From a virus, in the IMG/VR virus record IMGVR_UViG_3300018418_000105, positions 1 to 27,379 of that record: a DNA stretch of 27,379 nt; one strand, given 5' to 3'. The notes beneath the pieces were generated by a model. That model was not told where the DNA came from. It saw only the letters and a list, made by a program, of their open reading frames with translations, and ran no database searches. This document shows, in pieces, positions 1 to 27,379 of this stretch; within the stretch, counting starts at the first letter, position 1, and each line of letters begins with the position of its first letter. Both the position numbers and the translations under genes were made by a program.

Positions 1-1
1 A

Positions 2-340
2 GTCACTTGGAGTTGTTCCCCAAAACTTAGTGTTAGCGGAGAACCTTGGGAAACTGCTATTAAGCCTAGTGTGGCTTATGAGTATACTTGTGTTGACGGT
101 AGTGACATTTATCTCAAGTTTGTTGTCGCTAGTCAAGATGATTTTGAAGAAGTTACAAGAGCTGTTCAAGCATATCGTGACGGAGGCGTCGAGTGTCCAG
201 TATATCTTATGCCGCTGGGCGGACGTTCGGAAGAGTATAATCTCAATGTTCAAGAAGTCGCAGAAGCGTGTATGGAAAGAGGATGGCGATTTACCCCAAG
301 ACTCCACATCTCCTTATTCGGAAATGCGTGGGGGACTTGA
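2..340 (+). CDS. queE: 7-carboxy-7-deazaguanine synthase QueE, 3' end only
   Basis: C-terminal part (112 residues) of a radical-SAM enzyme that converts 6-carboxy-tetrahydropterin to 7-carboxy-7-deazaguanine, a step towards preQ0. The frame is open to the window edge, so the start and the CxxxCxxC cluster motif lie outside. Visible features are a WSCSPKLSVSGE stretch near the left edge, a central DIYLKFVVAS strand, and the end ERGWRFTPRLHISLFGNAWG, which matches the typical QueE C-terminus (SPRLHI.LFGN.RG). Phages use QueE either for host tRNA queuosine or to make 7-deazaguanine bases in their own DNA; which applies here needs the neighbouring genes outside the window. Identification is from remembered family motifs. 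Confidence 0.88.
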   Translation, partial: VTWSCSPKLSVSGEPWETAIKPSVAYEYTCVDGSDIYLKFVVASQDDFEEVTRAVQAYRDGGVECPVYLMPLGGRSEEYNLNVQEVAEACMERGWRFTPRLHISLFGNAWGT

Positions 341-440
341 GAATGCGTTTGATCCAGATGATTTTAAACAACAAGAAACTAAACGATCTAAAAAGAAACA
401 AGAAACTCTTGAAGATCGTGTAAGGGAGGCAGGACTATGA
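324..440 (+). CDS. possible small protein (38 aa) overlapping the queE end
   Basis: An ATG at 324 opens a 38-residue frame that overlaps the last 17 bases of queE and ends in an ATGA overlap with the next gene. The product is charged (DPDDFKQQETKRSKKKQETL) and ends VREAGL. The frame is open further upstream, but that part is a hydrophobic shadow of queE. There is no clear Shine-Dalgarno sequence before 324. The tight ATGA junction and the lack of any other gene between 341 and 436 favour a real gene, but it could also be leader sequence. Function unknown. Confidence 0.4.
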   Translation: MRGGLENAFDPDDFKQQETKRSKKKQETLEDRVREAGL

Positions 441-841
441 AACAGTTCTTTAAAAAAATAACAGGACTTGACAAGGAAGAAGCTCGTATTGCTGAAGAAA
501 AGGCACGAGTCGAAGAAGAATCTATGCAAGTTCTAAAGAAAAAAGATCCTAAGGCTTATGCTACTAAGCGTAAAGAGCCTTGGATAAGTGTACTAGATGT
601 AAAAGTAAACAAAGACAATGTACGCAATGGCTTTTTTGAAATGGACTGGAATGAATATTTTATTAAAGATCTTAAAAAAGCAGGCTACGGTGAAGACGGA
701 GACCTTGACGAACAAATTGTAGATCGTTGGTTCCGTGATATTGTGTATAATATGCTAGAAGAAGAAGGCATGGATACAGATCGAGGTGCCGGCTATATTA
801 ATGTTGTTCCAATTGACAAAGGTAAAAGTGAAGTATCATGA
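437..841 (+). CDS. conserved phage protein of unknown function (134 aa)
   Basis: The start at 437 is supported by a strong Shine-Dalgarno (AGGGAGG, 423-429) seven bases upstream. The N-terminal ~45 residues are lysine/glutamate-rich and probably helical or coiled (EEARIAEEKARVEEES). The C-terminal ~85 residues look globular, with motifs EPWISVLDVKV, NGFFEMDWNEYFI and IVDRWFRDIVYNMLEEEG. I recall similar proteins in T4-like cyanophages, always without an assigned role. It overlaps both neighbours by ATGA, so it is probably translationally coupled in the queE-exonuclease transcription unit. No catalytic motif seen. Confidence 0.75.
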   Translation: MKQFFKKITGLDKEEARIAEEKARVEEESMQVLKKKDPKAYATKRKEPWISVLDVKVNKDNVRNGFFEMDWNEYFIKDLKKAGYGEDGDLDEQIVDRWFRDIVYNMLEEEGMDTDRGAGYINVVPIDKGKSEVS

Positions 842-1107
842 GAACTAAAGAAGAAGTATATGATCTTATTTTCGATCTAAATGAAGATGCACACAATGCC
901 GCTTGGGATAGTTGGATTGCGGCAGACGAAGAAAATGATGAGGAAATGCGTGAAGAAGCAAGTGAAGAACAAGCAGGCTACTTCCGTGAAATGCTAGAGC
1001 AACATCCAGGACTACTAGAAGAAGCAAAACACTATGCTGAACAAGACGAAAGTTTTAATATGGATTGGGAAGCATGGTATCAGCCGTGGTTAGACGGAGA
1101 TGATTAA
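838..1107 (+). CDS. very acidic small protein of unknown function (89 aa)
   Basis: It starts in an ATGA overlap with the previous gene and ends in a TAATG overlap with the glycosylase gene. By hand count it has about 29 Asp/Glu against about 5 Lys/Arg, with several Trp residues (AAWDSWIAADEE, MDWEAWYQPWLDGDD). The acidic residues are spread along a probably helical chain rather than forming a simple tail. No family recognised. Such strongly acidic, small phage proteins are sometimes DNA mimics that block DNA-binding host enzymes, but nothing here proves that. Confidence 0.7.
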   Translation: MRTKEEVYDLIFDLNEDAHNAAWDSWIAADEENDEEMREEASEEQAGYFREMLEQHPGLLEEAKHYAEQDESFNMDWEAWYQPWLDGDD

Positions 1108-1514
1108 TGCGTGACGATCTAATGGTGCAACAACAAGTATCTACTGTATGGCAACATATGGTTAGTGTTATCTGCCTAAATCAAACTAATCGAAAGCAAG
1201 TTAAGCGTGTTCTTCCTGCTCTTTTTGTACTATGTCCTACACCAATACAACTACTTAATACAACATCTGAAGCAATTAAGAGTATTATACAACCGTTAGG
1301 AATGGTAAATGTGCGAGAAAAGCGTTTGCGTAAAATGAGTGAAGACTTCTTGACATGGGACGGAAACGATGCTACAATGTTATATGGAATTGGAAAATAC
1401 GGCAGTGATAGTTATCGATTATTTTACAAGAATGAGATACCTGAAGATGTTGGTGACCACGAATTAAAACGTTATATTGACGAGGAATTAAATGGCAACT
1501 TACATACTAGTTGA
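1107..1514 (+). CDS. MBD4-like HhH-GPD DNA glycosylase (135 aa)
   Basis: Predicted base-excision DNA glycosylase of the helix-hairpin-helix superfamily, closest by eye to the catalytic domain of vertebrate MBD4, which removes T or U from G:T and G:U mismatches. The match runs the whole length: a helix with ICLNQTNRK (residues 22-30; MBD4 IFLNRTSGK), IIQPLGMVNVREKRLRKMSE (60-79), the hairpin LYGIGKYGSDSYRLF (92-106; MBD4 has GIGKYGNDSYRIF), then GDHELKRYIDEEL (116-128), where D117 aligns with the MBD4 catalytic aspartate (human D560). No [4Fe-4S] cysteine cluster and no methyl-CpG-binding domain. TAATG start with CGGAG at 1095-1099. It overlaps the exonuclease gene by 23 bases. Substrate is inferred, not shown. 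Confidence 0.82.
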   Translation: MRDDLMVQQQVSTVWQHMVSVICLNQTNRKQVKRVLPALFVLCPTPIQLLNTTSEAIKSIIQPLGMVNVREKRLRKMSEDFLTWDGNDATMLYGIGKYGSDSYRLFYKNEIPEDVGDHELKRYIDEELNGNLHTS

Positions 1515-2474
1515 TACAGCAAATACTTTCTTTAGAGCACGACACGTAGTACGTGGCGACCTAGATACTAAAGTAGGTATGGCGTTACACATTACGCTTA
1601 ATAGTGTTAAGAAGGCTTGGACAGACTTTAATGCAGATCATGTTGTGTTCTGCTTAGAAGGACGTAGCTGGCGTAAAGACTATTACGAGCCGTACAAGCG
1701 TAACAGACAAGAAACTCGTGATGCAATGACTCCTACACAGCAAGAAGAAGATACTGTGTTTTGGAGATATTTGACGAATTTAAAGATTTTGTCAGTACAA
1801 AAACTAACTGTACAATGATCAGACATCCACAATTAGAAGCAGATGATCTAATTGCAGGATGGGTGCAAAGTCATCCTAACGATGATCATGTTATAATTAG
1901 TACTGACGGTGACTTTGCACAACTTATTGCTCCTAACGTAAAACAATACAATGGTGTTAGTAATACAACTATTACACACGAAGGTTACTTTACAGATAAA
2001 GGCGAACCTGTTATAGATAAAAAAACTAAAGAAGTAAAGCCTGCGCCCGATCCGCAATGGCTACTATTTGAAAAATGTATGCGAGGTGATACAAGTGACA
2101 ATGTTTTCTCTGCTTATCCAGGCGTTCGTAAGAAAGGTACAAAGAATAAAGTTGGCCTATTGGAAGCATATGACGATAAGTCCGCGAAAGGTTATAACTG
2201 GAATAATCTTATGCTACAGCGTTGGGTCGATCATAACGGTGTGGAACATCGTGTCTTAGATGATTATAATCGAAATGTTGTACTATGCGATTTATCTGCA
2301 CAACCTGCAGAAATTAAAGAGATAATTAATAACACTATTGCAGAAGTAGAACCTAAAGACATTACACAAGTTGGTATGCGTCTTATGAAGTTCTGTGCTA
2401 AATGGGATATGCAACGTATTGCAGACCAGGCAGCGAGTTTTGCAGAACCATTACAAGCGAGGTACCCTAAATGA
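1492..2474 (+). CDS. T4 RNase H/FEN-like 5'-3' exonuclease, interrupted by a frameshift
   Basis: Two overlapping frames (1492-1818 and 1764-2474) together give one 327-residue protein of normal length for the T4 RNase H family (T4 enzyme 305 aa), which removes RNA primers and flaps during lagging-strand synthesis. Acidic metal ligands of the PIN/FEN fold are present: D8 (ILVDTAN), E56 (LEGRSWRKDYYEPYKRNR region), EADDL (116-120), STDGD (D139, D141) and GDTSDN (D200, D203), followed by the GVRKKGTKNKVG helix-hairpin region. Frame 1 reads through W91 at 1762-1764; the homologous continuation EIFDEFKDFV then begins at 1764 in the -1 frame, as if one G were missing from a short G run. The cause may be a sequencing error, a real mutation or recoding. 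Shine-Dalgarno GAGGA at 1482-1486. Confidence 0.85.
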
Positions 2475-2941
2475 TTAAAACAAAAACAATTCTTAAAGAT
2501 AAATTTTGGATCCTTGAAGATGAAGGTGTTCGAGTTGGTACTTTAAGTATTTCTGAAGATAAATTTATGTTCAGCGGTCCTGAAGGGACAAAATACTTTG
2601 ATAGCGAACGTGCATTAAAGAAGGTATTCGGAAACGGTGTATTCTTTAATCAAGTTAACGAAGAAATAGAATCACCTAAAGAAAGAAACGTATACGGATT
2701 TCCAACTAGTACAGATCCATATAACCCATTATTTGATGTAAAACGTAAACTTTCTTTATTTACAAAAAGTGAGCAATCAAAAAGTTTGTATTGTGCAGGA
2801 TACTTTATTATTCATTTCGAAAAAGGTTGGGTTAAATCTTTTTGTCCTAAACTAATAACTGTAGAACGTTATGAAACTCAAGGACCGTTTAAGACTGATA
2901 TTGAAATGAGACAAGCATTGAGTAAAGCAAATGCAAAATGA
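2471..2941 (+). CDS. conserved phage protein of unknown function (156 aa)
   Basis: It begins in an ATGA overlap with the exonuclease gene, with GAGG at 2459-2462 as ribosome site. The N-terminus looks like a small beta-rich domain (ILKDKFWILEDEGVRVGTLS). The second half has the distinctive motifs YGFPTSTDPYNPLFDVKRKL, LFTKSEQSKSLYCAGYFI and KGWVKSFCPKLITVERY. I recall this pattern from T4-like marine phages, annotated only as hypothetical. No nuclease, helicase or binding motif is recognised. Its place directly after the exonuclease suggests a replication/repair-era gene, which is inference from position only. Confidence 0.78.
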   Translation: MIKTKTILKDKFWILEDEGVRVGTLSISEDKFMFSGPEGTKYFDSERALKKVFGNGVFFNQVNEEIESPKERNVYGFPTSTDPYNPLFDVKRKLSLFTKSEQSKSLYCAGYFIIHFEKGWVKSFCPKLITVERYETQGPFKTDIEMRQALSKANAK

Positions 2942-3170
2942 ACCATTAAACACTTCTAGTATACAACAGTTTATATCGCAAGTAAAAAGTGCAGATATGG
3001 GCAATGCTCGAGAAGTAAAACTTAATCTTCAACAAGCAAAAAATCTAGCATATACATTAGGTATTGTTATGGCAAGGCTTGAAGGTGACCTAGAAAGATA
3101 CGTAAAAGATAATGCAGGCTCAAACGAGCCTGTAGAAGTTCGCTTAGATGGCGGATCTGGTTGGAAATAA
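2931..3170 (+). CDS. small conserved phage protein of unknown function (79 aa)
   Basis: It starts 11 bases before the end of the previous gene. The body (residues ~20-60) is predicted helical with GNAREVKLNLQQAKNLAYTL and GIVMARLEGDLERY, followed by a short charged tail ending LDGGSGWK. It resembles small helical proteins common in marine T4-like phages; a weakly similar style of protein lies at 6806. Function unknown. It is the last gene of the first unit before an intergenic gap with a late promoter. Confidence 0.68.
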   Translation: MQNEPLNTSSIQQFISQVKSADMGNAREVKLNLQQAKNLAYTLGIVMARLEGDLERYVKDNAGSNEPVEVRLDGGSGWK

Positions 3171-3194
3171 ACTACGTAGATAACCTCAAAAAAA

Positions 3195-3202
3195 GATAAA
3201 TA
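3195..3202 (+). promoter_or_regulatory. T4-type late promoter box GATAAATA
   Basis: GATAAATA is one base from the T4 late consensus TATAAATA, which is recognised by the phage late sigma factor gp55. It lies 33 bases before the ATG at 3235. By T4 spacing the transcript would start near 3208. Confidence 0.6.
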
Positions 3203-3237
3203 TATGCGTATATAATTTTAAGGAGTATACGTATATG
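3201..3237 (+). promoter_or_regulatory. RNA hairpin over the start codon of the gene at 3235
   Basis: Bases 3201-3213 can pair with 3225-3237 (13 pairs including three G-U wobbles). The 11-base loop holds most of the AAGGAG Shine-Dalgarno, and the AUG sits inside the 3' arm. A transcript coming from upstream would contain the whole stem, whereas a late transcript starting near 3208 would lack about half of the 5' arm. This is the arrangement known for T4 gene e and a few other T4 late genes, where early read-through RNA is translationally silent. Confidence 0.5.
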
Positions 3238-3528
3238 AGTAGGCCAAAACCCACCGTATTGCTAGAACACATAGATAAAAAGACCTATAGGGCCGAACAA
3301 GTCCTAGATGCAGAAGCCATCTGGGCTGTGTTCTACAACGGCAAGCCTTTCAATCTTAAGAGCTTGAATTCAATTACAAATTATCCAGGACCTAAATATA
3401 AAAAGGTATCATTCTCTAATCCCGGACACGCACATAACCTTGCAAAGAAATTAAACGACATGTTTAATACTGATGAATTTGCGGTATATAAGTTATCGCA
3501 AGGTGAATTAGAAATAGAAGAGCAATGA
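3235..3528 (+). CDS. conserved phage protein of unknown function (97 aa)
   Basis: Clear start with TAAGGAG at 3219-3225 and a late promoter box upstream. The protein is compact and probably globular: SRPKPTVLLEH at the N-terminus, IWAVFYNGKPFNLKSLNS, then NYPGPKYKKVSFSNPGHAHN and a helical AKKLNDMFNTDEFAVYKL. I recall near-identical motifs in T4-like cyanophages without assigned function. The promoter suggests late expression. It overlaps the next gene by ATGA. Confidence 0.78.
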   Translation: MSRPKPTVLLEHIDKKTYRAEQVLDAEAIWAVFYNGKPFNLKSLNSITNYPGPKYKKVSFSNPGHAHNLAKKLNDMFNTDEFAVYKLSQGELEIEEQ

Positions 3529-3905
3529 ACTGGAAAGATACGTATACAAAAATATTCTTAAATCAGCTAGGTAAAACATCAAACGATATTACAGTTAAAG
3601 AATATTTGCCGTTATGGTGGAAGAATACTAGAGAAGCAGGCGGACTAAGATTAACAGACGCCGGATTTGATGTATTAACTGAAATAGAACTAGCAACATA
3701 TGAAATTCCTTTTCCAAAAGATATGCCCATAACTACACAAGTTATTATCTTTTTAGACAACTTTATTGATTGTCCTTATTACCTTAGTAATAGAGCTATA
3801 CATGTAACAAGCGAAAAGAAAGCAATGGAATTGCACCTTTTTAGCGGAGATCTACGTAAGTATGGACTAACTAAGGCTATGAATCGCCAAGAAAAATCCA
3901 AATAA
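3525..3905 (+). CDS. conserved phage protein of unknown function (126 aa)
   Basis: It starts in an ATGA overlap with the previous gene, so the two are probably co-translated. It contains WWKNTREAGGLRLTDAGFDV, which looks like a small helical or winged-helix-like element. This is followed by YEIPFPKDMPITTQVIIFLD, NFIDCPYYLSNRAIHVTSEK and a basic tail. No catalytic residues are recognised. It is the last gene before the promoter of the MoxR ATPase. Confidence 0.72.
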   Translation: MNWKDTYTKIFLNQLGKTSNDITVKEYLPLWWKNTREAGGLRLTDAGFDVLTEIELATYEIPFPKDMPITTQVIIFLDNFIDCPYYLSNRAIHVTSEKKAMELHLFSGDLRKYGLTKAMNRQEKSK

Positions 3906-3920
3906 AATTATCAAAAACAC

Positions 3921-3960
3921 TTGACATTTAACTTGTAGAGTGTATACTATATGTATAGTA
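3921..3960 (+). promoter_or_regulatory. sigma70-type promoter with an inverted repeat over the -10 box
   Basis: TTGACA (3921-3926), 16 bases, TATACT (3943-3948). An inverted repeat TACTAT (3945-3950) / ATAGTA (3955-3960) overlaps the -10 and the predicted transcript start, where an operator would sit. The same arrangement recurs at 5129-5168. It lies 37 bases upstream of the MoxR ATPase start. Confidence 0.75.
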
Positions 3961-3997
3961 AGAAATTTAGCACTGTACCACAAGAGGGAAAAATACT

Positions 3998-5083
3998 ATG
4001 GAAAATGTAGCAACTCGCACTGTAAGCCCGAACTCGGCAAAAAATAGCATTAAACATGCACTTAAGAAAAAACGTCCGATCTTCCTATGGGGTCCTCCAG
4101 GAATTGGTAAATCGGATATTGTTCACCAAATTGGTGAATACATGGAAGCATATGTAATTGACATTCGTTTGTCATTATGGGAACCTACTGACATTAAAGG
4201 TATTCCATATTACTCTGCAAACGATAACGCAATGGTATGGGCTGCTCCAGCAGAACTTCCAACTGCTGAAATGGCAACAAAGTATAAAAACATTATTTTG
4301 TTCTTAGACGAAATGAATTCGGCAGCGCCAGCAGTACAAGCGGCAGCATATCAGTTGATTCTTAACCGTAAGGTAGGACAATATGTACTACCAGACAATG
4401 TTCTTATTGTTGCGGCAGGTAACCGTGATGCTGATAAAGGTGTTACATATCGTATGCCGGCTCCGTTAGCTAACCGATTTGTTCACTTAGAACTTGCAGT
4501 TAACTTTGATGACTGGTTCCAGTGGGCTACTGAACATAGAATTCACAGAGATGTTGTAGGTTTCCTACAATTTAGTAAAAAAGATTTATACGATTTCGAT
4601 CCTAAGAGCCCAAGTCGTTCATTTGCAACGCCTCGTTCTTGGTCGTTTGTGTCAGAATTGCTAGAAGATGACCTAGACGAAAGCGCAACTACTGATCTTG
4701 TATCAGGTGCTATTGGCGAAGGTCTTGCAATTAAATTTATGGCACACCGAAAAGTAGCAAGCTCTATGCCTAACCCAACTGATATTTTGGAAGGTAAAAT
4801 TAAAGAGTTGAAACAGACAGAAATCAGTGCTATGTATTCCCTCACTGTTTCACTTTGCTACGAACTTAAAGAAGCATCAGATGCAAACGATAAAAAGTTT
4901 GACGACAAAGTTAACAACTTTTTACGATTTGCAATGGATAACTTCGAAACTGAATTGGTTGTAATGGGCATGAAACTTGCACTTACACAATATTCACTAC
5001 CAATCGATCCAGACGAAGTAGAATGTTTTGATGAATTCCACGAGCGTTTTGGCAAGTTCATTAAGGCTGCTCAACAGTCTTAA
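3998..5083 (+). CDS. MoxR-family AAA+ ATPase (361 aa)
   Basis: AAA+ ATPase of the MoxR/AAA_5 type. Walker A is GPPGIGKS (residues 32-39), Walker B LFLDEM (101-106), sensor 1 AAGNRD (N142), the likely arginine finger PLANRF (R160) and sensor 2 TPRSW (R213). The ~150-residue C-terminal region is helical and not recognised. MoxR proteins work with von Willebrand A-domain partners as chaperones that remodel or help mature protein complexes, and the gene at 5190 encodes such a partner. Start supported by GAGGG (3984-3988). It has its own sigma70-type promoter and a terminator after the stop. Similar ATPases occur in some marine T4-like phages; their substrate is unknown to me. Confidence 0.9.
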   Translation: MENVATRTVSPNSAKNSIKHALKKKRPIFLWGPPGIGKSDIVHQIGEYMEAYVIDIRLSLWEPTDIKGIPYYSANDNAMVWAAPAELPTAEMATKYKNIILFLDEMNSAAPAVQAAAYQLILNRKVGQYVLPDNVLIVAAGNRDADKGVTYRMPAPLANRFVHLELAVNFDDWFQWATEHRIHRDVVGFLQFSKKDLYDFDPKSPSRSFATPRSWSFVSELLEDDLDESATTDLVSGAIGEGLAIKFMAHRKVASSMPNPTDILEGKIKELKQTEISAMYSLTVSLCYELKEASDANDKKFDDKVNNFLRFAMDNFETELVVMGMKLALTQYSLPIDPDEVECFDEFHERFGKFIKAAQQS

Positions 5084-5096
5084 TCGGTATTGAGTT

Positions 5097-5126
5097 TGGA
5101 CGATCTCATCAAAATCGTCCATTTTT
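5097..5126 (+). terminator. Rho-independent terminator after the MoxR ATPase gene
   Basis: TGGACGAT (5097-5104) pairs with ATCGTCCA (5114-5121) around a 9-base loop, followed by five T residues. It separates the ATPase gene from the VWA gene although they form a functional pair. Confidence 0.75.
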
Positions 5127-5128
5127 AC

Positions 5129-5168
5129 TTGACTTTTCCTGTAAATACTGTATACTATTAGTATAGTA
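5129..5168 (+). promoter_or_regulatory. second sigma70-type promoter with the same -10 inverted repeat
   Basis: TTGACT (5129-5134), 16 bases, TATACT (5151-5156). The inverted repeat TACTAT (5153-5158) / ATAGTA (5163-5168) has the same arms, the same 4-base spacing and the same position relative to the -10 box as at 3921-3960. It lies 21 bases before the VWA gene start. Confidence 0.75.
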
Positions 5169-5189
5169 ACAAAATAGAGGACATAGCAT

Positions 5190-6491
5190 ATGAGCGTAGC
5201 GGGCACTAAACTTTGGCAACCAGATCCTAATATTACTCCTGAAGAACTTGAAGTAATGCGTGTTGATGTAATGGAACGTATTATTATTGCCCGAGTTGGC
5301 TTATTGTTACGTCATCCATTCTTTGGTAATATGGCAACTCGTTTACGTATTATGGCAGCAGATGATTGGTTACCTACTGCCGCAGTAGATGGTCGCAATT
5401 TATATTTTAATACACAATTCTTTAATGCAATGTCAAACAAAGAAATTGAGTTTGTTATTGCACACGAAATTCTACACTGCGTATTTGATCACTTAGGACG
5501 TCGAGGCGATAGAGATCCTATGTTATTTAATATTGCCGCAGATTATCTTGTAAACAATATTCTTGTAAGAGATAGAATTGGTGAGAAGCCTAAACTTGTT
5601 GATTGTTTCCAAGACTTTAAATATGATAAGTGGAGTGCTGAAGAAGTTTACGACGATTTATACAAAGAAGCAGAAAAGAATGGTAAAGAATTCTTAGAGC
5701 AACTAGGTGAGTTGTTAGACGAGCACTTAGAAAGTGAAGGCGATGATGGCCAAACTTCTGACAACGGAGAAGAAAAAGATAGTAACGGTAATGCTGTAAG
5801 TAAGAAAAAACCAAAGTACTCAAAAGAACAGCTTCAAAAGATCAAAGACGAAATTAAAGAAGGCATGATGCAGGCAGCACAAGCCGCAGGTGCAGGCAAT
5901 GTTCCAGGTGAGGTTGCTCGTATGATTAAAGAGTTAACTGAACCTAAAATGAATTGGAGAGAAATTCTTCAACAACAGATTCAAAGTACAATTAAAAACG
6001 ATTTTACTTTCCAGCGTCCTTCACGCAAAGCGTGGCACACTGGTGCAATACTTCCAGGTCAGAATTTTGACGAAACTATTGATATTGCTATTGCACTTGA
6101 TATGTCAGGTTCAATTGGTAATGCACAGGCACAAGACTTCTTAGGTGAAGTTAAAGGTATTATGGATCAATACAAAGACTATAATATTAAAATTTGGTGT
6201 TTTGATACTCAAGTTTACAATGAACACGATTATAGTGCAGACGGTGGCGAAGACTTACTAGACTATGAAATTATGGGCGGTGGTGGCACCGACTTTATGG
6301 CGAACTGGGAATACATGAAAGAACAAAATTATGTTCCTAAAAAATTCTTAATGTTCACAGATGGATATGCCTGGGATAGTTGGGGCGATGAAGATTATTG
6401 TGATACTGTATTCTTAATTCATTCACACCATGATAAAAACATACAGGCGCCTTTTGGTACTACTGTACACTACGAGGAAGCAAGTGCATAA
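5190..6491 (+). CDS. putative metallopeptidase-like plus VWA-like domain protein (433 aa)
   Basis: Two-domain protein of the DUF2201 type. The N-terminal half has HEILHCVFDH (residues 92-101), an HExxH zinc-binding signature with a further His, inside a peptidase-like helix pair. A charged linker (~155-230) is rich in Asp, Glu and Lys (SEGDDGQTSDNGEEKDSNGN). The C-terminal half (~295-433) is a von Willebrand A-like fold with metal-site motif DMSGS (304-308), GGGGTDF (363-369) and FTDG (389-392). In bacteria such proteins pair with MoxR ATPases, as here with the gene at 3998. Start chosen at ATG 5190 with AGAGGA (5176-5181). Whether it is proteolytically active or a pure adaptor cannot be told. 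Confidence 0.87.
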   Translation: MSVAGTKLWQPDPNITPEELEVMRVDVMERIIIARVGLLLRHPFFGNMATRLRIMAADDWLPTAAVDGRNLYFNTQFFNAMSNKEIEFVIAHEILHCVFDHLGRRGDRDPMLFNIAADYLVNNILVRDRIGEKPKLVDCFQDFKYDKWSAEEVYDDLYKEAEKNGKEFLEQLGELLDEHLESEGDDGQTSDNGEEKDSNGNAVSKKKPKYSKEQLQKIKDEIKEGMMQAAQAAGAGNVPGEVARMIKELTEPKMNWREILQQQIQSTIKNDFTFQRPSRKAWHTGAILPGQNFDETIDIAIALDMSGSIGNAQAQDFLGEVKGIMDQYKDYNIKIWCFDTQVYNEHDYSADGGEDLLDYEIMGGGGTDFMANWEYMKEQNYVPKKFLMFTDGYAWDSWGDEDYCDTVFLIHSHHDKNIQAPFGTTVHYEEASA

Positions 6492-6765
6492 GTTAAAAGA
6501 ACCTAATGCATTAAATTTCTTCAATATACGGAGAGCAACAACTATGCCTCCGTATTTCGAATCTATAACCATTCCTTACACCTACAATATAGAAGATTCG
6601 TTAAATAAATGGATTGGAAAGAATCTTAAAGGCAGATATTATGTTTCAAAGTCTGTTGATTTAGATTCTAAAAATCAAATGAATACACATATAAAAGTAG
6701 GATTTGAAGAAGGTCGAGAACTAGCATATTTCATGCTGGCGTGTCCACTTTTAAAGTATAAGTAA
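6484..6765 (+). CDS. conserved phage protein of unknown function (~93 aa)
   Basis: The frame overlaps the end of the VWA gene. I favour the GTG at 6484, which has GAGGAAG at 6474-6480, because the residues after it (HKLKEPNALNFFNIRR) look like coding sequence and resemble remembered cyanophage homologues. The ATG at 6544, with GGAGAG upstream, would give a 73-residue product instead. Motifs are MPPYFESITIPYTYNI, LNKWIGKNLKGRYYV, KVGFEEGRELAYFMLACP and LKYK at the end. No function assigned; probably co-transcribed with the VWA gene. Confidence 0.7.
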   Translation: MHKLKEPNALNFFNIRRATTMPPYFESITIPYTYNIEDSLNKWIGKNLKGRYYVSKSVDLDSKNQMNTHIKVGFEEGRELAYFMLACPLLKYK

Positions 6766-6805
6766 ACATTTACAGATAACTATTAATATTAAAGGAGAAT
6801 CTAAA

Positions 6806-7051
6806 ATGGCTGATGAAAAAACTCAAGCACCTGCACCCGAAGCACCACAAGCTGAAGGACAAGTAAACGCAGAATTAACTGTTACAGATCTTAACGCTAT
6901 TAAGCAAATTATTGATGTAGCAAGTTCAAGAGGCGCATTCCGTGCAAACGAAATGGCAGTTGTGGGTCAAACTTATAATAAACTAGAATCTTTCTTAGGT
7001 GCAGTGCAAGCACAACAAGAACCTAAAAAGGAAGAAGTTAAAGGAGAGTAA
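6806..7051 (+). CDS. small conserved phage protein of unknown function (81 aa)
   Basis: Strong Shine-Dalgarno AAAGGAG (6791-6797). The N-terminal 25 residues are Ala/Pro/Glu/Gln-rich and probably disordered. The core LTVTDLNAIKQIIDVASSRG, AFRANEMAVVGQTYNKLESF is predicted helical. The tail is charged (QQEPKKEEVKGE). Similar short proteins sit beside structural genes in marine T4-like phages as far as I recall. Its stop is three bases before the next start. Confidence 0.75.
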   Translation: MADEKTQAPAPEAPQAEGQVNAELTVTDLNAIKQIIDVASSRGAFRANEMAVVGQTYNKLESFLGAVQAQQEPKKEEVKGE

Positions 7052-7054
7052 ATT

Positions 7055-7660
7055 ATGGCTCTAAAACATATTGGAAGAGATGTAAAGACAGGAAGAAAAG
7101 TAGCAGTTGCATATAGAGTAGTTCCGGGTGAACCAGAAAACTGCTTAGTTGTTAGAACAGAACAACTTGATGCGGCCGATCATGATACATTAATGACATT
7201 AATAGAATCTAATGCTGGCCAAAATGCATACGAACTTGCAGAAGCAATGCATAGAACACAACTTACTGACGGTAGTAATATGCTTTCTTCATTTGTACGA
7301 TACGGTAAGATAATTAAAGTAGCATCCGAAACCATTGAGATGATTCCAGATACTAAAACAAAAATTTTATTATCAGAACTAAATCAAGTTATTGCAGATC
7401 AAAAAGGAGTTACAGTAGCAGACCTAGCACTTAAAGGTCCTGACGGTACAACTACACAACCAGTTGCTACCACAACTGATCCAGTATCCGATTACACTTC
7501 TACTAACGATGGCATTATAACAGACGAACAACTGGCTGCTCAATATCGTTCGCAAGCTGACGCTTTGTTTAAAGAAGCAAAGTCTTTACGCGAACAAGCA
7601 GAGGAGTTGGTACCTACGAAGAAAAAGAGGTCCAAAGCCAGTGCCCAAGAAGTCGAATAA
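7055..7660 (+). CDS. conserved phage protein, possibly virion-associated (201 aa)
   Basis: AAGGAG at 7041-7046, inside the preceding gene, sets the start. The N-terminal ~125 residues form a likely globular domain (MALKHIGRDVKTGRKVAVAY, RVVPGEPENCLVV, AGQNAYELAEAMHRT, LLSELNQVIADQKGVTVADL). A Thr-rich linker follows (~140-165), then a charged helix with KEAKSLREQAEELVPTKKKR. I recall homologues in T4-like cyanophages and think some are listed as virion proteins, but I cannot confirm that here. It overlaps the next gene by 20 bases. Confidence 0.72.
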   Translation: MALKHIGRDVKTGRKVAVAYRVVPGEPENCLVVRTEQLDAADHDTLMTLIESNAGQNAYELAEAMHRTQLTDGSNMLSSFVRYGKIIKVASETIEMIPDTKTKILLSELNQVIADQKGVTVADLALKGPDGTTTQPVATTTDPVSDYTSTNDGIITDEQLAAQYRSQADALFKEAKSLREQAEELVPTKKKRSKASAQEVE

Positions 7661-7952
7661 ATTACCCCAGGAAGCAATTAATCATTGGCCAGAGGTATTT
7701 GAGGACATCGAAATTGATGTAGTTCCTCTCGAATACCTCCATTCGATTCGTGTTTCGTTTGTCGATGGTAAAATATGGGATATTGACGTTAAAAGAAATA
7801 ATCAAAAAGTAGAGGATTTAGAAAAATCCTTAGATGAACTGTTCGCTCAATACTCAGATAGTATTGAAAATGTAGATTTTCGTCTTGATACTTTAAAAGT
7901 TAAACAAGACATTACTAATAGAACTAGAAAATTCCTTAAATTAAGAAAGTAG
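7641..7952 (+). CDS. conserved phage protein of unknown function (103 aa)
   Basis: GTG start inside the end of the previous gene, with GAGG at 7627-7630. Motifs are the basic N-terminus MPKKSNKLPQEAINHWPEVF, YLHSIRVSFVDGKIWDIDV, and the C-terminal helical LDELFAQYSDSIENVDFRLD with a basic end TRKFLKLRK. I recall similar proteins in marine T4-like phages next to structural genes. No function assigned. Last gene before the late promoter of the tail-fibre gene. Confidence 0.72.
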   Translation: MPKKSNKLPQEAINHWPEVFEDIEIDVVPLEYLHSIRVSFVDGKIWDIDVKRNNQKVEDLEKSLDELFAQYSDSIENVDFRLDTLKVKQDITNRTRKFLKLRK

Positions 7953-7969
7953 CCATTCCGGCGCAATCG

Positions 7970-7994
7970 GATAAATACTAATAACAAATAAATA
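7970..7994 (+). promoter_or_regulatory. late promoter boxes before the tail-fibre gene
   Basis: GATAAATA at 7970-7977 and AATAAATA at 7987-7994, both close to T4 late consensus TATAAATA. The first gives a 38-base gap to the ATG at 8016, the second 21. The ribosome site is AGGAG at 8002-8006. The first box is the better candidate by sequence and spacing. Confidence 0.6.
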
Positions 7995-8015
7995 TGTTAT
8001 CAGGAGTTAACTAGA

Positions 8016-9674
8016 ATGGCATTACAGATCAGACGTGGCACAGATGCTGAACGTACCGCAGGCGGTGGTGTAGTATTCGCCGAAGGCGAACTTATATATG
8101 TAACTGACACCGACGCACTATACATAGGTGACGGTTCAACAGCGGGCGGTTTAAAACTTACAGACAGCGCAGGCGCAGTATTAGGAAGTTATATTACTGC
8201 TGACACAATCAATTCAACAATAGATTTACAACAAAACTTAGACCTTAATGGTAACGATATTATTGGAACAGGTAATATTAACATTAACGGAACAGTTACA
8301 GCAACAGGCAACATTAACATCGGTGACGATGCTAACACCGATACTGTAGACTTTACTGCAAAGATAACAAGCTCTTTAACTCCAAACGCAGATTCTACAC
8401 ATAACATCGGTGCAATGAATGCACGTTGGAATAATGGTTACTTTACTGGTTTAGTTGTTGACGGACAAGTAGATGCAGTAGCAGTAAATGCAGATGTAGT
8501 TGCTGATAATTCGTCTGTAATGGTAGACGTAAGTGCTAATGAATTTAATGGCAACTTAACTGGCGATGTTACAGGTAATGTAACTGGTGATGTAACTGGT
8601 AACGTTACAGGTAATGTAACTGGTAACACAACAGGAACCCATACAGGTGATGTTAAAGGTTCTGTATTCGGCGACGATAGCACCCTAATTATTGATGGTA
8701 TTAATAATACACTAATTGGTAATTTAACAGGAAATGTAAGTGGTGATTTAAGTGGCTATGTTAGATCAGCAAACGAAACAATTATTCTTAATCCAGGTAC
8801 CGACGGAACTAATGCTAACTATATTGGTACAGTTCAGGGTAATGTAACTGGTAATGTTACAGGCGACTTAACTGGTGATGTAACTGGTAATGTTACAGGT
8901 AATGTAACTGGTAACACAACAGGATATCACACAGGTGATGTTACAGGTTCAATATTTGCAGATGATTCTACATTATTAATAGATGCAGTCGGAGGTACTA
9001 TTTCTGGATCAGCAATTACAGGTACTGTTACTGCTACATTTGTCGGCGACATAACTGGTAACATTACTACTAATACTATTGATTCTGCAGATTCAAGTGA
9101 AGTTGCAGTAGTTCCTACGTTTAGAGCAAACTCAACTGCATTTATTGATCAAGAATTATTTATTGGTTCTCCTAGAGATACAGGAGGCACACCATTAAAT
9201 CCACAAACACATATTACTCCACTTGTGTTTCAAAACTTTGACTCACTTGCAAGAACCGGTGCAGTATATACTAATACATTAGCATCAAACGATACTAATC
9301 CTCTTATTAGTTTAGAAATACAATCCGGTGTTACTTGTAATTATGACTTAGCCGTTCTAGGTGAAATGTCAAACACAGATGGCGGATTAGTTGTATCCGG
9401 ACGTGACGGCGCTTCAACACTAGCACAAATAGTACTAACACAATATAATGGTACTATTGGAGTTGAAGCAGAAGAAGACGACGATAATAACTATACAACA
9501 CAAGCAATTATTAACAACGATGTAGCAAACTTTATTACTATGCCTGTTAAGTTTGCTAACATGGATAGTACTACTAGAGACGGTTTAACTGCTGAAGCAG
9601 GTATGGTTATATTTAATACTACAACTACTAAACTACAAGTTTATACAGGTAGTGCGTGGGAAGACTTGCATTAA
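8016..9674 (+). CDS. tail-fibre-like structural protein with TGNVTG repeats (552 aa)
   Basis: The N-terminus (MALQIRRGTDAERT, FAEGELIYVTDTDALYIGDG) matches the short attachment domain found at the head of many phage fibres and tropism proteins. The shaft contains LTPNADSTHNIGAMNARWNN, a common fibre motif, and two blocks of Gly-Asn/Asp-Val-Thr-Gly repeats (residues ~179-212 and ~275-311). Each block is followed by a related segment with GDDSTLIID or ADDSTLLID. The C-terminus GMVIFNTTTTKLQVYTGSAW is also typical of fibre tips. Probably a trimeric receptor-binding or accessory fibre. It is on the + strand, opposite to the main structural block, and driven by a late promoter. Confidence 0.85.
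   Translation: MALQIRRGTDAERTAGGGVVFAEGELIYVTDTDALYIGDGSTAGGLKLTDSAGAVLGSYITADTINSTIDLQQNLDLNGNDIIGTGNININGTVTATGNINIGDDANTDTVDFTAKITSSLTPNADSTHNIGAMNARWNNGYFTGLVVDGQVDAVAVNADVVADNSSVMVDVSANEFNGNLTGDVTGNVTGDVTGNVTGNVTGNTTGTHTGDVKGSVFGDDSTLIIDGINNTLIGNLTGNVSGDLSGYVRSANETIILNPGTDGTNANYIGTVQGNVTGNVTGDLTGDVTGNVTGNVTGNTTGYHTGDVTGSIFADDSTLLIDAVGGTISGSAITGTVTATFVGDITGNITTNTIDSADSSEVAVVPTFRANSTAFIDQELFIGSPRDTGGTPLNPQTHITPLVFQNFDSLARTGAVYTNTLASNDTNPLISLEIQSGVTCNYDLAVLGEMSNTDGGLVVSGRDGASTLAQIVLTQYNGTIGVEAEEDDDNNYTTQAIINNDVANFITMPVKFANMDSTTRDGLTAEAGMVIFNTTTTKLQVYTGSAWEDLH
8589..8924 (+). repeat. 48-base direct repeat within the fibre gene
   Basis: 8589-8636 and 8877-8924 differ at one base by eye, are 288 bases apart (96 codons, in frame), and each encodes DVTGNVTGNVTGNTTG. 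They lie in larger repeat blocks (8550-8660 and 8838-8950), pointing to an internal duplication of about 96 codons. Confidence 0.85.
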
Positions 9675-9789
9675 AACCACCTCTTAGAGCTTATATAAGC
9701 GTCATACACGCTATCTAATTAAGTACGCATATAAAGTACTACAAGTCATAAAAAAAGGCGCATTGCGCCTTTTTTATTTTGGCAAGTTT
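9675..9789. other. convergent intergenic region with several inverted repeats
   Basis: This 115-base gap lies between genes that converge. Besides the terminator it holds a perfect 12-base palindrome GCTTATATAAGC (9689-9700), AGCGT/ACGCT (9698-9702/9708-9712) and AGTAC/GTACT (9722-9726/9736-9740). No gene or promoter is seen. Confidence 0.6.
9751..9775. terminator. bidirectional Rho-independent terminator
   Basis: AAAAAAGGCGC (9751-9761), a 3-base loop and GCGCCTTTTTT (9765-9775) form a symmetric hairpin with A and T runs on both sides. It can end both the + strand fibre gene and the - strand gene that stops at 9790. Confidence 0.92.
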
Positions 9790-12381
9790 TTAAACTTTTA
9801 AGAATACTTCAACCAATTTTTCACCGTCATTGCTTTCATCACTGTGCAATGCAACGCCTACTAAATCACCTTCACCGTCTACACTTGCAAGGCCATCTTG
9901 ATAAACATATACAGCTTCGCCTTTCTTAACAGGGCCATATATTCTAACTGGAACTCGTCCTTTAAGTGCAACTGCTTGTCCTTCTGCTTCTGCATTCATT
10001 AAATATGCTGGCTTATCTGATATAACACCTGCTACAACGCCTGTTGCTGTTGCTAGTGCCATTTCAGTATCTTCGTCAGTACTAACTTCAACTACTGTAC
10101 CTACTGGATATTCTTCTGCTGTAGAATATTTTTCTGCTAAGTCAGCAAATGTTGCTGATGTTGCTGTACCAACAAAATTGCCTGATGAAAGTGTAATACC
10201 ATCTGCATCAAATCTACTATGTAATGCTCCGTTTATAGTTACATTCATTACTCCGGTTGCAACTGTTGCATTAGTAGTACCGCTTACAATTTGATCTGAG
10301 CTGATGCCGCTAATTGCACTATTAAGTCCAGAAATTAAACTATCAACTTCGCCTGTGCTGTAAACACCTAAATTAGTTCTAGCATTAGGTGCTGTAGTTG
10401 CTCCTGTTCCGCCGCCACTAATACCAAGTGTACCTTCGTTTGCAAAACTAAAGTTATCACAATATAAATTAGCAAAGTAACCATCTTTAGTTGTTCCTGC
10501 TTCGTTAACTTGTCCGTAGAACTTACCATCAGCAGTAATATCTTCTGCTGCAAAGCTACCAAACTGGTCTCTTCCTACAATCTTGTTTGCATCATTTGAT
10601 GTAGCAATATCTAGTCCTAATGTTATAACAGCAGATTCTACCGGTGTGCCTTCTTGATCGTTATTAGTATAAACGTTAAGATATTGTCCTTCTATACCAC
10701 TTCTTGTAGCAACACTAGCGACATATATACCAGCAGTATCTTCTCCTAGTTGAACTGCATTATTAACTGTTGACAAATTGATGTTAACATCTGATGATCC
10801 GTCAAATACTGCGCTTCCTGAAGCATCTCCTGTAAATGTAATTGTTCTTGGAGTTGTTAATACATCTGCAGATGTTGCAATACCGTTTAACGGTCCTACA
10901 AATTCAGAAGCATGTAATCTTCCTGTTGCATCTCTAACGCCAACAGTATTTGGCTCTGCTGCACCGGTTGATGCTACACTTGCAGCTCTATATTCAAACT
11001 GATTTGGAACTCCTGTTGGAACTTGTAATCTAACAGCCGTTGTTGCTAGACCACTAAATGTATTTGCTGTAAGATTTCCGTTAGTATCTCTTAGTGCAAC
11101 TGTTCCGGCTGTAGCACTTGCAGAAGCGTTTACATAGTCTGTTGTCCCGTCAACTCTTAAACTGTCTGCACGAGTAACTCTTGCAGTAACAGCAGCCGCT
11201 GCATCTGAAGAATTAAATAAACCTGTTCCTCTAAACGCTGTACCGTATATGTCTCCGACACTATCTCTAGTAACTAAAGTATCGTTTGTATTTGATTTTG
11301 TAGCACTTTTATATGTACCGTCACTCAATACAAGATTTGCTTTATCAGTAATACCTTTAAAGTTTGTTGCGTGAATTTCATTCCATCTTAAACTACTTGT
11401 ACCTAAATCAAAAGTGTTATCTAGTGTTGGATTAAATCCTGTTGTTGTAACTGTAGCAGGATTAATAGTTGTGCCTTGTAAGTCTTGTACACTAAAATGG
11501 AGTTTGCCACCATTTATAGTAGAAAGTAATTCCGCTTCTCCATTTGCAACTCTTAATCTTACTTCGTCGTTTGGTCCAATGTTAATACCGTCGTTATCGT
11601 TAATGTCAACTTGAGTTATGAATACTGGGTTAGAACGTTCTACAAACTCTTCAGCAAGAACTCCTCCTAAACGTAAGGCATTAGAAGCATTACCCCAGAA
11701 ATTATAATTATCTTGTGTTACACCATTATTTGAGTTTTCTGTATTAACTAGTGTAATACCTTTTTTGATTCTATCAAATCCGCTAATTGCACTACCGTTA
11801 TCTAATGTAAATTCATCATTACTAACAATAAAAACTGTTGTGTCGTTGACATATCCTCTTAAAATTTTATGTGCATGATCGTTTGGAGTAGGGTCGCCGT
11901 CAACTAATAAATTATCAAAAACTGTCTGCTCTACTACATCAGTTAAAACATTTTGCGCAGCTTTTGGTCCTATTAATACAAAAGGATCGCCAGTTGTAGA
12001 TCCGCTATGTGCATATAATTGATTCGTAACATCGTCCCACCACATGTCACCTTTATTAACATTGTTAGTTGTAATAGCAGCACCGGAAGGCTTAGGTCCA
12101 ATGTGCAAGTTACCTAGGGATACAAAAACGTTTTCGTCATTTCCGTCATATATTTCGATTTTGTTAGAATCAACATTAAACCATAATTGTCCAGCAATAG
12201 GTCTAGGTGGTTGATTTCTACTTGCAAAGTTTTCTAGTAAGTAAACAAAATTCTCATTTTGAATTTCGCCGTATCCTGAATAGTTCTTACCTATCAGTTT
12301 TAAATCGGTACTATTATCAATAGTTCCGTCTTCGACAACTGTAAGTTCGGAGTTATCAGTTTTAAAAATTGTATAAGCCAT
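9790..12381 (-). CDS. large tail-fibre/baseplate-type structural protein (863 aa)
   Basis: The N-terminal ~220 residues carry the module shared with the next two genes: LIGKNYSGYGE, NFVYLLENFAS, PIAGQLWFN, KGDMWWDDVTNQLYAHSG, FVLIGPK and IKKGITL. Fibre-type elements follow: TLDNTFDLGTSSLRWNEIHA, FTGDASGSAVFDGSSDVNI (~515-535) and GGGTGATTAPNARTNLGV (~653-670), a repeat common in phage tail fibres. The C-terminal ~120 residues (ADLAEKYSTAEEYPVGTVVE onward, ending KLVEVFLKV) form a separate beta-rich domain like those ending other phage fibres, possibly for trimerisation. ATG supported by AGGGG (12395-12391). It has its own late promoter and ends at the bidirectional terminator. Confidence 0.85.
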   Translation of the reverse strand: MAYTIFKTDNSELTVVEDGTIDNSTDLKLIGKNYSGYGEIQNENFVYLLENFASRNQPPRPIAGQLWFNVDSNKIEIYDGNDENVFVSLGNLHIGPKPSGAAITTNNVNKGDMWWDDVTNQLYAHSGSTTGDPFVLIGPKAAQNVLTDVVEQTVFDNLLVDGDPTPNDHAHKILRGYVNDTTVFIVSNDEFTLDNGSAISGFDRIKKGITLVNTENSNNGVTQDNYNFWGNASNALRLGGVLAEEFVERSNPVFITQVDINDNDGINIGPNDEVRLRVANGEAELLSTINGGKLHFSVQDLQGTTINPATVTTTGFNPTLDNTFDLGTSSLRWNEIHATNFKGITDKANLVLSDGTYKSATKSNTNDTLVTRDSVGDIYGTAFRGTGLFNSSDAAAAVTARVTRADSLRVDGTTDYVNASASATAGTVALRDTNGNLTANTFSGLATTAVRLQVPTGVPNQFEYRAASVASTGAAEPNTVGVRDATGRLHASEFVGPLNGIATSADVLTTPRTITFTGDASGSAVFDGSSDVNINLSTVNNAVQLGEDTAGIYVASVATRSGIEGQYLNVYTNNDQEGTPVESAVITLGLDIATSNDANKIVGRDQFGSFAAEDITADGKFYGQVNEAGTTKDGYFANLYCDNFSFANEGTLGISGGGTGATTAPNARTNLGVYSTGEVDSLISGLNSAISGISSDQIVSGTTNATVATGVMNVTINGALHSRFDADGITLSSGNFVGTATSATFADLAEKYSTAEEYPVGTVVEVSTDEDTEMALATATGVVAGVISDKPAYLMNAEAEGQAVALKGRVPVRIYGPVKKGEAVYVYQDGLASVDGEGDLVGVALHSDESNDGEKLVEVFLKV

Positions 12382-12397
12382 TAGTTTTTACCCCTGT

Positions 12398-12419
12398 TAC
12401 GATATAAGTATTTATCGTA
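12398..12419 (-). promoter_or_regulatory. late promoter GATAAATA inside an inverted repeat
   Basis: On the - strand, GATAAATA runs 12416-12409, 27 bases before the ATG at 12381. A 7-base inverted repeat (TACGATA/TATCGTA, outer bases 12398 and 12419, 8-base centre) encloses it. By T4 spacing the late transcript would start near 12403, past the upstream arm. Confidence 0.6.
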
Positions 12420-12428
12420 TTTTGCCCT

Positions 12429-14603
12429 TTATGGTGTGTATGATTCCCAGAAGTTGCTACTACCTGTATTTGCAACTCTATAGTAACGCTTAACTCGTGT
12501 AACACCTAAAGTAACAATACCAGAAGCATTACCTGTAAAGCCGATATCTTCTACTAACTGCTGGTTTGAATCGCCGCCATCTGGACCGCTAATATCACTA
12601 AAGTCTACACCTATTGAATTATATTGGATGGCTGCTTCAACATCGATACCAGAAACATTACCAACTGAACTGTAAGTATATACTCTTGCAACAGTGCCAA
12701 CTCTTTTTTCTGTAGCTGGATACAAGAAGTCAAGTGTGTCAATAATTTGTGCTTCGCTAGTTGGAAAACCTACATCTGGCATTCCAGATGTATCTAGTGT
12801 CATCGATACCGGAGCACTTTCAATTTCTGTGTCTACATAATCTTTGTTTGCTGCATCACTTAGTGCGCCTGTGTTTGGATCTGTTGTTGCAAGACCTGTA
12901 ATTTTTACAGGATTTCCATTACTAGTAACTGTAATAGTTGCACCACTATCTATAGTTAAACCGGTGCCGGTAACTTTTAAAGTAGGTACACTTCCTATCT
13001 CGTCAATTAATATACTATTATGAACTCTTAATCTGTCCATAATACCTACATCTCTTAACCCTGGTGCTTCTTCAATTGCAACTCCTAATGAGTCTTGAGT
13101 CATTACAGTAACGTCATCTACCTTAAAGACCTTTCCACTAACTAAGTTTAAGTTATCGCTAACTTCCCAGTTTGTGCCGTTTACTGTATCATTAATCCAT
13201 TTAATATGTTTATCGTTTGCATTACTAAATGAAGCTAAACCTTTAACAATAATGCCTGCGCCATCAGCTGTACTATCTTTTCTTTGCGCAACACTTGCTG
13301 CATACACTTCGGTAGTTAAATCTGCCTGATAAAGTATTCCTGCATTGTTAGCAGTTAATGTATTACCTGAACCAGATAAAAATTCTCCGTTAAGTGGTTC
13401 TAATGTAATTACATTCCTTGCTTCATTAATTTCTTTAAATGATGCTGTTGCTCCTGAATTAGATTGTGTAATAATTTCTCCTGCTTCTAACTGTGCAGCA
13501 AGTGTAGAAGCAATCGCAGTATCCATTGTAAGTACAGTGTCAGTGTGCCCTATTTCAATATTGTAATCGTCAACAGTAAGTGTAGCAGTTTCAATAGTAG
13601 TGTTACTTCCTTCAACTGTCAAATCACCTCTAATAATAGCGTTACCGTTAACATCTAATGTATCTCTAGGAGCATCGCCTGTAAGCAGATTTACACCCAT
13701 TCTTCTTGTATCTGCTGTTAAAATTAATGCATCGTATTCGTTTGCTTCTGTGTTTAGAAGTCTTACTCTAAAACCTTTATTAACAATAGTGTTTTGAATA
13801 TTAGTGTAATCGCCCGATATAAAATATCTCGACTCGCCTGATCTACCAACAGTTAATCCTGACTGGTTTCTAATCGCAATAGAACCAGTAGTTTCAGAGT
13901 TGGCATCAGAAGCAACAAACTGTGAAGCAGTTTTACGTTTTCTTAATCCTGTTGCAGGATCCACTTCGTCTGTAATGAGAGAGTTAGCTGCATCTGAAAC
14001 ACCGTAAAATCTAAAGTTATCTTCATCAATAATGTTGATACCTTTTTGTATACTACCTGTGATATTTAACCTTGTTTGTTCAATAACTGTTGGTAAGTAT
14101 TCGTCATCACTAATTAGTGCTACAAGAACTCCGCCTACATACAACTTAACAATAGTGTGGTCAACTGATGATCTATCACGTACTGTATCTATTTCAAATC
14201 CTGAAAGCCCTTGTGCTGCACTGTATTGAGGTCCTACTAATACTAAATCACTTCCATCATAAAAGTATAATTTGTTTGTTGCGTTATTAATCCATATATC
14301 GCCAGCAACCATTTGTGGTTGTACATTACTAATAATAGGACCATTGGATTTAAACGCAGTTCCGTCGTAAACTTTTAATCTTCCCTCACCGGTATCGTAC
14401 CATAATTGCCCTGTTACAGGAGTATTAGGTGTAGCTGTGCTTGCAAAGTTTTCAAGTATCTTAATTAAATTTTCATTAAGTGCTTCACCAAAACCTACAT
14501 AGTTCCTTCCGATGAGTGTAATATCGCAAGATGTAGTATCTACTTGTCCGTCAACTAGTTCCGTTAAAAGCGTACCATCTGTTTTGTTTAGTTTATAAGC
14601 CAT
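12429..14603 (-). CDS. large tail-fibre/baseplate-type structural protein (724 aa)
   Basis: Paralogue of its two neighbours by its N-terminal module: LIGRNYVGFGEALNENLIKI, LENFAS, PVTGQLWYDTGEGRLKVYDG, GDIWINNATNKLYFYDG, LVLVGPQ, IQKGINII and FRFYGVSDAANSL. The middle has LDVNGNAIIRGDLTVEGS (~330-350), a fibre-shaft type motif, and VDDYNIEIGHTDTV. The C-terminal ~120 residues (from about TDPNTGALSDAANKDYVDTE) are unlike the other two and end in SSNFWESYTP; the segment NKDYVDTEI is frequent in fibre tips. Start in a TAATG overlap with the upstream gene, so coupled translation is likely. Probably part of the baseplate/fibre set; exact T4 counterpart unknown. Confidence 0.83.
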   Translation of the reverse strand: MAYKLNKTDGTLLTELVDGQVDTTSCDITLIGRNYVGFGEALNENLIKILENFASTATPNTPVTGQLWYDTGEGRLKVYDGTAFKSNGPIISNVQPQMVAGDIWINNATNKLYFYDGSDLVLVGPQYSAAQGLSGFEIDTVRDRSSVDHTIVKLYVGGVLVALISDDEYLPTVIEQTRLNITGSIQKGINIIDEDNFRFYGVSDAANSLITDEVDPATGLRKRKTASQFVASDANSETTGSIAIRNQSGLTVGRSGESRYFISGDYTNIQNTIVNKGFRVRLLNTEANEYDALILTADTRRMGVNLLTGDAPRDTLDVNGNAIIRGDLTVEGSNTTIETATLTVDDYNIEIGHTDTVLTMDTAIASTLAAQLEAGEIITQSNSGATASFKEINEARNVITLEPLNGEFLSGSGNTLTANNAGILYQADLTTEVYAASVAQRKDSTADGAGIIVKGLASFSNANDKHIKWINDTVNGTNWEVSDNLNLVSGKVFKVDDVTVMTQDSLGVAIEEAPGLRDVGIMDRLRVHNSILIDEIGSVPTLKVTGTGLTIDSGATITVTSNGNPVKITGLATTDPNTGALSDAANKDYVDTEIESAPVSMTLDTSGMPDVGFPTSEAQIIDTLDFLYPATEKRVGTVARVYTYSSVGNVSGIDVEAAIQYNSIGVDFSDISGPDGGDSNQQLVEDIGFTGNASGIVTLGVTRVKRYYRVANTGSSNFWESYTP

Positions 14604-16792
14604 TATTGTTCATCCCCAGCATAGATCAAGTAGTTAAGTGTTAAGAACGGATTCATAATATCAACAGGTTGACCCAATGAAGTATTAGTATCGACACCGC
14701 CTGTACCTTCGTACAATGCACCTGTATCGTTACCAACTAAGTCTGTAACAAGTCTTGTCTTCGAATCCTGGACTGCATTAGCATCATCACTAAATGCATA
14801 AAACTGTGATCCATCGCCATTGTTATTAACCATATTGTGTTCGTGTTCTGGTAAATTACTAATTTCTAATGTTCTAGTTTCTTGTCCACTTGATGCACCT
14901 AATATATCAGCAGCATCATTAATTGTTCTATTTGCAGCACCTCTAGAGCCCATATTGTCAGCACCTAGTGGGAATCTGCCACGTAAGTCGGGTACAGCAA
15001 ACCAGTTTTCGCCGTCTCCTGTTTCATCCTGTACTTGAGACTGTGATTTAAATCTCCATCTGATCTTATCATGCAATGGCTGATATGCAGAAACTAGGTA
15101 GTTTGAACCGTCACAAACTAACCAACCTGGTGGGATTGGAATATCAGGATCATCAATAATCCCAGCATATGGAACAATAGTTCCAATAGGCGTTAACCCT
15201 TTAATTTCTGCAAAGATTCTATTACGCGGCATCTTAAAGACACCCTTTGCACCTTTGTTAACAATAAATTCGTCTGTACCATCAGAAGCAACTGGCGTTT
15301 GATTGCCAACTGCGCCTTCTGTTGAAGGTTGATCTGCAATAAAGTTGTTATCAATTACTGTATTAAACGTAACAGTACCTTGTTGTCCATCAAATGTTAC
15401 ATTGTTTGCAGTAACCTGTCCTGTCATTCTAAATATAGTCGGAGCTGAAAGTCTATCAGCAAATCCTGAACGTCCCGATACCGATCCTTGAACATCTCCT
15501 CTTAAACTTCCTACAAATTCTGTAGAATATATTTGAGAAAATACTCTATCCGGTACCCCGATTGTTCTTAAATTGTTTTGATCTGGAAGAATTGCTGCAT
15601 TGTATACAGTTTTTAAATCTGAAATGCCTAGACCTGTTAAATCAACACTTGTTGCAGGAATAGAATCTCTATTTCTACCTACAGTTAACGGACCTTCTAT
15701 TTTAGCTTGACCTCCAACTGCTAAGTTTTTAGCAATTCCTGCTCCGCCAGCGGTTACAATCGTTCCGCCTGCGATGCTTCCACTATCAGTTAATGAAGTA
15801 ATACGTAGCTGTTCGTTAGTCTGTATAGTGCCGTTAACGTCTAATTCTTGCTGCGGACTAACATTGTTGATACCTACTTTTTCTGTACTATCAACAGTAA
15901 CAACAGTAGTATTGTTACCGCTATTATTCATTCTTATTTGTAATGTTGATCCGCTTATTTCATGTTGAAATACACCTGCTTGTCCATCAACATACATTTT
16001 TAATTCGTTACTAATACCTACTGAAAGTCCGCCACTATTTTTTATTTTTAATCCATAGTTTGAAATATTTTCAGCATCTTTTCGCATCACGTTTGCTGCT
16101 GTTATAGTTGTACTAGTTAATTCTGAAGGTCCTGGAACAAATAAGTTAAGGGCCTTTTCTGAAATTCCGTTAAACTGAGGTATGCCATCGCCTGTAATGT
16201 CAGCACTTGACAGGTTTATACCTGGACGAAGACCGTTTTCAAAACCTTCGATTGTAGATTTTGGTTCAAATGCTTCACTTGCAACAATAGCAACAGGTTG
16301 TCCTTTTACTTCTATAAACACAACGTCAAACGTTTCGTTATTTGTTGATATAACTTGTCCTGGTCTTGAACCAGTAGCTAGTCCTTCTGCAAATTCTGGT
16401 CCAACCAATACCCATCCAGAACCAGCAAATAAGTATAACTGTTGGTTATCTGTATCAACCCACAAATCGCCAATTACTGAGTTTGCAGCATCAGGAGCAA
16501 TATTTGCACGTTTTAAACCACCAGCTGCTACCCACGAACTTCCGTCCCAAAGTTTAAGTTGATCAACACCGGGGCTGTTATCATACCACAGTTGACCTTC
16601 AACTGGATTTAATGGCTGTGTTGGTGCTGCAAAGTTTTCTAATAGATGCAAAAAGTTTTCTGCGATACTAGAACCATATGCAGTAGTATTACGTCCAGGA
16701 AGTTTTAATGATGTCTCTTGGTTGATTGTATTATCTTCAATTACAATACTACCCTTGTTAACAAAGTCTGAATATCTAATCTCGTATGCCAT
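14603..16792 (-). CDS. tail-fibre protein with C-terminal phage tail-collar domain (729 aa)
   Basis: The N-terminal module is shared with the two downstream genes (LPGRNTTAYGSSIAENFLHL, LENFAAPTQP, PVEGQLWYD, GDLWVDTDNQQLYLFAGSGW, LVGPEF, FNGISEKALNLF). A fibre-type middle follows (KVGINNVSPQQELDVNG). The C-terminal ~190 residues are a tail-collar domain: PIGTIVPYAG, PPGWLVCDGS, FAVPDLRGRFPLGADN, then NLPEHEHN and the end IMNPFLTLNYLIYAGDEQ. T4 gp12 short tail fibres carry the same type of domain, so a short-fibre or host-binding role is plausible. It starts three bases after the upstream stop and ends in a TAATG overlap. Confidence 0.88.
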   Translation of the reverse strand: MAYEIRYSDFVNKGSIVIEDNTINQETSLKLPGRNTTAYGSSIAENFLHLLENFAAPTQPLNPVEGQLWYDNSPGVDQLKLWDGSSWVAAGGLKRANIAPDAANSVIGDLWVDTDNQQLYLFAGSGWVLVGPEFAEGLATGSRPGQVISTNNETFDVVFIEVKGQPVAIVASEAFEPKSTIEGFENGLRPGINLSSADITGDGIPQFNGISEKALNLFVPGPSELTSTTITAANVMRKDAENISNYGLKIKNSGGLSVGISNELKMYVDGQAGVFQHEISGSTLQIRMNNSGNNTTVVTVDSTEKVGINNVSPQQELDVNGTIQTNEQLRITSLTDSGSIAGGTIVTAGGAGIAKNLAVGGQAKIEGPLTVGRNRDSIPATSVDLTGLGISDLKTVYNAAILPDQNNLRTIGVPDRVFSQIYSTEFVGSLRGDVQGSVSGRSGFADRLSAPTIFRMTGQVTANNVTFDGQQGTVTFNTVIDNNFIADQPSTEGAVGNQTPVASDGTDEFIVNKGAKGVFKMPRNRIFAEIKGLTPIGTIVPYAGIIDDPDIPIPPGWLVCDGSNYLVSAYQPLHDKIRWRFKSQSQVQDETGDGENWFAVPDLRGRFPLGADNMGSRGAANRTINDAADILGASSGQETRTLEISNLPEHEHNMVNNNGDGSQFYAFSDDANAVQDSKTRLVTDLVGNDTGALYEGTGGVDTNTSLGQPVDIMNPFLTLNYLIYAGDEQ

Positions 16793-16795
16793 TTA

Positions 16796-17413
16796 TTACA
16801 CCTCGCTAAAACCAGTTAAACTTTGTACTCTAACAGTGTAATCAATCTGTATCAAACGATTCAATGATTTTTGTACTGGATGGAAAATAACATGTGTAAG
16901 CAATCTGCCGTCTGTGCCGTCAACACCTTGGCTTATTAATCCTAATTCATCAAATACATATAAACTTTCTGTATCAGTAGCAGTGTCGAAAGCATCTTGA
17001 CCGTTAGGTTCGCCATAGTCTAACAAACAAGTAACTAATATATCTGTATAGTTTGTGCCGCTAACGTGTCTAGTTTCAATCCTGTTTCTTACAGGATCAG
17101 TGTTGTTACCAGCTTGGTCGTCTACTACTTTATTAAACGTTTGATTGTATAAACTTGCATTAGAGCCTGTACTGTTTGGAGTTAGGTATGTAATAATGCC
17201 TGTAGGATCAACACTAGTCCCTCCATTTCCAAATGCCATTTTATATATTGGCCCTTGTCCGGCATTAGCAAGAGACTCTGCTAATGCTATACTCATGTTT
17301 TCATAATGAATAGCATTGCGTTTGTCGATAAGAACTTCGCCACTAGTAGGGTCGTGTATCTTAATGTGTCCCTGCAATAATATTCCGTTTAGATCTTCAA
17401 ATTTGTCTGTCAT
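16796..17413 (-). CDS. conserved virion structural protein (205 aa)
   Basis: The whole protein matches what I recall as a conserved T4-like marine phage structural protein. Motifs are GHIKIHDPTSGEVLIDKRNA, IHYENMSIALAESLANAGQG, YKMAFGNGGTSVDPTGIITY, DILVTCLLDYGEPNGQDAF, VFDELGLISQ and HVIFHPVQKSLNRLIQIDYT. It is likely a baseplate or tail component because it lies between the giant tail protein and the fibre set. Shine-Dalgarno-like AGGA is visible 7-10 bases before the ATG. A weak late box (AATAAATA) overlaps the end of the upstream gene. No enzymatic motif. Confidence 0.82.
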   Translation of the reverse strand: MTDKFEDLNGILLQGHIKIHDPTSGEVLIDKRNAIHYENMSIALAESLANAGQGPIYKMAFGNGGTSVDPTGIITYLTPNSTGSNASLYNQTFNKVVDDQAGNNTDPVRNRIETRHVSGTNYTDILVTCLLDYGEPNGQDAFDTATDTESLYVFDELGLISQGVDGTDGRLLTHVIFHPVQKSLNRLIQIDYTVRVQSLTGFSEV

Positions 17414-17431
17414 GTTATTTTCCTGCTACTG

Positions 17432-17439
17432 TATTTATT
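17432..17439 (-). promoter_or_regulatory. possible late promoter box AATAAATA
   Basis: On the - strand AATAAATA overlaps the stop codon of the giant gene, 18 bases before the ATG at 17413. This is close for a promoter and one base off consensus, so it may be chance in A+T-rich DNA. Confidence 0.3.
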
Positions 17440-20400
17440 TAGGTAACTCAGTTGTTGCTCCACGTATGAATTCTGCAATAGAATTTTTTGCATATCTTAA
17501 TTGTTCTCCTGGGTTTTGCCACAATTTGCCTATTTTTCTTACAATAAGCACCCTACTATTTGCTTCAGGAGAGTTTAACAATGTAATAATTGCAACATTG
17601 TCGTCAGTAATAGTAAGTTCAAATTCCGGAGGTAATATAGTATCGCCCTCCGGACTGTCTTGGTTTATAAAGTCTTGTATTAGATTGCCGTCGGAATCTA
17701 CTTTTTGGAATTGATAAGCACTAATAGCATTCTTACGTAATCTCTTACCACTTACAAAAACTTCAAATTCGTCTACTCCCTTTGTAGGAATCCAATCTAA
17801 AACTATTTGTGTTGACTCGTCCTCTAACTTAATTAGTGTAACCATTTCGTCAGTATAAGGAATAGACTCAGTTATTCCCTGATCCATTATTTCAGTACCT
17901 GCAATATACGAAAGTTTTGGACTTGTTCCGAGTGTGCCTCTTCTTAACTGGCTTACTGTATTTCCGTCAACTTGGAAATATTCAATTCTTTCACCATCTA
18001 TGAATAATACACCCGGAATATTAAGTTCTGTACTAGGTAAAGTCAATCCTGTTGCATCGTCTAGCTCAATAACTTTATCAGTTATACCTAATGGCTGTGC
18101 TAAAAGATATACTTTATCTTGGTTTAGACGCTTGTAGTGTGTCCTATTCAGCATATCTTTAAACATTCTATAACCAAACTTAGCGTTAGTCTTAGATCCT
18201 GCAAAGTGTATAACCTGTATTCTATCATCCGGTTCTACTTTTCTTATAATTTGAACATACTCGTCCATCTTTGAAAGTCTATAATCAACATTAGGTGTAA
18301 GCAGTTCACCGTTTAGTGTAACCCACAAGTACGCTGTACTTATCGCAGGTTGTCTTAGTTTTATTAGGCCATTATTTAACCTTCTAAAGTCATAATAATC
18401 ATCAGTTCCAGCAACTAAGTTTCCTTGTGCTGCATTAACTCTTGTTTCAATCTGCAAATCTTGGATATCATGTTTGCTAAATTTATAAATTACAATTTCT
18501 GCGTCTTGAGCCGGTATATCATTGAGTACTATGTTATCACCTGCTTCAATTAATGTAACACTAAGCATGTTATTAGATATTGCACCGCTTTCGGTTCCTT
18601 CTACTGGTATGCTTGGATCGTCATCAAATTGCTCTACTAACTCAGGATATGGTCCAATTAATTCTAATCTATTATTATTATAAGTTTTTACTGTAGCAGA
18701 AATAATTGTACTATCGCCTGTACCTATTTCAACTGTTTCGCCAGGCACAAACGACCCGTTTACATTTGCTAAAATTACTTCTGTATTTTGAGAGAATGAA
18801 TATTCACTAGTGTAAGGAACAAATATTTCTAAATCGTCGCCTATTTGCCCTACGTTGTCAAATAATACAACCTGAGTATTTGCAAAGTCCCAACGATAAT
18901 CTGTTAATAATCCTAGTTTTTCACCGTTAATATACACATCTACTTGGTCTGGACTCAATGTACTAGGTCCAAACTGCGCACTATCTAATGGATACTCTCT
19001 TCCTGATTCAATAAACCAATGCTGTGTATATCCTGGATACAATATTTTGTTATCAACTCTAACAACAATATTATGACTTAATGGCAATTTACTAAACGGA
19101 GCAGGATCTGTATTAAATATTACAGTACTTCCGTCACCAATATGTTTATCTATTGTAATTTCACTATAAGATGTTATGCCAGAAACAGCATTTGTTGCGT
19201 CAAATAACGAATAGTGTATAAATGAATTAGCTGGCGGTGCAGTTACAAATCTTAAGCCTAGCATACCGTTATCTGTTTCATAGATACTAGCACTAGCATT
19301 TACACCGTCAATTGTTATATACGAAGATAAATTCTCTCTATAAACTACATTAGTAATAAACTCTAACTTCTCGCCTGTTCCAGTAAAGGCCGAAATATCA
19401 ATTAATGCTTCGCCGTTGTCTCCGATTGACGAAATGTTAATTCTGTCTCCTACTGTTAACGGATTATTCATAACAACTTTATTTTCAACAAAGTTAATTT
19501 CGTAATCCTCGTCTACTTCTAGTATAGATCCGTTTACTTTAACAATAACTGCTTGTTTATTATGCGGTAATGTTTCTAAGAAAAATTCTTGATTAATATT
19601 TGCAGTTGCAGTATAATTTCTTGTTGTAATTAGACTGCTTCCATCTCCTGCACGATCGTAAACTTTCATATCCAATGTGTCAAGTAATTGTCCTGGAACT
19701 AATTCTTCCGGTCCTGCCGATGTAGTTGGAGTAATAAAGCCATCGCCGTCAATTGTAATGTCTGCTGCATCTAACCCTGTAGCAGTACCATATGCAAGAT
19801 TTCCACCTTCGATCAAACTATCAAAACCAGAAGCAGGTAAGAAACTACCGTCTGATGATGCTTTTCTAATTACTACTACTTGATCTTTAGGTGCTTCAAA
19901 TGCTGTATCAGTATAGTATTCTTCAAATTCTTCAACATTTTCTATTACAACAAAATATCTAGGATTACCATCGTCGTCAATGTCAGTTACATAACTTGAT
20001 TCTTCAGTAGTAACTGTTTTCATTATTGCGTTTGGATTTCCTAAAGCAACTATAGTAACGCCGTCTTCTGCAAGATAAGTTCTAGTACTACCGTCATAGT
20101 TAACATCGTCAACTCGTATACCATTAATGTAAACATTATACTGTTCACCTGCTTCTAACGGCTTGCTTAGTTGAAATCTCTTAGTGCTACCGTCAGTATA
20201 AAATGTTTCATCTTCAAAGTTTTCGTCATACGTATCCCAGGCTGATGTATACCAAGGTTGAGAATCAAATCCTAAATCAGAACCAAATTCAAAAGACCTT
20301 ACTTCTACTCCACCGTAGTCTACACCAGACATTAACTGTCCTAAATCCTTACCATACTGACCTGTTTCAGGATTGTATAACGTATTAATTCTATCTGCTG

Positions 20401-23400
20401 CATTTAATAAATTATAGCTCTTGTTATATTCAACACGTATAACTGTTCCTACAGGTTGAGCCTGTGTTAGTGTAATATAACCCAATTGTCTAGTGTAAGT
20501 TTTAGTACCTTGTTTCTGCTTTATAGTTTCATTATTATAAGAATATTCACTACTTAGTGCTTCAGTCCCGTCAAAGAAAACTTTAATGTTTGCTCTAGTT
20601 AAATCCATTGGCCATTTTAAAGTTAGTTTAAGTTCAATGCCGCCACTTGTGAATTCTTCAACTTCGGATAAGTTTAAAAACTCGTAGTTAGGCGAAGTTC
20701 TATCAAACTTTTGCGTAATACTATAATGTTTAACTTTATTATTACCTAGTATAACAGAAAGTCTAGGCTGTAATCCGCCATCTTCTTGTGTTCCAACTAT
20801 TTCTACAGAAGGAGGACTAGTGTATCCAGATCCTGGATCAGTGATAACTATTGACTTAACACTTCCGCTACCAATAAATGCTTTTGCCTTTGCTCCGGTT
20901 CCGCCACCGCCTGATATAATTACATTAGGAACTTGAGTAAATCCGGTTCCGCCATCTTGTATTTCTATTGCTTCAACTTCAAATGTAAAATTATCAAGCC
21001 AATGTTTTGCTGGATATAATGTTTCATCAAAATTTATTCCAATAAGTACTCCGTCTTGAATTGCAACTTCAGGAGCAACAATCTTGTTTAATTCCTTATC
21101 ATAGAACGGAGCAAGATCAAAATCAGTGGTAACACTCTGAGTATTATCAATTGTATCGTACGATGATAGATATTCACGTATTTTAGCTTTATAAGGTTTA
21201 ACTTCGTTTACATAATCTTCGTAACTTTCTAAGTTATCATTTTGGAATGTAGTACGTTGTTCTAATGTTCCAACATTATGTTTTGCTTTAATAAAGCTGG
21301 TTTTAAATGCCCAGTCTACATAATTCTGTTCTGCAAACACATAGCGTAAACTTGCAAAGAATAGTTGATTATATTCCTCCGCTAACTCATCTACAAAAAT
21401 ATCATCTCTAATTGTTTCAATAATCTTTCTTAATTCGACTGCATTATCATCTTCGAGATATAATTTAGATAAAAATTCAATTGTGCCGCCTTCACGACCA
21501 ACTGTTCTATAACCTGTACTAAGATCAGGAGAATCTAGATTAACAATTTTTTCAAGTAATATCCATCCACCGGAACCTACATTTGAGATTTTAATAATAT
21601 CGCCTAAATCATCATTTAACCCGCTTAGTTGATAATAATCATCTATTAAAAAGTCTATGCCTGTTAACGCACTGTAACCAGTTAAATACCAATCTTTATA
21701 TTTCCAAAACTCAGATACATCATAGTATTGTTTATTTGTAATAGACCAAACTCTTGTATCTGGATTCCAACCGTAAATTGTCCAACCTCCGTTATTAGTG
21801 CTATCTGCACGTACAAGAACACTTAACGGTCTTACAGTAAGTGTAAGACTATCGGTGTAGTTTGTGCCGCCATTAATAATTTCAACACTTGTAATAATAC
21901 CTAAATTATTTAATATCGGTTTTAGTTCTAAGTTTTCACCTGTACCATTAATTTTAATAGTAGGTGCTATTCTATATCCTCGGCCACCATTAACTATAGT
22001 TACACTAGTAATTACACCATCTTCGATTACTGGCTGTAATATAGCTGTTGCAGCACGTACTGTACCAACAAACTCTAATTCTTGCTCAGTATCGATAGCA
22101 GTATCATAATGCCCGGAAATAAAAGTCGGAACAGGATCTTTTTCAAATAATTTTGTTGTGTCAAAATTATCTAATATAAGTTGATCTTTAAGTACTCTGT
22201 TAACTCTTTCTACATATTGTTTTAATGCTTCTTGTCTATTTACAAACCAGCTTTGTCTCGGTCTATTAAGAGATCCGTATTTTTGTTTTACACTTAACGT
22301 TGGATCAGGCACAGGTCTATGATATTTGTCAGAACCTATTAAACTATCAATCCATTTATCTTCAATTACACTCTTAGGCTTACTTGTACTCAGACCTTCC
22401 GAAATAATTTGATATTCATTATGAATATTATTTTCTTGATTATCGATTGTCCAATAACGGAAATTAATTGCAACATCTGAGTCTGAAAGACTCTTATTAC
22501 AATTATATAAAATAAATCTATCATTACCAAGAATAGTAACAAATTTAAGTCGCTGACCTGCTGGATCTCTAATAATATTTGCAACATCATATGAACTACG
22601 GCGTCTACTTTCTATATCAGGAGTAACTCGCTTGTTCTTGACCCAGAAATAATATTTCTTAACAAATCCCTGACTTATAGGATCGTATACATCTTTTTCA
22701 ACATATTTAGAAGTTCCGTACTTAGAAGTTCCGCTTATTCCTCTTGCTGAGCCAAGGTTTGTATCTGCACGTTGATCCCAAACATCAGGAGCTATATTAC
22801 TTTCCACCCACTCATAAACATCAATAGATGACCCAGTAGCCAACGATCCCCAAACACTTTGAGAATATATAACACTGCCTTGATTATAATCTACATACTT
22901 GACTGTGCTTAAATCCCACCATAGTTCTCCTACTTGCTTTTCGCCCCAGGTAGTATATTTTGTTTTCTCTGTTTGATTTCCTACATTATAAAATGCTGGA
23001 TCAAAATATGTCTTGTAGGAAAGTTCTTGCTCAGCAAGGCCTGAAATTTTTCCTGCAACAGGATCGATTATATCAAGTCTTGAAAGTAATAAATTTGTTT
23101 TAGTGTTGTATATAAACGATCCTCTAAATTTGTCAACTTCGGGTTGATCAATCGGGCTTCTTATTACGTTCCATATTTTTTGATCTTGTTGTCTATGATA
23201 AACTGCGACTTTACCAGGGCCGCTGCCATTATTAATTGTTGGTAACCCAACATAGATTTTATTATTTTTAACAAGTACATCCTTGCCAAAATTAACAACA
23301 CTAAAATCAGTATATTCTAAACGTTGACCGTAAACTAACGAATTGTTTATATTTTCGTAGATATAAACAACACCGCTGTCTACTATACGTTTTGCAAATT

Positions 23401-26400
23401 TAGTAAACCCTTTATCAAAAATAGTTTCAACTGGTGATAACGGACTATTAGGATCATTAACATATCTGCCAAGGGTATTACTAGTATCTTGGAACCTATC
23501 ATAGGTTGTGTCTAATATAATATCACCTCTTGCACTTGTTACTACTAACTGATTTCCGTCAAAACCAAGATTTATTCCAAAACCTTCTGTCTGTTCCTTA
23601 TTAGGACTATTAAGTATTTGACTTTGCTGGTATGTACCGTTTACATTTTTATAGACATACACTCTACCTTGATACGGTTGATCAGCGTCTGTGTTAGGTG
23701 CTCCTACAGCAATAATATTTCCGTCATCAGAAACTACAACAGACTCTCCATAACTTCTTGCTTCCAAAGGAGCATCAAATTCTTGTATAATTTCAAAGTG
23801 AGAATTTTTAAGTCTGTATATGACTAGTTTATTTCTGTCGCTGTATTCTGCAATCGTTGCTAATATATTTCCAGAATCACTAATATCAAATGTTCTGCCA
23901 TATGCTGTAGTTGTTAAGTCAGCAATACTTTCAATGTCACTAGGTATAACTAACCCTGTGGTATTAGGCAAGTATCCTATAAAGTCAACATGGTCACCTA
24001 AGACTTTCCATTTATTGCTATTAAATTCTTCAGCTTGTATATTTGTAAGTGCTCTATAAAATACATTGTTGTATACTACTATTTGATCTTGATAATAATC
24101 TGAAACATTACTGTAAATACCTTTAAAGTTAGTATCTCTACCAACTGTCCAATTGTAAGTTTTTCCGTAAATGTCAGTACCATTAACAACAAAATACAAT
24201 CTTCCTCTACCTGGATTTGTAGTAATATCGTTAGTATGCGTTTCTTTGCTGTTTATTACTAACTTATAAAAATCTCCAGATTGAATAATTTTTAAAGAAG
24301 ATGCTAGTTCTCTACCTTCTTCTCTATTAGGAAGAATAAATCCGTTAATAAAATTATATCTGTCAAGTACATCGTCTTTTTCATATACGAAAAATGCACC
24401 TTCTCTTACAACTTCACTAGCTGTCCTATTTGTATTAATAGGAATATTATCAACTTCTTCCCAGTCATTATTTGAATTACTAGGAACCAATGGTGTTCTT
24501 GGAAGTCCAGGTTTGAATTCTTCTATCCAAGTTAAATATTCAATGCCAGATATAAATTCTGTTTCGTAGATACCTATTTCATCTGAAACATTTGCATTTA
24601 ATGGCAAAATAAATCTCTCAGGCAATGGAAGTTGTTCTGTATGTTGGAAAACTGCTATTTTACCTATATCAGAATCTGCAAGCTGTCGTGATTCTGTAGT
24701 TCCTATTCTTCTTAATTGTCCGTTACCTTCATCCTTATTAAGATACATTGAAGTAGGAGCCAAACCATCAATATATCTAGAACCAAAGCTAAAATCACCT
24801 GTAACATTCTTTACATATATTCTTGCTTTATCGAGATCTCTTTGATAAAGCACAACTTCTGCTGTTGCCCCGGTAGTTCCTTCACGAACAATATCCCCCG
24901 GAACTAAATCTATCTCAGCAAAAATATCATAGTCAATATATCCATCCCATAAATCTACCGGTACTTGAACCTTGTTAATTATATTGTAGGGATTATCGCC
25001 AAATCCTTTTGCAGATAAATCAGGTAATGTACCAGATGTACCAGGAATGTCGTTTAGCCAAACTCCAATATAAGGAGATGGCGATTGAGGATCATTAAAC
25101 GCCGAAGTTGCTTTATCTGAGACATTTTTAGGAAGTCTAACTATCCATCTATTATCCAAAAATGTCTGTGTTCCGGCACCAGCAATACCTCTAGATTGGT
25201 GACTTAACACTCTAACTATATCTGTTTCTTTTTGGAAGGGCTTGTCAACACCTGCTAGAATTTCTACAGGTATTTCATATCTAGTATCTATAGAGTTTTT
25301 ATAAGGTAATATGTCTACACTTTCGTGCCATGTTGCATCTGGATTTGAAAAAGTATTAGGATCAAAATTATTTTTTATATCCTTAATAACAAGTCCGTGC
25401 CCATTATCTGTTATTATACCATTTGGATTGTAATTAAATCCTGTTGCAATTTCCCAATAGCCGCCTAAAATAGAGCTTCGGTCTACTGGCTCGTGTAAAG
25501 GTCTTGTATATTCTCCAATTAAGAATGTATCATTAATATATAAAGTTCCTGTTTCTTCAAAAATACCATTTTTATCGTTTGCGTATACAACAAGACGACC
25601 TAGTTCATTTTTTACATAAACAACAGTAGCATTACCTGTTGGTGTTGTTACTGTATCTCCTGCAGAGACACTCGGAATGTTTAATGGATCTACGACATAA
25701 AATACTTCTTCGACTTTTCTTCTAATAGTATGAACATTAGTTTCAAAGAAAGTTTTATCAATACCTGGCAATTTATTATTAAACGGCTTATTAATTTTTC
25801 TTAGAAATCCGTTAAAATCTCCGCCTAGAGGATTTGCTAACTCTCCAGAACCTAATCTAGGACCTATAGGCTCTCCACTAAACCCTATATTAGGATTAAC
25901 AGGAAGTGTTAAATCTTCATCGTAGTATATCTCTAAATAATCATTGCCTAAAACTTTTACAAAGAATTTAACATTTTCTAAACCCTTAACACCTTCTTGT
26001 TCTAAAGTATCAAAAGGAATATTAGGATCACTATTATCAAACTGATCTACAAGAATTGTAATATTATCGTTAGGAACATCAGTAATGATTATTTCATCGT
26101 TATCCTCTAAGTTATGAGCTGTATCAGTAATTAGTTTCATCGGAGATGCTGATAAATCTATACCAACAATCGAAACTTCTGAAATTGGATTATAGTTATG
26201 AGAAATGTTATCCCATCCTAAATATAATCTATCTCCTATATTACTTCCTTCATAAGCATCTATAGGAGCTCTTACAAGAATATGATCTGTAGTCGTATCT
26301 ATTAGAGGTACATCACCTGTTGCTAATAGTTTAATATCTGTATAATCGCCATACAATTTGTATAGTTCAGAACGCCACCTACTTGCACTATCAAATGTTC

Positions 26401-27379
26401 CAAAGACAACATTGTCTGTCCTTGCTTTTACTGTTCTTCTTGCTTTATAAAGGCTGTTATTATATTGAACTATAGAACCTCTAGTATAATTTGAACTTAA
26501 ATTAAAGTTATCTTTATATGCACTTTTTACATATGTTGAATTAGGTGCTCCTACAATTAAATATTTTCCATCTGGAGACATAGTAACAGCTTCGCCAAAT
26601 TTACTACTTCCTGCTGAAAAGTTTTCTGTAGGTTGAATTGTTTGTACTAACGAAAGAGTTCCATTTACAGTGCTTCCGTCATCTTCTCGTTTATAAACAT
26701 AAACTTTTCCGTCTCCGTCTAACGGTGAACCAACAGCAACAAATGTTCCATCATCTTGCGATGTAATACTTTCACCATAACTTTGATCTGTAATAGTTGG
26801 ATTAACTAAGTCTTCGTCGAAGTTATACGATCCTTCTGCTTTAATTACATTCCATTTTCCAGTTAATGTATTATCTATATTATCAATCCACAGTAACTCT
26901 CCAGGATCAATATTATTTTCGGCATACTGGTTAGAATCTGTTAGAGTTGCTACACGATTAGAAACAAATTTAGTTATTGTACCTGACAATCCAGTTTCTT
27001 CTTGTGTTAAAGATGCTTCACCTAGTTCTATAGTTACTTGATTAAGTTCACTCGAGACTACTTTATAAAATCCGTCTATATCTACAACATCTATAATACC
27101 TATAATATCACCTTCTACAAAGTTTGATAACTTGTCTAGTGTAAGTATTGCTGTAGTGCCAAGTGGCGTTGCTGTTGTAATTCTAAATTGTGTACCTATG
27201 TGCTTATAAACATTCCATTCTTGGCCTTCAAATGTAACCCAAATATAATCTCCTTGTTTTACTTCTTGCAAATCAAGTGTTAAAATGTCATCTTTATTTT
27301 TTACAGTCCATTGTACGTCACTTTCTCTGACATATCCTGCTGTCTTAAATGCACTATCTGCTCTATATTTGGTAGGGAA
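17435..27379 (-). CDS. giant virion structural protein, N-terminus outside the window (>3,314 aa)
   Basis: The frame is open to the right edge; the first candidate start inside (TTG at 27271) is not needed, since the 36 codons before it read GYVRESDVQWTVKNK-type coding sequence. Parts in order (residue 1 = edge): EGQEWNVYKHIGTQF-type beta domain (~37-120). FG-GAP-like repeats at ~199-290, then a ~870-residue insertion flanked by RGSIVQYNNSLYKARR and YQDQIVVYNNVFYRAL (carbohydrate-binding-module-like), then five more FG-GAP-like repeats (~1157-1447). A Trp/Tyr-rich segment (WGEKQVGELWWDLSTVKYVD). Two GG.GY..PP.V.I stretches (~1785-1850 and ~2135-2195). About eight beta-sandwich repeats with V.VNG..L...DY (~2247-3275), and a GERIEYF...QLRRGTLGT segment (~3120-3150). 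Probably a tail or baseplate-associated fibre; exact role unknown. Confidence 0.85.
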   Translation of the reverse strand, partial: FPTKYRADSAFKTAGYVRESDVQWTVKNKDDILTLDLQEVKQGDYIWVTFEGQEWNVYKHIGTQFRITTATPLGTTAILTLDKLSNFVEGDIIGIIDVVDIDGFYKVVSSELNQVTIELGEASLTQEETGLSGTITKFVSNRVATLTDSNQYAENNIDPGELLWIDNIDNTLTGKWNVIKAEGSYNFDEDLVNPTITDQSYGESITSQDDGTFVAVGSPLDGDGKVYVYKREDDGSTVNGTLSLVQTIQPTENFSAGSSKFGEAVTMSPDGKYLIVGAPNSTYVKSAYKDNFNLSSNYTRGSIVQYNNSLYKARRTVKARTDNVVFGTFDSASRWRSELYKLYGDYTDIKLLATGDVPLIDTTTDHILVRAPIDAYEGSNIGDRLYLGWDNISHNYNPISEVSIVGIDLSASPMKLITDTAHNLEDNDEIIITDVPNDNITILVDQFDNSDPNIPFDTLEQEGVKGLENVKFFVKVLGNDYLEIYYDEDLTLPVNPNIGFSGEPIGPRLGSGELANPLGGDFNGFLRKINKPFNNKLPGIDKTFFETNVHTIRRKVEEVFYVVDPLNIPSVSAGDTVTTPTGNATVVYVKNELGRLVVYANDKNGIFEETGTLYINDTFLIGEYTRPLHEPVDRSSILGGYWEIATGFNYNPNGIITDNGHGLVIKDIKNNFDPNTFSNPDATWHESVDILPYKNSIDTRYEIPVEILAGVDKPFQKETDIVRVLSHQSRGIAGAGTQTFLDNRWIVRLPKNVSDKATSAFNDPQSPSPYIGVWLNDIPGTSGTLPDLSAKGFGDNPYNIINKVQVPVDLWDGYIDYDIFAEIDLVPGDIVREGTTGATAEVVLYQRDLDKARIYVKNVTGDFSFGSRYIDGLAPTSMYLNKDEGNGQLRRIGTTESRQLADSDIGKIAVFQHTEQLPLPERFILPLNANVSDEIGIYETEFISGIEYLTWIEEFKPGLPRTPLVPSNSNNDWEEVDNIPINTNRTASEVVREGAFFVYEKDDVLDRYNFINGFILPNREEGRELASSLKIIQSGDFYKLVINSKETHTNDITTNPGRGRLYFVVNGTDIYGKTYNWTVGRDTNFKGIYSNVSDYYQDQIVVYNNVFYRALTNIQAEEFNSNKWKVLGDHVDFIGYLPNTTGLVIPSDIESIADLTTTAYGRTFDISDSGNILATIAEYSDRNKLVIYRLKNSHFEIIQEFDAPLEARSYGESVVVSDDGNIIAVGAPNTDADQPYQGRVYVYKNVNGTYQQSQILNSPNKEQTEGFGINLGFDGNQLVVTSARGDIILDTTYDRFQDTSNTLGRYVNDPNSPLSPVETIFDKGFTKFAKRIVDSGVVYIYENINNSLVYGQRLEYTDFSVVNFGKDVLVKNNKIYVGLPTINNGSGPGKVAVYHRQQDQKIWNVIRSPIDQPEVDKFRGSFIYNTKTNLLLSRLDIIDPVAGKISGLAEQELSYKTYFDPAFYNVGNQTEKTKYTTWGEKQVGELWWDLSTVKYVDYNQGSVIYSQSVWGSLATGSSIDVYEWVESNIAPDVWDQRADTNLGSARGISGTSKYGTSKYVEKDVYDPISQGFVKKYYFWVKNKRVTPDIESRRRSSYDVANIIRDPAGQRLKFVTILGNDRFILYNCNKSLSDSDVAINFRYWTIDNQENNIHNEYQIISEGLSTSKPKSVIEDKWIDSLIGSDKYHRPVPDPTLSVKQKYGSLNRPRQSWFVNRQEALKQYVERVNRVLKDQLILDNFDTTKLFEKDPVPTFISGHYDTAIDTEQELEFVGTVRAATAILQPVIEDGVITSVTIVNGGRGYRIAPTIKINGTGENLELKPILNNLGIITSVEIINGGTNYTDSLTLTVRPLSVLVRADSTNNGGWTIYGWNPDTRVWSITNKQYYDVSEFWKYKDWYLTGYSALTGIDFLIDDYYQLSGLNDDLGDIIKISNVGSGGWILLEKIVNLDSPDLSTGYRTVGREGGTIEFLSKLYLEDDNAVELRKIIETIRDDIFVDELAEEYNQLFFASLRYVFAEQNYVDWAFKTSFIKAKHNVGTLEQRTTFQNDNLESYEDYVNEVKPYKAKIREYLSSYDTIDNTQSVTTDFDLAPFYDKELNKIVAPEVAIQDGVLIGINFDETLYPAKHWLDNFTFEVEAIEIQDGGTGFTQVPNVIISGGGGTGAKAKAFIGSGSVKSIVITDPGSGYTSPPSVEIVGTQEDGGLQPRLSVILGNNKVKHYSITQKFDRTSPNYEFLNLSEVEEFTSGGIELKLTLKWPMDLTRANIKVFFDGTEALSSEYSYNNETIKQKQGTKTYTRQLGYITLTQAQPVGTVIRVEYNKSYNLLNAADRINTLYNPETGQYGKDLGQLMSGVDYGGVEVRSFEFGSDLGFDSQPWYTSAWDTYDENFEDETFYTDGSTKRFQLSKPLEAGEQYNVYINGIRVDDVNYDGSTRTYLAEDGVTIVALGNPNAIMKTVTTEESSYVTDIDDDGNPRYFVVIENVEEFEEYYTDTAFEAPKDQVVVIRKASSDGSFLPASGFDSLIEGGNLAYGTATGLDAADITIDGDGFITPTTSAGPEELVPGQLLDTLDMKVYDRAGDGSSLITTRNYTATANINQEFFLETLPHNKQAVIVKVNGSILEVDEDYEINFVENKVVMNNPLTVGDRINISSIGDNGEALIDISAFTGTGEKLEFITNVVYRENLSSYITIDGVNASASIYETDNGMLGLRFVTAPPANSFIHYSLFDATNAVSGITSYSEITIDKHIGDGSTVIFNTDPAPFSKLPLSHNIVVRVDNKILYPGYTQHWFIESGREYPLDSAQFGPSTLSPDQVDVYINGEKLGLLTDYRWDFANTQVVLFDNVGQIGDDLEIFVPYTSEYSFSQNTEVILANVNGSFVPGETVEIGTGDSTIISATVKTYNNNRLELIGPYPELVEQFDDDPSIPVEGTESGAISNNMLSVTLIEAGDNIVLNDIPAQDAEIVIYKFSKHDIQDLQIETRVNAAQGNLVAGTDDYYDFRRLNNGLIKLRQPAISTAYLWVTLNGELLTPNVDYRLSKMDEYVQIIRKVEPDDRIQVIHFAGSKTNAKFGYRMFKDMLNRTHYKRLNQDKVYLLAQPLGITDKVIELDDATGLTLPSTELNIPGVLFIDGERIEYFQVDGNTVSQLRRGTLGTSPKLSYIAGTEIMDQGITESIPYTDEMVTLIKLEDESTQIVLDWIPTKGVDEFEVFVSGKRLRKNAISAYQFQKVDSDGNLIQDFINQDSPEGDTILPPEFELTITDDNVAIITLLNSPEANSRVLIVRKIGKLWQNPGEQLRYAKNSIAEFIRGATTELPK

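Follow-up and report, generated by a model that had tools for sequence, protein, structure and literature searches.

The locus analyzed here raises the question of whether a 135-amino acid (aa) protein encoded by a virus is a DNA glycosylase of the MBD4 type and, if so, which base it removes and from whose DNA. The window, that is, the whole stretch of DNA that was analyzed, comprises the entire 27,379-base virus record IMGVR_UViG_3300018418_000105 (GC content 0.36). A preliminary description recognized in it a phage-encoded, stand-alone MBD4-like mismatch glycosylase located next to an exonuclease gene and queE. The gene and its surroundings are as follows:

About 2..340, + strand: QueE-like gene (phrog_2076, E = 4.6e-20), C-terminal fragment, truncated where the record begins
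437-841, preceding the glycosylase gene: ORF resembling a virion protein (phrog_13349)
838..1107, + strand: 89-aa ORF directly upstream of the glycosylase gene, without a family match in Pfam or PHROGs
1107..1514, + strand: gene of an MBD4-type stand-alone HhH-GPD DNA glycosylase, 135 aa, with an ATG start (from the ORF, Pfam, structure, and alignment)
1492..2474, + strand: 5'-3' exonuclease/flap-endonuclease-like gene (PF02739, phrog_107), with a 23-nt overlap with the glycosylase gene

The start codon of the glycosylase gene overlaps the stop codon of the upstream ORF (TAATG). Both neighbors named previously are indeed present, but queE only as the C-terminal fragment, and the exonuclease gene is frameshifted: compared to all six aligned relatives, in which this gene is intact, one nucleotide is missing near position 1762, so that the coding sequence is divided between the frames 1492-1818 and 1761-2474. 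A sequencing error and a real mutation cannot be told apart as the source of this deletion. Elsewhere in the window, a MoxR-type AAA ATPase, with the nearest phage match (51%) in PA5oct-like Pseudomonas jumbo phages, is followed, within 3998-6491, by a protein that PHROGs names HNH endonuclease (phrog_1314) but whose sequence, on inspection by eye, resembles a zinc-protease/VWA-type protein. A single ORF of 3278 aa occupies positions 17435-27271 of the minus strand and probably encodes a structural or fibre protein of very large size.

The Pfam scan of the window protein detected the HhH-GPD family (PF00730; E = 9.3e-9, 36 bits, the cut-off being 26.2) along with a weak, sub-threshold match to DHDPS, and no match to the UDG superfamily (PF03167). 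The PF00730 scores of relatives are lower, with 21.7 bits, below the cut-off, for the copy at locus L111 and no match for the copy at locus L112, and the PHROGs search with the window protein produced nothing better than E = 0.077. Among the solved structures, MBD4 glycosylase domains account for 15 of the 18 distinct sequences found by phmmer at E up to 1, the best match being to MBD4 at E = 1.6e-14 over residues 12-125; the others are two endonuclease III entries near 3e-5 and 2abk at 0.45. A profile built from 54 relatives strengthens the MBD4 match to 8.5e-20, compared to 1.2e-6 for endonuclease III and 5.6e-5 for the archaeal enzyme 1kea. When the full ORF is considered, it matches the glycosylase domain only.

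The predicted structure points in the same direction. The alignment of the 54 relatives was used as the AlphaFold2 input, and five models were made, which do not all agree (pLDDT from 92.2 down to 65.4); the best one has a mean pLDDT of 92.2 and a pTM of 0.87. Foldseek placed 16 MBD4 entries on top, followed by 1kea and endonuclease III, and VIA-align gave Z scores of 17.9-18.6 for the 16 MBD4 entries, 14.5 for endonuclease III 2abk, and 13.8 for 1kea. Human MBD4 (6vjw) superimposes with the model at Z 18.6 and an rmsd of 1.9 Å over 130 residues, with about 31-32% identity. Thus, the match to the MBD4 catalytic domain that had been made by eye is borne out by sequence, profile, and structure comparison alike, and the best fold match is a glycosylase (MBD4), above both endonuclease III and the MIG-type 1kea. 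The assignment to the HhH-GPD glycosylase class is very likely correct. The E-values, the fold, the dN/dS ratios, and the several hundred relatives rule out chance or artefact, and an Nth- or MutY-like enzyme is ruled out by the ranking of the folds, the tyrosine in place of the lysine, and the absence of the Fe-S cysteines.

The residues expected to perform the chemistry were examined in an alignment of 185 distinct sequences (including that of the window) with human MBD4, E. coli Nth, and MutY. The relevant positions in the window are:

1125..1130, + strand: V7-Q8, at the place of MBD4 V448-Q449, with VQ in 171 of the 174 marine-clade rows (roles according to the available text of PMC12073362)
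1182..1184, + strand: Q26, aligned with R468, the arginine finger of MBD4
1386..1415, + strand: GIGKYGSDSY hairpin (residues 94-103), with Y98 at MBD4 Y540 and at the column of the catalytic Lys of E. coli Nth
1455..1457, + strand: D117, the catalytic-type Asp, aligned to MBD4 D560

All the motifs reported initially, namely, LNxT (L24-N25-Q26-T27), the hairpin, and D117 within DHELKRY, are in place, and the catalytic-type Asp of this stand-alone, phage-encoded MBD4-type glycosylase is in register, the D117 geometry having been taken from the alignment rather than from distances in the coordinates. Aspartate occupies position 117 in 183 of the 185 sequences (2 gaps) and tyrosine position 98 in 184 (1 gap), a column that contains Lys in Nth and Ser in MutY; N25 is present in 185/185, Q8 in 179/185, and V7 in 171/185. 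Hence the equivalents of the thymine-reading V448, Q449, and Y540 of MBD4 and of its catalytic D560 are all accounted for, with the register of V7-Q8 inferred from the structure alignment (residue 3 to 444, 4 to 445) because the sequence matches start at residue 11 or 12. In the three non-VQ rows among the 174 of the marine clade (those outside the Stenotrophomonas-phage query group), the alignment may be off by one residue. None of the 185 sequences contains four or more cysteines after the Asp, compared to five each in Nth and MutY. As described in the available text of PMC8307549, the lyase lysine is replaced in monofunctional members of the superfamily, MBD4 among them. Given the tyrosine at the position of the Nth lyase lysine and the lack of Fe-S cysteines, a monofunctional glycosylase is therefore to be expected; these residues indicate neither lyase activity nor an Fe-S cluster.

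This protein belongs to a large family of marine phages. In IMG/VR, the window protein retrieved at least 588 stretches encoding a relative, 80 of which were kept, and scans with three other members yielded 199, 50, and 13 (partly on the same contigs; 80, 50, and 13 kept). Matches were found in 9 of 50,697 phage records, namely, S-TIM54 at 61% identity and eight others at 23-34%, several of them duplicates of one phage. The family is under purifying selection: comparison of the window gene with 20 of the 80 kept loci, those that are full-length and gap-free, gives dN/dS of 0.037-0.126, and although these ratios are rough because dS exceeds 1 in most pairs and several are near saturation, nonsynonymous change is clearly restrained. 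In a FastTree phylogeny (52 rows; 113 columns in which both the window protein and MBD4 have residues; a single MBD4; rooted with Nth and MutY), human MBD4 and the marine phage clade form a group (support 0.979) that excludes the Stenotrophomonas-phage sequences, which, given the sparse sampling and the short alignment, is a hint at most. Marine phages thus commonly encode a very small stand-alone glycosylase of the MBD4 type; in S-TIM54, the only close isolate identified, it is annotated as a hypothetical protein. HhH-GPD proteins have been noted in phages before, an example from the accessible text of PMC5336643 being the 280-aa gp35 of Streptomyces phage Sf3; on an MBD4-type phage glycosylase, we found no publication in a literature search exclusive of most subscription papers.

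The conservation of the pocket does not extend to the guanine-sensing arginine finger of MBD4. The R468 position is occupied by Leu in 95, Gln in 75, Cys in 14, and Met in 1 of the 185 sequences, and by Arg in none. According to the available text of PMC12073362, R468 of human MBD4 senses the opposite guanine, the R468Q and R468L substitutions abolish or nearly abolish the activity, and uracil opposite guanine is among the substrates; Cys and Met at the finger are not among the mutants quoted from that source. Arg468 and Leu508 are described as the intercalating residues of MBD4 (PMC5406665, available text). Accordingly, 170 of the 185 sequences carry the very change, to Gln or Leu, that disables the human enzyme. 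Because the finger column contains Gln in both Nth and MutY, Gln is normal in the superfamily, and by itself does not exclude sensing of the opposite base. The K562 position, a 5' phosphate contact in MBD4, is changed as well, with Glu in 173 sequences, Lys in 9, all within the Stenotrophomonas-phage group, Gln in 1, and 2 gaps, so that DNA binding differs from that of MBD4. Thus, judging from these alignments, an MBD4-type pocket and chemistry appear to be kept, and MBD4-type specificity is in doubt: with the arginine finger replaced in 185/185 sequences, T:G specificity is doubtful, and the MBD4-like G:T specificity inferred in the preliminary description is not supported, given the Gln in place of R468 in the window protein itself and the reported loss of nearly all or all activity in R468Q and R468L (PMC12073362, available text).

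Our main reading, for which we consider the chances of being right and of being wrong about equal, is that of a monofunctional MBD4-type glycosylase that carries out uracil-directed base excision for phage DNA. The enzyme lacks the mismatch-sensing part of MBD4 and therefore probably removes damaged pyrimidines, such as uracil, in a somewhat different manner. From the computed fold, residue conservation, and selection, we infer the catalysis, the uracil preference, the repair of the phage's own DNA, and the downstream steps. The pocket would take in a flipped pyrimidine-2,4-dione, be it uracil, thymine, or a 5-substituted uracil, to be read by V7-Q8 and Y98, and a water molecule activated by D117 would hydrolyze the glycosidic bond, leaving an abasic site. 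The main substrate would be uracil from deaminated cytosine in phage DNA, more likely than a T:G mismatch because the guanine-sensing arginine finger is replaced. The abasic site would then be passed to a host AP endonuclease, with the phage 5'-3' exonuclease perhaps used for its long-patch repair. The family-wide replacement of the finger offers a natural test of the finger's function, namely, whether an MBD4-type pocket without it becomes a uracil enzyme.

The gene content around these glycosylases was assessed in 16 gene-carrying records (14 IMG/VR records, S-TIM54, and Stenotrophomonas phage AXL_1), none of the virus records being rated at least 90% complete and those from IMG/VR being fragments or of unknown completeness. 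No member of the UDG family, of the AP endonuclease families AP_endonuc_2 (PF01261) and Exo_endo_phos (PF03372), or of the trimeric-type dUTPases was detected in any of the 16 records by family searches that were positive in 9-13 of 14 control genomes. The thymidylate synthase family (PF00303) is represented in 4 of the 16 records and a C5-methyltransferase in one, S-TIM54. With no AP endonuclease in these records, the downstream steps would have to come from elsewhere. As a point in favor of the uracil reading, the absence of UDG is weak evidence because the records are incomplete and phages are mostly devoid of UDG anyway: E. coli Ung matches only 100 of the 50,697 phage records, most of them from Flavobacterium, Bacteroides, Listeria, or unnamed sources. 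If the enzyme is active, these phages supply the initial step of base excision repair themselves, even though UDG was not found in the records searched.

It is unlikely, albeit conceivable, that the protein is a true MBD4-like mismatch enzyme that removes thymine (and uracil) paired with G, the guanine being sensed by a different residue. MBD4 is the nearest relative in both fold and sequence, the base pocket is conserved, and MutY, which is specific for the opposite base, likewise has Gln at the finger column. However, T:G mismatches usually arise by deamination at sites modified by a cytosine-C5 methyltransferase, and such an enzyme is missing in 15 of the 16 records. The complete lack of Arg at the finger position also counts against a mismatch enzyme, considering that Gln or Leu there nearly or fully inactivates human MBD4 (PMC12073362, available text).

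The genomic neighborhoods differ between clades. In the clade of the window (81 loci, 80 kept and the window itself), the exonuclease gene lies directly downstream of the glycosylase gene in 52 loci, 58-67 nt downstream in 7, and 2.7-4.9 kb away in 15, and is not found within the fetched stretch in the remaining 7; QueE is present in 68 of these loci and FolE in 57, although the loci are not independent events because several are near-identical. In the next largest clade, that of L112, FolE, QueE, and this exonuclease are absent from the 3-kb flanks of all 80 loci, but in 75 of them a QueD-like gene is located roughly 1 kb downstream (the L112 copy of which matches Pfam PTPS at 8.4e-15). The module of glycosylase, exonuclease, and queE suggested earlier therefore finds partial support, from the 52 adjacent exonuclease genes of one clade, and none in the other; as a fixed arrangement it is weakened, both neighbors being clade-specific. 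Given the differing neighborhoods and the 7-deazaguanine genes in two clades, the gene thus appears to travel, loosely linked to 7-deazaguanine genes. In one of the phage records inspected (L099-L101, G002, about 3-39 kb), inspection by eye suggested many successive proteins bearing radical-SAM-like CxxxCxxC motifs.

Few copies were found in cellular genomes. A two-motif scan of 84,980 prokaryote genomes found five loci, and in four of these (L109, L110, L112, and L113), the flanks match phage proteins. The fifth (L111:4001-4390), in a Ca. Actinomarina genome without a match to UDG, is a phage-type copy, 64% identical, that stands alone among cellular genes, with a nucleoside deoxyribosyltransferase, CbiM, EamA, and a hydrolase as neighbors. 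Within the Actinomarina order, a full-length match is present in 1 of 42 genomes, and a second genome has a partial one (E = 4.9e-8). In profile searches of 398, 396, and 292 genomes from three phyla, the full-length matches listed (187-200 bits) all come from three genomes that had already been found, and the other listed matches reach at most 61.4 bits and mostly cover positions 11-97 in longer frames; we take the latter for Nth/MutY-like proteins. A bacterial origin was considered and rejected, no further full-length high-scoring copy being among the matches listed for the three phyla. The plasmid search retrieved four records with weak partial matches.

It is quite improbable that the enzyme attacks DNA other than that of its own phage, or a modified base (5-hydroxymethyluracil, for example) in the DNA of the host or of a competing phage, in the way Brig1 acts against T4. 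Movement of the gene between differing phage neighborhoods and the single copy among cellular genes in the Actinomarina single-cell genome would fit such a role, and the bacterial glycosylase Brig1 is reported to act against modified phage DNA (PMC11078745, available text); however, Brig1 belongs to the UDG superfamily rather than to the HhH class, no gene for thymine hypermodification was identified, and annotation or scoring identifies the PF00303 proteins in 4 of the 16 records as thymidylate synthases.

The proximity of FolE, QueE, and QueD-like genes raises the very slight chance that the enzyme is adapted to DNA or DNA pools containing 7-deazaguanine and removes U or T opposite the modified G, in which case the guanine-contacting arginine would have been lost on account of the substituent at position 7 of the partner base; the biosynthesis genes may, however, do no more than supply tRNA queuosine. 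Finally, a DNA-binding protein with little or no catalytic activity, its fold kept for another task, is an idea to which the loss of the finger and K562 contacts lends some weight, but it is highly implausible inasmuch as hardly any variation is seen at D117, at Y98, and in the hairpin among the 185 sequences, which a non-catalytic role would not require.

The uracil-directed glycosylase that we favor is best placed by comparison with the known systems. It shares with MBD4 (human 6vjw, mouse 1ngn and 4ew0) the fold, the GIGKYG(N/S)DSY hairpin, the equivalents of Tyr540 and Asp560, the VQ before the first core helix, and the lack of an Fe-S cluster, and differs in being phage-encoded, in having no methyl-CpG-binding domain, and in the replacement of the finger R468 by Leu, Gln, Cys, or Met and, in nearly all phage sequences, of K562 by Glu. 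With endonuclease III (E. coli Nth), it has in common the HhH-GPD fold, the catalytic Asp, and the Gln at the finger column, but the catalytic Lys is replaced by Tyr, the Fe-S cysteines are absent, and the similarity is weaker in every comparison. The archaeal T:G glycosylase 1kea (MIG type; 217 residues) is also an HhH-GPD enzyme and acts on deaminated bases, but is less similar (Z 13.8, profile E = 5.6e-5) and is not the closest fold.

Among phage proteins, UYE97365.1 of cyanophage S-TIM54, annotated as a hypothetical protein, belongs to the same family (61% identity over residues 1-124) but resides in a different neighborhood, in a genome that also encodes a C5-methyltransferase and two thymidylate synthases; the genes for the C5-methyltransferase and the ThyA-type and ThyX enzymes are found alongside that of the glycosylase in OP053362.1, at 142150-147480 and 167021-167692. 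The ENDO3c protein of Stenotrophomonas/Xanthomonas phages (AXL1_65 of vB_SmaS-AXL_1) is of the same HhH type, with the Tyr and the Asp, but is only about 25% identical, belongs to a group in which 9 of the 11 members carry Lys at the position of K562, and is encoded next to thymidylate synthase and dCMP deaminase genes. Phage pyrimidine-dimer glycosylase, the other base excision glycosylase of marine phages compared, has been reported in S-CREM1, S-CREM2, and CRP-810 via other domain models (PMC9964418, PMC10665884, and PMC11288001); by the descriptions in the available text of those papers, it is a different type of enzyme, so that identity with the S-CREM1-type protein was rejected. The phage enzyme is thus a variant of the MBD4-type glycosylases rather than MBD4 proper.

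Follow-up and report, generated by a model that had tools for sequence, protein, structure and literature searches.

The 97-aa gene treated here starts inside a hairpin that overlaps its own late promoter. In the phage DNA that was analysed (the window, the whole stretch of 27,379 nt), it is likely, with a probability of roughly 0.83, that this arrangement is a translational lock of the T4 e/soc/49 type, which would confine the 97-aa gene, and probably a coupled 126-aa gene, to late translation. The hairpin at 3195-3237, first described in an earlier note on this DNA, is confirmed. The features that bear on it are as follows.

1350-1378, + strand: sigma70-like candidate early read-through promoter, TTGACA-17-TACAAT with TG before the second hexamer (11/12 consensus matches)
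2931-3170, + strand: last ORF of the upstream gene run, 79 aa, no family match
3195-3202, + strand: T4-type late promoter box GATAAATA, from the sequence; invariant or nearly so in relatives
3201-3213, + strand: 5' arm of the stem, TATATGCGTATAT; 3201-3207 lie upstream of the predicted +1 and would be absent from late RNA
3208, + strand: predicted late +1, a G (box start + 13), from leader G conservation and box+13 calibration
3214-3224, + strand: loop of 11 nt with the AAGGA of the Shine-Dalgarno (sequence, fold)
3220-3225, + strand: Shine-Dalgarno AAGGAG, its last G alone outside the loop
3225-3237, + strand: 3' arm of the stem, GTATACGTATATG, with the AUG at its end (sequence, fold, covariation)
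3235-3528, + strand: 97-aa gene behind the hairpin, shared by jumbo phages and hundreds of viral contigs
3525-3905, + strand: 126-aa gene (phrog_15638), its ATG overlapping the stop of the 97-aa gene (ATGA)
3921-3948, + strand: sigma70-like promoter of the next operon, TTGACA-16-TATACT, kept in relatives

The stem has 13 pairs (3201-3213 with 3225-3237), including three wobbles (3201-3237, 3206-3232 and 3213-3225), and the ATG occupies 3235-3237. The earlier note had given the coordinates, the wobbles and the AUG in the 3' arm correctly. It also placed the end of the late box rightly at 3202 and the Shine-Dalgarno mostly in the loop, where all of AAGGAG except the last G is found. This stem is the minimum-energy fold of 3180-3260 (-12.4 kcal/mol). 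By itself it is weak, with a z of -1.83 and 10 of 200 shuffles folding equally well. With 15 nt of coding sequence, opening the region from the Shine-Dalgarno to the AUG costs 8.7 kcal in read-through RNA vs 3.8 kcal in late RNA, and opening the AUG alone costs 2.8 vs 0.1 kcal; with 35 nt of coding sequence the gap between the two RNAs is smaller (9.1 vs 7.3 kcal). The claim that late RNA escapes the stem holds in part. The full stem would be lost, but escape is partial in the window member because its late leader, starting at 3208, retains six inner pairs (3208-3213 with 3225-3230).

The lock would work in two stages. RNA reading in from the upstream sigma70 operon would carry both arms, and in this RNA the AUG and part of the Shine-Dalgarno would be folded into the stem so that ribosomes could not load. 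A gp55-type late sigma factor would then direct transcription from G3208, inside the 5' arm. This late RNA would lack the outer seven nt of the 5' arm, leaving the AUG free and the 97-aa gene open to translation. We infer the start site, the read-through transcription and the translational effect of the lock, as well as its reason, namely that an early product would be harmful or useless.

The late start near 3208, inside the 5' arm, stands as proposed earlier. The position is a G, and a G is found at the predicted +1 in 59 of 60 close leaders. Ten ORFs of at least 60 aa (in G001, G002, PA5oct and G007) have their ATG exactly at box+13, whereas nearby ATG offsets average about 1.3 ORFs (P ~1e-6). 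Purines peak at box+13 of other late promoters, with A in 97 of 155. From the box+13 ATGs and the purine peak, G3208 is therefore well supported as the predicted +1, and the late promoter is placed such that a transcript from this position would miss part of the 5' arm. Of 14 relatives searched, 13 encode a late sigma factor of the gp55 family; the window itself is a fragment of 27 kb. ATAAATA sites are rarer in the window than expected by chance (six vs 16), and all except the one at 9164 lie directly before gene starts, mostly those of tail or virion-like genes.

Several late genes appear to be of a leaderless type. These genes have the ATG at box+13 and no Shine-Dalgarno: L274:9805-11166, L274:15417-17345, L275:17541-18323 and L271:13232-13474 in G001, L259:9600-9938 and L265:908-1144 in G002, L284:6386-7252 in PA5oct and L318:5565-6326 in G007. 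Several encode virion proteins (tail tube, head proteins). They apparently give leaderless late mRNAs, and the members of the L265/L271 pair are homologous, so the leaderless state appears to be conserved. In the window, positions 7970-8016 hold two late boxes, GATAAATA and AATAAATA, 17 nt apart before a 552-aa tail-fibre-like gene. Its downstream box falls within the loop of a short ATAACA/TGTTAT repeat, and only the first transcript would hold this repeat, in part. On the minus strand, 17435-27379 form one open frame of 3314 codons or more, which adjoins tail and virion genes and runs off the contig end.

Read-through RNA would come from sigma70-type promoters upstream. Sigma70-like matches overall show no excess over shuffles in the window scan. 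About 1.8 kb upstream of the 97-aa gene, 31 of 44 relatives have a sigma70-like site (vs 4.8% of shuffles), and before the ATPase operon such a site is present in 81 of 98 relatives vs 8 of 1960 shuffles (0.4%). No + strand terminator was found between the 2931-3170 ORF and the late box.

The ATGA overlap of the 97-aa and 126-aa genes is kept in 89 of 105 relatives, and the 126-aa gene is therefore probably translationally coupled and under the same lock. The operon behind the promoter at 3921-3948 encodes a MoxR-type ATPase (at 3998) and a DUF2201/VWA protein (at 5190). In a protein search, hundreds of relatives of the 97-aa product were found in IMG/VR. The best 80 of these hundreds were used for the close group, and searches seeded with distant members added 171 loci. 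Named jumbo-phage relatives are Sinorhizobium phage Phosso (67% identity), Pseudomonas phage PA5oct and its kin (57%), Agrobacterium phage Atu_ph07 (50%) and Salicola phage SCTP-2 (46%). Gene order is partly conserved in these phages: DNA-metabolism genes (in relatives, exonuclease, DNA polymerase I, glutaredoxin or metallophosphoesterase) are followed by the 97-aa gene and then the ATPase. A nucleotide search of the phage collection with the window gave no match. The 97-aa window protein has no PHROG, and other members give scattered weak matches only. For the family, Pfam SspH stays below the cut-off (best E-value: 0.0011; 9 of 44 members) and a PDB sequence search gave no credible match.

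In relatives the two arms of the stem are kept as pairs through compensatory changes. In about 100 leaders of the 97-aa gene the GATAAATA box runs into the 5' arm. The leaders of the 80 close relatives (the best 80 of hundreds) keep GATAAATATAT and both arms; box and arms are almost invariant in this group, yet the arms change together. ATGCGT is paired with ACGCAT in 55 leaders, ATACGT with ACGTAT in 19 and ATGTGT with ACACAT in one. In 76 of 105 leaders the 3' arm matches its own 5' arm as an exact complement, compared to 43.2 expected when 5' arms are dealt randomly among leaders (2000 trials; maximum 55). Because loop length varies, the 3' arms are misplaced when leaders are simply aligned with MAFFT, and an alignment-free complement test for the 3' arm was used for the pair counts instead. 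On a tree built from the DNA of the coding region, nine independent pairs, all on supported branches, have different 5' arms; in 7.6 of them the 3' arm changes in step, and in none does it do the opposite (median sign-test p 0.008; 13 of 15 over all branches). A tree of the 97-aa gene alone gives two such supported pairs, whereas the longer stretch gives the nine. The stem is thus maintained by selection through compensatory changes, and the covariation is so strong that it can be taken as evolutionary proof that the stem exists.

Some relatives also carry direct copies of the arm. L031 and L078 repeat the 5' arm as a perfect 12-nt copy, TGCGTAGTTAAT, about 32 bp before the arm itself, and shorter copies occur in several others, with a slight overall excess (longest common substring of at least 8 in 4.8% vs 0.6%). 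The upstream repeat was considered as part of the lock and rejected.

Folding across the family was assessed as the cost of opening the region from the Shine-Dalgarno to the AUG in two RNAs, one with its 5' end 45 nt before the box and the other with its 5' end at box+13. The stretch missing from late RNA was dinucleotide-shuffled as the control. By this measure the start site is hidden in read-through RNA throughout the family and far less so in late RNA. The read-through minus late difference has a median of 6.2 kcal vs 2.2 kcal in shuffles (165 distinct leaders), and 85 of the 165 show an excess with p <= 0.05. Late RNA mostly costs 1-5 kcal to open vs 8-15 kcal for read-through RNA in most relatives. 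For other late promoters (155 late-box genes from five relatives and the window, a set that contains the 97-aa gene itself and is conservative in this respect) the excess is about zero; it is above 3 kcal in 17% of them vs 61% of the family (Mann-Whitney U p = 1.6e-17). When each 70% identity cluster (about 20 in all) contributes a single representative, the median p is 7e-4 and the worst draw gives 0.027. Among the 153 leaders in which no terminator was detected, 32 show little excess, including those of Phosso and SCTP-2. The window leader by itself is non-significant (3.2 kcal, p 0.12), since its late RNA still has the six inner pairs. The same score recovers T4 e, 49 and I-TevII. T4 soc shows no read-through excess, and the score is therefore imperfect and has false negatives. 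As in the T4 locks, read-through RNA is calculated to form a stem that pairs the Shine-Dalgarno, the AUG or both. The earlier statement that such RNA would form the stem agrees with the minimum-energy fold of the window and with the family's excess relative to both shuffled sequence and other late promoters.

Distant relatives have stems without sequence likeness. These are CACCAATCTTTAA/TTAAAGATTGGTG in L157, ACCTCTTTT/AAAAGAGGT in L147, TGCGATTTC/GGAATCGCA in L160, TATGTTTAATCT/AGATTAAACATA in L173, CTCCGTAT/ATACGGAG in L155/L211 (the L155 type has a variant late box, GGTAAATA), ACCTCGCTG/CAGTGAGGT in L101 and TTCGATAAATAAA/TTTATTTGTTGAG in Atu_ph07. In each case the 3' arm lies on or beside the Shine-Dalgarno or start codon, while all or part of the 5' arm precedes box+13. 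Other leaders have an intrinsic terminator before the box, as in PA5oct, the L104/L106/L110 group, L125-L127, L141 and others. The read-through hypothesis predicts that leaders with a terminator lack the hairpin, and most of them do: it is present in 5 of 18 leaders with a terminator vs 105 of 146 without (Fisher p = 3.6e-4, from a small table whose statistics ignore relatedness). A loose terminator scan gave false sites and a stricter one was used, in which some doubtful sites remain.

In three freshwater relatives of Atu_ph07 (L089, L090 and L094), the ATG of the 97-aa homologue is at box+14 and there is no Shine-Dalgarno. Their late mRNA would have almost no leader, which may be a third route to late-only expression. 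In L107 and L123 the late box of the 97-aa gene is embedded in a long inverted repeat with a T-rich end, which resembles a terminator lying across the promoter. Different lineages may insulate the 97-aa gene by a hairpin of freely changing sequence, by a terminator or by a leaderless late mRNA lacking a Shine-Dalgarno, with selection keeping the logic and not the sequence; the odds on this broader reading, which extends to a large clade of jumbo and marine phages related to T4, are about even. If it is true, early production of the 97-aa protein would harm the phage.

The inverted repeat could instead be a DNA dyad, that is, an operator bound by a protein regulator of the late promoter. It overlaps the promoter, a DNA palindrome would covary too, and some leaders carry the extra direct arm copy about 32 bp upstream. 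Such an operator is nonetheless very unlikely. The distance between the arms varies between 6 and 19 nt and shows no helical period, unlike a dimer site, and single departures from pairing are G-U in 10 cases vs A-C in 3 (p = 0.046), which fits RNA only. Furthermore, the unrelated stems of distant relatives still put the 3' arm on the start site, and the repeat tends to be lost alongside an upstream terminator, which an operator would not predict.

The hairpin might also tune translation in all transcripts, as a constitutive damper, a translational repressor site or a temperature sensor. The six pairs kept by the window's late RNA, which costs 3.8-7.3 kcal to open, would suit this, as would the inner pairs kept in some relatives. 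We regard it as unlikely, however, because the late leader folds little in most relatives, the portion of the arm that is lost is the portion covering the AUG, and the distant 5' arms lie wholly or partly upstream of the predicted start, so that late RNA could not form those stems. Chance folding of an A/T promoter box beside an A+T-rich ribosome-binding site would agree with the window's own figures (the fold z and the opening-cost p of 0.12). The case against it rests on the relatives and not on the window fold: covariation on independent branches, the excess over shuffles and other late promoters, and recurrence with unrelated stems leave chance an extremely improbable reading that is strongly disfavoured already. 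Arm covariation and the calculated, read-through-specific sequestration of the start site instead support a translational lock, which would give the late-only translation suggested by the earlier note.

The probable lock marks an uncharacterised 97-aa gene as timing-sensitive, which is a testable lead to its function. The read-through minus late opening cost also offers a general sequence-only test for such locks, and in these phages it picks out an endolysin gene and virion genes. Strong read-through-specific stems precede the late genes at L318:8764-9258, L318:13316-16192 and L327:14826-15188 (G007) and at L303:17169-17684 and L303:1651-2031 (Atu_ph07). These genes encode an endolysin, a tail sheath, an S-adenosylmethionine decarboxylase, a virion protein and a protein of 127 aa that has a hydrophobic stretch close to its start.

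Locks of this kind are already known. That the e-type lock is established in T4 gene e and a few other late genes, as the earlier note stated, is borne out by the literature: T4 e, soc, 49 and I-TevI have published start-site structures, and the long early transcripts of e are translated about 100-fold less (PMC3014915). In the papers searched beyond the T4 reviews, the leader element of the 97-aa gene was not found described, and the Atu_ph07 paper contains no discussion of promoters; deep conservation of the lock at this gene appears to be unreported. The split ribosome-binding site of T4 genes 25/38 was ruled out as a parallel, since the spacing of Shine-Dalgarno and AUG is normal here (9 nt) and the AUG itself is paired.

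The closest layout is that of T4 soc, in which TATAAATA stands directly before the CATGTAATT arm, able to pair with AATTACATG (from the sequence). As in the window, the Shine-Dalgarno is in the loop, the AUG in the 3' arm and box+13 inside the 5' arm, whereas the gene, the phage lineage and the stem sequence differ. The likeness is one of layout and literature (PMC3014915), with soc itself lacking a read-through excess. At T4 e, long early RNA also forms a stem over the start, and late promoters in the region of its 5' part let late RNA escape (PMC3014915). However, e has two late boxes and a paired Shine-Dalgarno, whereas the window has one box, a Shine-Dalgarno mostly in the loop and a paired AUG; e is a lysis gene, and the 97-aa gene, as far as can be told, is not. 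T4 49 (endonuclease VII) has a late box within the 5' arm, where AATAAATACCCTTA can pair with TAAGGGTTTATT beside the AUG (from the sequence). It is a strong case by the opening-cost score and differs in gene and phage lineage. At I-TevI of the T4 td intron and at Aeh1 mobE, a hairpin likewise hides the ribosome-binding site on early or middle read-through RNA (PMC3014915), but these are homing endonucleases in or near other genes, and their lock protects intron splicing or limits the nuclease. The T4 lock has been described in a few genes of coliphages; in the present family a single gene retains that logic across phages whose genomes reach half a megabase.
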